Part shown: one piece after another, positions 1-64,000 of the stretch
How positions within the stretch are numbered: position 1 is the first letter of the stretch
How the letters are laid out: every line of letters starts with the position of its first letter
Source of the DNA: Thiospirochaeta perfilievii
Lineage (GTDB): Bacteria; Spirochaetota; Spirochaetia; DSM-2461
Assembly: GCF_008329945.1 (NCBI RefSeq)
Contig: NZ_CP035807.1
Location: forward strand, 3,286,001-3,350,000
DNA length: 64,000 nucleotides
Direction of reading: 5' to 3'
Notes under the pieces: model-generated
Told to the model about the DNA's origin: nothing
What the model saw: the letters and a program-made list of their open reading frames with translations, nothing else
Database searches by the model: none
Translations under genes and position numbers: made by a program

Positions 1-771
1 GCATCAGGTATGAACGGTCAACAATTTAATATAGATACAATTTCAAATAACTTATCAAATGTTAATACAACAGGCTTTAAAGAGGTTAGGGCAGAGTTTG
101 AAGATCTACTCTACCAAAACTCAAGAATTGCAGGAACCCCAGCAACAAGGGATACTGTAGTACCTACAGGTATACAGGTTGGACACGGTGTAAAAGTTGC
201 TGCGACCCAAAGAATGTTTACCCAAGGGTCTATAAGGCAGACGGATAATGACGCGGATATGGCAATAACTGGTGAAGGTTTTTTTAGAATACAGCAGTTA
301 GATGGCTCTGATGGTTTTACAAGAAATGGAGCTTTTAAAATTGATGTTAATGGACAGGTTGTAACAGCAAATGGAAATAAGGTTGAACCAGAAATTATTT
401 TACCAGAGGGGTTTATTAGAAACTCCCTTGCTATAAGTGCAGATGGTAGGGTTACTGTAAAGGTTCCAGGGAACGATGATAATATAGAGGTAGGGCAGAT
501 GGAAATTTATCGGTTTGTAAACCCTGCAGGTCTACAAGCTATTGGTTCAAATACGTTTAAAATTACAAATGCATCTGGGGAAGCAATTGGTGGTAGACCA
601 GGTTTTGATGGAATGGGTGAGATTAAACATAAGTTTTTAGAGAGTTCAAATGTTTCTACAGTAAAAGAGATGGTTAATATGATAGTCGCCCAAAGAGCTT
701 ACGAATTAAATTCTAAGGCGATCCAAACATCTGATAGTATGTTAGGTATTGCAAATAATCTTAAAAGATAG
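1..771 (+). CDS. flgG: Flagellar distal rod protein FlgG (5' truncated by window edge)
   Basis: FlgG forms the distal rod that joins the basal body to the hook. The reading frame is open from base 1 (Ala-Ser-Gly before the first internal Met), so the true start lies upstream; only about the first 10 residues are missing. Visible family features are the N-terminal rod signature (FNIDTISNNLSNVNTTGFK), the central GEGFFRIQ segment and the C-terminal NMIVAQRAYELNSKAIQTSD helix typical of FlgF/FlgG/FlgE. A strong hairpin terminator follows, so this is the last gene of its operon, presumably flgF-flgG. It is separate from the large motility operon at 32 kb. Confidence 0.95.
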   Translation, partial: ASGMNGQQFNIDTISNNLSNVNTTGFKEVRAEFEDLLYQNSRIAGTPATRDTVVPTGIQVGHGVKVAATQRMFTQGSIRQTDNDADMAITGEGFFRIQQLDGSDGFTRNGAFKIDVNGQVVTANGNKVEPEIILPEGFIRNSLAISADGRVTVKVPGNDDNIEVGQMEIYRFVNPAGLQAIGSNTFKITNASGEAIGGRPGFDGMGEIKHKFLESSNVSTVKEMVNMIVAQRAYELNSKAIQTSDSMLGIANNLKR

Positions 772-774
772 ATC

Positions 775-806
775 AAAATGACTGGTAAATCCAGTCATTT
801 TTTTTT
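775..806 (+). terminator. Rho-independent terminator after flgG
   Basis: An 11-bp perfect stem (AAAATGACTGG / CCAGTCATTTT) with loop TAAAT is followed by a T-run to 806. It overlaps the last codons of the convergent ParB-domain gene, and because the stem starts with AAAA it may also act on the minus strand. Confidence 0.85.
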
Positions 807-1184
807 GAATAACTTATTAAAAAAGTTTGATATACAATTTATTATTTTACTAAAAAAGGATGGGTTTTGAAGTTTTTTCAGTCTTTGGTAGGCAGATTGT
901 AATTCATAATCTGTAAAATCTTTTCTTACTAGGTTCTCTTCTAACTCCCTCTCAATTAACTCTATTTTTGAAGGGTCATCAATAACTTTAGTCTCAATTA
1001 GTTGCCAACCAAGCTGTTTAGCAGACTCTAATCTTCTAAAACCAGATATTAGTTCATACCTATCGTTGATTATTATAGGGTGAAATAATCCATACTTATT
1101 TAGGCTATCCTTTAATACTTCCAAGTCCCCTATATCAATTCTGATTCTTTTTTTTATTCGAATCTCTGCTATTTTTACCAACAT
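795..1184 (-). CDS. Small ParB N-terminal domain protein
   Basis: A 129-residue protein made almost only of a ParB/Srx-type N-terminal domain. It has the pattern LKDSLNKYGLFHPIIIN, then YELISGFRRLESAKQLGW (the GxRR nucleotide-binding box), then ERELEENLVRKDFTDYE. The HTH and dimerisation domains of chromosomal ParB are absent, and the tail is short and basic (FFNKLFKKK). It starts 3 nt after the stop of the penicillin-binding protein gene, so the two are probably cotranscribed. ParB-like domains bind or hydrolyse CTP in partition proteins. Whether this short form does so, or binds DNA, cannot be told. It is unlikely to be the true chromosomal ParB because there is no parA beside it. Confidence 0.7.
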   Translation of the reverse strand: MLVKIAEIRIKKRIRIDIGDLEVLKDSLNKYGLFHPIIINDRYELISGFRRLESAKQLGWQLIETKVIDDPSKIELIERELEENLVRKDFTDYELQSAYQRLKKLQNPSFFSKIINCISNFFNKLFKKK

Positions 1185-1187
1185 TTT

Positions 1188-3701
1188 TTAGTCCCATAAT
1201 TCGTCTATAGATAAATCCTCATCACTATTACTCTCTGGTTCACTATTTTCAAAGAAGTCTGTTTCCATCTTAATACTATTAAGTATATTCTGATCCGGAG
1301 ATATTTCAACCTCAATCAGATCCATAATTTTAAATATGGTCTCATTTCTTGCTTCTTGAACAAATGTGTGGTATTCGCAGAAGGTTGTTGGTTCAGTTCC
1401 TGTCTTATATACTTCTCTAATGGTATCTGGACAGTTTTGAGATGCCAGGTCTCCAGAAACAGCACAAATAGTTCGCTCAATTATACCATTAGGTCTAAAG
1501 AACTGTTTTACAGGTAGATCCTTATGAATTTCAGCCATATATTTTGCCCATACAAAACCGGCTAATACTGCTCCATTATTATTTTGACCTAGTGTATTTG
1601 ATCCTTTGTCAAAACCATACCATAAACTTGTTGTATAATAAGGAGAGTAACCTACAGCCCAGCTATCCTTCCAGTTTTGACTGGTTCCTGTTTTACCAGC
1701 AATAGCCATTCCATTAAAACCTATACCGTACTTCTCTTCTGTTCTCCACCCATAGTTTAGTGTTCCCCCAGGAGCCTTAGTTGTCTCTAATATACTTGTC
1801 ATAATATATGCATCCTGGGCAGACATAATCTGATTTTCAGGCCTATATGACTTTTGTAGCATGTCATCCTCAACGTGGGTAATTATTGCACCATTTTGAT
1901 TCTCAATAAATTTAATACCGTATGGGTCATTTGCTTTCCCTTGATTTGCAAATGTTGCAAAAGCTCTTACCATTTGACCTGGAGATACTGTAGTTGTACC
2001 AAGTGCCATTGGGAATTTTCTATCAAATTTTCTTCTAATGACACTAGGATCAGTTATTCCAAGTAGAGCAGCAGATCTAGATATTGCGTCATCAAAACCA
2101 ATTTTTTCCAAGGACTCAATAGCAGGAATATTTAGAGATTTATTTAAAGCATATCTTAATAAAACGTGTCCATACCAATGTCCTCCATAGTTGTTTGGAG
2201 TATAAGGCTCTGCACCATCTAAAACAAATGTTTTAGGTTTATCAGTAAAATGGGTACCTGCTGTTAACTTATTACTACTTATACCAGCAGACATATATAG
2301 GGGTTTAAAAGCTGATCCAGGGGATATTTGTACATCTGGATTTAAAACTCTATTTAGTTGATTTGTATATTCAAATTTACTACCACCAATTAGTGCTAAA
2401 ATCTGACCATTTGTATTATCTACAGTTATTAATGCAGTCTCAATCTGGTTATCCAGTGTATCCTTTGACTCATTTAAAGAGTACTGGCTAACACTGTTTA
2501 AGGAGTTTATACCGGATATAAGGGATAATAATCTAATTTGAGGGGATAGACTCTTATTAAAGTAGTCGTGTTCCTTCTGCTGTTTAGCCTTATCCTCTAC
2601 CTTAATATCTTTTATATTGGAAACTAGTCCCATTAAGCTTATTATTGGGGAGAACTGGTTATATACTAACTCTTTTTTTGCATTTGATTGATTTTTAAAA
2701 CCATCTCTAACCTTTGTTAATCTGCTTAAAACAAATTTATCTGCTGCGGCTTGATAGTTTAAATCCAGGGATGTATGTATTGTATAACCATCTTTATATG
2801 GATCCTGTGTTCCATATAGTAGGTTTTTTAACTCTTCCCTAACATACTCTGTAAACCAAGGTGCTTTATCGTCTCTTTTTCTTGCACTATGTACATTCTC
2901 AGCTCCATCCCTAGACCAGTCATGATTAAGCCAATATGTTGCAAAACTTTTATCCGCATCTTCTGCTGAAATGTATCCGTTTAACACCATCTGATCTAAA
3001 ACTCTACGTTGAACTTTTTTAGCACCACTTGGATTTCTAAAAGGGGAGTAGAGTGTAGGTCTAGCTACTTGTATAACACTCATAACAGACTCTGCAGCAC
3101 TATTTTCCCTAGCTGAATGTTCGAAAAAGTAGTTACTTATCGCCTCAATACCATAGGCTCCATGACCAAAGTTAACTTTATTTAAATACATTTGAAAAAT
3201 TTCTTGTTTTGAGTACTGTCTCTCAACCTGCCAAGCTTCCCACAACTCTTCTAGTTTTGTAAAAATACTTCGATTAAAAACATTATCTAGTCTAATTTTT
3301 GCCAATTGCTGGGTTAAAGTACTACCACCACCACCATCTAGGTTTCCATTCTTTAAAATAGAAAAAACAGCCCGGGAGAAACCACGAACACTAAATCCAT
3401 TGTGTCTAAAAAATGGGTTATCTTCCCTTGTAAGAAGTGCAAATACCTGATATTTAGGAAGATCATTAAACTCTAACAGGGTTCTCTGTTCAACTCCAAC
3501 TAATTCAGATATAACTTCACCATTTCTATCTAATACAACAGATGGTAAAGATGGCTTTTCCAAAATAAAATTCTCTATATTTTTGTTATTTATATTAATA
3601 GAAACAGCAAAAGCTAGTCCTACTGATAAAACAATTAATAATAAAGTGAATAATGTAAAAAATATTCTAAATCCGATACGGTGTTTATGGGTAAAAATCA
3701 T
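1188..3701 (-). CDS. Class A penicillin-binding protein (bifunctional transglycosylase/transpeptidase)
   Basis: Polymerises lipid II and cross-links peptidoglycan in the periplasm. One N-terminal membrane anchor (about residues 10-36) precedes a GT51 glycosyltransferase domain with EDNPFFRHNG near residue 93 and GGGGSTLTQQLAK near 123. The transpeptidase domain has SAFK (SxxK, near 463), SLN and KTGTS. A hydrophilic insertion of roughly 70 residues (about 335-410) lies between the domains, and a Cys-containing tail resembles the C-terminus of PBP1A/1C proteins. The ATG at 3701 is preferred to an in-frame TTG two codons upstream; no strong ribosome site is visible. The domain order fits PBP1A or PbpC, so no symbol is assigned. 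Confidence 0.9.
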   Translation of the reverse strand: MIFTHKHRIGFRIFFTLFTLLLIVLSVGLAFAVSININNKNIENFILEKPSLPSVVLDRNGEVISELVGVEQRTLLEFNDLPKYQVFALLTREDNPFFRHNGFSVRGFSRAVFSILKNGNLDGGGGSTLTQQLAKIRLDNVFNRSIFTKLEELWEAWQVERQYSKQEIFQMYLNKVNFGHGAYGIEAISNYFFEHSARENSAAESVMSVIQVARPTLYSPFRNPSGAKKVQRRVLDQMVLNGYISAEDADKSFATYWLNHDWSRDGAENVHSARKRDDKAPWFTEYVREELKNLLYGTQDPYKDGYTIHTSLDLNYQAAADKFVLSRLTKVRDGFKNQSNAKKELVYNQFSPIISLMGLVSNIKDIKVEDKAKQQKEHDYFNKSLSPQIRLLSLISGINSLNSVSQYSLNESKDTLDNQIETALITVDNTNGQILALIGGSKFEYTNQLNRVLNPDVQISPGSAFKPLYMSAGISSNKLTAGTHFTDKPKTFVLDGAEPYTPNNYGGHWYGHVLLRYALNKSLNIPAIESLEKIGFDDAISRSAALLGITDPSVIRRKFDRKFPMALGTTTVSPGQMVRAFATFANQGKANDPYGIKFIENQNGAIITHVEDDMLQKSYRPENQIMSAQDAYIMTSILETTKAPGGTLNYGWRTEEKYGIGFNGMAIAGKTGTSQNWKDSWAVGYSPYYTTSLWYGFDKGSNTLGQNNNGAVLAGFVWAKYMAEIHKDLPVKQFFRPNGIIERTICAVSGDLASQNCPDTIREVYKTGTEPTTFCEYHTFVQEARNETIFKIMDLIEVEISPDQNILNSIKMETDFFENSEPESNSDEDLSIDELWD

Positions 3702-3741
3702 AATCAAATATTACTCTGTCTGCCTTAGGGTAGTCAATGGT

Positions 3742-3774
3742 AAAAAAAAAGCCGGAGAATAAATCCCCGGCTTT
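3742..3774 (-). terminator. Rho-independent terminator after the PEPCK-like gene
   Basis: Read on the minus strand, GCCGGGGA-TTTAT-TCTCCGGC forms an 8-bp GC-rich stem (one G-T pair) followed by a run of nine T (plus-strand A-run 3742-3750). It separates the PEPCK-like gene from the penicillin-binding protein gene, which therefore needs its own promoter. Confidence 0.85.
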
Positions 3775-3789
3775 AACTTAATGATAAAA

Positions 3790-6700
3790 TTATCTAGCTA
3801 ATGGGTCAGCACCTATAGTTCCTACAAGATCTTCTCTATATTTAGCAGATTTGTAATAACTTAGTAACTCTTCAGCTTCTTTTAAAGCTACCTTAGCTTT
3901 ATCAATAACACTCTCTTCATGGGGCTTTGATGAACCTATAAAGTTATTTAAATATTCAACGTTGGACTCATAAAGCTTAATGCTTTTCTCTTGCATAGCA
4001 TCAAGTCTGTCTTGGTACCATTTAGAGTTTAATACTTCATCTCTAGTAAACATTTTTCTAAACTGGGGAGAGTTTAATGTCATTCCCTGGTATTCACCCT
4101 GGGACATAATGTACATTAAAGCCTTTAAAGGAGGCGCAGCAAACTCTACAGATCCATCTTTAATATATTCTGTAGATATCTTCTTATATGTTTCTGTAAT
4201 ATTATCAATTCCATCAACAAATGCCTCTAGATCTTGTAATTCAGGTTTTAACATATCCTCAGGGAATATTGAGTCTGGATTATCAAATATCTTACCTAGG
4301 AAGTCCTGGGTAAACTTTTTAGTTAATCTCATTCCTAAAATACTAGCAGGAATAGTTCTGCCTTTGTAATCAAAATCCTCAACTCTCTCTAAATGTCCAT
4401 TTTCTAATAATTTGTATGCATTTCTCTCATCTTCTGTTAGTCTACACCACAGTTCAGGAATTAAAAGAGACACATCATGGGCAACCTTATACTTATGACC
4501 AATATTACCAGCTGCTGATGAATAACCATTATATTCACCTAAAATGTTTGATAACATAACGTTGTTTAAATCTGTAGTTGCAACTAATGCGTTAAAAGGT
4601 CCCTTTGTTAATGCACCCTCTGAACCTGCACCTGTTGTAGAAGGAGATTTACCTGTTAAGCTACACATAAAGTCCATTAATAACTCAGGTAGTTCTTGGA
4701 AGTGAATTGGTCCATATACAGCTAAGGGTCTAATTCCCTCTTTTCTGTCAATTGGGTTGTTTCTTCTTCCTGATAATATTGCGTTTACAGGATTATGTAG
4801 AGGTTTATCCATTGGGATTTCCCTAGATAATCTTGCTCCAATTTTATGAACATCAGATTTTAAAGAGTTGATTAAATCCTTTTGGGTTTCAAGGTATCTA
4901 GGGTTTTTAGTTGGGGCACCATTTACAATTCTAGGGTGGCTAGAAATTACAAAGTACTTAATACTCTCATCCCTTTGTACTTCTAATAACATGTCTTTTA
5001 CAGGGTCCGTATACTTGTTAAAATTAATAGTATCATTTATTAACTCTGTAGCGTACTCCCTAGGAAACGGCTCAAAGTTAGAAATAAACATTCCTGTTGA
5101 AGATAGATCTTCCTCAGCCTGTTTATCATAACCTCTAATTATAGCATCATCTGGTCTTTGGAAGAATCTAGACTCAGAGTTAGCTGCCATTTTAACACTT
5201 TGGTTTTTATACATTGGGTTTAGGTTTTCTAACATTCTAGCTGGAACAGTTACACTTGCTGTTATATCATCCTCTAACTGTAGTTTGTCAGCTGGTAGGT
5301 AGTCTTGTCTTAACTTGTATGTTCTTCCAACACCCTTTGTATCCCTACCAATTCTTAGGTAACTACCACTAATTTTTCTACCATTAAATTTAAACTGATT
5401 ACCAGGTTTTCCGTTAATAAAATCTACACTAAACTTATCCTTCCAGTTATCTCCCCATGATGGTTCATAAAATCGTTTAACCAAGAAAACAATGGATTTA
5501 ATTCTTGATGGAACACTCTGCAACCAGTTGTTAAAATCGTCACTCCAGTCCGGGTTCTCGTTTAATAGTCTAATTACTGAACCTAAAGATCTATCCTGGG
5601 ACAATATTTTTCTACTAACGTTGTTTTTTCTTGGTACTCTATATCTATCGGAATAATCTTTGTTTATAATTTCTTCAACTAAAACAATATCCTCTTCAAA
5701 GTCACCAGTAAAGATTGGTCCAAAGTCTATTGCGTCCCATATAGATTTGGAGATCTCTGATTTACCACCACCAGAAACAGTACATGGTTTATGGCAAAAA
5801 GTACCTTCAGCATCTGTTCCTACAAGTCTCCAAGCTGGAGTCTGTGGATGTTTTTCCATTCTTACTTTATATCCAGATGGTAAAACGTAGTAAAAGCCAG
5901 GTAAAATATGGATCTCTCCACCTTTCCATGTTGCTTTTTGACCATCAATTAATGTAAATAGTGTATCTTCTGGTACATAAATTAATTCAGGATGTCTGTT
6001 ATCTACAGCGTATCCTTCAGGTTTAATAGTTACATGATCTTTTAATAATTCCATAGCTTTTTTAAAAGTATGTTCCGTATCTATTGTACTATCGGCCTTA
6101 TAACTCTTTCCAAGGTTTTTACAAGTATAAGCTAGGGCTCCACCAGCATGTTCCTCTTCGTATAAACCTGAAAGGTTTGCAGAGTAACCCATCTGAGTTT
6201 TAACCTCTTTTTTACTATAACCAAAGTAGTTATCACCTATTATTGTTACTATAACTCCTCTATCATCCCTAGCTGTTATTTTATATGGTGTACCATCATT
6301 GTATAGCTCGTCTTCTTTTTCCCAGCACATTCCATCTTTAATTTGTCTCTCTGTAGCATCTTTTATATTTGGAAGTCCTAAATCTTTCTTTTTTAATTTA
6401 GTTATTTGTGGTGCTAAAATAACGCAACCTGTATGACCAGTCCAATTTTTTGGGTTTAATGCAGCATCATTTTCTGGTAGTAGTGGATCACCACCATTTC
6501 CAAAAATAGACTCTACAAAATCTAAGTTACAAACTATATTCCCTGGTGCAAAAAAACGAATTTCCATAGATTTTTCTTCTGTGTATCCAGGTATCTCAGG
6601 ACATACTATAGGCCTTAATAGTAGGGAAACAAAGGTCTCAGCATGTTTCTCCTGGCTAGATGTAAATGGAAGTTTTTTAAACTCTGATCCAGGGTTTAAA

Positions 6701-7221
6701 GCCGATTTTAATATTCTAGAGAATGCAACCTTTGGAACCTCTTTTTTGTCAAATGGTACAGGTAGACCACCTTCAACAACATGGAATGATCCTTTAGTTG
6801 TTCTTCTATCATTTTTAGGGTTGTGAACTACACCCTGTTTTATTCTATATGAACTTACTAGTTCTGTTTTAAATTCATCCTTATCTACAGGAAGAGATAA
6901 AACCCTAGCTAATCCGTGTTTATCTAATACAAAAGTATTTGAGGGTAGTCTTTCAGTTTTATCATCAAGATCGTTTAAATAACTATCAAGAAAGTTTTGA
7001 ATCCTAGTATCAGCTGGACTTAAGTGAGTAGATAATAGTCTATCTTTCTCTCTAAAATGTTCAATTAGATCCCAAGCTGTCTTTAATTCTTCATCATCTT
7101 TTCCTTCAAAGTAGGGTAGGCCCATAGAAGCTAATTTCATATTGATATATTTAATATATTTATCAATATTTTCACTTCCCAAAGGGTTAACCTCAATTCC
7201 AAAATCTCTATTAACTCGCAT
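3790..7221 (-). CDS. Probable PPi-type phosphoenolpyruvate carboxykinase
   Basis: A 1143-residue soluble protein without signal peptide or membrane segments. The size and a degenerate P-loop-like stretch, CTVSGGGKSEISKS at about residues 480-493, match the PPi-dependent PEP carboxykinases described from Entamoeba and Propionibacterium. Those enzymes are about twice the size of ATP- or GTP-type PEPCK and interconvert oxaloacetate plus PPi with PEP, CO2 and Pi. Other conserved-looking segments are AYTCKNLGKSYK (about 364-375) and GKSPSTTGAGSEGALTKGPFNAL in the C-terminal third. A clear ribosome site (GGGAG) precedes the ATG, and a strong terminator follows; the gene is monocistronic. The assignment rests on recall of the family and not on a search, so an uncharacterised large protein remains possible. 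Confidence 0.7.
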   Translation of the reverse strand: MRVNRDFGIEVNPLGSENIDKYIKYINMKLASMGLPYFEGKDDEELKTAWDLIEHFREKDRLLSTHLSPADTRIQNFLDSYLNDLDDKTERLPSNTFVLDKHGLARVLSLPVDKDEFKTELVSSYRIKQGVVHNPKNDRRTTKGSFHVVEGGLPVPFDKKEVPKVAFSRILKSALNPGSEFKKLPFTSSQEKHAETFVSLLLRPIVCPEIPGYTEEKSMEIRFFAPGNIVCNLDFVESIFGNGGDPLLPENDAALNPKNWTGHTGCVILAPQITKLKKKDLGLPNIKDATERQIKDGMCWEKEDELYNDGTPYKITARDDRGVIVTIIGDNYFGYSKKEVKTQMGYSANLSGLYEEEHAGGALAYTCKNLGKSYKADSTIDTEHTFKKAMELLKDHVTIKPEGYAVDNRHPELIYVPEDTLFTLIDGQKATWKGGEIHILPGFYYVLPSGYKVRMEKHPQTPAWRLVGTDAEGTFCHKPCTVSGGGKSEISKSIWDAIDFGPIFTGDFEEDIVLVEEIINKDYSDRYRVPRKNNVSRKILSQDRSLGSVIRLLNENPDWSDDFNNWLQSVPSRIKSIVFLVKRFYEPSWGDNWKDKFSVDFINGKPGNQFKFNGRKISGSYLRIGRDTKGVGRTYKLRQDYLPADKLQLEDDITASVTVPARMLENLNPMYKNQSVKMAANSESRFFQRPDDAIIRGYDKQAEEDLSSTGMFISNFEPFPREYATELINDTINFNKYTDPVKDMLLEVQRDESIKYFVISSHPRIVNGAPTKNPRYLETQKDLINSLKSDVHKIGARLSREIPMDKPLHNPVNAILSGRRNNPIDRKEGIRPLAVYGPIHFQELPELLMDFMCSLTGKSPSTTGAGSEGALTKGPFNALVATTDLNNVMLSNILGEYNGYSSAAGNIGHKYKVAHDVSLLIPELWCRLTEDERNAYKLLENGHLERVEDFDYKGRTIPASILGMRLTKKFTQDFLGKIFDNPDSIFPEDMLKPELQDLEAFVDGIDNITETYKKISTEYIKDGSVEFAAPPLKALMYIMSQGEYQGMTLNSPQFRKMFTRDEVLNSKWYQDRLDAMQEKSIKLYESNVEYLNNFIGSSKPHEESVIDKAKVALKEAEELLSYYKSAKYREDLVGTIGADPLAR

Positions 7222-7335
7222 TCATATTCTCCCGTTATTGTTGTTTGATATTAGAATCAGTAATACATAGAATCTAATTTACTAATAATATATACAATTT
7301 GGAATAAAATGAAAAGGGTTAGAAAATTTTTATTT

Positions 7336-7356
7336 TGACACATATTAAATATGTCA
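7336..7356. promoter_or_regulatory. Imperfect palindrome in the divergent PEPCK/BMP intergenic region
   Basis: TGACACATATTAAATATGTCA pairs with itself at 8 of 10 positions. It lies in the 230-bp gap between the minus-strand PEPCK-like gene and the plus-strand BMP lipoprotein gene, about 40 bp before the -35 box of the latter. It has operator form, but it includes a TTGACA that could itself be a -35 box. The regulator is unknown. Confidence 0.3.
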
Positions 7357-7396
7357 AGTTAAAATACGACCAAAAACCTTTTTTTGAAGATTATGT

Positions 7397-7425
7397 TTGA
7401 CCTTTGCTACTCTAGTATATAAAAT
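7397..7425 (+). promoter_or_regulatory. Sigma-70 promoter of the nucleoside-uptake operon
   Basis: TTGACC, a 17-bp spacer and TAAAAT lie about 40 bp upstream of the BMP lipoprotein start. Both boxes match five of six consensus positions. Confidence 0.6.
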
Positions 7426-7463
7426 TGTTTTTATATTCTACAAAAAATTAGGAGATGTTTAGA

Positions 7464-8564
7464 ATGAAAAAAATTGCTAAAATTCTAGCACTAGTTACAG
7501 TTTCATCATTATTGTTTGTTTCTTGCTCAAAAAAAGCTGAGGATACTACAAAAGATGCACCTAAAATGGAACAGGTTAAATTAAAGGTTGGTATGGTTAC
7601 AGATGCTGGAACTATCGATGACAAATCATTTAACCAAGGTACATGGGAAGGTATTCTAAGAGCTGGAGATGAATTAGGTGTTACAGTTAAATACTTAAAG
7701 CCTGTTGGAACAACAGAGGCTGACTATTTAAAAGAGATTGGTAACCTATATGACGCTGGTTATAAATTTATTGTAACTCCAGGTTTCAAATTTGAAACTA
7801 CTATATTTAAAGCTCAAGATAAATATAAAGACGCCAAGTTTATTTTATTAGATGGTATTCCACACCCAGGTGACTACTCTGTAAAAGTTGGTGAGAACAC
7901 AGTTTCTATTAACTTTGCTGAGCACGAGTCTGGTTTTGTTGCTGCTATTGCTGCTTCTCTTCAATTAAAAGAGGGTTCAGTTGGTTTTATTGGTGGTATG
8001 GAAATTCCTGCAGTTCAACGATTTAACTGGGGATTCCAACAAGGTATAATGTATGCAAACGAAAACTTAGGTACAAGTATTGAACTTGATGCTGAGAACA
8101 TTATTTATCAAGGTACATTCTCTGATGTAGCTGCTGGACAACAATTAGCTGCTCAAATGTATGATAAAGGTGTAGATGCTGTATTCTGTGCTGCTGGTGG
8201 TGTTGGTGTTGGAGCTATTAATGAAGCTAAAAATCGTGCAAAATCAGGTGAGAAAGTTTGGATTATTGGTGTTGACGTTGATCAATATTCTGAGGGAATC
8301 TATGAAGGTGATAAATCTATCGTTTTAACTTCTGCAATGAAGAGAATTGATAATGCATCATTTGATATGGTTGCAGCAGAGTTAAAAGGAAACTTCCCTG
8401 GTGGTCAAGTATTGACTTTTGATGCTGCAAATACAGGTGTTGGTATTCCAGCTAAAAACCCTAACTTAAGTGCAGATGTACAAGCTAAAGTTGCTTCTAT
8501 TTATGCTGATCTTCAATCTGGTAAGATTACAGTTGCTGCAGAACAAGGTGATTTAGTTAAATAA
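7464..8564 (+). CDS. BMP-family nucleoside-binding lipoprotein (PnrA/BmpA-like)
   Basis: Substrate-binding lipoprotein that captures purine nucleosides for the ABC transporter encoded next. A lipoprotein signal peptide ends in a relaxed spirochaetal lipobox (LLFVSC). The mature part shows the BMP-family motifs VGMVTDAGTIDDKSFNQ, EHESGFVAAIAA, VGFIGGMEIPAVQRFNWGFQQG and IGVDVDQY. I chose the ATG at 7464 over the one at 7455 because the AGGAG ends at 7454: it leaves no spacer to the first ATG but 9 nt to the second. Downstream come a hairpin with T-run and then the ATPase and permease genes. Nucleoside specificity follows from T. pallidum PnrA and the transporter type; it is not shown here. Confidence 0.92.
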   Translation: MKKIAKILALVTVSSLLFVSCSKKAEDTTKDAPKMEQVKLKVGMVTDAGTIDDKSFNQGTWEGILRAGDELGVTVKYLKPVGTTEADYLKEIGNLYDAGYKFIVTPGFKFETTIFKAQDKYKDAKFILLDGIPHPGDYSVKVGENTVSINFAEHESGFVAAIAASLQLKEGSVGFIGGMEIPAVQRFNWGFQQGIMYANENLGTSIELDAENIIYQGTFSDVAAGQQLAAQMYDKGVDAVFCAAGGVGVGAINEAKNRAKSGEKVWIIGVDVDQYSEGIYEGDKSIVLTSAMKRIDNASFDMVAAELKGNFPGGQVLTFDAANTGVGIPAKNPNLSADVQAKVASIYADLQSGKITVAAEQGDLVK

Positions 8565-8581
8565 TATTAATAATTTAATTG

Positions 8582-8612
8582 GGAAGGTTGAAAAATACCT
8601 TCCTTTTTTTTT
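8582..8612 (+). terminator. Intra-operon terminator between binding protein and ATPase
   Basis: GGAAGGT / ACCTTCC stem (7 bp, 8-nt loop) followed by nine T. Such a partial terminator after a binding-protein gene usually keeps the ATPase and permeases at a lower level. The ATPase ribosome site (AGGGGG) begins right after the T-run. Confidence 0.75.
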
Positions 8613-8623
8613 AGGGGGCTTTT

Positions 8624-10144
8624 ATGGACTACGTTATAGAAATGGAGAAAATTCGTAAGGAATTTCCTGGAATTATAGCTAATGATGATATTTCTATTAA
8701 TCTTAAAAAAGGGGAGATTTTAGCTCTTCTCGGTGAGAACGGGGCTGGAAAATCAACACTTATGAGCATTTTGTTTGGTTTATATAAACCTGATGGTGGT
8801 CATATAAAAGTTAATGGAGAAGAAGTAACTATTCAGAATCCAAACCAAGCTGGTGAACTGGGTATAGGTATGGTGCATCAGCACTTTAAACTTGTACATA
8901 ACTTTACAATTACAGAAAATATAATTTTAGGTAATGAGCCTAAGGGTTTAAAGATTGATTTAAGTGAGGCTAGGAATAAAATTATATCCCTATCTGAAAA
9001 GTATAATCTGAATGTTGACCCAGATGAAAAAATAGAAAACGTTTCAGTAGGTATGCAGCAGAGAGTAGAGATTCTAAAAATGCTCTATAGAGATGCTCAT
9101 ATATTAATTTTTGATGAACCTACAGCAGTATTAACTCCACAAGAGATTATTGAGTTAATGAAAATTATGAAGAATTTAATTGATGAAGGTAAATCAATTA
9201 TTCTAATAACACATAAATTAAAAGAGATTAAGCAAGTTGCTGATAGATGTACTGTTATTCGTCGTGGAAAAGTTATTGATACTGTTGATGTAAAAAATGC
9301 AACATTAGCTGAGATGGCAGAAAAGATGGTTGGTCGAAAAGTCTCTTTCTCTGTAGAGAAGGGTGAGTTTAATCCTGGTCGAGAAATTTTAAAGGTTCAA
9401 AACCTTAATGTTATAAATAGTAGAAAAATCCTGGGTGTTAAAGATTTCTCAATAAATGTAAGAGCTGGGGAAATTGTTGGACTTGCAGGTGTTGATGGTA
9501 ATGGTCAGACAGAACTAATTGAAGCAATTACTGGTATTAGAAAATCCGAGAGTGGTATTATTGATTTAAATGGTAATAATCTTATAGATAAAACAATAAA
9601 AGAGAGAATAGATGCGGGGATTTCCCATATTCCTGAGGATCGGCATAAACACGGACTTGTTCTTGATTACTCCTTAGAAGAGAATATGGTATTAGAAAAG
9701 GTCGACAGTAGTAGATTTTCTACAAATGGTTTCTTGAATAAGGATGAAATAAGAAAACACGCATTAAAAGTTATAGAAGATTTTGATGTAAGATCAGGGA
9801 GAGGTCCTTTAACAGTTACAAGGTCCATGTCTGGTGGAAACCAGCAAAAGGCGATTGTAGGTAGAGAGATTTTTCAAGATCCAGACCTACTTTTAGCAGT
9901 CCAACCAACTAGGGGTTTAGATGTTGGGTCTATAGAGTATATTCATAAGCGACTAATAGAGCAGAGAGATAGTGGGAAAGCTGTATTATTAGTATCCTTG
10001 GAGTTAGATGAAATTTTAGACCTTTCAGATAGAATTGTTGTTATTAACAATGGAGAACTTATTGGGGAAGTTGATGCAAAGGATACAAATGAAAACCAAA
10101 TAGGTTTAATGATGGCCGGTGTTAAAGAAGGAGAGCAATCTTGA
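8624..10144 (+). CDS. Nucleoside ABC transporter, duplicated ATP-binding protein
   Basis: A 506-residue protein with two fused ABC ATPase domains, as in NupA/RbsA-type importers. The first domain has Walker A GENGAGKST (about residue 37), a signature VSVGMQQRVEIL and Walker B LIFDEPTAVL. The second domain is partly degenerate: its Walker A position reads GVDGNGQTEL, followed by MSGGNQQKAIVGRE and a Walker B region without the usual DEP (LLLAVQPTRGLD). It overlaps the first permease gene by 4 nt, which suggests translational coupling. It works at the inner membrane with the two permeases and the BMP lipoprotein. Confidence 0.93.
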   Translation: MDYVIEMEKIRKEFPGIIANDDISINLKKGEILALLGENGAGKSTLMSILFGLYKPDGGHIKVNGEEVTIQNPNQAGELGIGMVHQHFKLVHNFTITENIILGNEPKGLKIDLSEARNKIISLSEKYNLNVDPDEKIENVSVGMQQRVEILKMLYRDAHILIFDEPTAVLTPQEIIELMKIMKNLIDEGKSIILITHKLKEIKQVADRCTVIRRGKVIDTVDVKNATLAEMAEKMVGRKVSFSVEKGEFNPGREILKVQNLNVINSRKILGVKDFSINVRAGEIVGLAGVDGNGQTELIEAITGIRKSESGIIDLNGNNLIDKTIKERIDAGISHIPEDRHKHGLVLDYSLEENMVLEKVDSSRFSTNGFLNKDEIRKHALKVIEDFDVRSGRGPLTVTRSMSGGNQQKAIVGREIFQDPDLLLAVQPTRGLDVGSIEYIHKRLIEQRDSGKAVLLVSLELDEILDLSDRIVVINNGELIGEVDAKDTNENQIGLMMAGVKEGEQS

Positions 10145-11202
10145 ATTCAGAAAAATTACGACCACTTTGGGTCGCATTAGTTGCAGTATTGTTAGGTTTA
10201 ATTGCCGGTGCAATACTTATGCTTTTTACTGGAAATAATCCTATAGAGGGGTATTTATATCTTTTTAGAGGTGGATTAATGAACCTCGAAAGGGTTGGAA
10301 ATACATTAGCAACTGCTACAGCCCTAATACTAACAGGGTTATCTGTCGCTTTTGCATTTAAAACAGGACTCTTTAATATTGGTGCTTCTGGGCAGATGTT
10401 AATTGGTGGTTTATTGGCTACAGCATGTGGTTTAACACTAGATTTACCTAAACCTGTACTTATCCCAATAGTAATATTTGCCGGTATTATAGGTGGTGGT
10501 CTTTGGGCTCTGATTCCTGGGATTTTAAAAGCAAAATTTAACGTTCATGAAGTTGTTGCTACAATAATGATGAACTGGATTGCATATTGGACTGTAAACT
10601 ACTCAGTTCCCGCTTTTTTTAAAGGGCAGTATTTAGAGACAGAGTCTAGAAATATTGGAGCAAATGCATCCTTAAGAGTCGATTGGTTAACTAATCTATT
10701 TGATGGTTCCTATATTAATATGGGACTTTTTATTGCAATTTTCTGTATTATAGTTATTTCTATTATACTTAATAAAACCGTATTAGGATTTGAGTTGAAA
10801 GCTGTAGGTTATAATAAGGACTCAGCTAATTATGCAGGAATGAATGTAAATAGAAACATTGTTTTATCCATGGTTATAGCTGGAGCATTAGCAGGGTTAG
10901 CTGGAGTTACATACTACCTTGGATACTCATCAAATATTCAGATCGGCGTATTACCAAGCCAAGGTTTTGATGGAATAGCTGTTGCACTACTTGGTGCAAA
11001 TAATCCTTACGGAGCATTAGCTACCGCTATATTCTTTGGAATACTACACTCAGGTAAGGGTTTTATGAATGCAATGACAAGTATTCCTCCTGAAATTGGA
11101 GATACTATAATTGCAATAATAATCTACTTTGCAGCAACAAGTATGTTAATTCATATGTTCTTAGATAAAATTACAGCCTTTATTAAAAGGGGGAAAAAAT
11201 AG
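10141..11202 (+). CDS. Nucleoside ABC transporter permease 1
   Basis: A 353-residue polytopic membrane protein of the BPD_transp_2 family (NupP/YufP type). About eight or more hydrophobic segments are visible, plus the family motifs LTGLSVAFAFKTGLFNIGASGQ near the N-terminus and AGALAGLAGVTYYLG with GFDGIAVALLGANNPYGAL in the C-terminal half. The start is TTG at 10141, in ATCTTGAATTC, overlapping the ATPase stop; the ATPase 3' end supplies GGAGAG as ribosome site. The second permease begins immediately after the stop. Confidence 0.92.
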   Translation: MNSEKLRPLWVALVAVLLGLIAGAILMLFTGNNPIEGYLYLFRGGLMNLERVGNTLATATALILTGLSVAFAFKTGLFNIGASGQMLIGGLLATACGLTLDLPKPVLIPIVIFAGIIGGGLWALIPGILKAKFNVHEVVATIMMNWIAYWTVNYSVPAFFKGQYLETESRNIGANASLRVDWLTNLFDGSYINMGLFIAIFCIIVISIILNKTVLGFELKAVGYNKDSANYAGMNVNRNIVLSMVIAGALAGLAGVTYYLGYSSNIQIGVLPSQGFDGIAVALLGANNPYGALATAIFFGILHSGKGFMNAMTSIPPEIGDTIIAIIIYFAATSMLIHMFLDKITAFIKRGKK

Positions 11203-12148
11203 ATGTTTGATATAATTTCAGGGTTATTCCCTTATGCGATAGCTTATACAATACCTCTTTTAATAACAAGTTTAGGTGGCCTTTTTAGTGAAAGAAGTGG
11301 GGTCGTAAACATTGGACTAGAAGGTCTTATGGTTATGGGTTCCTTTGCTGGTGCTATTACCATTTCATCCCTTGAAGGAGCTATGCCTAATGGTTCTATA
11401 TGGATTGGTATTCTAGTTGCCGGCTTAGTAGCTGGTATTTTCAGTCTATTACACGCTTTTGCAAGTATCCACCTAAAAGCCAATCAGGTTATTAGTGGTA
11501 CAGCTATTAATATGATAGCAGGAGCTATAACAGTTTTTTTTGCAAGAAATATTACTGGAAGTGGGAATATTAGAATCCAATTAGGACTACCTAGGATTTC
11601 AATACCTATTTTAAAAGATATCCCCTACTAGGAGATCTCTTTTTCTCAAATACATATATGACTACATGGGTTGTTTTAGCATTACTTTTCATCTCAAAAT
11701 TTGTAATATCTAACACTGCATTTGGCTTAAGATTAAGAGCCTGTGGAGAGCATCCCAAGCAGCAGCTGCAGCTGGTATAAATGTATATTTTATACGGTAT
11801 GTAGCAGTTTTTATATCAGGTGTTTTTGCTGGTATAGGAGGGGCTGTAATACTAGTTACTTACTCAGGAGAATTTAATGGATCAGTTGCAGGATTAGGTT
11901 TCTTAGCCCTAGCAGCACTTATTTTTGGACAGTGGAAACCATTGGGTATCTTAGGTGCAACATTCTTTTTTGGGTTTGCATCTACAATCGCCAACGTATC
12001 CCAGGCTATACCTCTATTAGCTTCCATCCCAGGGGTTATACTAAAAATATTCCCTTATGTAGTTACATTAATAGCACTTGTAGCGTTTTCTAAAAGCTCC
12101 CAAGCTCCAAAAGCAGCTGGGGAACCCTTTGATCAAGGAAAAAGATAA
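11203..12148 (+). pseudogene. Nucleoside ABC transporter permease 2, disrupted by two -1 frameshifts
   Basis: The first 142 residues (ITSLGGLFSERSGVVNIGLEGLMVMG) are a typical NupQ/YufQ permease N-terminus, but the frame stops at 11631. Adding one C to the CCCC run at 11622-11625 continues as LLGDLFFSNTYMTTWVVLAL. Adding another C to the CCC at 11754-11756 continues as QAAAAAGINVYFIRYVAVF and on to the family C-terminus, stop at 12146-12148. With both corrections the protein is full length, about 315 residues. No other damage is seen, so two homopolymer sequence errors are more likely than real inactivation. If the lesions are real, the transporter would lack one permease subunit. Confidence 0.88.
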
Positions 12149-12150
12149 AC

Positions 12151-12178
12151 AACCAGAGCTTAGGCTCTGGTTTTTTTT
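12151..12178 (+). terminator. Rho-independent terminator after the nucleoside permease
   Basis: A 9-bp stem AACCAGAGC / GCTCTGGTT with loop TTAG and eight T. It ends the transporter operon, so the second BMP-like gene is separately transcribed. Confidence 0.9.
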
Positions 12179-12250
12179 ATTGATTAATAAAATATATAAT
12201 ACTATTATGAATAAAAGTTAATATTTATTAGAAATTATTAAGGTGGAATC

Positions 12251-13324
12251 ATGAAAAAATATTTACTCTTTTTATCAATATTATGTATAAATTTCTCTAT
12301 TTTCTCTTCAGGTAATAATGAACCGGTACTTAAAGTTGAAGACAAGATAGTTGTTGGGTTAATACTCGACTCACCAGGACTTGGAGATAGTTCAAGTAAT
12401 GATAGTTGTTATTTAGGTTTAGAGCAGGCAGCTGAAGAGGGATTAATTACACTAAGAGTAAAAACATCTAAAAGTCTTGAGGATTCTGTTTTAATTTTAA
12501 CTAAATATGTTGAGGATAGAGTTGATATTGTATACGCAATTGGTGATAAAAATAAAAAACTCTTAATAGATGGTGCTAAATTGTATAAAAATACAACTTT
12601 TGTAGGTATTGATATACTATTTGATGAGAGTGAAATAAGAGAAAATCTATATGGAACTACTTTTAAAGAGCAGGATGGAGGCTACTTAGCAGGTCTTGTT
12701 GCTGGGAGCTTGACATATAAATACTTTAATAGACACCCTTTTTTAAACGAGGTAAATCGGGTTGGTATTATTCTGGGAAAAAATAATCCAGAGATAAATA
12801 GTTATAAACTAGGTTTTTATTCAGGTGTTAAAAAGGTGAATCCACCATGTGAAATTATTGAAATTAACTTAAATGACTTAGATAATGAAGAGAAGGGGGC
12901 AAGTGCAGTCTCTGAGTTAAAGGGAAAGGGTGTAGATATTGTTTTTACTGTTGCAGGGAATTCAGATATCGGTGTTTTTAAATCTGCTATAGAGAGTGAT
13001 ATTTTAGTAATTGCAGTAAATAAGGACCAAGGTGGTTTAAATAATACACTAACTTCTATAGAGAAGAAAATATCAGTTACAAGTTATTTAATGACTAAAA
13101 AAATTACAGCAGGTGAGTATAGTACTGGTTCTAATGTAGTTTTTGGTTTAAAAGAGGGGGGAATATCCTTAGCGCCCTATTATAACTTTGATAAATATAT
13201 TCCTAAAGATCTAAATGTTCTAATTAAGAATAAAACAGAAAAACTTATTAAGGGGTCTGAAATTATACCATTAACTATTGAAGAAATAGAATTTGATCCA
13301 GAAGATATTCCAGAAATAGAGTAA
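12251..13324 (+). CDS. Second BMP-family binding protein, not an obvious lipoprotein
   Basis: A 357-residue exported protein with the same fold as the BMP lipoprotein at 7.5 kb but strongly diverged (VGLILDSPGLGDSSSNDS, KEQDGGYLAGLVAGSLT, VGIILGKNNPEINSYKLGFYSGV, VDIVFTVAGNSDIGVF). The signal peptide (MKKYLLFLSILCINFSIFSSG) ends in Ser-Gly without a lipobox Cys at the cleavage site, so the protein is probably periplasmic and soluble. AAGGTGG precedes the ATG. It sits between the nucleoside ABC operon and a convergent NCS2 purine permease, suggesting a related ligand. It could be an accessory binding or sensing protein; the function is unproven. Confidence 0.75.
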   Translation: MKKYLLFLSILCINFSIFSSGNNEPVLKVEDKIVVGLILDSPGLGDSSSNDSCYLGLEQAAEEGLITLRVKTSKSLEDSVLILTKYVEDRVDIVYAIGDKNKKLLIDGAKLYKNTTFVGIDILFDESEIRENLYGTTFKEQDGGYLAGLVAGSLTYKYFNRHPFLNEVNRVGIILGKNNPEINSYKLGFYSGVKKVNPPCEIIEINLNDLDNEEKGASAVSELKGKGVDIVFTVAGNSDIGVFKSAIESDILVIAVNKDQGGLNNTLTSIEKKISVTSYLMTKKITAGEYSTGSNVVFGLKEGGISLAPYYNFDKYIPKDLNVLIKNKTEKLIKGSEIIPLTIEEIEFDPEDIPEIE

Positions 13325-13348
13325 GTGGGCTTTCACCCACTTAAACTT
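13322..13348 (+). terminator. Hairpin terminator between convergent genes
   Basis: TAAGTGGG / CCCACTTA 8-bp stem with loop CTTTCA, then AACTTTTTAATT. It starts at the stop codon of the second BMP gene. The T-run is interrupted, so strength is uncertain. Confidence 0.6.
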
Positions 13349-13349
13349 T

Positions 13350-14657
13350 TTAATTAGACTTTAAGAAAAAATCAATAATAAAGAAGGCTGTTATAATGTA
13401 TGATAATACAGCTACTTTTTTACCCTTACCTGTAAATAAGTGTAATAAAACATAGGATGTCATACCAAAAGCTATACCTTCAGCTATTGAGTAAGTTAAA
13501 GGCATCATAATTATTGTTAAGAAGGCTGGTATCGCTTCTAAATAATCATTCCATTTAATCTCAACTACTGGAGACATCATAAAGACTCCAACAATAATAA
13601 GAGCAGGTGCTGTAGCCGCACTTGGAATCATTAAGAATATTGGTGATAAAAATATTGCTAAGAAGAAAAGTAGGGAAGTTGTAAGAGCTGTTAAACCTGT
13701 TCTTCCACCCTCAGTTACACCAGAGGCTGACTCTACATATGTTGTAACTGTACTAGTACCCATACAAGCACCAAAAGTTGTTCCAATAGCATCGGCAAGT
13801 AGGGCTTGCTTAGCGTTTGGTACTTTACCATCCTTAGTTAACATTCCAGCCTTAGTTGATACACCAATTAAAGTCCCAACCGTATCAAACATATCAACAA
13901 AAAGAAATGTAAACAGTACAACTAACATATCAATAGATAATACTTGGGAGAAATCAAATTTAAATGCGATCTCAGATAAGTTGAAATTTAAACCCCAATT
14001 AGTTGGTAGTGGAGTTATTCCCATTGGAATACCAATTACAGTGGAAGCTAGGATACCAATTAAAAGAGCACCATGAACTTTAAGTACTAATAAGATAGAG
14101 ATAATTAGTAAACCAATAACAATTAGTAAAGCTGGAGAATTCCATGATAATTTACCAAGTATTAATGGTACAGAGTTAGCATCTCCTAACTGTACAATAC
14201 CTGTATTACTATTATATAAACCGATAAAAGCTATAAATAGACCAATTCCCACAGATACAGCTTTTTTTACACCAACTGGTATACAGTTGATAATTGCTTC
14301 CCGTACATTTAAGAATGTTAATATAATGAAGATTATACCTTCAATAAATACTGCAGCTAATGCCATTTCCCAGGAGTAGCCCATTCCAAGTACTACAGTA
14401 AAGGCAAACAGTGCATTTAATCCCATCCCTGGTGCTAATGCAAAAGGTAAGTTGGCAACTAACGCCATAACAAGTGTTGCAACCCCTGCAGAAATAGCTG
14501 TAGCTAAAAATACTGCGTTTGCATCCATTCCAGTTGCAGATAAAATGCCTGGATTCACGGCTAAAATATATGCCATAGTCATAAAAGTTGTAATTCCAGC
14601 AAGTACTTCGGTTTTTACCGTTGTATTATGCTCTTTAAGTTTGAAGAATTTCTCCAT
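13350..14657 (-). CDS. NCS2/AzgA-type purine permease
   Basis: A 435-residue inner-membrane protein with about 12-14 hydrophobic segments. It resembles the AzgA branch (PbuG, AdeP) that imports hypoxanthine, guanine or adenine by proton symport. Diagnostic stretches are TEVLAGITTFMTMAYILAVNP at the N-terminus, NLPFALAPGMGLNALFAFTVVLG and the later FVDMFDTVGTLIGVSTKAG plus GTSTVTTYVESASGVTEGGRTG. TAGGAGGT lies upstream of the ATG, and a good promoter is seen (14682-14710). No purine riboswitch is visible in the short leader. The exact base transported cannot be told from sequence. Confidence 0.92.
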   Translation of the reverse strand: MEKFFKLKEHNTTVKTEVLAGITTFMTMAYILAVNPGILSATGMDANAVFLATAISAGVATLVMALVANLPFALAPGMGLNALFAFTVVLGMGYSWEMALAAVFIEGIIFIILTFLNVREAIINCIPVGVKKAVSVGIGLFIAFIGLYNSNTGIVQLGDANSVPLILGKLSWNSPALLIVIGLLIISILLVLKVHGALLIGILASTVIGIPMGITPLPTNWGLNFNLSEIAFKFDFSQVLSIDMLVVLFTFLFVDMFDTVGTLIGVSTKAGMLTKDGKVPNAKQALLADAIGTTFGACMGTSTVTTYVESASGVTEGGRTGLTALTTSLLFFLAIFLSPIFLMIPSAATAPALIIVGVFMMSPVVEIKWNDYLEAIPAFLTIIMMPLTYSIAEGIAFGMTSYVLLHLFTGKGKKVAVLSYIITAFFIIDFFLKSN

Positions 14658-14681
14658 ATTTAACCTCCTAAAATTTTATTT

Positions 14682-14710
14682 ATTATAAACAGGTAACAAT
14701 ATGTTTGCAA
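14682..14710 (-). promoter_or_regulatory. Sigma-70 promoter of the NCS2 permease
   Basis: On the minus strand TTGCAA, 17 bp and TATAAT, 25 bp before the start codon. The -35 hexamer TTGCAA is palindromic. A plus-strand TATAAT at 14721-14726 lies upstream of the ROK gene. Confidence 0.6.
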
Positions 14711-14748
14711 GTATGTATATTATAATGAAAATATGATAAGTTTTGTGC

Positions 14749-15870
14749 ATGAAACATATTGAATTCTATTTAGCTTTAGACATTGGAGCAGGAGCCGGTG
14801 CTAAAATGGGTATCTTTTCTAAGGATAAAACACTAATTAAAGAGATGATGTTACCAAAGAGTCATTATGGAAGCCATGGTGATGAATTTGCTACTGCTTT
14901 AGAGGGTATAATTGAAACCAATGTTAAAGAAGCTGGTTTGGATATTAAGAACCTCTTATCTATTGGTATCTGTTGTGCTGGTATATTGGCCTCAGATGGA
15001 ACATTTATACTATTTAAGAATCAGCCACAATTTAATGGGTATAATATTAGGTTAGCCTTGGAAAATTATTTCTCAGTACCTACTCAGATTGAGAACGATG
15101 CAGATGCAGGTGGTCTAGCTGAGTGGAGTGTTTTAAAAATGGAGTTATGCTACTGGGTTTTTGGTGGCGGTTGGGGAGGTGTTTGGATCTCAAAGGATGG
15201 AGATATAAATTACCCTTCCTACGACTGGGATGGAAAGGATAGTTCTCTCCATGTCTCAAATGAACCAGGTTACTCTATTGCCCTTGATAAATTAAAATTG
15301 AAAACACTATTTTATAAAGCTGGTGCATCCTATGATAATTTTGAAAAAATTTTAAAAGAGGATGAGTCCCTACCTAGTGGGGTTCTTGTTGGTCCTAATG
15401 GTGACCCTGGAACACTTAGAGCGGAGACTATTCTATCTGGCCCTGGTAGATGTAGATTATTTCGAGCAGTTGTTGGAGATGATACATTTTATGAGCGATT
15501 TTTAGATATTCATGAAGTTGCAAAAATGCATGACCCGTCTGTCGCTGGAGCATTTATTAGTAAGTTATCAAGTATGGGTGTAGATGCTGCAATTAAGACA
15601 GATGAATTATATGGTAATATTCTAGCAGTTGCCGCAGGAACATTAATTAATAGTTGTAAAAAAGATGGTATGAAACCAGGAATCCCCCTTTGTTTAGGAG
15701 GTAAACCTAGTTATGCACTACCTTATTTTGGACCCTCTTGCCAAAAAAGCCTAAGTAAAATTGGTATCTATAACTATTTAAGGCCCTCTGTAATTGATGA
15801 GAGTGGTCAAAGTGCTAATATGTTAGGTGCCCTAGTTATAGCTGAGTTAGCATTAAAAAAACAGAACTAA
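14749..15870 (+). CDS. ROK-family sugar kinase-like protein
   Basis: A 374-residue protein of the sugar kinase/actin-fold superfamily. The N-terminal phosphate-binding loop is LALDIGAGAGAKMGIF, the central QIENDADAGGLAEW matches the ROK ENDANAAALAE motif with the catalytic Asp, and FGGGWGGVWI replaces the usual GTGIGGG. A long insert (about residues 145-270) makes it larger than typical glucokinases of about 300 residues. There is no HTH and no CxCGxxGC zinc motif, so it is an enzyme-type and not a repressor-type ROK protein. The ATG at 14749 is chosen; a TTG two codons earlier is possible and no strong ribosome site is present. The substrate is unknown. Confidence 0.7.
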   Translation: MKHIEFYLALDIGAGAGAKMGIFSKDKTLIKEMMLPKSHYGSHGDEFATALEGIIETNVKEAGLDIKNLLSIGICCAGILASDGTFILFKNQPQFNGYNIRLALENYFSVPTQIENDADAGGLAEWSVLKMELCYWVFGGGWGGVWISKDGDINYPSYDWDGKDSSLHVSNEPGYSIALDKLKLKTLFYKAGASYDNFEKILKEDESLPSGVLVGPNGDPGTLRAETILSGPGRCRLFRAVVGDDTFYERFLDIHEVAKMHDPSVAGAFISKLSSMGVDAAIKTDELYGNILAVAAGTLINSCKKDGMKPGIPLCLGGKPSYALPYFGPSCQKSLSKIGIYNYLRPSVIDESGQSANMLGALVIAELALKKQN

Positions 15871-16192
15871 GGTTTATTTTTTTTCTGTTCTAATAATAAC
15901 TCTTCAAAATCAGAGACAGGTCCAGGCTTACAATAAAAGTAACCCTGGGCTATATCACAATCAATACTTCTTAATACATTTTGCTGATGGGAATTTTCTA
16001 TACCCTCTATAACTATTCTTATATTAAGTGCATGACCCTCTATGAATTAAAAGACCTTGTTTCAATGGCAACTAAATCAAACCCTTTTTTTATTGACTCA
16101 AGTCTAATATTATCTACTATCTCTCCTAGATAGTATCCATTTATAAATGGAGAAATAACTGCAATTCTTAAAGGTTTCGAAACTTTTTTCAT
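15867..16192 (-). pseudogene. Remnant of a sensor-EAL domain protein (both ends left, middle deleted)
   Basis: On the minus strand an intact start (AAGGAC, then ATG at 16192) encodes MKKVSKPLRIAVISPFINGYYLGE and about 25 more residues, resembling the first strand and helix of a LacI-type periplasmic-binding sensor domain. The frame stops at about 16042. From there a different frame encodes a typical EAL-domain C-terminus: NIRIVIEGIENSHQQNVLRS, then IDCDIAQGYFYCKPGPVSDF (matching the consensus EGVET...GCD.aQGY...KP), ending at 15867. The whole middle, hundreds of codons, is missing and the junction is out of frame. This is a deletion relic of a c-di-GMP phosphodiesterase gene, overlapping the ROK stop by 3 nt. 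Confidence 0.75.
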
Positions 16193-16272
16193 TAATGTCC
16201 TTTTATAAAAGATAATTAATATTATATGGTACAATTATAATATATTTAATTACAATCTTAAATATTTTTTGT

Positions 16273-17898
16273 CTAAGATTTTGTAAATGGTATTGTAACA
16301 GTGAATTTACATCCACTTATAACCTTGCCATCACTTCTTTCATAGGGGGAGTTTAGTTCTATATTCCCGTTTAATAACTTAACCTTTTTAAGTATTAGGA
16401 AAAGCCCTAAACCACTTCCTGAAATTTGTTCCCTATGGCTTCTTTCCCCTCTATAAAATGGATCAAAAATATATCTTTTCTCTTTTTTAGATACTCCATA
16501 ACCATTATCTTCTACAGTAAAAATTAAGTTGTTTGGTAGGCTTGTTTTACTATAAACTCGTATGACTCCTCCACTATTATAGGCATGTTTTGCAGCATTT
16601 ATTATTAAATTTGTAAGTATTAATTCAATTGATTCTAAATCTGAAATAAATTTTTCAGGTAGAGATAATTTTAGTTGTAACTCTGCAGAGTACTCCCTTA
16701 AAATTAACTCTTTAATAGATTTTAGACTATCTTCTATCTTTTTACTCTCTATCTGTTTTAGAATAGGAGGCTTCTCTGACCGTCCCTCAAGGCGTGAAAA
16801 TAGTAGTATCCCTTCGATTAAAGATGTTAACCTCCTTGATTGTCCCTTTATTAAATCCCCATAAGTTAAAATCCTATCAGGTTTTATAATTCCTGTTTGC
16901 ATATTATCTGCAGCTAACTCAATAACTGCTAAAGGTGTTCTTAATTCATGGGTTACAGAGGCTACAAACTCCTTTTCCATAGATCTTAATTTTTTTAATC
17001 TTTTTATCTGTTGGAGTATAATAATGTAGAATAAACCTAGTCCTAAAAGTAATAGTATTGTTAAGATCCACTGCTTGCTTAGAGAGTCTTCTTTTATTTG
17101 TAAAAGTGACTTACCCCTAGATGTAACTTCAACAAAAAGATTGGACTCATTAGGTGGTCTTTTAGGGTTTAAAGGTCTAAAATTGAATTGATGGGGGAAT
17201 TTCCCCCTATCAAATTCAATGAATAAGTTTACCTCAATAAGCCAACTTGGGTTTTGGTTAGTTAATAATCTTTTAATAGATTTAAGAGGAGAAAAGGTAT
17301 AGACTCTCTCATCTAAAATAACACTGTTTTCAGGTTGCTTAAAGAACCATTTGATTTCATAATTATCTAAAAATGGGTCGCTCCTATTCTCGATATTTTC
17401 CTTGTAAAATAAGAGAAGGTCAAAATAAATAAAAATAGTTACATCCTTATTTGTTTTATCAATAAAGCTATATTTCACCAAGCCTGTGTTATATTTATCT
17501 GGGATAAACATCCCAATATCCCTGCTATCAAATCTATAATAATTACTAATATTCCAGCTCTTTCCATCATAAATGCTAAGAATGTTATCAGGATTTATGT
17601 AACCTATACTACTGATGTATTTAAGATCTATTCCCTCTAACTCTAACCGAAAATCATCCTCATTCTCTTTATAGCTAACATCATATAGGTTATTTAATTC
17701 AAAAAAATTGTCTTTTAATTCATAATAGAGAGATCTATATAAAGAGAAACTTAGATTTTTATATAACTCTGTAATATCCTTCTCCCCAGTTGATATTAAC
17801 CATCGATGTTGAATTATTGATAAAAGAACAAGGGTTATAATTACTAGACTTGTTGAAATTAAATTTAATATTTGACCTTTTGTTTGACTCTTTTTCAT
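16273..17898 (-). CDS. Membrane sensor histidine kinase (orphan)
   Basis: A 541-residue two-component kinase with a membrane segment near residues 12-30, an extracytoplasmic sensor of about 245 residues without a recognised fold, a second membrane segment (about 277-295) and a cytoplasmic kinase core. The H-box is EFVASVTHELRTPLAVIEL, the N-box LTNLIINAAKHAYN, the G1 box VEDNGYGVSK, the F-box YIFDPFYRG and the G2 box GSGLGLFLI; all key residues are present. No response regulator gene is adjacent. The divergent side holds decayed membrane and TolC-like fragments, so a partner operon was probably lost. A tandem 11-bp repeat at its promoter suggests autoregulation. Confidence 0.92.
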   Translation of the reverse strand: MKKSQTKGQILNLISTSLVIITLVLLSIIQHRWLISTGEKDITELYKNLSFSLYRSLYYELKDNFFELNNLYDVSYKENEDDFRLELEGIDLKYISSIGYINPDNILSIYDGKSWNISNYYRFDSRDIGMFIPDKYNTGLVKYSFIDKTNKDVTIFIYFDLLLFYKENIENRSDPFLDNYEIKWFFKQPENSVILDERVYTFSPLKSIKRLLTNQNPSWLIEVNLFIEFDRGKFPHQFNFRPLNPKRPPNESNLFVEVTSRGKSLLQIKEDSLSKQWILTILLLLGLGLFYIIILQQIKRLKKLRSMEKEFVASVTHELRTPLAVIELAADNMQTGIIKPDRILTYGDLIKGQSRRLTSLIEGILLFSRLEGRSEKPPILKQIESKKIEDSLKSIKELILREYSAELQLKLSLPEKFISDLESIELILTNLIINAAKHAYNSGGVIRVYSKTSLPNNLIFTVEDNGYGVSKKEKRYIFDPFYRGERSHREQISGSGLGLFLILKKVKLLNGNIELNSPYERSDGKVISGCKFTVTIPFTKS

Positions 17899-17948
17899 GG
17901 TTTAAACATAACCCCTTTTTTTATGCCCTACAATAAATAAATTGTGAT

Positions 17949-17977
17949 TTTATACTATTTTTACAATGTTTTTACAA
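17949..17977 (-). promoter_or_regulatory. Promoter of the sensor histidine kinase
   Basis: Minus strand TTGTAA, 17 bp and TATAAA, about 50 bp before the ATG at 17898. The -35 box lies inside the tandem repeat at 17958-17979. Confidence 0.5.
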
Positions 17978-17979
17978 AG
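17958..17979. promoter_or_regulatory. Tandem 11-bp direct repeat, possible OmpR/PhoB-type response-regulator site
   Basis: TTTTTACAATG is followed at once by TTTTTACAAAG: 10 of 11 positions identical at an exact 11-bp period. One helical turn between direct half-sites is the usual architecture for OmpR/PhoB-family dimers. The repeat overlaps the kinase promoter in the divergent region. The matching regulator gene is not in this window. Confidence 0.45.
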
Positions 17980-18032
17980 TGTTAACCATTTAGAATCTAT
18001 TTAGGAGTAGCGTTGGTTAACGGAGGATAGGT

Positions 18033-18199
18033 ATGGTTGAAATAGAGATTATACAGGTTGATGATTCATCACCCCTAGTACCTAAACATAAAGAGTTAAA
18101 ACTGCAATGGGACTAGGTTTTTTTGTTCTAATTATAGGAATAGTTATAGTCATTATATTTCTTCTAAATTTGATGTTCCTAGTTTATAACAGGATATAG
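18033..18199 (+). pseudogene. Small membrane protein fragment, frameshifted
   Basis: A good ribosome site (CGGAGGA) and ATG start a 27-codon frame, MVEIEIIQVDDSSPLVPKHK..., which stops at 18116. Adding one base to the AAAA at 18098-18101 continues into a single strong hydrophobic segment, MGLGFFVLIIGIVIVIIF and onward, ending at 18199. The product would be a one-helix membrane protein of about 55 residues or the N-terminus of a longer, now lost, membrane-anchored protein. I do not recognise the family. Confidence 0.4.
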
Positions 18200-18205
18200 A
18201 AGCTG

Positions 18206-18540
18206 ATAATTGGAGATTAACACTACATAATCAAGAAGTTTTAAATTGAGAGATTGACAATGAGCAATCAGGTTCAATTGGTGTTAATTATAAGCCATTT
18301 AACCACAGTTTAAATGTAATTAAGCCAAATATAACTTTAAAATACAGCAGAAAATATATAAGGCTGAAATTAATTTTCTCTCAAAGTTAGGGGTTTTAGT
18401 AAATGATATTAATGGATTTTAAAATTGCTGAAATAGAGTATGAGGAGAGTAGACTCTATTATGTTGAGGCTCAGAATAGACTTTTTGAATCCCTTGTTCA
18501 GGAGTATATCTCTTGGATGAATATTCAGGAGTATCTTTAA
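18206..18540 (+). pseudogene. Decayed gene, last part resembling the C-terminal helix of a TolC-like outer-membrane protein
   Basis: This stretch reads as coding-like sequence broken by several stops (DNWRLTLHNQEVLN, stop, EIDNEQSGSIGVNYKPFNHS ..., stops). It then runs open from 18403 to 18540, encoding MILMDFKIAEIEYEESRLYY and about 25 further residues. That amphipathic YEESRLYYVEAQNRLFESLVQEY pattern resembles the last periplasmic helix of TolC-family efflux proteins. With the orphan kinase next door it looks like the leftover of a regulated efflux operon. The TolC assignment is tentative. Confidence 0.45.
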
Positions 18541-18544
18541 ACAT

Positions 18545-18574
18545 AAAAAAAACCCATCAACTGATGGGTTTTTT
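18545..18574. terminator. Bidirectional terminator
   Basis: An A-run, then ACCCATCA / TGATGGGT (8 bp, loop AC), then a T-run. Both strands have the stem followed by T, so it ends the aldolase gene (minus) and the decayed TolC-like locus (plus). Confidence 0.85.
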
Positions 18575-18597
18575 AGATAATAATTAAACAAAATTGC

Positions 18598-19677
18598 TTA
18601 GTTTCTATCCATAGCGTTTAAGTCTTTATAAGCTTGTAATACTCTGTTTACTAAGCTCTCTTGACCTTTTCTTAACCAAACTCTTGGGTCGTAGTATTTT
18701 TTGTTAGGAGCATCTTCACCGTCTGGGTTACCAATTTGTCCCTGTAAGTAAGCTTCTTTTTCAGTATAGAAGTTTTTAATACCTTCCCATGTAGCCCATT
18801 GAGTATCAGTATCAATATTCATTTTAATTGCACCGTAACCAATAGCTTCTTCAATCTTAGCTGGCTCAGAACCTGATCCACCATGGAATACAAAGTTAAC
18901 TGGTTTATCAGCTGTATTGTGTTTTTCTTGAATGAATTTTTGAGACGCATCTAAGATTGATGGAGTTAATACAACATTACCTGGTTTATATACACCGTGT
19001 ACATTTCCAAATGATGCTGCAATAGTAAAGTTTGGAGAAACTTTGCTTAACTGCTCATATGCATAGTTAACTTCTTCTGGTTTAGTATATAGGTCTTCTT
19101 TAGCAACGTGTGAGTTATCAACACCGTCTTCTTCACCACCTGTAATACCTAACTCTATCTCTAAAGTCATACCCATTTTAGCCATTCTTTCTAAGTATTT
19201 AGCAGAAATTTCCATGTTCTCTTCGATAGGCTCTTCAGATAAGTCTAACATGTGGGAAGTAAATAGAGGTTTACCATTCTTTTTAAAGAACTCTTCACCT
19301 GCATCTAATAATCCGTCGATCCATGGTAATAATTTTTTTGCACAGTGGTCAGTATGTAATATTACAACTACACCATACGCTTCAGCTAATCTATGTACGT
19401 GTTCCGCACCAGAGATTGACCCAAGAATAGCTGCTTGTTGACCATCAAGTTTTAAACCTTTACCAGCATTAAAAACACCACCACCATTTGAAAATTGGAT
19501 AATAATTGGCGAGTTAGCTTTTTGAGCAGCTTCTAAACACCCGTTAATAGAGTCTGAACCAACACAGTTAACTGCAGGAATTGCGAATTTGTTTTCTTTT
19601 GCAATTCTAAATACTTCTTTTACATCATCACCAAATATAACACCTGGCTTTACTTTGTCAAAAATTTTATTAGACAT
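18598..19677 (-). CDS. fba: Class II fructose-bisphosphate aldolase
   Basis: A cytoplasmic zinc enzyme that splits fructose 1,6-bisphosphate into dihydroxyacetone phosphate and glyceraldehyde 3-phosphate, and reverses this in gluconeogenesis. The length (359) fits the E. coli FbaA-type class IIA enzyme. Visible motifs are VVILHTDHCAKKLLPW (catalytic Asp and zinc His), LEIELGITGGEEDGVDN, NVHGVYKPG with the second metal-binding region, FHGGSGS and MNIDTDTQWATW for phosphate binding. AAGGAAAA lies upstream of the ATG. It is monocistronic with a strong terminator. It can work together with the PEPCK-like enzyme in glycolysis/gluconeogenesis. Confidence 0.96.
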   Translation of the reverse strand: MSNKIFDKVKPGVIFGDDVKEVFRIAKENKFAIPAVNCVGSDSINGCLEAAQKANSPIIIQFSNGGGVFNAGKGLKLDGQQAAILGSISGAEHVHRLAEAYGVVVILHTDHCAKKLLPWIDGLLDAGEEFFKKNGKPLFTSHMLDLSEEPIEENMEISAKYLERMAKMGMTLEIELGITGGEEDGVDNSHVAKEDLYTKPEEVNYAYEQLSKVSPNFTIAASFGNVHGVYKPGNVVLTPSILDASQKFIQEKHNTADKPVNFVFHGGSGSEPAKIEEAIGYGAIKMNIDTDTQWATWEGIKNFYTEKEAYLQGQIGNPDGEDAPNKKYYDPRVWLRKGQESLVNRVLQAYKDLNAMDRN

Positions 19678-19808
19678 GTTTGTTTTCCTTAAAATTTAGA
19701 TATAATTAATTATTATTTTATTCTTTTTAATTTTATCTTTCAATAGAATATGGTAGAAAAATAGAATCTATGTTTATCAAAATAAACTTTTATACCGAAA
19801 AGAATAAA

Positions 19809-21068
19809 ATGAGCAATGTAAGTCAAAAATCAAGTAGCCAGAAGGCTTTAACGTATTTATTAATAATAGTTTGTGTAATAGCTATGAACATCTACTCTAA
19901 TAGGAAGTACCTAATTAACTCCTTTAATATAACTCCTCAAGAAGAAATTACCCTCCAGGACAGTAGAGTTAAGACCTTCTTAGAGCCTGAAACATACAAT
20001 AAACTAGTTAAGGTATTAAGTGGTTACTCTATAGACTCCCTACTGATGAAGGAAGATATTTCAGAATCTTTAGTTATTGCTTCTTCTAGGGCTCTGAAAT
20101 CTGTTTTTGATCCAAGAGATTTAAAAGCTGGGAGTAGGGTTACAATCTCCTATGATTGGAGGGATCGAAAGAAATTTTTAGGTTATGAGATTGATTTAGG
20201 TTATGATCAATCGGTAGTTGTAAAAAGGGATAAAACAGATAATTTTATTGCTAATATAGTAGAAAAAGAGTATTTTACTAAGGTTTTTAATGGCCAAGGT
20301 GTAATAGATAATACACTTTATCAGTCAGGTATAGAGAGTGGTATAAGTCCAAATGTTATAATGAACTTAATGCAGTTATACTCCTTTGATGTAGATTTTC
20401 AACGGGATATTGTAAGTGGTACAGAGTTTGAAGTTAACTATGAAAACTATTTAGATGATAGGGGAGAAATTATAAAGCATGGGAATATACTCTCTGCTGT
20501 TTTAAAAATAGATGGTACTCGATACCCAATATACCGATTTACAACTGATGATGGTAAAAGTGATTATTATAATGAAGAGGGAAAGTCTGCAAGAAAAGCT
20601 CTATTAAAAACTCCAGTGAATGGTGCTTATATATCATCAGGTTTTGGAATGAGAATACATCCAATATCATCATATACAGCATTTCATAGAGGTATAGACT
20701 TTGCAGTAAGACAGGGAACACCTATATATGCATCAGGGGATGGGGTAATTTCTGCTGCAGTTGTTAGTAATACAGGTTACGGAATTCATATTAGAATTAG
20801 GCATCCTAACGGGTATGAGACACTATATGGACATATGGTATCCCATGCAAAAGGGATGAAGGTGGGAGTTAAAGTTACACAAGGTCAAATTATTGGATAT
20901 GTAGGCTCTACAGGTAACTCTACAGGGCCTCATCTACATTATGAGACAAGATATAATGGTAAATTTGTTAATCCTAGTAGTATTAAAATACCTCCAGGTA
21001 GAACATTAGAAGGTAAAGAGTTAGATCGCTTTAAAATTGAAATGGAGAAGGTTAAGTTACATTTCTAA
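19809..21068 (+). CDS. M23 (LytM) family murein endopeptidase
   Basis: A secreted or membrane-anchored zinc peptidase that cuts peptidoglycan cross-bridges. After a single hydrophobic segment (about residues 16-30) comes a periplasmic region with an OapA/LysM-like fold (about 60-270). The C-terminal M23 domain shows SSGFGMRIHPISSYTAFHRGIDFAV (first zinc ligands), YGHM and GPHLHYETR (the HxH motif). All catalytic and metal residues are present. I prefer the ATG at 19809; an in-frame ATG at 19770 would add 13 residues, and neither has a strong ribosome site. It converges with and overlaps the btuD stop by 4 nt. Confidence 0.9.
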   Translation: MSNVSQKSSSQKALTYLLIIVCVIAMNIYSNRKYLINSFNITPQEEITLQDSRVKTFLEPETYNKLVKVLSGYSIDSLLMKEDISESLVIASSRALKSVFDPRDLKAGSRVTISYDWRDRKKFLGYEIDLGYDQSVVVKRDKTDNFIANIVEKEYFTKVFNGQGVIDNTLYQSGIESGISPNVIMNLMQLYSFDVDFQRDIVSGTEFEVNYENYLDDRGEIIKHGNILSAVLKIDGTRYPIYRFTTDDGKSDYYNEEGKSARKALLKTPVNGAYISSGFGMRIHPISSYTAFHRGIDFAVRQGTPIYASGDGVISAAVVSNTGYGIHIRIRHPNGYETLYGHMVSHAKGMKVGVKVTQGQIIGYVGSTGNSTGPHLHYETRYNGKFVNPSSIKIPPGRTLEGKELDRFKIEMEKVKLHF

Positions 21069-21826
21069 ATTGTTAAAATATGTTTCCTACCACTTTTATC
21101 TATAACTATTTCGCTACTAATTCCGTAGATGTTTTTTATATTTTCTGGGGTTAAGAGTTTTTTTGTTTTGCCTTGTAACTCTAATTTACCCCGATTAAGC
21201 ATAATTATGTTGTCACTATAGTGAAGGATTGAGTTAAGATCGTGTAATACTATAATTGTTGTTAATCCTAGCTCCCTTGTAAGTTTTTTTAAAAGTTTCA
21301 TCATCTCAATATTATGGGCTATATCAAGGTTTGATGCAGGTTCATCAAGTATAAGGTATTTAGGTTCTCCTGCTAAGGCCCTTGCCAGTAGTACTCGCTG
21401 AAGTTCTCCTCCACTTAAAGAGTTAATTGACCTATCTCTAAATACCTTAGTATCAGTTAGATTTAGTGCCAGATCTATAGCTTTTTTATCCTTTGCATAG
21501 TTCCACTCCTTCTTAAATGGGTATCTACCCATCTCTACAACTTCGTATACAGAAAAGTCAAAATCTCTATATATATCCTGGGATACATAACCTAATATTC
21601 TGGATTTTTCTTCAACTGAATATCTACGTATATCCTTATTATTTAAATAAATAGAACCCTTTTCTATCTTTATTAGTGACATAATACCCTTTACTAGAGT
21701 ACTCTTTCCAGAACCATTGGGGCCTGTTATTACTGTTATCTCCCCTTGGTTAAAAGTTGTTGAAATGTTTTTTAGTATTCTGTTTTTTCCGTAACTAAAA
21801 GATAGATTGTTAATATATAGACCCAC
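21065..21826 (-). CDS. btuD: Cobalamin ABC transporter ATP-binding protein
   Basis: A 253-residue ATPase of the FecE/BtuD family: Walker A TGPNGSGKSTLVKG (about residue 36), Q-loop LGYVSQDIY, signature LSGGELQRVLLARAL and Walker B LILDEPASNLDIAH. Its start overlaps the permease stop by one base, so it is translationally coupled. On family features alone it could serve iron siderophores, haem or cobalamin. The cobalamin riboswitch at the head of the operon points to corrinoids, and the symbol is given on that basis. Confidence 0.85.
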   Translation of the reverse strand: MGLYINNLSFSYGKNRILKNISTTFNQGEITVITGPNGSGKSTLVKGIMSLIKIEKGSIYLNNKDIRRYSVEEKSRILGYVSQDIYRDFDFSVYEVVEMGRYPFKKEWNYAKDKKAIDLALNLTDTKVFRDRSINSLSGGELQRVLLARALAGEPKYLILDEPASNLDIAHNIEMMKLLKKLTRELGLTTIIVLHDLNSILHYSDNIIMLNRGKLELQGKTKKLLTPENIKNIYGISSEIVIDKSGRKHILTI

Positions 21827-22818
21827 TAACTACTCCTTTTCTTTAATAGATAGACAAAGACAGGGGCTCCAACTAAGGATGTAATAACTCCAACAGGAAG
21901 TTCGTTTGTTAAAATAGATCTAGATAGAGTGTCGCATATCATCATAAATATTGCCCCTAAAGGTAGGGATAAAGATATTACTTTTTTATGTTCAGAGCCA
22001 ACAAAAAGCCTTGCTAGGTGGGGTATTATTAGACCTACAAAACCTATAATTCCAGTAAAGGATACTATAACCCCTGTTATTATAGAAGCTATAGCTAATA
22101 ATAGAGTTCTATATTTTTTAACATTTAAACCTAGTGTTTTTGCCACAGGAATACCCATAGTGAAAATATTTAACTCCCTAGAGTAGTAAAATAGTAGTAT
22201 TACTCCTATTAGATCGGCTAAAAGCATAAGGGTTACTTTAAAATAGTTCATTGTCGAAAAGCTACCTAGTGTCCAAAAGAGTATATCACTACTCTTATTG
22301 TGGTTTAGGCTAATTATTAGGGTTAACATAGATGATAGGAAAAAGTTAAGAGAAACCCCATATAAAATTATTCTGTTGGTATTGTAGCTATTACCAGCTA
22401 TAAAAATAACAAGTATGGATGCTAAAAGCCCCCCTGTTAGTGCAAAAAATGGTACAAAGTTTATACTTAAAACTATAGAAATAGCAGCGCCTAGGGCTGC
22501 TCCAGAGGATACTCCTAAAATGTATGGCTCCGCCATAGGGTTTCTTAAAATTGCCTGAAAAATTATCCCTGACATAGTTAAACCCATACCGGCTAGGCAT
22601 GCTCCTAATATTCTTGGAAGTCTAACAAATACTATGTTTATTTCACTATTAACTGGGAAATCAGTTACATCAAAAATAGTATAAACCCTGTTAATAAGTA
22701 TCTTTATAGTTTGAACTACTGTTATATTTGCATAACCTATAGTTGTAGAGATTAAAATTACTATTAATATAGCAACTAGGCCTATAAGTAATTTAGACCT
22801 ATTGTTTTTATTTTTCAC
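21826..22818 (-). CDS. btuC: Cobalamin ABC transporter permease (FecCD family)
   Basis: A 330-residue inner-membrane permease with about 9-10 hydrophobic segments. Family motifs are RLPRILGACLAGMGLTMSGIIFQ, NPMAEPYILGVSSGAALGAA and the C-terminal GFVGLIIPHLARLFVGSEHK that contacts the ATPase. It sits directly between the ATPase gene (1-bp overlap) and the binding-protein gene (adjacent). The substrate is taken from the upstream riboswitch. Confidence 0.87.
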   Translation of the reverse strand: MKNKNNRSKLLIGLVAILIVILISTTIGYANITVVQTIKILINRVYTIFDVTDFPVNSEINIVFVRLPRILGACLAGMGLTMSGIIFQAILRNPMAEPYILGVSSGAALGAAISIVLSINFVPFFALTGGLLASILVIFIAGNSYNTNRIILYGVSLNFFLSSMLTLIISLNHNKSSDILFWTLGSFSTMNYFKVTLMLLADLIGVILLFYYSRELNIFTMGIPVAKTLGLNVKKYRTLLLAIASIITGVIVSFTGIIGFVGLIIPHLARLFVGSEHKKVISLSLPLGAIFMMICDTLSRSILTNELPVGVITSLVGAPVFVYLLKKRSS

Positions 22819-23727
22819 TTAGAATAACTCAGGGTGTACTATTTTAATTAAAGCTTCTAAACCATCTCCAACCCTTGGTCCTTGTCTATCAATAAGGTTG
22901 TTATCTATCTCATAGACTCTGTTATTTTTTACAGCAGGTAGCTCTTTATACCCTGTAGCACTCTTAATGCCCTGGAGTGTATTATAATATTTAGAGCAGA
23001 TTATTATATCTGGATTTTTCTCAACAATCTTCTCTAAGGAGTAACTCCAGCCCATGGAGTCTTTAGCAATATTTATTCCACCGGATAATTCTAGTAGTTG
23101 GGATATAAATGTATCACCCCCAGAAGTAAAGTCACCATACTCTCCGTAGCTAATTACATAGTATAGGGATGGTTTATCTAGATCTTTAACCATATTGCTT
23201 AGCTCTTCAATTCTACTTTTTAAATTGTTTACTACTAAATTTGCCTGATCCTTTTTATTAACAATCGACCCAACATCTAAAATATTACTGTATAATCCCT
23301 CTAAACTTCCTAACTCATCAATAATTATAACCTTTAACTTTATATTCTCTAATTTAGTAAGTAGTTCATTTGAAAAATGGGTACTTGCAATAATTACATC
23401 AGGATTAAGCTCTACAATCTTTTCAATGCTTGGTTGTAAAAGAGTTCCAATGGACTCTATTTTATCTACTTCTACAGGGTAGTCACAGTAGTCTGTTCTT
23501 CCTACTAACTTATCCTCTGCCCCTAGTTTGAAAATTGTTTCAGTAATATTTGGTGCTAGTGATATCACCCTTTGTGGTTCACTAGCCAATACTACTTCCC
23601 GTCCTCTATAATCAGTTATTTGTAAAAAACTGTTAGAATTGTTATTGGTTTCACTATTTGATGTAGCGAAAATTACATTTGATGTAAGTAGTAATAAGTA
23701 TATAACTACTTTTTTGAGATTTCTCAT
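22819..23727 (-). CDS. btuF: Cobalamin-binding periplasmic protein (BtuF-like)
   Basis: A 302-residue class III periplasmic binding protein: signal peptide (KKVVIYLLLLTSNVIFA), then DYRGREVVLASEPQRVISLAPNITETIFKLGAEDKLVG and CDYPVEVDKIESIGTLLQPSIEKIVELNPDVII, which is the classic BtuF/FecB start. A SGGDTFISQLLELSGGINIA stretch follows in the second lobe. No lipobox Cys is visible, so it is probably soluble in the periplasm. TAAGGAG precedes the ATG. It is the first gene of the operon and is directly controlled by the cobalamin riboswitch. Confidence 0.88.
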   Translation of the reverse strand: MRNLKKVVIYLLLLTSNVIFATSNSETNNNSNSFLQITDYRGREVVLASEPQRVISLAPNITETIFKLGAEDKLVGRTDYCDYPVEVDKIESIGTLLQPSIEKIVELNPDVIIASTHFSNELLTKLENIKLKVIIIDELGSLEGLYSNILDVGSIVNKKDQANLVVNNLKSRIEELSNMVKDLDKPSLYYVISYGEYGDFTSGGDTFISQLLELSGGINIAKDSMGWSYSLEKIVEKNPDIIICSKYYNTLQGIKSATGYKELPAVKNNRVYEIDNNLIDRQGPRVGDGLEALIKIVHPELF

Positions 23728-23774
23728 TATTTCTCCTTAATCTGTTCATCGCAGATTATTATTAAAGGTATAAA

Positions 23775-23880
23775 ATGGATGGTAATCCGACTTAAAAATA
23801 GAAAATAACTACTTTAACACGGTGGCGGGACCGTAGAGGAGTTTAACCTCTTTCCCCAATTATCTTAAAAAGAACCATTT
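23775..23880 (-). ncRNA. Cobalamin riboswitch
   Basis: Read on the minus strand, the leader of btuF has the conserved core of the cobalamin element in order: GGTTC, then GGGGAAAGAGGTTAAACTCC (consensus GGGAA..GGTG.AA.TCC), then ACGGTCCCGCCACCGTG (consensus CGGTCCCGCCACTGTG), then AAGTCGGATTACC (consensus AGTC.GGA.ACC). Next comes a short hairpin AATCTG...CAGATT that abuts the ribosome site AAGGAG. Control is therefore probably translational: with cobalamin bound, btuFCD expression falls. No intrinsic-terminator T-run is seen. Confidence 0.9.
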
Positions 23881-23886
23881 TGTACT

Positions 23887-23915
23887 AATCTAATTATTGT
23901 TGTTTATAAAGTCAA
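23887..23915 (-). promoter_or_regulatory. Promoter of the riboswitch-btuFCD transcript
   Basis: Minus strand TTGACT, 17 bp and TAGATT, placing the transcription start just before the riboswitch aptamer. It overlaps the divergent slyD promoter. Confidence 0.6.
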
Positions 23916-23925
23916 TTGCTATAAT
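23897..23925 (+). promoter_or_regulatory. Promoter of slyD
   Basis: TTGTTG, 17 bp and a perfect TATAAT, about 22 bp upstream of the slyD ATG. It faces the btu promoter, so the two sites occupy the same DNA. Confidence 0.55.
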
Positions 23926-23947
23926 GTCTATTTTTAAGGAGAACTAT

Positions 23948-24517
23948 ATGAATATAACAGAAAAGAGTGTTGTAAAATTAGACTATAATCTTTCTGATGA
24001 ATCTGGAAAGATTATAGATTCATCGGAATTAAATGGTTCACTAATATATATACACGGTGTTGGAATGATGATGCCAGGAATAGAAAATGCAATAAATGGA
24101 CAGGGAGTAGGTTATAGCTATACAGGAATAATTGAACCTGAGGATGGATATGGAGTATATAAGCCAGAGAATGTTATGCCTGTTCCCCGAGCCCAGTTTG
24201 CCCACCTAATAGACCAGATGGAGGTGGGGAAGTTATATAATTTTGATGTTGGTGGTGGTAATACTCAACTACTTAAGGTTGTTAGTATTGATGATGAATA
24301 TGTAACAGTTGATGCAAATCATCCCTATGCAGGAGAGAAGTTAACACTAAATTGCACTGTCCAAGGTGTAAGACCAGCTAGCCTTGATGAATTAAACAGT
24401 CTATCTGGTGAATCCTCAGGTTGTGGATGTGGATCCCATGGAAGTGACTCTTCAGGTGGATGTTGCTCATCTAATGATGGTGCTAAGGGGGGATGTTGTT
24501 CCTCTAAGGGTGATTAA
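23948..24517 (+). CDS. slyD: SlyD-type FKBP peptidyl-prolyl isomerase with Cys-rich metal tail
   Basis: A 189-residue cytoplasmic prolyl isomerase/chaperone. The FKBP half (VVKLDYNLSDESGKIIDSS, GVGMMMPGIENAINGQGVG) frames the insert-in-flap domain (EPEDGYGVYKPENVMPVPRAQF), then FDVGGGNT, VDANHPYAGEKLTL. The C-terminus is SGCGCGSHGSDSSGGCC, followed by another CC pair: a Cys/Gly/Ser tail like the nickel-binding tail of SlyD but without its many His. AAGGAG sits 5 nt before the ATG at 23948; the longer frame back to 23897 lacks a ribosome site. Nickel delivery is only inferred. Confidence 0.88.
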   Translation: MNITEKSVVKLDYNLSDESGKIIDSSELNGSLIYIHGVGMMMPGIENAINGQGVGYSYTGIIEPEDGYGVYKPENVMPVPRAQFAHLIDQMEVGKLYNFDVGGGNTQLLKVVSIDDEYVTVDANHPYAGEKLTLNCTVQGVRPASLDELNSLSGESSGCGCGSHGSDSSGGCCSSNDGAKGGCCSSKGD

Positions 24518-24549
24518 AAAAGTAGTTGTGGGTGTAACCACTAATAATT

Positions 24550-24571
24550 AAATGGGGGGTAGCCCCCATTT
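24550..24571. terminator. GC-rich hairpin between convergent slyD and CBM48 gene
   Basis: A 9-bp perfect stem AAATGGGGG / CCCCCATTT with loop GTAG lies between the two 3' ends. There is no clean T-run on either strand, so it is a probable but not certain terminator. Confidence 0.5.
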
Positions 24572-24573
24572 AG

Positions 24574-24879
24574 TTAAAGTCTAACTACTGAGTTTTCACT
24601 ATTAAACTCTGTAGGGGCGTAATAATCTGCTTCCCAATCATTTACCCACTTTTTACCATCTATAAGATATCTAAAATGATAATCCTTACCAACTTCCAGT
24701 GTAACTGTAACTGAATAATCTCCAGTTTTATTTTTTTTAAGTTGTGTATCTTCCTTATCCCACCCATTAAAATCACCTACTAAATGTATTGATTTTGCAT
24801 CGTGGCAAGCTTCTTCGTCTAATTTAAAGGTTACTTTACATTCTGGTTTAGTTTTTAAAAATCTCTTTGTTAATGACAT
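24574..24879 (-). CDS. Stand-alone CBM48 (glycogen-binding, isoamylase N-terminal) domain protein
   Basis: A 101-residue protein consisting of one early-set domain like those of AMPK-beta and the N-terminus of glycogen branching/debranching enzymes: SIHLVGDFNGWDKEDTQLKK, then VTVTLEVGKDYHFRYLIDGKKWVNDWEADYY. The conserved Trp residues of the sugar-binding face and the GDFNGW motif are present. No catalytic domain is attached. GGAGG precedes the ATG. With glgX 2 kb away it may bind glycogen or target enzymes to it; this role is inferred. Confidence 0.85.
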   Translation of the reverse strand: MSLTKRFLKTKPECKVTFKLDEEACHDAKSIHLVGDFNGWDKEDTQLKKNKTGDYSVTVTLEVGKDYHFRYLIDGKKWVNDWEADYYAPTEFNSENSVVRL

Positions 24880-24954
24880 ATATCCTCCATTACTTTATTA
24901 AGTTTAATTTATTAAATTATTTTTTTCAAAGATTTTTTTTAAAAGGAAAATGAA

Positions 24955-24983
24955 GAGACAAGAAAATGATAAAACAGTATAAT
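24955..24983 (+). promoter_or_regulatory. Promoter of the HD-GYP gene, probably leaderless
   Basis: GAGACA, 17 bp and a perfect TATAAT that ends only 9 nt before the ATG. There is no ribosome site between them, so transcription probably starts at or next to the start codon. Confidence 0.5.
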
Positions 24984-24992
24984 TAACCTATT

Positions 24993-25880
24993 ATGAAAAA
25001 TAATTATAATGTTGAATACGATATACTTCTCTCTAAAGTTCATAGATGGGGAGAACTTATAAGATTTGGTGGAACTCTTTTAATTGATGATATAGAAGAG
25101 GATGTACAAAACTCACTCTATTTGATTCAAAATCAGAGGGACCAGTTTGTATCAAAGGTTTTTTCTAAGAAAAACCTCGATGATATTAAAAAATATGAAA
25201 TTGAAGCTGTAAATATATGTATTCTATCACTTATTGTTGGTGTTGATCTAAATCTACCCCATGGGGATTTAATTGATCTAGGTGTCGCTGCACTTTTAAA
25301 AGATTTAGGAATGAATAGGGTTCCTAAGGAAATCTTGTATAAAAGTGGTCAGTTAAGTGAAGACGAGATAGCTGAAATTAGGAAACATCCTATTTATAGT
25401 TCCCAAATATTAGAGGATTTAGGATTTACAAAAAAAATTATAGATATTGTTTTAGATCATCATGAGAGGTGGGATGGTAAAGGGTATCCAAGGGGTAAAA
25501 GCCAGGATGAGATTAACTATTTATCTAGAATCCTATCTGTTTTAGATGGTTATATCTCTATGAGGGAAGATAGACCCTATAGGGAGTCTCTGCATGGCTA
25601 TGATGCTATAAAGTCAATAATTGGTGATAATGGACAGAGATATGATCCATCAATCCTAAATATAGCGGTTAAAAGTATAGGGATATATCCTATAGGTTCA
25701 TATGTTGCTTTAAATGATGCGTCCATATGCCAAGTTGTAGCTATTAATAAAAGTACTCCTTTAAAGCCTATAGTTAAAGTTATTGTTAATAAAAACGGGA
25801 CAGAGTCTAAGAGCAATCAACTTATCGATATCTCTGATAATAACAGCTTTTTTATAGTTAAGTCAGTTTTGGAAAGTTAA
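24993..25880 (+). CDS. HD-GYP domain protein with altered metal motif
   Basis: A 295-residue cytoplasmic protein with an N-terminal region of about 75 residues of unknown fold, an HD-GYP domain (about 75-220) and a short C-terminal beta-rich domain. The GYP part (DHHERWDGKGYPRG) and LSRILSVLDGYISMREDRPYRE are intact. The HD doublet position reads LLKDLGMNRVP where active c-di-GMP phosphodiesterases have LLHDIGKIGIP, so the first His is replaced by Lys and the following Lys by Met. It may be catalytically impaired and act as a c-di-GMP sensor. The yraN gene follows after 2 bases and is probably cotranscribed. Confidence 0.85.
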   Translation: MKNNYNVEYDILLSKVHRWGELIRFGGTLLIDDIEEDVQNSLYLIQNQRDQFVSKVFSKKNLDDIKKYEIEAVNICILSLIVGVDLNLPHGDLIDLGVAALLKDLGMNRVPKEILYKSGQLSEDEIAEIRKHPIYSSQILEDLGFTKKIIDIVLDHHERWDGKGYPRGKSQDEINYLSRILSVLDGYISMREDRPYRESLHGYDAIKSIIGDNGQRYDPSILNIAVKSIGIYPIGSYVALNDASICQVVAINKSTPLKPIVKVIVNKNGTESKSNQLIDISDNNSFFIVKSVLES

Positions 25881-25882
25881 CT

Positions 25883-26245
25883 TTGGGAAGTTATGAAAAG
25901 GGATATTCTGGAGAAAGTTGTGCTTGTGAATATCTTAAGAAAAAAAATTATGATATTATTAAAAGAAATTTTAGGTGTCGGTATGGAGAAGTCGATATTA
26001 TTATATATAAGGATGGTGAGTTAGCCTTTGTCGAGGTGAAAACTTGGGATACGTTGGATTCATTTGACCTTTCTTACGTAATTAACCGTAAGAAACAGAA
26101 AAGAATAACTAATGCTTCGGCAGTTTTCTTACGAGATTATAAGGGTGAATATACATCTATTCGTTTTGATGTTCTTTTATTAAAGAGTAACAAGACTGTA
26201 TTTGAATACTATACTAATATATATATGGAGAATGGTCTTCCATGA
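25883..26245 (+). CDS. YraN/UPF0102 family nuclease-like protein
   Basis: A 120-residue protein with the restriction-endonuclease-like fold of UPF0102: GYSGESCACEYLKKKNYDII, then YGEVDIIIYKDGELAFVEVKTW, which contains the E-x(n)-D-x(n)-ExK metal motif. The start is a TTG preceded by GGAAAG; an ATG is not available without losing the conserved N-terminus. It overlaps the next small gene by 4 nt (ATGA). The cellular role of this widespread family is poorly defined; a DNA repair or recombination role is suggested by its fold. Confidence 0.85.
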   Translation: MGSYEKGYSGESCACEYLKKKNYDIIKRNFRCRYGEVDIIIYKDGELAFVEVKTWDTLDSFDLSYVINRKKQKRITNASAVFLRDYKGEYTSIRFDVLLLKSNKTVFEYYTNIYMENGLP

Positions 26246-26403
26246 TTAAAATTGCGAAACATACTGACCCAGTAAAATTAGAGCAGCTTAAGCATATGAT
26301 CCATGATGAGGGTTACTTATCAATTGCTATATCCCGTATAGCAATTGACCTAACTAATGGAATTCTTAAGCAGAAAGAGGGATTAAGTGAGTCAAAACAC
26401 TAA
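26242..26403 (+). CDS. Small conserved-looking hypothetical protein (53 aa)
   Basis: The ATG overlaps the yraN stop (ATGA) and the frame runs 53 codons to TAA, overlapping the next gene by 17 nt. The protein starts MIKIAKHTDPVKLEQLKHMI and continues HDEGYLSIAISRIAIDLTNG; it is predicted helical with no signal peptide. Its tight coupling on both sides argues that it is real although short. I do not recognise the family. Confidence 0.6.
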   Translation: MIKIAKHTDPVKLEQLKHMIHDEGYLSIAISRIAIDLTNGILKQKEGLSESKH

Positions 26404-26836
26404 CGACAAAAAGAGTAATAGGTATAAGGGTAAACATAGACCTTCGTGGAGGTCTGGTGGTTATAGAAAGAAAAAGTCTGATACTGTAGCACTTTTTACA
26501 TGTCCTGTTTGTAACGAGGGTGTAAAGGAAGTTGGTAATGCTATTGACTTTAAAGGTGAGGGACCTACCCATTTTGACTGTGTTATAAGATCTTTAACTG
26601 AAACTGAAGATCTTAAACCCGGAGAGAAAATTGCATATGTAGGTAGCGGCCGTTTTGGAGTAATTAATAATAAAAAAAATAGTTCTGGTGTTCCATTTAC
26701 CCTATTAAGAGAGATTGAAGTTGAAGATAGGGAGAAGGTTTTAACCTGGAGAGATGAACGAAAAGTCCATGTCTCAGTTGAAGACCGAAGTAAGCATAAA
26801 ACAGCCCAAGACAGTGGTGAGGAGAGTAATAAGTGA
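26387..26836 (+). CDS. Small basic protein with a Cys-X2-Cys zinc-ribbon-like pair
   Basis: A 149-residue protein starting with GTG. The N-terminus is basic and disordered-looking (KKSNRYKGKHRPSWRSGGYR), followed by LFTCPVCNEGVKEVG and GPTHFDCVIRSL, which could form a C-x2-C/H-x2-C metal site. Then comes GEKIAYVGSGRFGVI and a charged tail. It is coupled to the preceding 53-codon gene. The basic tail and zinc site suggest nucleic-acid binding, but this is a guess; I do not recognise a named family. Confidence 0.65.
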   Translation: MSQNTNDKKSNRYKGKHRPSWRSGGYRKKKSDTVALFTCPVCNEGVKEVGNAIDFKGEGPTHFDCVIRSLTETEDLKPGEKIAYVGSGRFGVINNKKNSSGVPFTLLREIEVEDREKVLTWRDERKVHVSVEDRSKHKTAQDSGEESNK

Positions 26837-26853
26837 TTTACATCACTTATTAC
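26826..26853. repeat. 12-bp perfect inverted repeat spanning both convergent stop codons
   Basis: GTAATAAGTGAT - TTAC - ATCACTTATTAC. It covers the last codons of both the zinc-ribbon gene and glgX, whose ends are 6 bp apart. It may act as a transcript-stabilising or terminating hairpin, although no T-run follows. Confidence 0.55.
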
Positions 26854-28939
26854 CATCTTCTATAGGAATAGACTCTAGAAGTACTAGAGATTTAGCATCA
26901 ACAGTATAACTGGTTTGAGTAGGTAAATCTCCAAATTCACCTTTAGGGTATATATCTAAGGGTGAATTATTAGCCGTATCTATTTTAACAACCCATTTTT
27001 TATTTTTAGGTGCATTAGAGAAAACAAACTGCATCTTCTGGCTTGTAGAGTTAAGCATTACATAAAAATCATTATCATCTTTCTCTGCAGCTATCTCCTT
27101 TCTTGAACCGTCAATAATGAAAGCTAGACATTTATGTTCCTCATTCCAGTTCATTTCATGGCCTGTATAGGTGTACCATGTAATGTCTGCAAGGGAGTTA
27201 TTACTTATATCTAATCCTGTATAAAAATCAGGTCTTTGAAATGCGGGGTGTCTTTTTCTAAAATTAATCATAATTTTTGTAAATCTTAGAATCTCTTCAT
27301 TAGAATTTTTCCAATCAAACCAAGATATTTCGTTGTTTTGGCAGTATGTATTGTTGTTTCCACCCTTTGTTCTTCCTATCTCATCTCCCCCTAGTATCAT
27401 AGGTGTCCCCTGGGAAATAAGTAAGGTTGCAAGGTGGTTTTTAATCTGCTTTACCCTTAATTTCGTTACGATAGGGTCATCTGTATATCCCTCAATACCA
27501 CAGTTATGGCTTAAGTTATTATTAGAACCATCTCTGTTATCTTCCCCGTTATCAAAGTTGTTTTTATTAGAGTAGCTCATTAAATCCATAAGGGTAAAAC
27601 CGTCGTGGGCAGTAATGAAATTTATACTATGAAATGGTTTTTTATTTGAGTGGGAAAACATATCAGAACTACCTGCAATTCTAGTTGCTGCTCTTTTAAA
27701 GTAGCTTGAGTCCCCCCTCCAAAACTGTCTAATATCATCCCTGTATCTATCATTCCACTCAGCCCATCTCTGGTTGGAGAAATTCCCTGTTTGATGGGCT
27801 CCAGCAGCATCCCATGGTTCTGCAATTAGCTTAGTGTTTCGCAGTACAGGATCATCACCTATTCTTCTAATAATAGTCGCGTTCTCGTTAAGTTGGCCAT
27901 TTTCGTCCCTAGCTAAAATTGATGCTAGATCAAATCTAAAACCATCAACATGCATTTCTGTTACCCAGTACCTTAGGCAGTCAATTATAAAGTCACTAAC
28001 TATAGGATTATTACAATTAAATGTATTACCACAACCAGAGTAGTTTTTGTAATTTCTTTTATCCCTTTCTAGCATATAGTAGAGAGAGTTCTCTATTCCT
28101 TTAAAGGAGTATATAGGACCATCTTGGTTTCCTTCTCCTGTATGGTTGAATACAACATCTAGAACCACTTCTATACCATTTTTATGAAGTTCTTTAACCA
28201 TCTGTTTAAACTCGGTTACTTGGTTTCCTCCACTATTATTATGGGCATACATCCCCTTGGGGGCGAAAAAAGCACTAGTACTATATCCCCAGTAGTTTTC
28301 AAGAGTTTTTCCAGTTTTAGGGTGTTTTCTAGACCCTTCAAATGAGTCAAAAGCAAAGATTGGTAGAAACTCTATAGTAGTTATTCCTAGATCTTTAAAA
28401 TAGGGTATAAGTTCTAAAACACCCATATATGTTCCTGGGTATTTAAAGTTACCGTTTTTTGTTAATCCCGCAACATGTGCCTCATATATTACTGAGTTTT
28501 TCATAGGAATATTTAGTGGTTTATCATCTTCCCAGTTAAAATCTCCGTGACATATCGCAATAGATTTAGGCATGGTACCGTTTCCATGGAGATCCCAAAT
28601 AAAATTATCTGTAAGGGCTTTAGTGTATGGGTCTATTAAATAATTATTTTTATCATATAGTAAGCCGTTATCCGGATCCCACTGGCCATCCATTTGGTAT
28701 AGGTATAGAGTTCCATGACTAACTCCTTTAATAAAAATATGCCATATATCACCTGTCTTATTTTTAATTGGATCTAAAGTATAACTTTGTGAAGGAATGT
28801 TATCTTTTTCATGTTTGAAAAAATTTAGAACTACTGATTTTGCATTTCTGGAAAAAATTGAAAAATTAATACCTTCATTTGTTATTGTCGCTCCTAGAGG
28901 TAGAGCTGAACCTAAATATTTACAACTGTTTTTCTTCAT
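26843..28939 (-). CDS. glgX: Glycogen debranching enzyme GlgX (GH13 isoamylase type)
   Basis: A 698-residue cytoplasmic enzyme that hydrolyses alpha-1,6 branches of phosphorylase-trimmed glycogen. It has an N-terminal CBM48 domain (GINFSIFSRNAKSVVLNFF), then a GH13 barrel with VVLDVVFNHTGEG, GFRFDLASILARDENG (nucleophile Asp), KLIAEPWDA (acid/base Glu) and NFITAHDGFTLMDL, and a C-terminal beta domain. The length fits GlgX/TreX. The start has no ribosome site but a TATAAT ending 7 nt upstream, which suggests a leaderless mRNA. No other glycogen enzymes are adjacent; the solo CBM48 protein lies 2 kb away. Confidence 0.94.
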   Translation of the reverse strand: MKKNSCKYLGSALPLGATITNEGINFSIFSRNAKSVVLNFFKHEKDNIPSQSYTLDPIKNKTGDIWHIFIKGVSHGTLYLYQMDGQWDPDNGLLYDKNNYLIDPYTKALTDNFIWDLHGNGTMPKSIAICHGDFNWEDDKPLNIPMKNSVIYEAHVAGLTKNGNFKYPGTYMGVLELIPYFKDLGITTIEFLPIFAFDSFEGSRKHPKTGKTLENYWGYSTSAFFAPKGMYAHNNSGGNQVTEFKQMVKELHKNGIEVVLDVVFNHTGEGNQDGPIYSFKGIENSLYYMLERDKRNYKNYSGCGNTFNCNNPIVSDFIIDCLRYWVTEMHVDGFRFDLASILARDENGQLNENATIIRRIGDDPVLRNTKLIAEPWDAAGAHQTGNFSNQRWAEWNDRYRDDIRQFWRGDSSYFKRAATRIAGSSDMFSHSNKKPFHSINFITAHDGFTLMDLMSYSNKNNFDNGEDNRDGSNNNLSHNCGIEGYTDDPIVTKLRVKQIKNHLATLLISQGTPMILGGDEIGRTKGGNNNTYCQNNEISWFDWKNSNEEILRFTKIMINFRKRHPAFQRPDFYTGLDISNNSLADITWYTYTGHEMNWNEEHKCLAFIIDGSRKEIAAEKDDNDFYVMLNSTSQKMQFVFSNAPKNKKWVVKIDTANNSPLDIYPKGEFGDLPTQTSYTVDAKSLVLLESIPIEDGNK

Positions 28940-28946
28940 AAAATGA

Positions 28947-28975
28947 ATTATAGTCTAATAGAAGGTGATTGGGTA
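28947..28975 (-). promoter_or_regulatory. Promoter of glgX, probably leaderless
   Basis: Minus strand: a perfect TATAAT followed by 7 nt (TCATTTT) and then the glgX ATG. The -35 region at 17-bp spacing (TACCCA) is weak. Confidence 0.45.
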
Positions 28976-28996
28976 TATAAAAAAGGAAAAAATTAA

Positions 28997-29067
28997 GCGC
29001 CTGATCGGAATCGAACCGACGTCATCAGCTTGGAAGGCTGGGGTAATAGCCATTATACGACAGGCGC
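28997..29067 (-). tRNA. tRNA-Gly(TCC), copy 4 of the array
   Basis: 71 nt; the minus strand folds into a full cloverleaf with acceptor GCGCCTG / CAGGCGC, anticodon loop CTTCCAA (anticodon TCC) and T arm GTCGGTTCGATTCCGAT. The 3' CCA is not encoded. It is the promoter-distal copy; all four copies are identical. Confidence 0.97.
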
Positions 29068-29086
29068 GTTAAGTTTTATTTGAAAA

Positions 29087-29157
29087 GCGCCTGATCGGAA
29101 TCGAACCGACGTCATCAGCTTGGAAGGCTGGGGTAATAGCCATTATACGACAGGCGC
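29087..29157 (-). tRNA. tRNA-Gly(TCC), copy 3 of the array
   Basis: Identical to its neighbours. The 19-nt spacer to copy 4 (GTTAAGTTTTATTTGAAAA) is nearly the same as the 20-nt spacer to copy 2, so the tRNA plus spacer (about 90 bp) was duplicated as a unit. Confidence 0.97.
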
Positions 29158-29177
29158 GCTTAGTTTTATTTGAAAAA

Positions 29178-29248
29178 GCGCCTGATCGGAATCGAACCGA
29201 CGTCATCAGCTTGGAAGGCTGGGGTAATAGCCATTATACGACAGGCGC
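29178..29248 (-). tRNA. tRNA-Gly(TCC), copy 2 of the array
   Basis: Identical 71-nt sequence with anticodon TCC. The 26-nt spacer to copy 1 differs from the other two spacers. Confidence 0.97.
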
Positions 29249-29274
29249 GCTTTTCTTTTAAGTTGTAATAGTAA

Positions 29275-29345
29275 GCGCCTGATCGGAATCGAACCGACGT
29301 CATCAGCTTGGAAGGCTGGGGTAATAGCCATTATACGACAGGCGC
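29275..29345 (-). tRNA. tRNA-Gly(TCC), copy 1 of the array (promoter-proximal)
   Basis: Identical 71-nt sequence. It is the first gene after the array promoter at 29370-29398; the processed transcript would carry all four tRNAs. Confidence 0.97.
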
Positions 29346-29369
29346 GCTTTACAACTTGTGAACGATGCT

Positions 29370-29398
29370 AATTTAGCAAATTATATTGTTAAGGTCAA
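29370..29398 (-). promoter_or_regulatory. Promoter of the tRNA-Gly array
   Basis: Minus strand TTGACC, 17 bp and TAAATT, about 25 bp before copy 1. A TATAAT also occurs in the spacer (minus strand) but lacks a -35 box. Confidence 0.5.
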
Positions 29399-29453
29399 TA
29401 GAAATGTTTACTTTTAATTTATAATTTGTTTTAATCATTTTAATAGTAAGGAC

Positions 29454-29482
29454 TTGATACGTTTAGTAGTAGTAATTATTAT
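29454..29482 (+). promoter_or_regulatory. Promoter of pflB
   Basis: TTGATA, 17 bp and TATTAT, 29 bp upstream of the pflB ATG, which also has a GGGAG ribosome site. Confidence 0.55.
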
Positions 29483-29511
29483 TAGATATACGAATATTTG
29501 GGAGATAAAAA

Positions 29512-31752
29512 ATGAACTTCTTTGATAATGAATGGCGAGGATTTAAAAGTGGTCGATGGAGTGAGGGCATTAATTTACAGAGTTTTATAATGTCAAATAT
29601 TACTTCTTATAATGGTGATGAATCATTTTTAGAGTCTCCAACAGAGAGTACTAAGAAACTATGGGAAAAAGTTTCAGAACTTTTTAAACAAGAGATTAAA
29701 GCGGGGGGTCCTTTAGAGATAGATGTTGATACTATATCTACTATAAGTTCCCACAATGCTGGTTATATAGATAAGGGTTTAGAGAAAATAGTAGGTCTAC
29801 AGACTGATAAACCCCTCAAAAGATCAATTATGCCATATGGTGGAATTAGAGTGGTAGAAAACTCATGTAAGGCTTATGGTTACGATTTAAACCCAAGTGT
29901 TAGTGAAATATTTACTAAATATAGACGAACCCATAATGATGGAGTATTTTCTGCATATAACTCTGAAATTAGAGCTGCTAGAAAATCAGGTATTATTACT
30001 GGTCTTCCAGATGGGTATGGTCGTGGTAGAATAATTGGAGATTATAGAAGAATTGCTCTTTATGGACTGGACTACTTAATTGAAGATAAAAAGAATCAAA
30101 AACTATCCCTAGATGGGAAGGGTGTTAACGAAGAGTCAATTAGAAATAGAGAGGAGTTAACAGATCAGTTAAAAAGTCTCGCAGAGATAAAAGTTATGGC
30201 CAAAAGTTATGGTTATGATATCTCTAAACCAGCACAAAATACATTGGAAGCATTTCAATGGGTTTATTTTGGCTATTTAGCTGCTATTAAGGAGCAAAAT
30301 GGGGCGGCGATGAGTCTTGGTCGTGTGTCCTCCTTTTTAGATATATATATAGAGCGTGATTTAAAAGAGGGCACTATTACAGAGGTGGAAGCCCAGGAGA
30401 TTATGGATCATTTTGTAATGAAACTACGAATGGTTCGTTTTTTAAGAACACCATCCTATGATGAACTTTTTAGTGGAGATCCAATTTGGGTTACAGAGGC
30501 TATTGGTGGAATGTCATGTGATGGTAGAAGCTTAGTTACAAAATCATCCTATAGGATTTTACACACTTTATATAATTTAGGACCATCTCCAGAGCCAAAC
30601 TTAACAGTGTTATGGTCAACAAGAAGTCCCCAGAATTGGAAGAATTATTGTGCTAAGGTCTCTATTGATACAAGTGCTATTCAGTATGAGTCAGACTTTT
30701 TAATGAGAAAAGAGTTTGGTGATGATTACTCTATTGCCTGCTGTGTATCTGCAATGAGAACAGGTAAGCAGATGCAGTTTTTTGGTGCTAGATGTAACCT
30801 TGCTAAAACACTTTTATATGCTATAAATGGTGGAAAAGATGAACTTAGTGGTATCCAAGTTGGACCAAGGTTTGAACCTATTACTTCTGAGTACCTAGAT
30901 TATGATGAGGTTATGGAAAAGTTTGATAACTTTATGAGTTGGATTGCCCATATCTATGTAGATGCTCTTAATATTATACATTATATGCATGATAAATACG
31001 CATATGAGAGTGTGCAAATGGCACTTCATGATCTAGAGATTCATAGAACAATGGCCTGTGGAATAGCTGGTCTATCAGTAGTTGCAGACTCCCTATCTGC
31101 AATAAAATACGCAAAGGTAAAGGTTATTAGAAATGAGGATGGTAATGCTGTCTCATACGAAACAGAGGGTGATTTTCCAAAATTTGGTAACGATGATAAT
31201 AGGGTAGACTCTATAGCAACTGATTTAGTTGAAAGATTTATGCATAAACTACAGGAGAACAGTGCATATAGAAACTCTAAATTAACCCAGTCCATTTTAA
31301 CAATTACGTCTAATGTTGTTTATGGTAAAAAAACTGGTGATACACCATGTGGGAGAAAAAAGGGGGAACCATTTGCTCCTGGAGCTAACCCTATGCATGG
31401 AAGGGATAGTAGTGGTGCTATAGCTTCTATGGCTTCAGTTGCTAAACTACCATATGAGTTTGCAGAAGATGGTATATCCTATACATTTAGTGCTTCCCCT
31501 TCTTCCCTTGGAAAAACTAGGGACGAGCAGGTTAATAATTTAACAAGAATATTAGACGGTTATGTTAGGCAGGATGGGCACCATATAAATGTTAATGTTC
31601 TTGAGAGAGAGATGTTATTAGATGCGATGGATCATCCTGAGCAGTATCCTCAATTAACTGTAAGGGTTTCAGGTTATGCTGTAAACTTTGTAAAACTAAC
31701 AAGGGAGCAACAGTACGACGTAATAAATAGGACTTTCCATACAGAGTTCTAA
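29512..31752 (+). CDS. pflB: Pyruvate formate-lyase (formate C-acetyltransferase)
   Basis: A 746-residue glycyl-radical enzyme that cleaves pyruvate with CoA into acetyl-CoA and formate under anaerobic conditions. The active-site Cys pair is in [20 protein letters not shown], and the radical Gly is in the C-terminal [17 protein letters not shown] motif. The N-terminus ([20 protein letters not shown]) also matches. No activating enzyme gene (pflA) lies beside it, so it must be elsewhere. The gene has its own promoter and a strong terminator. Confidence 0.97.
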
Positions 31753-31764
31753 AAACATTATATT

Positions 31765-31794
31765 ACTCCGTTTAATATTTAAACGGAGTTTTTA
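31765..31794 (+). terminator. Rho-independent terminator after pflB
   Basis: A 10-bp stem ACTCCGTTTA / TAAACGGAGT with loop ATATT, then TTTTTA. Confidence 0.88.
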
Positions 31795-31801
31795 CTTTTT
31801 T

Positions 31802-31970
31802 TTAATTAGTTTTAAACTGTTTTATTTGTTCCTGTAGGGCCTTTGTTGTCCTATCTAAAACACTATTATCCTTATCTAGTTTCCCAACTATATCTTTGAG
31901 CTATCTTTTACTTCGCTTGAAATCCTATTAAGAAGGGCTAGGGCGTTTAATATCTCATCTCCACCAATTT
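31802..31970 (-). pseudogene. Remnant of a methyl-accepting chemotaxis protein C-terminus
   Basis: The minus strand encodes IGGDEILNALALLNRISSEV and then, after a one-base shift in an A-run, KDIVGKLDKDNSVLDRTTKALQEQ and a few more residues to a TAA. This is the pattern of the last helix of chemoreceptor signalling domains. The rest of the gene, including the sensor, HAMP and tip regions, is absent. It fills the gap between pflB and the motility operon; the remaining bases to 32046 hold no gene that I can see. Confidence 0.6.
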
Positions 31971-32046
31971 TATATCAGAAAATAATAGTTTTACTCATGA
32001 GAATTAAAAATCTTTCGATACTAATAAAAGAACAAGGGGATAATTC

Positions 32047-33378
32047 ATGAGAATGATGTCAATGTCTGTTGCTAGGGAGATAAAACCTAAAGAGATAGAT
32101 AATAAAAAACAACTTGAGAATAAGAGTTTAGAAAAACCTAATAAAATTATTGATCCTAAAGAGACCAATAACTCTAAAGAGGGTAAAGTTGTAGAGAAAT
32201 CAAATTTTGCTAAAGAGTTAGAAGAAAAACTCTCTGCCCAAGATGATAAAAAAAGTCCTAAAGATAAAGAAGCTAATAAACTAGTTAAAAAGAGACTTGT
32301 TTTAAATAGTGACGAAATAAACTCTAAGTTAGATAAAAGTAGTGAGAAGAAAAAGAAACAGCTAACAGATGGTGTTGAAAAACTTAAAAATATTAAAAAT
32401 TCTACTACTAACAAAAAAGAGGTAGTAAAAAATAAAACAGAAGATAAAAAAATAGATAGCGAAGTAAATCTTAAAAAAAGGGACAAGGACGTTGATTCCC
32501 AATCTATTGCTGGAAGTACGGTTGTAGAGGGAAAAAATGAGAGTGTTGATACTAATAAAAATAGTACACCCTTTGATACTGATAATAATGATAACGATAA
32601 TGATAATAAAATAGATAGTCTAAAAAATGGTAAAACGGAAAATAAGCCTGAGATATCCCTTAATCTTGATACGAAAAGTAAAAAAGAGATTTTAGATAAA
32701 AAGAGTAATAAAGATAGTGATAAAAAAACTGAAGGTAATAAGAGTAAAATTACTGATTTAAGAACAAACAAAAAATTTGATGATGTTGTTGATAATAAAA
32801 AAAATATAAAAAATCAGGATGTTGAGGTTAAAAATAGTGAAGTTAAGTTTGAAGAGTCAAGCTCTGATGAAAACAGTACTATAACCCTTGGCTCAAAGGA
32901 AGTAACTGCCGAGGGAGATGGAGGTAAAACTCAAGCTCCTGTAATGAAAGAGGCGACCCAGATTCTAAAACAACAGTTAAAAGATTTTGGTAATGACTCA
33001 ATAGTTAAGCAGAGCAGGTTCATTTTAAAGGATAACAATGTAGGGGAAATAAAACTTATTTTAAAGCCGGAATCCCTTGGTGAAGTGAAAATTAATCTTA
33101 ATTTGAAACAAAATAGTTTAGCAGGACAAATAGTTGTCGAAAATAATAGTGTTAGGGAAATTTTTCAGGAGAATATGGCTCATTTATCAAAGGCCTTAGA
33201 GGACCAGGGGTACGATTCTGCTAATTTAGAGCTTTCATTAAATGATAAGGGTGAAGGTTCTAAGGATAATAAAAAAGAGAACAAGCAATATTTTAGTGAT
33301 AGATTAAAAAAGATTGATCAAAGTGGAAATGTTATCAGGTATGGTTCTGCTACTTCTGGAATCAATCTAACAGCTTAG
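32047..33378 (+). CDS. fliK: Flagellar hook-length control protein FliK-like
   Basis: First gene of the motility operon, at the position of tap1 in Treponema. A long, highly charged Lys/Asp/Asn-rich region (about residues 1-300) with little globular character is followed by a FliK C-terminal domain: SRFILKDNNVGEIKLILKPE, SLGEVKINLNLKQNSLAGQI, then DQGYDSANLELSLND. Secreted rulers of this type measure hook length and switch export specificity through FlhB. AAGGGG sits 7 nt before the ATG. FlgD follows after 12 nt. Confidence 0.85.
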   Translation: MRMMSMSVAREIKPKEIDNKKQLENKSLEKPNKIIDPKETNNSKEGKVVEKSNFAKELEEKLSAQDDKKSPKDKEANKLVKKRLVLNSDEINSKLDKSSEKKKKQLTDGVEKLKNIKNSTTNKKEVVKNKTEDKKIDSEVNLKKRDKDVDSQSIAGSTVVEGKNESVDTNKNSTPFDTDNNDNDNDNKIDSLKNGKTENKPEISLNLDTKSKKEILDKKSNKDSDKKTEGNKSKITDLRTNKKFDDVVDNKKNIKNQDVEVKNSEVKFEESSSDENSTITLGSKEVTAEGDGGKTQAPVMKEATQILKQQLKDFGNDSIVKQSRFILKDNNVGEIKLILKPESLGEVKINLNLKQNSLAGQIVVENNSVREIFQENMAHLSKALEDQGYDSANLELSLNDKGEGSKDNKKENKQYFSDRLKKIDQSGNVIRYGSATSGINLTA

Positions 33379-33390
33379 GAGGGCGTTGTT

Positions 33391-33825
33391 GTGAGTAATG
33401 TAAATATGTCAGGTGCTGAGTATGCAAAGGTTACAAGTGAAGTAAATAACTTTAATAAAGTACTTAATGATGGCAAAGTAAAAAGTCAAGATATGGGTAA
33501 GGATGAGTTTTTAAAAATTTTAATAACCCAACTTCAGAATCAGGATCCAACAAAGCCAATGGAAGATAAAGAGTTTATATCTCAAATGGCACAGTTTTCA
33601 TCCCTAGAACAGATGAATAATTTAAATACACAATTTGAAAAAGTTTCAAATAATCTGGCAAGTAATCAGGCTGTATCCTTGTTAGGTAAAAATGTTTCTT
33701 TAACAGATTTAGGTGGAAACAATATAACAGGTAGAGTAGAAGCTGTAACTAGTGGTGCATATCCACAGATACAGGTTAACAATAGATTATATGACTATTC
33801 AAGTTTAGAAAAAGTAACAGAGTAA
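33391..33825 (+). CDS. flgD: Flagellar hook-capping protein FlgD
   Basis: A 144-residue scaffold for hook assembly. It has the conserved FLKILITQLQNQDPTKPMED and EFISQMAQFSSLEQMNNL motifs in the N-terminal half. It is short and lacks most of the C-terminal FlgD Ig-like domain, as in other spirochaetes. The start is GTG with AGGAGG upstream. Confidence 0.95.
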   Translation: MSNVNMSGAEYAKVTSEVNNFNKVLNDGKVKSQDMGKDEFLKILITQLQNQDPTKPMEDKEFISQMAQFSSLEQMNNLNTQFEKVSNNLASNQAVSLLGKNVSLTDLGGNNITGRVEAVTSGAYPQIQVNNRLYDYSSLEKVTE

Positions 33826-33839
33826 GGAGAGATTAGCTT

Positions 33840-35237
33840 ATGATGCGTTCATTATATTCAGGAGTATCAGGTTTACAAAACCATCAAGTAAAGATGGATG
33901 TTTTAGGTAATAACATTGCAAATGTAAACACAATTGGTTTTAAAAAGGGACGAGTAACATTTCAAGATATGGTTTCTCAAAATATGTCTGGAGCTGCTAA
34001 ACCTACAGAAGAGTTAGGTGGGGTTAACCCTAAACAGGTAGGTCTTGGAATGTCTGTTGCTTCTATTGATACAATACATACCCAGGGGTCTTTACAGACT
34101 ACAGGGGTAAGGGAAGATCTTGCAATCCAGGGTGAGGGATTCTTTGTTTTAAAAAATGGTGATAAAGAGTTATATACACGGGCTGGAGCCTTTGGTGTTG
34201 ATAAGGATGGAACATTTGTAAATCCTGCATCAGGTCTTAAGGTTCAAGGATGGTCAGCAGAGATTATTGATGGTCAAACCATTGTAAATACTGCCTCTGA
34301 TCCAGGGGATTTATATATACCTATAGGTGGTAAGGATGCCGCTAGGGCTACAACTGAGGTTGAGTATGCTTGTAACTTACAAAAAACAACACCTGTAATA
34401 CCAGAAAATGCATCGGCTGCAGAGATAGCTGAGGGGACATGGACTGTAACAAAGGATGTATATGACTCCTTTGGAGAGAAACATAAGTTACGAGTTGACT
34501 TTGTTAAAGATCCTGATTTTAATAACCAGTGGATAGCTACAGCAACAATTGATGCTGAGAGTGCTGCAGGTTCAAATGCAAGAATTTCAATTGGTGGTGC
34601 TGAAGCAGATGGTGATCAGTTTAGACTACAGTTTGATAACTTTGGAACACTGCAAAGAGCATTTTCAGGGGATGATATAAATGGTGGAATTAATACAGGA
34701 GATCTAAATGTTCAGATTACTTATGATGTTCAAGGATCAAATGTTGATACAGCGGTAGAGGGTTTCCAAACCCAAACTTTTAACTTAAACCTTGGTGAAG
34801 TAGGTAGTAATACATCATCAATTACCCAATATGGTTCATCTAGTTCTACAAAGGCTTTTGCCCAGGATGGATACTCAATGGGTTATTTAGAAAACTTTCA
34901 AATAGACCAGAGTGGTAATATTACCGGAGTTTATTCTAACGGAACAAATAGGGTTTTAGGTCAGGTAGCACTGGCTACATTTACAAATCCTGGTGGTTTA
35001 GAGAAGGCTGGGGAGACAAACTTTGTAGTATCAAATAACTCAGGGGATGCAAACATTGGTCCTAGTGGTATAGCCGGTAAGGGTAAGTTTATATCAGGTG
35101 CCCTTGAGATGAGTAATGTTGACTTAGCCGGAGAGTTTACCGATATGATCGTAACTCAAAGAGGTTTCCAGGCTAATAGTAAAACAATTACAACTTCAGA
35201 TCAGATGTTACAGGAACTTCTGACTCTAAAGAGATAG
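33840..35237 (+). CDS. flgE: Flagellar hook protein FlgE
   Basis: A 465-residue hook subunit. The N-terminal [20 protein letters not shown] and [20 protein letters not shown] motifs and the C-terminal [20 protein letters not shown] form the coiled-coil D0 domain. Lys165 (in [10 protein letters not shown]) and Cys178 (in [10 protein letters not shown]) fall at the numbers reported for the lysinoalanine cross-link that joins FlgE subunits in Treponema denticola, so this hook is probably covalently cross-linked. GGAGAG lies upstream of the ATG pair. Confidence 0.97.
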
Positions 35238-35242
35238 TTTAA

Positions 35243-35446
35243 GTGATTGAAGTAACGTTTCTTGGGAAAAAAGGTGAGGTTATGTATTTAAATCCTCACC
35301 AAATTGAGTATATACAGTCAAAACCTGATACGGTTATTATGATGTTAAGTGGTAAAAAACTTGTAGTAGCAGAGAGTTATGAGGAAATATATAGAAGAAT
35401 AGTTGAGTACCGTCGAGAAATTGGTGCTTTTAAAAATGAGGAATAG
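35243..35446 (+). CDS. flbD: FlbD family flagellar protein
   Basis: A 67-residue protein of the small FlbD family, found between flgE and motA in spirochaetes and many Firmicutes: IEVTFLGKKGEVMYLNPHQI, then TVIMMLSGKKLVVAESYEEI. The start is GTG, 5 nt after the flgE stop. The biochemical role is not well defined. Confidence 0.9.
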   Translation: MIEVTFLGKKGEVMYLNPHQIEYIQSKPDTVIMMLSGKKLVVAESYEEIYRRIVEYRREIGAFKNEE

Positions 35447-35450
35447 ATAG

Positions 35451-36227
35451 ATGGATTTAGCTTCAATTGGTGGATTTGTTCTTGGAATGGGTCTTATATT
35501 ATGGGGTATTTTATTTGGTGGTAATGCCCTTGTTCTTTATTGGGATGCCCCTTCTCTAGTTATTGTTGTAGGTGGTTCATTTGCAGGTATGCTTGCAATG
35601 AGCCCTATAAGCCGAATAACAGCTTTAGGAAAACTTTTTGGTGTATTTTTTAATATGCAGGTTTTTAATAAAGAGGAGATTATATCCCAACTTGTAGCAT
35701 TTTCCGAAAGTGCCAGAAAAGAGGGTTTACTAAGTCTAGATGATGCTTTAAATGATGTAGAAGATGACTTTTTACGAGGAGGAATGCGACTTGTTGTTGA
35801 TGGATCAGACCCTGATGTAATTAAATCGGTTTTATATAGTGACCTTGATAAAATAGAGAGTCGTCACCAAAAGGGGATCGATTTTTTTGGAAACTGGGGA
35901 ACTTTAGGTCCAGCATTTGGTATGATCGGTACTCTTATTGGTCTAATTGGTATGATGGCGAATCTTGAGGATATATCCTCTGTTGGTAAAAATATGGGTG
36001 TTGCCTTAATTACAACATTTTACGGTTCAATTTTAGCCAACTTATTTCTTATTCCTATACAGAAAAAACTAGAAGATAAACATCAGGATGAGATGTTAGT
36101 TAAAGAGATTATGGTTGAAGGGATTTTATCAATTCAAGCAGGGGATAACCCAAGAATTCTAGAGCAAAAACTATATACATTCCTTGCCCCAGACGAGAGA
36201 CCGGCAGGTGGTGGCGGAGAGGAGTAA
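35451..36227 (+). CDS. motA: Flagellar motor stator protein MotA
   Basis: A 258-residue inner-membrane stator subunit with four membrane segments (about 5-25, 32-50, 150-172, 180-202). The conserved FGNWGTLGPAFGMIGTLIGL and NMGVALITTFYGSILANL stretches frame the ion channel, and the loop with RKEGLLSLDDA and DFLRGGMRLVVDG contacts FliG. MotB follows after 3 nt. Confidence 0.96.
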   Translation: MDLASIGGFVLGMGLILWGILFGGNALVLYWDAPSLVIVVGGSFAGMLAMSPISRITALGKLFGVFFNMQVFNKEEIISQLVAFSESARKEGLLSLDDALNDVEDDFLRGGMRLVVDGSDPDVIKSVLYSDLDKIESRHQKGIDFFGNWGTLGPAFGMIGTLIGLIGMMANLEDISSVGKNMGVALITTFYGSILANLFLIPIQKKLEDKHQDEMLVKEIMVEGILSIQAGDNPRILEQKLYTFLAPDERPAGGGGEE

Positions 36228-36230
36228 TAT

Positions 36231-36965
36231 ATGGCTGATCCTGAACAAAAAAAATGCCCCAAATGTGAAGATGGAGCTCCAGCTTGGCTTGCAACATATG
36301 GGGACATGGTAACACTTTTAATGTGTTTCTTTGTTATTTTAATGAACCCTGAAGCTATAGATGGTGCAAGATTAGAGCTGATTTTGGCATCTTTTACAGG
36401 TTTAGGTCCCCTAGAAGGTGGTAATACCCTAGAGGTTGGAAACTTAGCTGAACTAGGTAACTCTGTAATGACCCTACCATCAACAGCAAAGGGTCGTGGA
36501 TTAGATAAGGCTAGGCAGAGTGCAGTAAGTCTATTCTCTCCTGAAATTAAATCTAAACAAGTTATGATTAAAGAGGATGAGAGAGGGTTAGTTATATCCC
36601 TTGCAGGGGATTCCTTTTTTAGACCTGCTAGTGCAGAGGTTGATATAGAGAGATCCAGGGAGACTTTGAAAAAAGCAGCAGATCTTCTAAGTAGTTCCCT
36701 ATTAAGCGATAGAAAGTTTAGAATAGAGGGACATACAGATTCAGGGGCTGTTGATCCAAATGGTAAATGGCCAAGTAACTGGGAATTAGCTAGTGCAAGA
36801 AGTAATAATGTATTAAAATATTTAGTAGAATTTGGTTCCGATGAGAGTCAATTTAGTACAGCATCTTTTGCTGATACAGTTCCTGTGGATACAAGTGGAA
36901 CTCCAGAAGGGGATGCATATAATAGAAGGGTTGAAATAGTTGTTTTAGCCGATGGACATTTATAA
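36231..36965 (+). CDS. motB: Flagellar motor stator protein MotB
   Basis: A 244-residue partner of MotA. PAWLATYGDMVTLLMCFFVILM is its single membrane segment; the Asp in YGDM is the ion-carrying residue. The periplasmic OmpA-like domain binds peptidoglycan through FRIEGHTDSGAV and NWELASARSNNVLKYL. A 72-bp gap with a possible promoter separates it from fliL. Confidence 0.96.
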   Translation: MADPEQKKCPKCEDGAPAWLATYGDMVTLLMCFFVILMNPEAIDGARLELILASFTGLGPLEGGNTLEVGNLAELGNSVMTLPSTAKGRGLDKARQSAVSLFSPEIKSKQVMIKEDERGLVISLAGDSFFRPASAEVDIERSRETLKKAADLLSSSLLSDRKFRIEGHTDSGAVDPNGKWPSNWELASARSNNVLKYLVEFGSDESQFSTASFADTVPVDTSGTPEGDAYNRRVEIVVLADGHL

Positions 36966-36984
36966 GGTAAATAGTTTTATCTAT

Positions 36985-37013
36985 TTGCATTATGTGAATT
37001 TTTCTGATATTGT
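36985..37013 (+). promoter_or_regulatory. Possible internal promoter before fliL
   Basis: TTGCAT, 17 bp and TATTGT in the 72-bp motB-fliL gap, which is unusually long for this operon. It is 24 bp upstream of the fliL ATG. Confidence 0.4.
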
Positions 37014-37037
37014 AAAAAAATATGATAGGTGTAGTTT

Positions 37038-37604
37038 ATGTCTGATGAAGAAGAGTTATCAAACGCTATAGAAGGTGATGATGGTTTTGATGCTGGTGGT
37101 GGTGTTCCATCTGCTGGTAGTAAGTCCAAAAGTGGTCTTGTAAAAATATTAACATGGGTTGTAGGTATAATTTGTGGTACAATATTTATTGTTACTGTAG
37201 TTGTTATAACAATTAAGGTTATAGATAGGGGTAATCAGTCCCAAAGTTTTGCCCAAGTATCTGAAGAGTACAACGCAAAACCTCCAATAATGGTTTTTTA
37301 TGGATCTAATATGCCTCAAATACGGGGTAGAACTGCGGATAAAGTTCCTCAATCCTTTATTATAGAGTTAGATTTAGGTTATCCTGAGAGTATAAAAGAA
37401 GCTCTTTCAACTGAGATAACCTTAAGATTACCAGCAATTGTGGATCTGATTAGAAGTTATTTTAATAGTAAAAAGGCTGAAGAGTTATCCTACGAGAATG
37501 AGGAATTTTTAAAACTTCAGTTAAAAGAGAAAATAAATAGAATTTTAACCAATGGTCCTATTGAGACTGTTGTTTTTACAAAAAAAGATATATTTGCTTA
37601 TTAA
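37038..37604 (+). CDS. fliL: Flagellar basal body protein FliL
   Basis: A 188-residue single-pass protein that surrounds and stabilises the stator. It has an acidic N-terminus, a membrane segment at about 36-60 (WVVGIICGTIFIVTVVVITI) and a periplasmic SPFH-like domain ending in EKINRILTNGPIETVVFTKK. It is located between motB and fliM as in other spirochaetes. Confidence 0.93.
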   Translation: MSDEEELSNAIEGDDGFDAGGGVPSAGSKSKSGLVKILTWVVGIICGTIFIVTVVVITIKVIDRGNQSQSFAQVSEEYNAKPPIMVFYGSNMPQIRGRTADKVPQSFIIELDLGYPESIKEALSTEITLRLPAIVDLIRSYFNSKKAEELSYENEEFLKLQLKEKINRILTNGPIETVVFTKKDIFAY

Positions 37605-37617
37605 GGTTGGATAGTAG

Positions 37618-38646
37618 ATGACAGAAGTTCTTTCCCAGGATGAGATAGACCAATTATTGACGGTTATTTCAGCCGGGGATGTTGAAGGTGAAGATACAAA
37701 ACAGATCACAGATAGAAAAAACATAAAGATTTATGATTTTAAACGTCCTGATAAATTCTCAAAGGATCAGATAAGAACAGTTTCGGTTATGCATGATGCA
37801 TTTGCTAGGCATACAACTACTTCTCTATCTGCAATGTTAAGGTCATTGGTAAATGTACATGTTGCCTCTGTAGACCAGTTAACATATGAAGAGTTTATAC
37901 GATCTATCCCATCAACTACAGCTCTGGCTCTAATTAATATGGACCCTTTAAAGGGTTCAGCAATTTTAGAGATAGATCCAGCTATTACATTTTCAATGAT
38001 TGATAGACTTTTTGGTGGCCCTGGGGAGAACTCTAAGGTTAACCGTGAGTTAAGTGATATTGAGCAATCAGTTATTGAGAGTATAATCGTAAGAATTTTA
38101 GGTAACCTTCGGGAGGCATGGTCCCAGGTAATAGATTTAAGACCAAGGCTTGGTAATATTGAGACTAATCCTCAGTTTGCTCAAATAGTTCCACCAACGG
38201 AGATGGTTATTTTAGTAACACTAGAGACTAGAATAGAGGATGTAGAGGGAATGATGAACTTTTGTATTCCATATCTAACTCTAGAGCCAATTATATCTAA
38301 ACTTTCAGCACAATTTATGTATTCAACAATTAGACGTGGTTCCACTACGGAAAATTTAAACATATTAAAAGAGTCACTTTCTGTTATAGATGTTCTACTT
38401 TCTGCCGAAATAGGTAGTATGGAACTACCTGTAAGGGATGTAATATCAATACAGCCTGGGGATACCATACGACTACCAAATGTAAAGATTGGAGATCCTA
38501 TGATCTTAAAAATTGGTAATAAGGCCAAATTTAAGTGTAGGCCAGGAATGGTTGGTAACTCTGTTGCAGTACAGGTTACTGAAAAACTAGAAGATATTAC
38601 ACCAGAAGAATTTGAAGAGTTAACAGGGGAGGATATTGACGAATGA
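37618..38646 (+). CDS. fliM: Flagellar motor switch protein FliM
   Basis: A 342-residue C-ring protein. The N-terminal EVLSQDEIDQLL peptide binds CheY-P, the middle CheC-like domain contacts FliG (NMDPLKGSAILEIDPAITF), and the C-terminal SpoA domain (IQPGDTIRLPNV) joins FliY/FliN. It overlaps fliY by 4 nt. Confidence 0.97.
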   Translation: MTEVLSQDEIDQLLTVISAGDVEGEDTKQITDRKNIKIYDFKRPDKFSKDQIRTVSVMHDAFARHTTTSLSAMLRSLVNVHVASVDQLTYEEFIRSIPSTTALALINMDPLKGSAILEIDPAITFSMIDRLFGGPGENSKVNRELSDIEQSVIESIIVRILGNLREAWSQVIDLRPRLGNIETNPQFAQIVPPTEMVILVTLETRIEDVEGMMNFCIPYLTLEPIISKLSAQFMYSTIRRGSTTENLNILKESLSVIDVLLSAEIGSMELPVRDVISIQPGDTIRLPNVKIGDPMILKIGNKAKFKCRPGMVGNSVAVQVTEKLEDITPEEFEELTGEDIDE

Positions 38647-39824
38647 TGAGTGACGGTTCACTATCGCAAGATGAAATAGATGCATTATTATTCCAAGGAG
38701 GCAGTGATTCATTAGATGATTCATCTACTCCTAATATAACAGAGGCGGATAAGGATAATGTTCTCTCTTTAATAGATAAAACTAAAGAATCAATTTCAAA
38801 TACGCTATCTGGAATGTTAGGGAAAAGTGTAAAACTCTCTCTAGGTTCTGCAGATATTACAAATAAAAGTTCACTTTTATCTAAACTGCCAGATGAAATG
38901 GTAGAGATAAAACTGGATTACAGTGGAGAGGCTCCAGGAGAGCATCTATATATAACAGAAAAAGATGATGCCTTAAAAATTGCAGGATTAATGTCTGGGC
39001 AAGATGGATTAGAACTTGATGCGATGGCACTTGCATCTATTGGTGAAGCGATTTCTCAAATAACTGGAACTCTTTTAACATCAATAGAGAGGGAGGCTAA
39101 AAAAAATGTCTCTCCATCAGCTCCAGAGGCTCAAAAAGTTCCAAAGGCGATGGTTAGATTCCCAGATGGCGATTTTGTATCAATTGAATTAATTCTAAAT
39201 ATCGAAGGGGATGGAACTGTTAAGTTTTATGAAATTTTTGATTCATCAATTGTTACAGCTTTAAACTTTCTTCCCCAGGATATCCCCCAAGCTCCTTCCT
39301 ATATGGGTAATCAACAGCAACAACCACAACAGCAGCAACAGCAACAGCAGCAACCTATGAATATGGGGCAAAACCAACAGATGAATATGGGGATGGGACA
39401 AAACCAGCAGATGAATATGGGACAGAACCAACAAAATCAGATGGGAATGGGTCAAAATCCACAGATGATGGGTGGAGGTATGTATCAACAACCTATGTAT
39501 CAGCAGCAGAATGTTCAAGGTGTTCAATATCCAAATCTAAATCAAGTTGATCTAAGTGGTATAGATAGTAGAAATATCGGCCTATTAATGGATGTTTCCA
39601 TGGAGCTTACCGTTGAACTTGGTAGGACTAAGTGGCAAATCAAGGAGATTCTAGGTATTGGTGAAGGTACAATTATCGAGTTAGATAAGTTAGCTGGGGA
39701 ACCGGTTGATATTCTTGTAAATAAAAACTTAATAGCCAGAGGGGAGGTTGTTGTTATTGACGAGAACTTTGGTGTAAGGGTTACTGAAATTGTATCTGCG
39801 GGAGCTAAATCCGTTGAGAATTAG
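38643..39824 (+). CDS. fliY: Flagellar motor switch protein FliY/FliN with Gln/Met-rich linker
   Basis: A 393-residue switch protein. An N-terminal LSQDEIDALLF peptide like that of FliM is followed by a CheC/CheX-like domain (about 30-210), a low-complexity linker rich in Gln, Met, Asn and Gly (about 220-285), and a C-terminal SpoA/FliN domain (MDVSMELTVELGRTKWQIKE). Whether the CheC-like part keeps CheY-P phosphatase activity is uncertain. Translation is coupled to fliM by an ATGATGA overlap. Confidence 0.94.
   Translation: MMSDGSLSQDEIDALLFQGGSDSLDDSSTPNITEADKDNVLSLIDKTKESISNTLSGMLGKSVKLSLGSADITNKSSLLSKLPDEMVEIKLDYSGEAPGEHLYITEKDDALKIAGLMSGQDGLELDAMALASIGEAISQITGTLLTSIEREAKKNVSPSAPEAQKVPKAMVRFPDGDFVSIELILNIEGDGTVKFYEIFDSSIVTALNFLPQDIPQAPSYMGNQQQQPQQQQQQQQQPMNMGQNQQMNMGMGQNQQMNMGQNQQNQMGMGQNPQMMGGGMYQQPMYQQQNVQGVQYPNLNQVDLSGIDSRNIGLLMDVSMELTVELGRTKWQIKEILGIGEGTIIELDKLAGEPVDILVNKNLIARGEVVVIDENFGVRVTEIVSAGAKSVEN
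39312..39506 (+). repeat. Low-complexity Gln/MNMGQNQQ repeats inside fliY
   Basis: CAA/CAG codon runs give about eight consecutive Gln, then imperfect copies of a MNMGQNQQ-like unit. Such a tract can change length by slippage and forms the flexible linker between the CheC-like and FliN domains. Confidence 0.8.
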
Positions 39825-40386
39825 AACATTAATAGTGATATTTCTATTCTCAATAAATTTTACTATCTTCTCTCAAGAGGGTAATGAAACAAAAAGAGAT
39901 GAAGTTGATGAGACTAAGTTAAGCTTAACTGAGAATGCGAATAATACCCCTGAATTAGGTAATAATACCGTGGGGGTAAGGGACTACTTAGTCGTAGTTT
40001 TTGTATTAATACTAGTTATAGCTGCTCTTTACTTTGTTCTTAAGGTAATAAAAAAAGTTGGTGGTAATAGGGTAGGATTAGATAATGATTTAATACATGT
40101 TATATCAACAAAGGCTTTAAAGGGAACAACAGCCTTACATTTAGTTGAGGTTGGTAATCAGGTTTTTTTAATTGGAGCTACAGATAACAGTATTAACCCG
40201 ATAGCAGAGATTACTGATAAGGAGACAAGGGATATGATTTCCTTAAATCTCTCCAGTGATAATGTACCACAAACATCTTTTTTTCAGTTTTTTTCAGATA
40301 AATTAAAAAGTAATAATATTGAAGAATCTAGTGAGCAGGCAACTCCCAAGGTTCAAACTAATAAGGATAAATTAGATAGATATTAA
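39814..40386 (+). CDS. fliO: Flagellar export protein FliO (FliZ-like)
   Basis: A type III export assembly factor. A signal-like segment (IRTLIVIFLFSINFTIFS) and a second membrane segment (VRDYLVVVFVLILVIAALYF) precede a cytoplasmic domain HVISTKALKGTTALHLVEVG...FLIGATDNSI typical of FliO. I place the start at TTG 39814, 9 nt after GGGAG and overlapping the end of fliY. An upstream TTG at 39790 would lengthen it by eight residues without a ribosome site. Confidence 0.85.
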   Translation: MRIRTLIVIFLFSINFTIFSQEGNETKRDEVDETKLSLTENANNTPELGNNTVGVRDYLVVVFVLILVIAALYFVLKVIKKVGGNRVGLDNDLIHVISTKALKGTTALHLVEVGNQVFLIGATDNSINPIAEITDKETRDMISLNLSSDNVPQTSFFQFFSDKLKSNNIEESSEQATPKVQTNKDKLDRY

Positions 40387-40406
40387 TTTCACCTACTGGG
40401 GGGGAG

Positions 40407-41201
40407 ATGAAAAAGTTTCTACTTATAATAGCTCTATTTTTAGCTGTTTTTAATATAAGTGCACAGGAGAATAATCCTGATGGTACAACAACTTTTGAAG
40501 AGGGGAATACTACACTTAACTCTATACCTTTTATTGATCTTGCAGTTAGGTCTCCAGAGGATAATAGGGAGGTAGCACTCTCTATACAACTTCTACTATT
40601 TTTAACTATATTAACCCTCTCACCAACTCTATTAGTCCTATTAACAGGTTTTTTGCGTATAGCAATTGTTCTAGACTTTGTAAAAAAAGCTCTCTCTCTA
40701 CAACAGGTCCCTCCTAACTCCGTTATTTTTGGTATAGCCCTCTTTGTTACATCATTTGTAATGTGGCCAGTATTTACTCAGATGTACGATAATGGATTTA
40801 AGCCATTTAGTGAAGGACAGATCGATACAACTCAGATGCTTAATGAGGTAGAGAAACCTATAAGACTATTTATGTTTAGGCAGTTAGATGGACACTATGA
40901 TAATGTTGAACTGTTTATGAGCCTACGGGATCTTCCTGCTCCAAACAATTTATCTGAAGTACCAACACATATATTAATACCAGCTTTTGTTATAAATGAG
41001 TTAACAGTAGCTTTTAAAATGGGTATATTAATATATCTACCATTTATAATTATAGATATGATAGTTGCATCAACACTGATGTCAATGGGGATGATCATGT
41101 TACCTCCAGTAATGATATCAATGCCATTTAAGCTTATTCTGTTTATATTAGTAGATGGTTGGAGTTTAATTGTATCATCCTTAGTTAGAAGTATCTTGTA
41201 G
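40407..41201 (+). CDS. fliP: Flagellar type III export protein FliP
   Basis: A 264-residue export-gate subunit with a cleavable signal peptide (KKFLLIIALFLAVFNISA), then LTGFLRIAIVLDFVKKALSL, IFGIALFVTSFVMWPVF, and the C-terminal MGMIMLPPVMISMPFKLILF hairpin. A long GGGGG ribosome site precedes the ATG. It starts the fliP-fliQ-fliR gate block. Confidence 0.96.
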   Translation: MKKFLLIIALFLAVFNISAQENNPDGTTTFEEGNTTLNSIPFIDLAVRSPEDNREVALSIQLLLFLTILTLSPTLLVLLTGFLRIAIVLDFVKKALSLQQVPPNSVIFGIALFVTSFVMWPVFTQMYDNGFKPFSEGQIDTTQMLNEVEKPIRLFMFRQLDGHYDNVELFMSLRDLPAPNNLSEVPTHILIPAFVINELTVAFKMGILIYLPFIIIDMIVASTLMSMGMIMLPPVMISMPFKLILFILVDGWSLIVSSLVRSIL

Positions 41202-41209
41202 GAGGAATC

Positions 41210-41476
41210 ATGGATAGTGCTATGATAACAGAGATTGTTAAACAATCAATTATTACAATAATTTTAGTAGCTGCACCAGTCTTATTAATAAGTATGATTG
41301 TAGGTCTTATTGTCTCCATATTTCAAGCAACAACTTCTATCCAAGATCAAACCTTGACTTTTGTACCAAAAATTATGGCTATTTTTGGAACATTAATTGT
41401 ATTTGGACCTTGGATGGGGGAGACTGTAATTGATAAAACCCTTTGGATCTTTGGACTAATAGCAGAAGTTAGTTAG
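41210..41476 (+). CDS. fliQ: Flagellar type III export protein FliQ
   Basis: An 88-residue protein with two membrane helices; it forms the outer part of the export gate. Conserved residues are in GLIVSIFQATTSIQDQTLTF and VPKIMAIFG. FliR begins immediately after the stop. Confidence 0.95.
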   Translation: MDSAMITEIVKQSIITIILVAAPVLLISMIVGLIVSIFQATTSIQDQTLTFVPKIMAIFGTLIVFGPWMGETVIDKTLWIFGLIAEVS

Positions 41477-42261
41477 ATGTTTTTAGAGAGTCTAGCAAAT
41501 AACTCCGAAATCTATTTTCTCATTTTTGCAAGAATAATTGCCCTGTTTATGACGTCTCCTATTTTATCAAATGCAGTTGTTCCAGGAGTAGTAAGGAATT
41601 CACTAGCCCTAATGATAACTATAGTTATATATCCATTTGCAAAGGAGTATATGATACCAGACGATGCAATTTCCTTTTTTTTCTAGCCCTTGGTGAGGTT
41701 GCCCTTGGGATTATTACTGGTTTTTTTATTACGATTATATTTGCTATATTTCAATTAGCTGGTCAGATGTTTGCAGTTCAGATGGGTTTTGGTGCATCCC
41801 AGGTATTTGACCCAATGGCCCAGGTACAGATCCCTGTAATTGGTCAACTCTTTAACTTTGTTGCACTATTTATTTTTATTACAACTGGGGCTTTTCAAAA
41901 AATATTTATAATTGGAATTGTAAGATCCATAGAGTTTGTAAAGGCAACAGACTTAATAGTACAACAGGAGTTTTTATTAGATAGAGCTATTTATGCCTTT
42001 AGTACACTATTTTCCCAGGCTCTAATTATAGCTTTCCCAATGTTAGGCACATTGATACTTCTATCTGTAACAATGGGTTTGTTGGCTAAAGCGTCACCAC
42101 AAATGAATCTTATGATGGTTGGTTTCCCAATTCAAATTACAATTGGTTTTGTTATGATAGCCTTTTCTCTGCCATATTTAATCGAAAAGTTTAGTATAAT
42201 TTTAGATAATAACTTCTACTTTATTGCAGAGATATTCTCTAGGGTTGCAAACTATGAGTAG
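41477..42261 (+). pseudogene. fliR: Flagellar type III export protein FliR, disrupted by one -1 frameshift
   Basis: The frame begins as normal FliR (ESLANNSEIYFLIFARIIAL) but stops at 41686 after IPDDAISFFF. Adding one T to the T8 run at 41675-41682 continues as LALGEVALGIITGFFITIIF. It then joins the frame with MFAVQMGFGASQVFDPMAQV and runs to the normal FliR end at 42261, about 261 residues in total. FliR is required for flagellar export and everything around it is intact, so a sequencing error is more likely than a true mutation; a slippage-type phase switch is another possibility. The 3' end overlaps flhB by 8 nt. Confidence 0.9.
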
Positions 42262-43387
42262 GGATCTATATTATAAATATGGTGAAGTTGACCTTCCTTA
42301 TATAGGGCTTCAATGGTTTGCTGCAGAGGATGAAGGTCGAACTGAGGACGCCACAGAGCAGAAAAAAAAGAAGAGTAGGGAGGAAGGGAAAGTTGCAAAG
42401 TCATCTGAACTTGTAGCAGCCCTTGTTGTACTTCTGCCTATATCTACACTAGGTATATTAGGCTCTTTTTTTTGGGGAAGACTATACTCAATGATGAGGT
42501 TTTACCTATCTAATATCGATAGGTTTGAACTTATGGAGTTTGGTACTTTAATACCAAGTTTTTTTAGTTATTACGGCTCTGTAGTAGGGCCTATTGCCAT
42601 AATTGCGGTGATCTCAGCAATACTAGCGAACCTATTACAGGTTGGGTTTCTTTTTACTACAAAGGCTATTGAGCCAAAGTTCGAAAAAATAGCTCCAAAT
42701 ATTGGGAAATATATAACCAAGACCTTATTTTCTATGGAAGCTGTTTATAATTTATTAAAATCAATTTTTAAGATAGGAATCATTGGATTTTTAGCTTATC
42801 TTAATGTAAAATCAATTATGCCAAATTTGGTGGTTCTTATGAATCACTCTATAACGGAGTCATTTTCATTAATTGCAGGAACAGCTTTTAAGATGATGAT
42901 CCAAGCTGCTGTTATTATGCTTGCTATATCTATACCTGATTACCTTTTTCAAAGGAATCAGCATTTAGACTCTATAAAGATGAGTAAGCAGGAAGTTAAA
43001 GAGGAGTATAAGCAGATGGAGGGAGACCCCCAAATTAAAGGTAGACTTAAGCAGAAGATGCAAGAGATATTAAATAGTACTATGATACAAAACGTACCAA
43101 AGGCTGATGTAGTTGTTACAAACCCTACTCACTTTGCAGTAGCATTAGAGTATGATAGTCAGACCATGATAGCTCCAAGAGTTAGCGCTAAGGGTCAGGA
43201 TAATATTGCACTTAATATTAAACAGGTTGCAAAGGATAATGGAGTTCCTATTATTGAGAATAAACCATTGGCTAGGGGTTTATATGCAGATACTGAAATA
43301 GGGGATACGGTTCCTGATAAGTATTGGAGTATAGTTGCAACAGTATTAGCGGAAGTTAAGAGAATTGATAAAAGTATTAGGGGTTAA
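42254..43387 (+). CDS. flhB: Flagellar export switch protein FlhB
   Basis: A 377-residue protein with an N-terminal RTEDATEQKKKKSREEGKVA motif, four membrane segments and a cytoplasmic autocleavage domain with NPTH in VVVTNPTHFAVALEYD. Cleavage between Asn and Pro switches export from hook to filament substrates. I use the ATG at 42254, which overlaps the fliR stop by 8 nt; a TTG at 42224 would also be in frame. Confidence 0.95.
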   Translation: MSRDLYYKYGEVDLPYIGLQWFAAEDEGRTEDATEQKKKKSREEGKVAKSSELVAALVVLLPISTLGILGSFFWGRLYSMMRFYLSNIDRFELMEFGTLIPSFFSYYGSVVGPIAIIAVISAILANLLQVGFLFTTKAIEPKFEKIAPNIGKYITKTLFSMEAVYNLLKSIFKIGIIGFLAYLNVKSIMPNLVVLMNHSITESFSLIAGTAFKMMIQAAVIMLAISIPDYLFQRNQHLDSIKMSKQEVKEEYKQMEGDPQIKGRLKQKMQEILNSTMIQNVPKADVVVTNPTHFAVALEYDSQTMIAPRVSAKGQDNIALNIKQVAKDNGVPIIENKPLARGLYADTEIGDTVPDKYWSIVATVLAEVKRIDKSIRG

Positions 43388-43398
43388 TTGTAAATAAG

Positions 43399-45417
43399 AT
43401 GGCAAGTATTGGTGACAATGTAAAAAAAGTATTAGGTGGAAATACCGGGGATTTTGCCCTTGCATTTGGTATTATTGGTTTAATTGCAATTATTGTAATT
43501 CCAATGCCTACCGGCTTTTTAGATTTTTTAATGATTTTAAATATAGCAGGTTCAATAGTTATTATTTTAACTGTAATATATTCTAGAAGTGCATTAGATT
43601 TCTCACTATTTCCAACCATGTTATTAACCTCAACAATTTTTGGTCTATCACTAAATATCGCTTCTACAAGGCTTATTTTAACAAAGGGTATTAACTTCTC
43701 TGGAAGAATGGTTAGGGCCTTTGCTACAGTTGTTGTTGGAACAAGTGGGGCTGAGGGTTTAGTTGTAGGAATTGTAATATTTATAATAATTATAGTAGTG
43801 CAGTTTATGGTTATTACTAAGGGAGCTACTAGGGTTGCAGAAGTTGCTGCAAGATTTAGTTTAGATGCTCTTCCTGGAAAACAGATGTCAATAGAGGCTG
43901 AGTTTAATTCAGGTTCATTAACCGAGGATGAAGCTAGAAAGAAGAAGGAAGACCTACAAAAAGAGGTTAACTTTTATGGTGCTATGGATGGTGCTAGTAA
44001 GTTTATATCTGGGTCGGTAAAAGCTGGCCTTGCAATAACTTTTATTAATATAATTGCCGGTTTTATTATTGGGATAAGTATTCGTGGCGAGGCCGCAGGA
44101 GCTGCTGCTGAGGTATATACCCGTTTAACAATTGGTGATGGTTTAGTATCCCAGGTTCCAACCCTATTAATATCATTTGCAACAGGTTTAATGGTAACAA
44201 GATCCATATCAGATGGTACTTTTAGTGCCGATGTTAAAAATCAATTTACAAGAACTTCAAATATCTACTGGGTTGCATCAGTATTTTTATTATTATTATC
44301 TTTTATTAAGGGTTTTCCTTGGTACTTATTGGCACCTTTATCAGTCCTAAGTGGATATTTTGGTTATGTTTTAAGCCGTGGGGAGAGAATTAAAGAGGAA
44401 AATATTAAAAAAGAGGAAGAACAGAAAGCCAATAGTGTAACTAAAGAGCCAGAAGAGATGGCTCCTGTTGTCCCCTTAGATCCTCTAGCCTTAGAGTTAG
44501 GGTATGGCCTTATTCCCCTTGTAGATCAAGAACATGGAGCAGAACTTCTTAACAGAATTACAAAAATTAGAAGGGAAGCTGCCCTAGATTTAGGTTTGGT
44601 TGTTCCTCGAATTAGAATTGTAGATAATATGAGATTAGAACCAGCTGAATACTCCTTTAAGATTAGGGGGGTATCAGTAGGTAAGGGAATAATTAATTTA
44701 GGACAGTACTTGGCTATAAACCCGGGAGGGGAGAGGGAAGAGTTACCAGGTTCCCACACCACAGACCCAACCTTTGGGCTTCCAGCTATTTGGATAAATG
44801 ATGACGTAAGGGATACTGCGGAGAGGGCTGGATATACAGTTGTAGACTCGCCATCAATTATCGCAACCCATCTAACAGAGATTATTCGTAACTTTGCCCA
44901 TGAAATTTTAGGTAGGCAAGAGGTTAAGTCCATAGTTGATGCTCTTAAAGAGAACTTTTCAGCAGTTGTTGAGGAAGTTAATAAGGAGTTTAGTATTGGG
45001 GATGTACAAAAAGTTTTACAAGGCTTATTAAAGGAGCAGGTTTCAATTAGAAATATAGTCTCGATTTTAGAGACAATGAGTGACTATTCTGGAATTACTA
45101 AGGATACAAACTATTTAATTGAAAAAGTTAGACAATCCCTTGGTAGGCAGATATGTCAACAATACATTAGTGATGACAACATATTACACGTAATTACAAT
45201 TGAACCATCCTTTGAACAGGAGATAATTGACTCCGCAATGGAGACTACTTCCGGGCGTATTGCAGCCCTATCCCCTGATCGGCAGAGACTTTGGATAAAT
45301 AGTTTAACAAATGTTATGAATAATGTTGGAAACATGGGCTTTTATCCTGTATTATTATGCTCAGAATCGGCTAGGCCAATTGTTAAAAAAGTATTGAGAG
45401 GGATATTGCAGACTTAG
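43399..45417 (+). CDS. flhA: Flagellar export gate protein FlhA (C-terminus frameshifted)
   Basis: The export gate and docking platform: eight membrane segments in the first 330 residues, the FHIPEP-family MPTGFLDFLMILNIAGSIVI and TMLLTSTIFGLSLNIASTRL motifs, and a large cytoplasmic domain that binds chaperones. As read it ends at 672 residues with RPIVKKVLRGILQT. Adding one A to the A6 run at 45385-45390 gives KKSIERDIADLAVLSVHEIS and then VKVESLGYVSLEEVST, ending at 45500. That is the normal FlhA C-terminus, with a stop overlapping the flhF start. A homopolymer error is therefore likely; the real gene probably spans 43399-45500. Confidence 0.95.
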   Translation: MASIGDNVKKVLGGNTGDFALAFGIIGLIAIIVIPMPTGFLDFLMILNIAGSIVIILTVIYSRSALDFSLFPTMLLTSTIFGLSLNIASTRLILTKGINFSGRMVRAFATVVVGTSGAEGLVVGIVIFIIIIVVQFMVITKGATRVAEVAARFSLDALPGKQMSIEAEFNSGSLTEDEARKKKEDLQKEVNFYGAMDGASKFISGSVKAGLAITFINIIAGFIIGISIRGEAAGAAAEVYTRLTIGDGLVSQVPTLLISFATGLMVTRSISDGTFSADVKNQFTRTSNIYWVASVFLLLLSFIKGFPWYLLAPLSVLSGYFGYVLSRGERIKEENIKKEEEQKANSVTKEPEEMAPVVPLDPLALELGYGLIPLVDQEHGAELLNRITKIRREAALDLGLVVPRIRIVDNMRLEPAEYSFKIRGVSVGKGIINLGQYLAINPGGEREELPGSHTTDPTFGLPAIWINDDVRDTAERAGYTVVDSPSIIATHLTEIIRNFAHEILGRQEVKSIVDALKENFSAVVEEVNKEFSIGDVQKVLQGLLKEQVSIRNIVSILETMSDYSGITKDTNYLIEKVRQSLGRQICQQYISDDNILHVITIEPSFEQEIIDSAMETTSGRIAALSPDRQRLWINSLTNVMNNVGNMGFYPVLLCSESARPIVKKVLRGILQT

Positions 45418-45496
45418 CAGTATTATCAGTTCATGAAATATCTGAAAAGGTTAAGGTTGAATCCCTTGGATATGTATCATTAGAGGAAGTTAGCAC

Positions 45497-46639
45497 ATGA
45501 TGTATTTTACAGAGACAGGCCGTACTCACCAGGAACTAATTTTATTAATTAGGGATAAGTATGGTCCTGACGCTACAGTTTTAAGTAGAAAGAAAATTAC
45601 AGTAGGAGGTTTTTTAGGTTTTTTCCAGAAAGATGGCCTTGAGTATTCAGGTTATGTTTCATCAAAAGGTAGACCTAAACTCTCCGAAAACGATAAAAAA
45701 GAGCAGAAGAAAATTTTAGACAGTGTTAAAGTGGAAAAGAAGAGGGAAGACTCTCTACAAAAAATATTAGATGAAGTAAAAAGTCTAAAAGAGGATATTA
45801 AATCCGCCCCTTCCAATGAGGGTGGAGGTGAGTTACCTTCACTATTGGCCATTGAAAACTATCTCTTTGAGAACGACTTTTCCCTATCTTATATAAAAAA
45901 GACCTTGGATAGACTTAAGGCAGAACTCCCCTTTGCCGAACTTAATGATTTTGAAATTACAATGAACAGAGTTAATAGTTGGATTGAGGAGAGTATTACT
46001 ATTCATCAGGATCGTAATAAAAAGAGAAATGTTTTTATACTTGTAGGTCCCACAGGAGTTGGGAAAACTACCACTATTGCAAAACTTGCCGCCCAAAAAG
46101 GATTAGGTATAGCAGGTAGCCAAAAGTACTCTGTTAGAATGATTACCATAGATAATTACAGAATTGCAGCAAAAAAACAGATCGAAACCTATGGTGAGAT
46201 TATGGGAATTCCTGTTACATGCTGTGAAAGTTATGAAGATTTAAAGCGAGAAATTGATATTAATAGTGATGTTGATTACATTTTTGTCGATACTATAGGC
46301 AAAAGCCCAAAGGATTTTGTTAAGTTAGCAGAGATGCGACGGATTTTAGAGGGTTGTGGGCAAGAGTGTGAAGTCCACTTAGCTTTTAGCGCAACTACAA
46401 AAACATGGGATATTAGGGAGATTATGAAACAGTATAATCCCTTTGGTTATGACTCGGTTATAATAACAAAACTGGATGAGACTACAAGGTGTGGCAACCT
46501 AATTAGTCTATTACACGAACAGAAACAGAAGGTTTCATATATTACAACAGGTCAAATGGTTCCCCAGGATATAGAAGTTGCAACTAAGGAAAAAATAATG
46601 TCATTACTTGTTGGAAGTAAACAGGTAACAAAAGGATAA
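45497..46639 (+). CDS. flhF: Flagellar SRP-like GTPase FlhF
   Basis: A 380-residue SRP-family GTPase that sets flagellar number and polar position. It has an N-terminal region with TETGRTHQELILLIRDKYG, a helical NB-like segment, and a G domain with VFILVGPTGVGKTTTIAKLA (G1), FVDTIGKS (G3, usually DTAG) and ITKLDET (G4). It is followed after 3 nt by flhG, its usual regulator. The ATG at 45497 or 45500 may be used. Confidence 0.94.
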   Translation: MMYFTETGRTHQELILLIRDKYGPDATVLSRKKITVGGFLGFFQKDGLEYSGYVSSKGRPKLSENDKKEQKKILDSVKVEKKREDSLQKILDEVKSLKEDIKSAPSNEGGGELPSLLAIENYLFENDFSLSYIKKTLDRLKAELPFAELNDFEITMNRVNSWIEESITIHQDRNKKRNVFILVGPTGVGKTTTIAKLAAQKGLGIAGSQKYSVRMITIDNYRIAAKKQIETYGEIMGIPVTCCESYEDLKREIDINSDVDYIFVDTIGKSPKDFVKLAEMRRILEGCGQECEVHLAFSATTKTWDIREIMKQYNPFGYDSVIITKLDETTRCGNLISLLHEQKQKVSYITTGQMVPQDIEVATKEKIMSLLVGSKQVTKG

Positions 46640-46642
46640 TTT

Positions 46643-47545
46643 ATGGCAGATCAAGCAGAATCGTTACGAGAGTTAATGAAAAATCAGAATGGTGATAATA
46701 GCAATACAAATACAGCTATACTTGAATCTACTCCAGAAAAAACAACGGGAAAAACAAGAATAATTGCTGTTGCTAGTGGAAAGGGTGGTGTAGGTAAAAC
46801 TAACATCTCTGCAAATCTAGCTATTACATATGCTAAACTAGGAAAAAAGGTTGTAATTTTGGATGCAGACCTTGGGCTAGCTAATGTTAACGTTATTTTA
46901 GGAATAATCCCTAAATTTAATCTATACCATGTTATTAGAAAGCAAAAAACAATGGAAGAGATTATATATGAAACTGATTATGGAATAAGAATGATAGCAG
47001 GAGCTTCAGGTTTTTCTAGAATAGCAAATCTTACAGAAGATGAGAGACAAATATTTATCTCTTCATTCCAAGCATTTGATGATGCGGACATCTTAATTGT
47101 TGATACTTCAGCTGGGGTATCTGAGAGTGTTTTATCCTTTTTAGAAGCGGCTGATGATGTTATTATTGTAACAACACCAGAACCTACAGCAATAACTGAC
47201 GCCTATGGGATTATCAAGGTTATGTCCACAGAGATAGATAGAACTGATCTAAATATTAAGCTTATAGTAAATAGAACCCAGTCAGTAATGGAAGGGAAAA
47301 AAGTAGCCACAAGGGTTATTAATATAGCAGGGCAGTTTTTAAATCAGAAAATTGATTATCTAGGTTGTGTTTTTGATGATATTGCGGTACAAAACTGTGT
47401 TAGAAAGCAGAAACCTTTTACTATTTATGAACCTAAATGTAAGGCTTCTATGTGTCTAGACCATCTAGTTCATAGACTTGAGAATATTGAGTACAAGGAA
47501 GGAAAAGGCCTTAATAGCTTTATTCGTAAATTCATAAATAAATAG
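46643..47545 (+). CDS. flhG: MinD-like ATPase FlhG (YlxH)
   Basis: A 300-residue deviant Walker ATPase that stimulates FlhF. ASGKGGVGKTNISANLAITY is the P-loop with the signature Lys, VVILDADLGLANVNVILG follows, and DILIVDTSAGVSESVLSFLE is switch II. The N-terminal region (DQAESLRELMKNQ) resembles the DQA(x)xLR motif that activates FlhF. A C-terminal LVHRLENIEYKEGKGLNSFI helix may bind membrane. Confidence 0.93.
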   Translation: MADQAESLRELMKNQNGDNSNTNTAILESTPEKTTGKTRIIAVASGKGGVGKTNISANLAITYAKLGKKVVILDADLGLANVNVILGIIPKFNLYHVIRKQKTMEEIIYETDYGIRMIAGASGFSRIANLTEDERQIFISSFQAFDDADILIVDTSAGVSESVLSFLEAADDVIIVTTPEPTAITDAYGIIKVMSTEIDRTDLNIKLIVNRTQSVMEGKKVATRVINIAGQFLNQKIDYLGCVFDDIAVQNCVRKQKPFTIYEPKCKASMCLDHLVHRLENIEYKEGKGLNSFIRKFINK

Positions 47546-47616
47546 AAATCAATAATTGCTTGACTGTAGAGGTTTTTTTACTTAATCTAATAGGGGGATT
47601 AATTAAAAAGGACTAT

Positions 47617-48177
47617 ATGGATTTAAATATTAATAATGTAAATAAAAAAATCGTAATCTTCTTTTCTGTTTTTAGCTTTATCCTAAGTTTTATCTCTGGA
47701 ATATTTGCTGGAAGTAGTTTTATTAATCTCATTTTTAGTAGTATTATATCAGGCGTTGTTATAGGTTTATTAATAGTTGCACTAAATTTTGTTGTTATTA
47801 TTTTTTTACCAGAACTTCTCGAGGATAGTGATCAGATTGATTCAGACACCTTAGATGGTAATAACCGGGTTGATATAGTAATGCCAGAAGAGAGTTATAA
47901 AGTACAATCTAGGAATGAAGATGATGATACTCTTGATGCTCAGGTAGGAGAAGATACAGGAGATACACTTGATTCTGGATTTAAAGAAGTTAGCTTAGGT
48001 AATTTAGAGAGTTTGTCTTCATCGGATTCATTAACCTCTGATGATTCACAGATAAAAGAGGATTTTTCTGAAAGTGATAGTTTCACACCCTCTGGTTCTA
48101 GTGGCTCTACAGGAGTAGAAAGTCACTCTGTAGAAGAGATGGCTAAAGCTGTAAAAACAGTACTTAAAAAAGATTAA
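47617..48177 (+). CDS. Spirochaetal membrane protein of the flagellar operon, unknown function
   Basis: A 186-residue protein with two hydrophobic segments (VIFFSVFSFILSFISGIFAG and then GVVIGLLIVALNFVVIIFLP), followed by an acidic Ser/Asp-rich tail and a final EEMAKAVKTVLKKD helix. A gene like this sits between flhG and the sigma factor in Treponema. I choose ATG 47617, with AAAAGGA upstream, over a TTG at 47560. I do not recognise a functional domain. Confidence 0.7.
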   Translation: MDLNINNVNKKIVIFFSVFSFILSFISGIFAGSSFINLIFSSIISGVVIGLLIVALNFVVIIFLPELLEDSDQIDSDTLDGNNRVDIVMPEESYKVQSRNEDDDTLDAQVGEDTGDTLDSGFKEVSLGNLESLSSSDSLTSDDSQIKEDFSESDSFTPSGSSGSTGVESHSVEEMAKAVKTVLKKD

Positions 48178-48183
48178 AAAGGG

Positions 48184-48978
48184 ATGAGCATGAGTGATGT
48201 AATGATTGACGGAATGACTGAAGCTGAAGTTTGGAAGGAGTATAAAAAAAGTGGTGCTCCTAGACTTCGTGATGCTATAATTGTACAGTATGCACCCCTC
48301 GTAAAATATGTTGCAGGAAAATTAGCTGTAAATATGCCAAGTAATGTAGATTTTGATGATTTAGTTGGTTATGGTACATTTGGTTTAATAGATGCTGTAG
48401 GTAAATATAATCCTAATAAGGATGTTAAGTTTAAAACATATGCAGTTACAAGGATAAGAGGGTCTATCTTTGATGAACTTAGAAGTATGGATTGGATTCC
48501 AAGATCAGTTCGTCAGAAGGCAAAGGAAGTAGATTTAACCGTACAGATATTAGAGTCCCACCTAGGTAGGACTGCCACAGAGGATGAGATTGCTGATTAT
48601 ATGAATTTATCCCTTTCTGATTTAAGAAAGACAATGGTAAAAATTAGTGGGACATCTCTTTTATCCCTAAATGAATTATGGAGTACTGGAAATGATAACG
48701 ATAAGGTCTCTATACAAGATAGTATTGAGTCTCCTAGTGGCCTCCAGCCTGATGTTATTATTGAAAAAGAAGAGATAAAAAGGGTAATTGCAGAGGCTAT
48801 AACAGAACTTCCTGATAATGAGAAGAAGGTTTTAGTTTTATACTATTACGAGGATTTAACCCTTAAAGAGATAGGACAAATCTTAGAAGTAACAGAGTCT
48901 AGAATATCTCAACTACATACAAGAGCTATTGTTAGATTGAGAGGAAAATTAACAAATATAAAAAAAGGTTTATACTAA
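48184..48978 (+). CDS. fliA: Flagellar sigma factor FliA/WhiG type (sigma-28)
   Basis: A 264-residue sigma factor for late flagellar genes. Region 2 has VDFDDLVGYGTFGLIDAVGK, KFKTYAVTRIRGSIFDELRS and MDWIPRSVRQKAKEV; region 4 has LYYYEDLTLKEIGQILEVTE and SRISQLHTRAIVRLRGKL. The ATG at 48190 has a better distance from AAAAGGG than the one at 48184, so the start may be two codons later. It is coded inside the motility operon as in Treponema. Confidence 0.96.
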   Translation: MSMSDVMIDGMTEAEVWKEYKKSGAPRLRDAIIVQYAPLVKYVAGKLAVNMPSNVDFDDLVGYGTFGLIDAVGKYNPNKDVKFKTYAVTRIRGSIFDELRSMDWIPRSVRQKAKEVDLTVQILESHLGRTATEDEIADYMNLSLSDLRKTMVKISGTSLLSLNELWSTGNDNDKVSIQDSIESPSGLQPDVIIEKEEIKRVIAEAITELPDNEKKVLVLYYYEDLTLKEIGQILEVTESRISQLHTRAIVRLRGKLTNIKKGLY

Positions 48979-48986
48979 GAGGTTAT

Positions 48987-50945
48987 ATGGTAACAGTCGA
49001 CGATTTTCGTGAGTACATGACGGAGCAACTAAAGTTGGATAGAGAGAGAAAATCCGTCCAAGTAATTGGTCCTAGTGTTGATGAAGCGTTGTTATCTGCA
49101 TCTGTTGAGTTGGGAGTACCTAAATTTAGTTTAGAATATGAAGTCCTTGATAAGGGTTCTAAGGGCTTTTTTGGTGTAGGAAGACGAGATTGTATTTTAA
49201 TAGTTTATCAAAGAGAGAAAAAAGATCACTCCCTACTTACAGACTCTATTGGGGATGACTTTGGGCTTGGTTCGGATATACTAATTAATGAAGATGGTTA
49301 TTTTACAATAAATCTTAGTGATAAAGGTGCAAACCTCCTTGTCCACGAACAAGTTGGAACAGGAGACCCTGTAAGTGTCGATGCCGTTATACATGGGCTA
49401 ATAGAACGGGGTGTTGAGGGTTTTGATAGAGATGAAGTAGAAAGAGTTGTAGAAGAAAAGGCTGATGAATTTGTTAAAATTGGGGATTTTACCCATAACT
49501 CTTTAAATGATGCCTCCCTAGACATTTCTATTTCTCCAGATGAACTCTTAGTCGAAATGTACGTTACTCCTCCAGGTTTTGGTGGAATGAACCTTACTGA
49601 AGAGCAGATAAAAGACGCTTTAGAAGTTGGTGGTGTTCAGTTTGGTATACGTCTAGATCTTATTGAAGATTTTATTAAACATCCTATATACAATGAAAAT
49701 TATGTGATTGCCGAGGGTCAACCTGTTAAAAATGGTGAGGACTCTAAGCTAATCTACAGCTTTAAACAGACAGGTGATATTGACTTAAAGCAGGATAAAG
49801 ATGGTCGAATTGACTTTAAAGAGCTAAATAGATTTACAAATGTTGTAGAGGGCCAGCCCCTTGCTACTATTAAGCCTCCAGGTATTGGGGTTGATGGTAA
49901 AACAGTTTTTGGAAAATACATTCCGGCAACAGATGGAAAGTATATTGAGGTTAAGCTTGGTAAAAACGTATCTATAGTTAATGATAAAACAATAATAGCT
50001 GATGCTAGTGGTCAAGTTCTTCTTATTAACGGTAAAATAACAGTAGAAACCATACTTGTTATAGATGGTGATGTAAATGTAGAAACTGGTAATATAAACT
50101 CCCTAGGCTCTATTGTTATAGAGGGTAATGTAGAAGATGGATTTACAGTTAATGCCCAGGCAAATATCGAGGTTAATGGTTACGTTGGTAAATCCACATT
50201 AACTTCTGGTGGAGATATAATTGTTAAGCAGGGTATTAACGGTGGTGCAGGAACAGAGATCTCAGCTGGTGGAAGTGTATGGTCAAGTTTTATAACTAAC
50301 TCCAGGGTAGAATCCGGGGATAGGGTTATAGTTAGTGATGGTATAGTTAACTCCCAGGTAGATGCTACTAAGAAGATACTTTGTAAGGGTAAAAGAGCAA
50401 AGATAGTTGGTGGACATTTAAGGGCTGCCCAAGAGATAAATGCAGCTGTTTTAGGTACTTCTGGTGGAACTGAAACATTAGTAGAAGTAGGATTTGACCC
50501 TAAAACAAAGGGTGAGATTGAAGAGTTGAGTAGTCAATTAAAGCTTTTAAGTAATAAGCTAGAAGAGGTTAATAAAAATCTTCACTCATTAGTTAAAATG
50601 AAAAAGATTAATAATGAGTTATCTGAAGAGAAAGAGAAATTCTTAAAAGAGTTAAAGGTTGAACATAATAATTTAACTAGACAGAAAAACAATCTATCCG
50701 ATGAACTAAAAGAGAAGGGGGATTATCTTTCTAGTCTCTCTATTGAAGGTGTCGTTGGAGCATCAAAAGAGGTTTTCCCTGGTGTTGTAATAATGGTGGA
50801 AGATAAGGAGTACGAGGTTAAGAATGCTTTTAAAAAAGCTGTATCCTTTGTACTAGATCCTGAAGGGTATATTGTTACTAAGGATTATGTTGAGATACAA
50901 GAAGACATTGAAAGGAGATCCATTAATGTCGATAACGCCCCTTGA
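48987..50945 (+). CDS. FapA-like (DUF342) polymerising protein with Jag-N domain
   Basis: A 652-residue protein with an N-terminal Jag-N domain (SVDEALLSASVELGVPKFSL, GSKGFFGVGRRDCIL), the FapA/DUF342 beta-helical core (about 180-500; TIKPPGIGVDGKTVFGKYIP, GSIVIEGNVEDGFTVNA), and a C-terminal coiled coil (about 505-600) followed by a small domain. The family forms multimeric beta-helix cores; its role in spirochaetes is unknown. It follows the sigma factor as TP0708 does in Treponema pallidum. A 20-nt overlap couples it to the next gene. Confidence 0.85.
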   Translation: MVTVDDFREYMTEQLKLDRERKSVQVIGPSVDEALLSASVELGVPKFSLEYEVLDKGSKGFFGVGRRDCILIVYQREKKDHSLLTDSIGDDFGLGSDILINEDGYFTINLSDKGANLLVHEQVGTGDPVSVDAVIHGLIERGVEGFDRDEVERVVEEKADEFVKIGDFTHNSLNDASLDISISPDELLVEMYVTPPGFGGMNLTEEQIKDALEVGGVQFGIRLDLIEDFIKHPIYNENYVIAEGQPVKNGEDSKLIYSFKQTGDIDLKQDKDGRIDFKELNRFTNVVEGQPLATIKPPGIGVDGKTVFGKYIPATDGKYIEVKLGKNVSIVNDKTIIADASGQVLLINGKITVETILVIDGDVNVETGNINSLGSIVIEGNVEDGFTVNAQANIEVNGYVGKSTLTSGGDIIVKQGINGGAGTEISAGGSVWSSFITNSRVESGDRVIVSDGIVNSQVDATKKILCKGKRAKIVGGHLRAAQEINAAVLGTSGGTETLVEVGFDPKTKGEIEELSSQLKLLSNKLEEVNKNLHSLVKMKKINNELSEEKEKFLKELKVEHNNLTRQKNNLSDELKEKGDYLSSLSIEGVVGASKEVFPGVVIMVEDKEYEVKNAFKKAVSFVLDPEGYIVTKDYVEIQEDIERRSINVDNAP

Positions 50946-51246
50946 TCTTCAAACTCTTTTTTTAAAGATGGCTAATGTTGGTAAAGAACAGGCTACTATT
51001 CAAAAATCTGTAGAAAATCAGCAGAAACGTGAGGCTAATCAATTAATTAAAGAAGAGAATAACCGGGATCATTCGGTTAATAGAGTAGATGAAGATAAGG
51101 CGACTGAAAAGATAAACGATAAGAGTAATAATCAACAACAGGATCGTCCTAAAGGTGAGAAAAAAGAGACGGATGAGGATCCAGAAGAGACGAAAAAGTA
51201 TTTTACAGACCCTAATAGGGGACATAATATAGATATATCGGGGTGA
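50926..51246 (+). CDS. Small acidic/charged protein in the flagellar operon, unknown function
   Basis: A 106-residue protein beginning MSITPLDLQTLFLKMANVGK, then a very polar region rich in Gln, Asn, Lys, Asp and Glu with no clear fold. AAGGAG lies 8 nt before this ATG, which decides it over the longer frame from 50872. It is coupled on both sides (overlap with FapA-like gene and near-overlap with the next). No function is recognised. Confidence 0.65.
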   Translation: MSITPLDLQTLFLKMANVGKEQATIQKSVENQQKREANQLIKEENNRDHSVNRVDEDKATEKINDKSNNQQQDRPKGEKKETDEDPEETKKYFTDPNRGHNIDISG

Positions 51247-51248
51247 TA

Positions 51249-51758
51249 ATGAATACAGTTTTAATATGCCTTATAGTTTGCTCTGTTTATAGTATAATTA
51301 TATATGGGGTTTTAAATTCTAAAATAAATAAGAAAATTGACAATAAAAGCTTTATGAAAGATGTTCGTAATGAGATAAATTCCTTGATTACCCAGATTAA
51401 TGAGACTTCTGATAGGAACGTTTTATTAATAGAAAATAGATTAGAGCGTTTAAATGATCTACTAGCAGTTTCAGATATAAACATTGCAAATTTAAAAAGT
51501 ATAAATAAAGCAAAGGAAGTAGAGAGTGTTACTCCTGAGATAAGTGAAGATAAGGTTGTAGCTAAAGCTCCTATTGAGATAGAAGAAGTCATAATTGATA
51601 ATATCGAAAAGCAAAGCGTTATTGATGATAAATCCTTAACTAGACGGGAAAGGATACTCCTACTGCATAAGCAGGGGATATCTCCAACAATTATAGCTAG
51701 TCAGACAAAGGCTACAATTGGAGAGGTTGAATTGATAATCTCATTAAGTCGAGGGTGA
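51249..51758 (+). CDS. Single-pass membrane protein with coiled coil and C-terminal HTH-like segment
   Basis: A 169-residue protein with an N-terminal membrane segment (NTVLICLIVCSVYSIIIYGV), a coiled-coil region (about 25-80), an acidic linker, and a conserved-looking tail TRRERILLLHKQGISPTIIA followed by SQTKATIGEVELIIS that resembles a DUF6115-type helix-turn-helix end. GTG 51243 is an alternative start. I do not know its role; it is translationally linked to the kinase that follows. Confidence 0.65.
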   Translation: MNTVLICLIVCSVYSIIIYGVLNSKINKKIDNKSFMKDVRNEINSLITQINETSDRNVLLIENRLERLNDLLAVSDINIANLKSINKAKEVESVTPEISEDKVVAKAPIEIEEVIIDNIEKQSVIDDKSLTRRERILLLHKQGISPTIIASQTKATIGEVELIISLSRG

Positions 51759-51759
51759 T

Positions 51760-53640
51760 ATGTTAGTTGAAGAGCTATCCCATAAAAGTGAATTTATATT
51801 TGATACAGAAAAAATCCTAGATCGACTTAATATGCTTTTAGTCTCATCTGATTTTCTAGTTCCACAGATATATAGAGAGATTCACTCTTTAAAAGGTGCT
51901 GCTGGTTTTGCAGGATTAACTAAAATGGAGAGTTTGGCCCACTCTCTAGAGGGTATTCTAAGTAGTATCAGAAATGGGGAGCAGAGTCTTGATAGTGAAG
52001 TTGAAGAGATCTTTTTTAAATCAATAGATTATTTTGTTAAGGACATTAATTTTTGGAAATCTAACTCTACAGAGTTAGAAAGTAACAACTTAGTCGAAAT
52101 GATTGAGAGTCGAAGCAAGATAAGTTCCGGTTTAGCCATTGAAGTTGTTGATGATAGTTGTGAAAGTAGTAGTTTTTTTACAGATTTTGAAAAGACACTT
52201 TTAAAAGAGGCTATGTATAGGTCAGAGCAGTTTTACCGTATAATATGTCATATAGATCGGGATGAAGAGATGAAGTATCCTAGACTGTTTCTCGTTGTAA
52301 ATAATTTAGAGAAGCTAACTAATGTAGTTAAAATTGATCCACCTATGGCAGACGTATCTAAAAATAGAAGTAAAGAGATTACCCTTTATCTAACTACAAA
52401 TAAGAGTAAGAGTTTAATATATAAGGGGCTTAGCTTTGATCGTATAAGGGAAGTAGAAGTCTTAAGGTTAGAATACTCGTCCTATATTTCCAATGATATT
52501 AAAAAAAATAAAGATAGTGAAACAAATTTATATGGTAAAACCATAGAAGTGGAGACATCAAAAATTGAGGAGATATTTAATTACTCCCAGGACCTACATA
52601 ACAAACTTCTAAGTGAGGATTTTTTAATTCCAAGTAAAAGAAAAATTGTAGAAGAACTCTTATCTGGTATGAAAAGCTCCCTATCATCTTTAACAACTAT
52701 AAGTGTAGAAAATGCCTTTTCATACTTCACTAGTTACTGTAATAAGTTAAGTAGAGAGTTAAATAAGATTGTTGATTTTAAAATAGTTGGTGGAGAGATA
52801 AGTATTGATAGACAGTTAGCCGAGACCTTAAAGGAGCTACTAATACAGCTTGTTAAAAACTCTATAGACCATGGTATTGAGTTACCAAAAAAAAGATTAG
52901 AAAATGGTAAAACTGAGATTGGGCATATAACTTTAAAAGTTTCTAATATTAGTGGAAACCTTGCAATTAGTTTAGAGGATGACGGTGCAGGGGTAGACCA
53001 AAAACAAGTTGTACAAAGAGGTATTGATAGTAACTTTATCGATAATAAAGAGGAAATATCCCTTTTATCCCTACTTTCTAGACCAGGATTCTCAACATCA
53101 AAAGAGATAAATTACTACTCAGGTCGTGGTGTAGGACTGGATATTGTTGTAAATAGGGTTATTAATAAGCTAGATGGTAAAATTAAACTAAATAATAGAC
53201 CAGGTTTGGGGCTATCTGTTGATCTATTGATTCCTCCATTAACATCAATTAAAAAATATACTATTTTTAAATATAGAAATCACTCCTTCTGTTTTTCTAT
53301 GGTAAATGTTGTTGATAAGATAACCCTTGATCCAGAACAGGTCTCCCTAGGTGATAATAAAACTTTAAACTACACGTATAATGGAACTCTCTATCCAATC
53401 TATACTCCATGGGGTCGATTAAGTAGTAATACCCCTGAATTAGATGAGAAATATGGCTTTTTAATTAGGTATTTAGGGAAAAGAGCATTTTTCCCTGTAG
53501 ATGAATTTATTGTTGAGAAAGAGTTTTTTACATCAGTTATTAAGTTTATTGATACTGAGACTCCAACACATAAGCTACTAAAGATTGGAGAAAAGAGAGA
53601 GGATTATACTCTTATTCTACCTTCAATTATTAATAGTTAA
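51760..53640 (+). CDS. CheA-like histidine kinase at the end of the motility operon
   Basis: A 626-residue cytoplasmic protein with the CheA order. The N-terminal HPt domain has the phosphoacceptor His42 in YREIHSLKGAAGFAGL. A diverged region of about 170 residues replaces P2, a P3-like helical dimerisation part follows (about 265-350), and the ATPase domain has the N-box LIQLVKNSIDHGIELPKKRL, G1 EDDGAGVD and G2 YYSGRGVGLDIV. A weak CheW-like P5 domain ends the protein. All key catalytic residues are present, so it is probably active, but it is diverged and has no cheW, cheX or cheY beside it. It may be a second, dedicated kinase and not the main CheA. Confidence 0.82.
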   Translation: MLVEELSHKSEFIFDTEKILDRLNMLLVSSDFLVPQIYREIHSLKGAAGFAGLTKMESLAHSLEGILSSIRNGEQSLDSEVEEIFFKSIDYFVKDINFWKSNSTELESNNLVEMIESRSKISSGLAIEVVDDSCESSSFFTDFEKTLLKEAMYRSEQFYRIICHIDRDEEMKYPRLFLVVNNLEKLTNVVKIDPPMADVSKNRSKEITLYLTTNKSKSLIYKGLSFDRIREVEVLRLEYSSYISNDIKKNKDSETNLYGKTIEVETSKIEEIFNYSQDLHNKLLSEDFLIPSKRKIVEELLSGMKSSLSSLTTISVENAFSYFTSYCNKLSRELNKIVDFKIVGGEISIDRQLAETLKELLIQLVKNSIDHGIELPKKRLENGKTEIGHITLKVSNISGNLAISLEDDGAGVDQKQVVQRGIDSNFIDNKEEISLLSLLSRPGFSTSKEINYYSGRGVGLDIVVNRVINKLDGKIKLNNRPGLGLSVDLLIPPLTSIKKYTIFKYRNHSFCFSMVNVVDKITLDPEQVSLGDNKTLNYTYNGTLYPIYTPWGRLSSNTPELDEKYGFLIRYLGKRAFFPVDEFIVEKEFFTSVIKFIDTETPTHKLLKIGEKREDYTLILPSIINS

Positions 53641-53645
53641 CATTA

Positions 53646-53663
53646 ATGGCAATCACTTGCCGT
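53646..53663. promoter_or_regulatory. Candidate NrpR operator at its own promoter
   Basis: ATGGCA-ATCACT-TGCCGT: a 6-bp inverted repeat with one mismatch and a 6-bp spacer, ending 4 bp before the -35 box TTGACA. The same palindrome occurs at the gltB promoter (54796-54813). Confidence 0.6.
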
Positions 53664-53667
53664 TTAA

Positions 53668-53696
53668 TTGACATAGATGTAACTTTTCTCTAATAT
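53668..53696 (+). promoter_or_regulatory. Promoter of the NrpR-type gene, probably leaderless
   Basis: TTGACA (perfect), 17 bp and TAATAT, which ends 7 nt before the ATG; no ribosome site lies between. Transcription should start at or next to the start codon. Confidence 0.65.
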
Positions 53697-53703
53697 ACAA
53701 AAT

Positions 53704-54702
53704 ATGTCAGATAGTGTAGAAGATAAAAGGCTTAAAATTTTAAATATCTTAAGAGATAATAATGAAGCTTTAAGTAGTCAAAAAATAACTAATCATCTCA
53801 ATGAACAGGGTATACAGATCTCTGAAAGAACTGTTCGTTTCCACCTTTTAGCAATGGATAAAAAAGGTTTTACCCAGTATATAGGAAGAAAAGGGCGTCT
53901 ATTAACAGCTCTTGGAGAACAAGAACTTACCAAGGTTAAGGCCTATGAAAAGGTTGGTTTTTTATCATCAAAAATCGATGAATTCTCCTATAATATGAAT
54001 TTCGATTTAGAAAAAAAAGAGGGATCAGTTCTTGTAAATGTAACACTAATTAGTCAGGATGATTTAAAAAACTCTATTGAACTTCTATATACAGCCTTTG
54101 AACACGGATTTGTTATGGGTGAACTTCTTACAATATTTTTTCCTGAGGACAGTGATGATAAAATTGAAATTCCAAAGGGTTTTGTTGGTATTGGTTCTGT
54201 CTGTTCAATTACATTAAACGGAATACTCTTGTCTAAGGGAATACCGGTCCACTCTATATTTGGAGGACTCCTTGAAATAGAGGATAGAACTGCAAAAAGA
54301 TTTGTAGAGATTATACAGTATAACGGAACATCATTAGACCCATTAGAGATATTTATATCTAGTGGTTTAACAGATCATACTAGGTTATGTAGTAGTGGGA
54401 GTGGGGTTGTTGGAGCAAGTTTTAGGGATGTTCCTGCATCTAGTAGGGAAAAAGTAATTCAAATATTTGAGAGATGTCAAGAGATTGGGTTAGGCAGCTT
54501 TCTTGAGATTGGTTACCCGGGTTCTCCCTTATTAGAAATTCCTGTTTCAGAGGGGAGAGTTGGTTTTATTGTTACAGGGGGATTAAACGCTGTTGGACTT
54601 TTAGCGGAATCTGGAATAAAACTATATTCAAAGACCCTATCGGGTTACGTTGACTTTAAAAAATTAGTTAATTATAGAGAGCTTAAAAAGTATTTTAAAT
54701 AA
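53704..54702 (+). CDS. nrpR: NrpR-type transcriptional regulator of nitrogen metabolism
   Basis: A 332-residue protein with an N-terminal winged helix (RLKILNILRDNNEALSSQKI, ISERTVRFHLLAMDKKGFTQ) and one NRD/DUF128 ligand domain (about 75-332; GFVGIGSVCSITLNGILLSK, GIPVHSIFGGLLEIED, GRVGFIVTGGLNAVGLLAES). In methanogenic archaea NrpR represses nitrogen-assimilation genes and is released by 2-oxoglutarate. Here it lies directly upstream of gltB-gltD with a shared palindrome at both promoters, so it probably controls them. It has a single NRD where some archaeal forms have two. No Shine-Dalgarno sequence is present. Confidence 0.85.
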   Translation: MSDSVEDKRLKILNILRDNNEALSSQKITNHLNEQGIQISERTVRFHLLAMDKKGFTQYIGRKGRLLTALGEQELTKVKAYEKVGFLSSKIDEFSYNMNFDLEKKEGSVLVNVTLISQDDLKNSIELLYTAFEHGFVMGELLTIFFPEDSDDKIEIPKGFVGIGSVCSITLNGILLSKGIPVHSIFGGLLEIEDRTAKRFVEIIQYNGTSLDPLEIFISSGLTDHTRLCSSGSGVVGASFRDVPASSREKVIQIFERCQEIGLGSFLEIGYPGSPLLEIPVSEGRVGFIVTGGLNAVGLLAESGIKLYSKTLSGYVDFKKLVNYRELKKYFK

Positions 54703-54763
54703 TTTGATTTTAGCATTTAGTTCTTGCGTTAGATGGGATAATAAATATTCATGATTGACAATA

Positions 54764-54793
54764 TTGACATAGGTAGTCATTTTAAGATAGACT
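54764..54793 (+). promoter_or_regulatory. Possible promoter of gltBD
   Basis: TTGACA, 18 bp and TAGACT; a second TTGACA starts at 54755. The -10 is only 4 of 6, as expected for a regulated promoter. The palindrome at 54796-54813 lies at the predicted transcription start. Confidence 0.4.
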
Positions 54794-54795
54794 TT

Positions 54796-54813
54796 ATGGC
54801 ATAAAGTTGCCAT
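54796..54813. promoter_or_regulatory. Candidate NrpR operator at the gltB promoter
   Basis: ATGGCA-TAAAGT-TGCCAT is a perfect 6-bp inverted repeat with 6-bp spacer between the putative -10 box and the gltB ribosome site. Binding here would block transcription start. It matches the site at nrpR and the GGNA-N6-TNCC layout of archaeal NrpR operators. Confidence 0.65.
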
Positions 54814-54833
54814 GAAAACAGTGAGGGTAAAAT

Positions 54834-57800
54834 ATGATAAAAAAACAGGGTTTGTATGATCCAGCATTTGAGCATGATGCGTGTGGTGTTGGTTTTATAG
54901 CTAAAATTGACGGAGAAAGATCCCATAGTATAGTACAGGATGGAGTTCAAATTCTCTGTAATTTAGAGCATCGAGGAGCAGTTGGTGGTGATATGAAAAC
55001 TGGTGATGGAGCCGGTATGTTATTGCAAATGCCCCATAAATTTTTTAATAAAGTTACCGATTTTACACTACCTGCTGAGGGTAGTTATGGAGCTGGTATG
55101 CTTTTTTTACCTATTGATAGTAAAAGAGCAGATGAAGCAGTAAAATTAACTGAAAAAATATTAAAAGAAGAGAGTGTTACTATTCTAGGTTGGAGGGATG
55201 TTCCTGTGAACCCTGACTGTCTTGGAGAACAGGCTCTATCGGTAATGCCGTCTTTTAAACAACTCTTTGTTTCCATTGGAGATTTAAAAGGTGAAGAGTT
55301 AGAAAGAAAACTATATATAACTAGAAAAGTTCTTGAAAACAAAGCTAATGATAACGGTTTTCCCCAGGAAGAGTACTACTTTCCATCATTCTCATCTAGA
55401 ACCTTTATATATAAGGGTATGTTTGTATCTGCACAGTTTGAAACATTTTATCCAGATTTAACAGATCCAGATTTTGAATCGGCAATAGCTTTAGTTCATC
55501 AGCGATATAGTACTAATACTATGCCAACATGGCCTTTAGCCCAACCTTTTAGGTATATAGCCCACAATGGGGAGATAAATACATTAAGAAGAAATGTAAA
55601 TAATATGAAGGCTAGGGAAGCTACATTAGACTCTCCGCTATTTGGTGAAGATCTTAAAAGAATGTATCCTATAGCTAGTTCTAAAGGGTCTGACTCTGCT
55701 GCATTTGATAACGTATATGAACTACTAAATCAGGGTGGAAGATCACTAGAGCACTCGGTTATGATGATGATACCAGAAGCGTTTGGTAGTAAGTATCATA
55801 TATCTGAGGATAAGAGATCTTTCTACGAGTACCACTCTGCAGTTATGGAGCCATGGGATGGCCCTGCCGCTATGGCATTTACAGATGGAACAAAAATAGG
55901 AGCAACACTGGATCGATCTGGTTTAAGACCAGCTAGGTATACAATAACTAGAGACGGTAAAATGATTTTAGGTTCTGAGACAGGTATAATTGATGTAGAG
56001 CCAAAAAATGTTCTATCTAAGGGAAGACTTGCTCCTGGTGGTATGATTGTTGTAGATACTTCATTAAATAGGGTCTTAACTGATAGGGAAGTAAAATCAG
56101 TTGTATCAAGAAGAAAACCATATAGAAGATGGTTGGAGCAAAATGGTATACATTTAAAGGGGCTTTTAGGCACAAGTGGTAAGATTCATGTAGATTCGGA
56201 GACTTTAGCCCTTAGGCTTAGAACATTTGGATATACTATGGAAGATATTCAGACAATTGTTGCCCAAATGGCTGTTAACTCCCAGGAGCCTCTAGGTTCA
56301 ATGGGTAATGACTCCTCTTTAGCTGTACTATCAGAGAGACCTCAACTACTTTTTAACTACTTTAGACAGTTGTTTGCCCAGGTTACAAATCCACCAATTG
56401 ATCCATATAGAGAGAATTTAGTTATGTCTCTAATGAGTTTTGTTGGACAGGAAAGAAACCTACTAGATGAGACTCCAGAACACTGTAAGCAGTTAAAATT
56501 AAAACATCCTATATTAACTAATGATGATATAAGAAGATTACGAAATACACAAAATGAGGATTTAAATACAGCTACAGTCTCTATGTTATTTAGAATAGAT
56601 GAAAAGAAGGGTGACTTAGAGAGAGCTATTGACGATCTTTGTAAAAATGTTGAAAAAGAGGTTGATAAAGGGAATACCTTTATTATCTTAAGTGATATTG
56701 GGACTACAGAACATTTAGCACCAATACCGTCACTCTTAGCAACATCAGCTGTTCATCACTACCTTGTAAGAGTTGGGAAAAGGCATTTAGCAGGATTAAT
56801 TATTGAGTCTGGAGAGGTAAGAGAAGTTCATCATTTTGCGACTCTTATTGGATTTGGTGCATCTGCTGTAAATCCACACCTAGTTTTTGAATCCTTTAAT
56901 GACCTTAAAGAGAGGGGGTACATCCCTGAAGATATCTCAATTTCAACAGCAGTTGATAACTATGTAAATGCTGTTAAAAAAGGTATTTTAAAGGTTATGT
57001 CTAAAATGGGTATCTCAACTTTAAGAAGTTATAGAGGAGCACAGATCTATGAAGCTGTTGGACTCTCCACAGAACTTATTGAAAAATACTTTACTAATAC
57101 TCCATCTAAAATAAGTGGTATTGGTTTAGAATCTATTGAGAGGGATGTAATAGAGAGACATACTAAGGCATACTCTAAAAATGATACAAATACAGGGCGT
57201 CTCCACTCTGGTGGTAAGTACTCCTATAGAAAATTTCAGGATAAACACCTATTTACACCAACAGCGGTTATTAATTTACAAAAGGCTGTAAGGGAAGGAA
57301 ACTACGATACTTTTAAGAAGTATTCTAATGAAGTAAACAATGTTAGTGAAAACCTATGTACTCTACGTGGACTATTAAAGTTTAAAGAGAGTAAGGCAAT
57401 AGATATAAATGAAGTTGAGCCTGCTAGTGAAATTGTAAAGAGATTTGTCTCCTCAGCAATGAGTTTTGGTTCTATATCAAAAGAGGCCCATGAGTGTATG
57501 GCGATTGCTATGAACAGAATTGGAGCGATGAGTAACTCTGGAGAGGGTGGAGAAGATGAAAATCGATATACCCCCTTAGCTAATGGAGATTCTGCAAAAA
57601 GTAAGGTTAAACAGGTTGCCTCTGGTAGATTTGGAGTTACAAGCCACTACTTGGTTAATGCAGAGGAGCTTCAGATAAAGATGGCTCAAGGGGCAAAACC
57701 TGGTGAGGGTGGACAGCTTCCTGGGCATAAGGTTAATGAGGTTATTGCTAGAGTTAGGCACTCAACTCCTGGTGTTATGTTAATTTCACCTCCTCCACAC

Positions 57801-59360
57801 CATGATATCTACTCTATAGAGGACTTATCACAACTTATATTTGACTTAAAGAACTCTAATCCTGATGCTAGGGTATCGGTTAAGTTGGTTTCTGAAGTTG
57901 GAGTAGGAACAGTTGCAGCTGGAGTAGCTAAGGGTAAGGCAGATATGGTTCTTATCTCAGGTTCTGATGGTGGAACTGGAGCATCCCCTCTTTCAAGTAT
58001 TAAATATGCAGGTTCATTTTGGGAGTTAGGATTAGCAGAGACTCAGCAAACACTTGTTTTAAATAAATTAAGAGACAAGATTAGGGTACAGGTTGATGGA
58101 CAGATAAAAACAGGTCGGGATGTTATTATAGGTGCAATGTTAGGTGCTGAAGAGTTTGGTTTTGGAACAACTACCTTAGTGACAATGGGGTGTATAATTA
58201 TGCGTAAATGTCATACTAATAGTTGTCCTGTAGGTATTGCTACCCAGTGTGAAACCCTAAGAAAAAGATTTAATGGTAAACCAGAGAATATAATTAACTT
58301 TATGATGTTTGTTGCGGAAGAAGTTAGGGAGATTATGGCTGAATTAGGGTTTAAAAAGTTTGAAGATTTAGTAGGTCGAGTTGACTTATTAGAGGTTAAT
58401 CAAGCTGTTAAACACTTTAAAACAGAAGGCTTAGACTTTTCTCCAATTCTTCATAAGCCTATAGTTCCAGAGGGGTCTGCTATAAGATGTACTTCTAAGC
58501 AGGAGCATGATTTCTCCCTATCCCTCGATGATGGTTTAATAAAACAGGCTAAGGACGCCCTTGAAAATGGTACTCCAGTCGTTATTAACCAGAAGATAAG
58601 AAACTGTAATAGAACAGTTGGTACAACATTAAGTTCAGAAGTAGCTAAAAGATATGGTGGTAAAGGGTTACCTGATGACACAATTAAAGTAAAACTAGAT
58701 GGTGTTGGTGGTCAATCTTTAGGAGCCTTCCTATCTAAGGGTATTACTTTTGAAATAAAGGGTGAAACAAATGACTTCCTAGGTAAAGGATTATCTGGTG
58801 GAAAAATTGTTCTTTATCCCCATGATGAGATCTCTTTTACAACAAGAAGAAATATTATTGCTGGTAATGTTGCTCTATTTGGTGCTACAACAGGAGAAGC
58901 TTATATAAACGGAATGGCAGGTGAAAGATTTGCTGTTAGAAACAGTGGAGCCTTAGCTGTAGTTGAGGGTGTTGGGGATCATGGGTGTGAGTACATGACC
59001 GGGGGGACTGTAATTGTTCTTGGTCAAACCGGGGTTAATTTTGCAGCCGGTATGTCTGGTGGTGTTGCTTATATCTTTGATGAAAATCAACTTTTTGATA
59101 CACACTGTAACCTTGAGATGGTAGATATAGAGTCTGTTGTTGATAGTAAAGATCAGAACTTTTTAAGAGAGACTATTTTAAAACATATTGAGTATACAAA
59201 TAGTACTGTTGCTAAGGATTTAATAAAGAACTGGGAAGAGTCTTTACCACTATTTGTTAAAGTGATGCCTTTAGATTATAGAAGAGCATTAGAGAAGATT
59301 AAGGCTGCAGAGATGCAAGAATCAGATAATTCAACCCTTACAGAGGAGGTGTACAACTAA
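54834..59360 (+). CDS. gltB: Glutamate synthase large subunit
   Basis: A 1508-residue flavoenzyme that makes two glutamate from glutamine plus 2-oxoglutarate. A 16-residue propeptide precedes Cys17 of HDACGVGF, the glutaminase nucleophile after processing. The synthase half has VKLVSEVGVGTVAAGVAKGK, LISGSDGGTGASPLSSIKYA and the 3Fe-4S motif CIIMRKCHTNSCPVG. The C-terminal GXGXG beta-helix (GGKIVLYPHDE, GATTGEAYINGMAGERFAVR) completes the family order. Its stop overlaps the gltD start. The promoter carries a putative NrpR operator. Confidence 0.97.
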   Translation: MIKKQGLYDPAFEHDACGVGFIAKIDGERSHSIVQDGVQILCNLEHRGAVGGDMKTGDGAGMLLQMPHKFFNKVTDFTLPAEGSYGAGMLFLPIDSKRADEAVKLTEKILKEESVTILGWRDVPVNPDCLGEQALSVMPSFKQLFVSIGDLKGEELERKLYITRKVLENKANDNGFPQEEYYFPSFSSRTFIYKGMFVSAQFETFYPDLTDPDFESAIALVHQRYSTNTMPTWPLAQPFRYIAHNGEINTLRRNVNNMKAREATLDSPLFGEDLKRMYPIASSKGSDSAAFDNVYELLNQGGRSLEHSVMMMIPEAFGSKYHISEDKRSFYEYHSAVMEPWDGPAAMAFTDGTKIGATLDRSGLRPARYTITRDGKMILGSETGIIDVEPKNVLSKGRLAPGGMIVVDTSLNRVLTDREVKSVVSRRKPYRRWLEQNGIHLKGLLGTSGKIHVDSETLALRLRTFGYTMEDIQTIVAQMAVNSQEPLGSMGNDSSLAVLSERPQLLFNYFRQLFAQVTNPPIDPYRENLVMSLMSFVGQERNLLDETPEHCKQLKLKHPILTNDDIRRLRNTQNEDLNTATVSMLFRIDEKKGDLERAIDDLCKNVEKEVDKGNTFIILSDIGTTEHLAPIPSLLATSAVHHYLVRVGKRHLAGLIIESGEVREVHHFATLIGFGASAVNPHLVFESFNDLKERGYIPEDISISTAVDNYVNAVKKGILKVMSKMGISTLRSYRGAQIYEAVGLSTELIEKYFTNTPSKISGIGLESIERDVIERHTKAYSKNDTNTGRLHSGGKYSYRKFQDKHLFTPTAVINLQKAVREGNYDTFKKYSNEVNNVSENLCTLRGLLKFKESKAIDINEVEPASEIVKRFVSSAMSFGSISKEAHECMAIAMNRIGAMSNSGEGGEDENRYTPLANGDSAKSKVKQVASGRFGVTSHYLVNAEELQIKMAQGAKPGEGGQLPGHKVNEVIARVRHSTPGVMLISPPPHHDIYSIEDLSQLIFDLKNSNPDARVSVKLVSEVGVGTVAAGVAKGKADMVLISGSDGGTGASPLSSIKYAGSFWELGLAETQQTLVLNKLRDKIRVQVDGQIKTGRDVIIGAMLGAEEFGFGTTTLVTMGCIIMRKCHTNSCPVGIATQCETLRKRFNGKPENIINFMMFVAEEVREIMAELGFKKFEDLVGRVDLLEVNQAVKHFKTEGLDFSPILHKPIVPEGSAIRCTSKQEHDFSLSLDDGLIKQAKDALENGTPVVINQKIRNCNRTVGTTLSSEVAKRYGGKGLPDDTIKVKLDGVGGQSLGAFLSKGITFEIKGETNDFLGKGLSGGKIVLYPHDEISFTTRRNIIAGNVALFGATTGEAYINGMAGERFAVRNSGALAVVEGVGDHGCEYMTGGTVIVLGQTGVNFAAGMSGGVAYIFDENQLFDTHCNLEMVDIESVVDSKDQNFLRETILKHIEYTNSTVAKDLIKNWEESLPLFVKVMPLDYRRALEKIKAAEMQESDNSTLTEEVYN

Positions 59361-60784
59361 TGACAAATGTATTTGGTTTTTTAGAAAAAGAGAGAAAGAA
59401 TCCTCCATATAGGGATGTAAAGGATAGAGTTAAAGATTATAAAGAGGTTGCTACTCAGTTAAGTAAAGATGAACTTAAAGAGCAGGCTGAACGGTGTATG
59501 AATTGTGGAATCCCATTTTGTCACTCCTACGGTTGTCCTATTACTAACTTAATTCCTGAGTGGAATGATGCGGTATATAACGGTCAGTGGAAAGAGGCTT
59601 ATGAGAGATTAGAGATTACTAATAACTTCCCGGAATTTACAGGGCGAATATGTCCTGCACCCTGTGAAACAGCTTGTACTTTAGCGATTAATACTGACTC
59701 TGTAACCATTAGAGAGTTAGAGTTAAATATAATTGAGGACGCCTTTGCAAATGGACTTGTTGTTCCCCATCCGCCTAAGGTTTTAACTGGTAAAATGGTT
59801 GCAATAATTGGTGGTGGACCTGCAGGGTTAGCTGCTGCTCAACAGCTTAGACGAAGTGGTCATGAAGTTACAATTTTTGAAAAATCTACTAAAGTAGGTG
59901 GACTTTTAAGGTTTGGAATACCAGATTTTAAACTTGAAAAATCTGTAATAGATAGAAGATTGCAAATTTTAAAAGCTGAGGGCATAGAGTTTGAAAATGG
60001 CGTAGAGATTGGTAAGGATATCTCTGTATCATATCTTAGAAATAAATATGATGCTATTTTAGTAACAGCTGGTGCAGGTCAACCAAGAAACCTTCCTGTA
60101 GAGGGTAGGGATCTAGAAGGCGTTCACTTTGCAATGGATTTTTTAAGCCAATCAAATAAATTTGTATCTGGTGAATTAGATAAACTTCTAATTGATGCAA
60201 AGGATAAAAATGTTCTGGTTATAGGTGGTGGAGATACAGGTTCTGACTGTGTTGGAACATCTATTAGACAGGGTGCTAAGAACGTTTACCAAATTGAAAT
60301 TATGCCTAAACCTATGGAGTGGAATAAACCCCACAATCCAGATTGGCCAGATTGGCCAAGAATCCTAAGAACTTCCTCTTCCCACTTAGAAGGGTGTGAT
60401 AGAAGCTGGAATGTGACTACTGATAAGTTCAGTGGGGAGAATGGTAGGTTAAATAAGGCTCATCTCTCAAATATTGAGTGGAAAGCATCAGAGAGTGGTG
60501 GAAGACCTGATATGGTTAAACTTGATAGCTATGAATTAGATGTTGACCTTGTATTTTTAGCAATGGGTTTTGTTCATACCGAGCATGGAGTTTTTACAGA
60601 CCAACTATGTTCTGAAGGGGTTAAGCTTGATGAGAGGGGTAATATTGCAGTTACTGACTTTAAAGCCACTGATGACGGTATATTCGCTGCTGGGGATGCA
60701 ATTACTGGTGCATCTCTGGTAGTAAGGGCAATAGGTAGTGGAAGAGAGGCTGCATATGAAGTACATCAATATTTAACAAAATAG
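59360..60784 (+). CDS. gltD: Glutamate synthase small subunit
   Basis: A 474-residue NAD(P)H-dependent partner that passes electrons to GltB. N-terminal 4Fe-4S cysteines are in AERCMNCGIPFCHSYGCPI and RICPAPCETACTL; the FAD fold is VAIIGGGPAGLAAAQQLRRS and the NAD(P) fold VLVIGGGDTGSDCVG, and the end reads GIFAAGDAITGASLVVRAIG. The first base overlaps the last base of the gltB stop, giving strong coupling. A terminator follows directly. Confidence 0.97.
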   Translation: MTNVFGFLEKERKNPPYRDVKDRVKDYKEVATQLSKDELKEQAERCMNCGIPFCHSYGCPITNLIPEWNDAVYNGQWKEAYERLEITNNFPEFTGRICPAPCETACTLAINTDSVTIRELELNIIEDAFANGLVVPHPPKVLTGKMVAIIGGGPAGLAAAQQLRRSGHEVTIFEKSTKVGGLLRFGIPDFKLEKSVIDRRLQILKAEGIEFENGVEIGKDISVSYLRNKYDAILVTAGAGQPRNLPVEGRDLEGVHFAMDFLSQSNKFVSGELDKLLIDAKDKNVLVIGGGDTGSDCVGTSIRQGAKNVYQIEIMPKPMEWNKPHNPDWPDWPRILRTSSSHLEGCDRSWNVTTDKFSGENGRLNKAHLSNIEWKASESGGRPDMVKLDSYELDVDLVFLAMGFVHTEHGVFTDQLCSEGVKLDERGNIAVTDFKATDDGIFAAGDAITGASLVVRAIGSGREAAYEVHQYLTK

Positions 60785-60793
60785 AGTAAAGAT

Positions 60794-60824
60794 AAAAAAA
60801 GCAGACTAAAGTCTGCTTTTTTTT
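60794..60824. terminator. Bidirectional terminator between gltD and the HD-GYP regulator
   Basis: An A7 run, GCAGAC-TAAA-GTCTGC, and a T8 run: with A-T pairs the stem extends to about 12 bp. It has T-runs in both directions and serves the two convergent genes. Confidence 0.9.
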
Positions 60825-60825
60825 A

Positions 60826-62349
60826 TTAACTCAATCTTTTAACTATTCCTAATATATCATCAATATTTTCTAGGAATATATCAACTAACTTAGGATCAAA
60901 ATGTTCTCCTCGCTCTCCTTTTATTAGATCTATAATCTTCTCAAGGGGCCATGCTTCCTTATAACACCTCTTATGGTATAGAGCATCAAAAACATCAGCT
61001 AAGGCTGTTATTCGTCCATATATGTGAATATCATCCCCTTTTTTCTGGTTAGGGTAGCCCTTGCCATTCCACTTCTCATGATGCTCATAGGAGATTATTG
61101 AGGCTGCCTTTAACAGAGGTCTTGTGGATCTTCCTAAAATATCTCTACCAATTTGAGTATGCTGCTTCATAATCTCATACTCTTCTTCTGTTAGTTTATC
61201 TGGTTTTAATAAAATTGAGTCGGGAATCCCTGTTTTACCTATATCGTGTAAAGGGGAAGCCATTGTAATTTTTGTAGCTTCATCCTCTGGTAGTCCATAC
61301 TTTAAAGCAAGGAATCTTGAGACTTGTGCAACCCTTAAGACGTGGTTTGATGTCTCTTTTGATCTTTTCTCCACTACCTCACTTAGGGTCTCAATTATCT
61401 CTTTTTGTGTATCAAGTATTTCATGGGTTAGGTGAACATTATTAAACGCCACTGCTACATTATTAGAGAAGATATCCAAAAGGCTTTTATCATATTGATT
61501 TATCTCAGACTCGCTGGAAATTAATATTAAGTTGACCATATCATTTTCATTTTTGAAATAACCAACATAATCAAAATGGTCAAAATAACTCTGGCCCAGG
61601 GATATAGCTTTATTAAGTTTATCAGTTATGCTTTTTGTAAATAAGTATTCACCTTCTAAATTTTCAAATGAACCCTTAGATGCAATTTTATTAAACTGAT
61701 TGTTTGAAGTATCTACTATCATGGCGTTAACTTTGTTATCCTTAAGCTCTACTTCTTTGCTTAAGTTTAATAGAACAATTAACTCATTAAGAACAGAGTC
61801 AGCAAAAAGTGCACTGCTTTTAAACTGCATTATCCTTCTTGTGGATTCTAATATCTGTTCTAAGCCCTTTTTATTCTTTTCAATAAGATGAAGGTCTCTA
61901 TATGACCTTAGAGCTGTCATAACTGTTGTAAATAGCTTAGTTGTTGTTAGCTCTGTTTTCTCTTTATAATCGTTTATATCATACTTTGATATAACATCCT
62001 TCTCTGGGGCAGAACCTGGTTGTCCTGTTCTTAAAATAATTCTTATTAAGTTGTTTTTTAATGTTTCTCTTATATCTCTTGCTACTAACAATCCTGCATC
62101 ATCAGTCTCCATAACAACATCTAGAAGCAGAACTGCTATGTCATCATGCTCTTTTAGTATCTCTATTGTCTCGCTTCTAGAATAAGCGTCATATATTTCT
62201 ACTTTTCTATTTTCATATATAAAATTAGATAAGACAATTTTTGTAATTGTATGTATCTCTTTTTCATCATCTGAAATTAAAATTTTCCAAGGTTTAAGTG
62301 AGATTTTTTGTGTTTCAGTAATTTCTTCTGCAAAAATAAAATCGTCCAT
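60826..62349 (-). CDS. Response regulator with receiver, DUF3369 and HD-GYP domains
   Basis: A 507-residue cytoplasmic protein. The receiver (WKILISDDEKEIHTITKIVL, phospho-Asp in VLLLDVVMETDD, RTGQPG) is followed by a DUF3369-type domain (about 150-300), a short coiled coil and an intact HD-GYP domain with SPLHDIGKTGIPDSILLKPD, EHHEKWNGKGYPNQ and LADVFDALYHKR. It should degrade c-di-GMP under control of an unknown kinase. I start it at ATG 62349; the open frame runs 29 codons further upstream, but most of that lies inside the IS end and cannot be native. No ribosome site is seen and a -10 box ends 7 nt before the ATG. Confidence 0.9.
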   Translation of the reverse strand: MDDFIFAEEITETQKISLKPWKILISDDEKEIHTITKIVLSNFIYENRKVEIYDAYSRSETIEILKEHDDIAVLLLDVVMETDDAGLLVARDIRETLKNNLIRIILRTGQPGSAPEKDVISKYDINDYKEKTELTTTKLFTTVMTALRSYRDLHLIEKNKKGLEQILESTRRIMQFKSSALFADSVLNELIVLLNLSKEVELKDNKVNAMIVDTSNNQFNKIASKGSFENLEGEYLFTKSITDKLNKAISLGQSYFDHFDYVGYFKNENDMVNLILISSESEINQYDKSLLDIFSNNVAVAFNNVHLTHEILDTQKEIIETLSEVVEKRSKETSNHVLRVAQVSRFLALKYGLPEDEATKITMASPLHDIGKTGIPDSILLKPDKLTEEEYEIMKQHTQIGRDILGRSTRPLLKAASIISYEHHEKWNGKGYPNQKKGDDIHIYGRITALADVFDALYHKRCYKEAWPLEKIIDLIKGERGEHFDPKLVDIFLENIDDILGIVKRLS

Positions 62350-62356
62350 AAAAATA

Positions 62357-62385
62357 ATTGTAGCAGAGTGGGATTCTAAGGTCAA
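62357..62385 (-). promoter_or_regulatory. Promoter of the HD-GYP response regulator, probably leaderless
   Basis: Minus strand TTGACC, 17 bp and TACAAT, followed by 7 nt (TATTTTT) and the ATG. The IS end begins only about 19 bp beyond the -35 box, so the core promoter survived the insertion. Confidence 0.6.
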
Positions 62386-62406
62386 ATAAAATATAAATAA
62401 AAAAGG

Positions 62407-62448
62407 GGCTGTTGCAAAAGTCATTATGACTTTCAACAGCCTTTTTTT
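62407..62448. terminator. Hairpin terminator at the IS left end
   Basis: GGCTGTTG-(CA)-AAAGTCA / TGACTTT-CAACAGCC, a 15-bp stem with a 2-nt bulge and loop TTA, followed by T7. On the other strand CCCC then T6 follow. It probably shields the transposase from outside transcription and the neighbour from readthrough. Confidence 0.7.
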
Positions 62449-62549
62449 ATTTATAAACGTGATTTTCAGTAGTTTTCAAAATAAAAGGGACCACAAAGTA
62501 GTCCCAACGTGCTAAAATTTGGTTGTTGACATCAAAAAGGAGCACGTAA

Positions 62550-64000
62550 ATGTATATTACAGACTTTTGCAATCATAAACAATCATATTTAGACTTAAAT
62601 ATTTCTATTCCATTAAAAGTAACAGACCATCAAGCGGCACTAATGCTTATGTTACAGGGTCTAGATTATAGTAAATTTGAAAAACCTAAGAAGAAGTCTG
62701 GACGACCTCCTGCTGTGGATAGTTATACAATGATGCTGATACTTCTATATGCTCGAACACAGGGAAAGTATAGCTCTCGTGATACCGAGAAGTTATGCAA
62801 GAGAGATCTCTTTCTATTAAAAGTTCTTGATGGTAAAAAAGCTCCTGACCATTCAACCATAGATAGATTCATACAACAGCACTCAGATGCAATAGACAAC
62901 CTTTTTTATCAGCAAATTAATCGTCTCGGATCTTTGGGAGAATTAACAAAAAATATAGTTTTCCAAGATGGAACCAAAATTGAGTCCAAAGCTAACAGAT
63001 ATACATTTATTTGGAAAAAATCTATTAAAAAGAACCTTCCTAAACTAATAAATCATATAGAAGAAATAATACATGAATCTGTAAACTTATATCCAATAGA
63101 ATTAGAGAATAGTTCTCCCGAAGATGCTCTAAAAAGTATAATAGAGTATTTAATGGGAACTACTGATAACCTGAAGCCAAATAAAACAGGACGTGGTCAT
63201 CGGATTACAGCGGAACAGAGAATATTTAGAGATACTAACATATATTTAAAGAAATTAGAGGATTACAAGAATCAACTAGATGCTATGCCCGAGCGAAATA
63301 GTATGAGTAAAACTGATCCCGATGCTACTTTTATGAGGATGAAAGAGGACCATATGCGGAATGGACAATTGAAACCTGCATATAATCTTCAGGTTCTAGT
63401 TGATGGAGGTTATATCGTTGGAAACTACGCTAGTTCAGACAGAACTGATTACGCAACAATGATTCCAGCTATCGACCACATGCATGAAAGAATAGATTGG
63501 AAGTATAAAAAATATTGTGCTGATAGTGGGTATGATTGTCAGCACAACCATGAGGCATTGGAAAAAAGGGACATTGAGTCATATATAAAGCCAATGAAAT
63601 ACGAACACTCAAAAAAGAGGAAAGTAAAATCAGACATTGGGCTAAAGGATAATATGACCTATGATAAGGACAATGATTGTTTCATCTGTTCTAGAGGTAA
63701 AAAGTTAGTTCTAAAACATCTGAAAGTTAAGAAGGATAAGTATGGTAATGAACAAGTTACGCATGTATATAGATGTAAACGGGGATGTAAAAGTTGCCCT
63801 GTAAAATCTGCCTGTATGAAAAAAAGTAAAGCAAAATATAAACAGGTACAGATAAATCATACTCTTGCAGAGTTTCAGAGAAAATCTACTGAAAGGATTT
63901 CTAGTCCCTTAGGTAAAGAGATAAGGGTTAACAGAAGTATTCAAGCTGAAGGAGCTTTTGCACAGATAAAAAACAACTGGTCATTTAAAAGGTTCTTAAG
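62550..64000 (+). CDS. IS1182-family transposase (3' truncated by window edge)
   Basis: An open frame of 483 codons runs off the window end. AAGGAG precedes the ATG. The N-terminal DUF772-like part (YTMMLILLYARTQGKYSSRD, DHSTIDRFIQQHSDAI) is followed by IVFQDGTKIESKANRYTFIW, which contains the first DDE Asp, then YCADSGYDCQHNHEALEKRD with the second Asp, and a zinc-like CKRGCKSCPVKSAC cluster. The final seen part, EIRVNRSIQAEGAFAQIKNN, carries the expected catalytic Glu. No frameshift is present, so the copy may be active. Confidence 0.9.
   Translation, partial: MYITDFCNHKQSYLDLNISIPLKVTDHQAALMLMLQGLDYSKFEKPKKKSGRPPAVDSYTMMLILLYARTQGKYSSRDTEKLCKRDLFLLKVLDGKKAPDHSTIDRFIQQHSDAIDNLFYQQINRLGSLGELTKNIVFQDGTKIESKANRYTFIWKKSIKKNLPKLINHIEEIIHESVNLYPIELENSSPEDALKSIIEYLMGTTDNLKPNKTGRGHRITAEQRIFRDTNIYLKKLEDYKNQLDAMPERNSMSKTDPDATFMRMKEDHMRNGQLKPAYNLQVLVDGGYIVGNYASSDRTDYATMIPAIDHMHERIDWKYKKYCADSGYDCQHNHEALEKRDIESYIKPMKYEHSKKRKVKSDIGLKDNMTYDKDNDCFICSRGKKLVLKHLKVKKDKYGNEQVTHVYRCKRGCKSCPVKSACMKKSKAKYKQVQINHTLAEFQRKSTERISSPLGKEIRVNRSIQAEGAFAQIKNNWSFKRFL

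Follow-up and report, generated by a model that had tools for sequence, protein, structure and literature searches.

NrpR has been studied so far in methane-making archaea. In Methanococcus maripaludis, its operator is GGAA-N6-TTCC, with sites at nif, glnK-amtB, glnA, and the genes for molybdate and alanine transport (PMC2723118), while in Methanosarcina mazei the operator is GGTA-N6-TACC (PMC3177094), with glnK1-amtB1 as a target (PMC10714827). Both are short palindromes with a 6-bp spacer, as stated in a preliminary description of the locus studied here. Archaeal NrpR binds 2-oxoglutarate and then leaves its operator (PMC11957540). NrpR homologues have been mentioned in certain Bacteria (PMC2723118); nevertheless, we found no paper giving a bacterial NrpR operator or target, and priority is uncertain, as subscription journals and regulon databases lay outside the search.

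The preliminary description had proposed that a spirochaete locus carries an archaeal-style circuit in which an NrpR-type protein controls itself and glutamate synthase through a shared palindrome. As described below, the palindrome adjoining nrpR is very probably the switch by which NrpR would control glutamate-making genes.

The nrpR-gltBD locus and its two palindromes

The features of the locus, which lies in a 64-kb stretch of DNA (the window), are collected in Table 1. The 332-aa product of nrpR belongs to the NrpR family, as both domains and the solved NrpR-domain fold are present, in agreement with the identity first suggested for it. A PF08461 winged helix spans residues 11 to 75 (E 5.6e-16; 58.7 bits, cut-off 21.4), and a single PF01995 NRD ligand domain spans residues 84 to 321 (E 4.6e-78; 262.2 bits, cut-off 25). 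The product matches the structure of MJ0159 (3nek) in sequence (E 3.4e-24) and by profile (E 8e-39), and its AlphaFold model (pLDDT 84.3) superposes on 3nek with a TMt of 0.89, an E value of 1e-18, and 28% identity. When PF01995 was searched against 14 control genomes, matches were observed only in the methanogens M. jannaschii and M. acetivorans. A scan of the product against NCBIfam matched no model. We also observed that, in the fold search with the NrpR model, UPF0317 proteins ranked next after 3nek (2pif, E 5.8e-6), with a poor superposition.

Table 1. Coordinates of genes, predicted promoter elements, and candidate operators within the window.
Feature	Position	Strand	Basis or remark
nrpR-promoter candidate operator, ATGGCAATCACTTGCCGT	53646..53663	.	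GGCA-N6-TGCC; -35 box 4 bp further on
nrpR -35 box TTGACA (predicted)	53668..53673	+	sequence; best promoter-like pair
nrpR -10 box TAATAT (predicted)	53691..53696	+	sequence; 17-bp spacer from -35; ATG 7 nt later
nrpR, 332-aa NrpR-type regulator	53704..54702	+	PF08461 + PF01995; MJ0159 sequence and fold match
gltB -35 box TTGACA (predicted)	54764..54769	+	sequence; kept in G015 and G016
gltB -10 box TAGACT (predicted)	54788..54793	+	sequence; TAGACT/TAAACT in G015/G016
gltBD-promoter candidate operator, ATGGCATAAAGTTGCCAT	54796..54813	.	perfect 6-bp arms, GGCA-N6-TGCC
gltB, glutamate synthase large subunit	54834..59360	+	NF008730, 1767.6 bits, cut-off 1047
gltD, glutamate synthase small subunit	59360..60784	+	TIGR01317 over cut-off

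The start of gltD overlaps the stop of gltB, and both genes form one operon. Its predicted promoter has an 18-bp spacer between the -35 and -10 boxes (17 bp in the relatives G015 and G016). The palindrome at this promoter follows the predicted -10 box at a distance of 2 bp, and 20 nt separate it from the ATG; owing to this position, it covers the expected transcription start. The same placement is found within the genus, and a like layout is visible in groups g6 and g3 of the family. Because the nrpR ATG follows its predicted -10 box so closely, the nrpR mRNA is probably leaderless. Among loci with a good promoter match, most have a predicted nrpR -10 box whose end is 5 to 9 nt from the start codon, and a Shine-Dalgarno sequence is usually lacking; nrpR mRNAs thus look leaderless in several phyla (L010, L020, L039, L085, L086, L090, and others; window positions 53691 to 53704).

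Both palindromes were found where the preliminary description had placed them, 4 bp before the -35 box of nrpR and, as a perfect ATGGCA-N6-TGCCAT, at the start of gltB. Its further claim that the window holds no other GGCA-N6-TGCC at a promoter also proved correct, with exactly 2 copies in the 64 kb against 0.31 expected; this count alone is only mildly unusual, since 5 of 100 shuffles also gave at least 2. A genome-wide scan, as suggested in the preliminary description, showed no enrichment of the motif: across the whole 3.7-Mb genome, the 14-bp core occurs at 8 places and its reversed control at 9, and the core carries no evidential weight on its own. None of the remaining 6 copies is at a promoter, 5 being inside genes and 1 in a long hairpin behind a gene. 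This hairpin (GATGGGCAAACGCTTGCCCATC; L003, approximately 1497 to 1518; G000:C1:1542571) lies between the binding-protein and permease genes of a sugar-type ABC transporter and, despite the GGCA-N6-TGCC inside it, resembles a stem for RNA processing or attenuation. With an extended consensus whose flanks were learned from relatives, RYGGCAA-N4-TTGCCRY, only the nrpR and gltB sites were recovered in the genome at 0 to 1 mismatch; the other 17 places all carry 2 mismatches, and the reversed control also gave 19 places. An Rfam scan of the region yielded no match. The significance of the palindrome rests on its position and on its conservation in relatives.

Conservation of the palindrome within the family and across phyla

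The GTDB family was represented by 26 genomes, most of the relatives being draft metagenome assemblies; nrpR is present in 18 of them and gltB in 23. Wherever the two genes occur together (17 genomes), an exact GGCA-N6-TGCC precedes gltB, between -31 and -181 relative to its start codon. Among the nrpR-less genomes, the gltB site is absent in 5 of 6 (G011 to G014, which belong to g5, plus G017). The hypergeometric probability of such a split (17/17 versus 1/6) is 1.8e-4, with the absences perhaps representing only two independent events, since g5 is one clade. The sole exception among the nrpR-less genomes is G015, a 71% complete genome of the same genus, which retains an intact gltB operator alongside a degraded palindrome at the nrpR promoter and only a short decayed remnant of nrpR. 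At this locus (L172; G015:C22), the flanks and first codons of nrpR are left, with approximately 290 bp of unrelated sequence in the gene's place. The discrepancy could reflect a recent loss of nrpR, a copy in the missing part of the genome, or another reader of the site.

The palindrome of nrpR itself is less widespread, and the alignment of upstream regions upheld the preliminary description at gltB and only in part of the family at nrpR. This site is present in g1, and most g6 genomes hold an exact N6 copy at the corresponding position, where G016 has a one-mismatch form; it is absent in g2, g3, and g4, and half or more of the nrpR genes of the family are without it. Autoregulation would therefore not be universal. 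We also observed in a g6 genome a second nrpR copy, 43% identical to the window protein (L027; G024:C359), accompanied by a pair of N6 sites spaced by 22 bp and a single N4 site, which resembles the arrangement of Desulfobacterota; this copy may be a transfer or a contamination.

Of the 393 Spirochaetota genomes sampled, 12 gave a PF01995 match above the cut-off. A composite pattern of the operator and the gltB start was found in 3 of the 393, all among the 12 with nrpR (2e-5). Ten nrpR neighbourhoods of Spirochaetota outside the family were then inspected, and 7 of them have an exact N6 site beside a glutamate gene, namely, gdhA (L260, L265, and L266), gltB (L261 and L263), or an FMN-type glutamate synthase gene (L262 and L267). 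One more (L268) has N6 and N4 sites near nrpR and none of these three genes as a neighbour, and in the neighbourhoods of L264 and L269 no N6 site was found. In L261 and L263, a nifA-like gene is oriented divergently from nrpR-gltB and is followed by a transporter-sized gene and a gene for a 113-aa predicted PII-like protein, an arrangement suggestive of a compact nitrogen cluster.

The family alignment, run against 84,980 species genomes, recovered 80 nrpR loci, labelled as Desulfobacterota, Spirochaetota, Hydrogenedentota, relatives of Planctomycetota, and other groups. In the 88 non-redundant 300-bp nrpR upstream regions of the cross-phylum set and the family together, GGCA-Nx-TGCC was found with x = 4 in 42 and with x = 6 in 28, against 0.46 and 0.43, respectively, in dinucleotide shuffles; any other x from 2 to 10 occurred in at most 2 loci. 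Outside the family, the corresponding fractions are 41/68 and 20/68 (shuffles, approximately 0.3). Moreover, in an unbiased count of all 4-bp half-sites with spacers of 0 to 14, GGCA with N6 and N4, together with their one-base shifts, came out on top. These counts point to GGCA as the half-site common to bacterial NrpR across many phyla. The preliminary description had attributed to this protein a change of one half-site base; the difference from archaeal GGAA and GGTA stands, but the change is not peculiar to this protein, given how general GGCA appears to be.

The N4 palindrome with the same half-site (GGCAAWWTTGCC) is thus commoner than the N6 form upstream of bacterial nrpR. Its copies lie at approximately -57 and -190 from nrpR (L034, L038, L042, L052, L058, L065, L069, and others). 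They occur at the promoter of nrpR and also ahead of the target gene, and some of the middle copies are long-armed and may be terminators. The N6 site is the one nearest to the target gene and is often doubled at a distance of 22 bp. It is conceivable, if unlikely, that bacterial NrpR recognizes both spacings: GGCAA-N4-TTGCC, with 6 bp between the GGCA cores, where the gene for glutamate synthase or dehydrogenase starts, and GGCAA-WW-TTGCC, with 4 bp between them, upstream of that gene and at the nrpR promoter. A switch of register, perhaps brought about by 2-oxoglutarate, would then convert repression of the target into activation.

Predicted extent of the regulon

Fifty target proteins were scanned for domains; they had been picked for lying close to an N6 site, with up to one mismatch accepted, and not by function. 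Twenty-six are Glu_synthase and 16 ELFV dehydrogenase (GDH) proteins, besides 3 that are NuoE-like and 1 glutamine synthetase (glnA). In Desulfobacterota-like genomes, which are rich in G+C, N6 matches beyond the nrpR locus are mostly intragenic and were left out of the counts. Together with the half-site counts, these data would define the operator and targets of bacterial NrpR for many phyla as GGCA with a spacer of 6, at glutamate synthase and glutamate dehydrogenase genes.

In the genome of the window, the predicted operator targets are gltBD and nrpR only. No operator was found at its amtB or glnA loci, nor upstream of amtB or glnA in the retrieved loci of the family. The extension to glnA, amtB, and glnK envisaged in the preliminary description was thus not borne out, and we do not class the circuit as an archaeal-type NrpR regulon, given that glnA and amtB are without an operator.

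Searching the 26 family genomes for the perfect 18-bp form gave 33 places, 17 of them at gltB, against 8 for the reversed pattern; g6 genomes are noisier, with up to 3 reversed-control matches in a single genome. Apart from gltB and nrpR, perfect operators were also observed upstream of genes for branched-chain-type (livJ-type) amino acid binding proteins (L249, L252, and L255), a polar amino acid binding protein (L247), a protein of the D-glutamate cyclase family (PF07286, which we take to be the UPF0317 family; L248), and an SNF symporter (L254). In two g6 spirochaetes only, G018 and G020, a perfect N6 operator precedes the gene for a nifA-like sigma-54 activator by approximately 30 bp (L253, positions 1570 to 1587, and L251, positions 1513 to 1530, respectively), and the L251 product exceeds the TIGR01817 cut-off; this suggests that NrpR stands above a nifA-like activator in some spirochaetes. 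In the nrpR-less genomes G012 and G017, all matches to the perfect form are inside genes.

Proposed mechanism and comparison with known systems

By analogy with archaeal NrpR, we infer, with a probability of roughly 80%, that a bacterial NrpR dimer binds the palindrome, represses gltBD, and is released by 2-oxoglutarate. The dimer would recognize YGGCAA-N4-TTGCCR, with the core GGCA-N6-TGCC. On the gltBD operator it would occlude RNA polymerase, because this operator comes immediately after the -10 box and spans the transcription start. When nitrogen is short, 2-oxoglutarate, the carbon substrate of glutamate synthase, would build up and bind the NRD domain, and NrpR would leave the operator; gltBD would consequently be made when its substrate is present, as a substrate-induced operon. 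NrpR probably also regulates its own gene; the site there closely precedes the -35 box, a position compatible with autorepression as well as with activation. Of the circuit first proposed, the palindrome at gltB, which is conserved and tracks nrpR, and the N6 spacer are retained, while the wider set of targets and the protein-specific half-site are not.

The position of the nrpR site also bears on an opposite sign of control. NrpR might bind the palindrome as an activator, or activate nrpR and repress gltB, with 2-oxoglutarate changing the outcome. The nrpR site, here and in g6, has its centre approximately 50 bp ahead of the expected start and precedes the -35 box, and the N4 sites outside the family lie at the same place, both of which fit activation. 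However, the gltB site directly follows the -10 box in g1, g6, and g3, which is the position of a repressor, and archaeal NrpR is a repressor (PMC2723118, PMC11957540). We consider activation quite improbable.

It is less probable still, and in our view very doubtful, that the palindrome is read by a different regulator, co-inherited with nrpR and the genes for glutamate synthesis. Such a regulator would account for the gltB site that G015 retains with no detectable nrpR, and the binding of NrpR to the site is itself a prediction. Nevertheless, the site follows nrpR across phyla, next to gltB, gdhA, or the FMN-type glutamate synthase gene and among varied neighbours, no alternative regulator gene was seen to be constantly present, and the site shares its geometry with the operators of archaeal NrpR.

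An RNA hairpin in the gltB leader, instead of a DNA operator, is highly improbable: the gltB copy should fall in or near the 5' leader, but the nrpR copy lies upstream of its promoter and hence outside the nrpR mRNA, and arms of 4 to 6 bp around a 6-nt loop are weak and had no counterpart in Rfam. Finally, a chance pair of unrelated short palindromes, to which the unenriched core and the only mildly rare pair of window copies would point, is already refuted by conservation of the site, along with its spacer specificity and its co-occurrence with nrpR, and its likelihood is negligible.

If repression by NrpR and its release by 2-oxoglutarate hold, a 2-oxoglutarate-sensing repressor known from methanogens would regulate the step from ammonium to glutamate in anaerobic bacteria, as a third solution beside NtrC/PII and GltC/TnrA-type control. 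This would offer a role for a protein that has no NCBIfam name, and GGAA, GGTA, and GGCA would form a specificity series within one protein family, with a third base at one position. NrpR is found in this spirochaete and in many other bacteria, and its very probable operator makes a testable regulatory circuit of what began as a hunch from a single window.

Compared with the known systems, the protein described here has one NRD domain, whereas M. maripaludis NrpR carries two. The two share the NRD domain family, a palindrome with a 6-bp spacer, a GG-x-A half-site, and targets in nitrogen assimilation (PMC2723118). They differ in the half-site, which is GGCA here, in the promoter, which is of the bacterial sigma-70 type, and in the target, which is gltBD instead of nif, glnA, and glnK-amtB. 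With NrpRI/NrpRII of M. mazei, the similarity lies in spacer and symmetry (PMC3177094); the half-site has C here for T, a single protein is present, and there is no site at amtB, in contrast to the glnK1-amtB1 target (PMC10714827). MJ0159, the nitrogen repressor-like protein of Methanocaldococcus jannaschii, has the same NRD fold, its solved chain (3nek) comprising the NRD part only. In Bacillus subtilis, gltAB is regulated by GltC, a LysR-type regulator. There, as proposed here, glutamate synthase is controlled by the nitrogen and carbon state, but the protein family is unrelated and the site is different.
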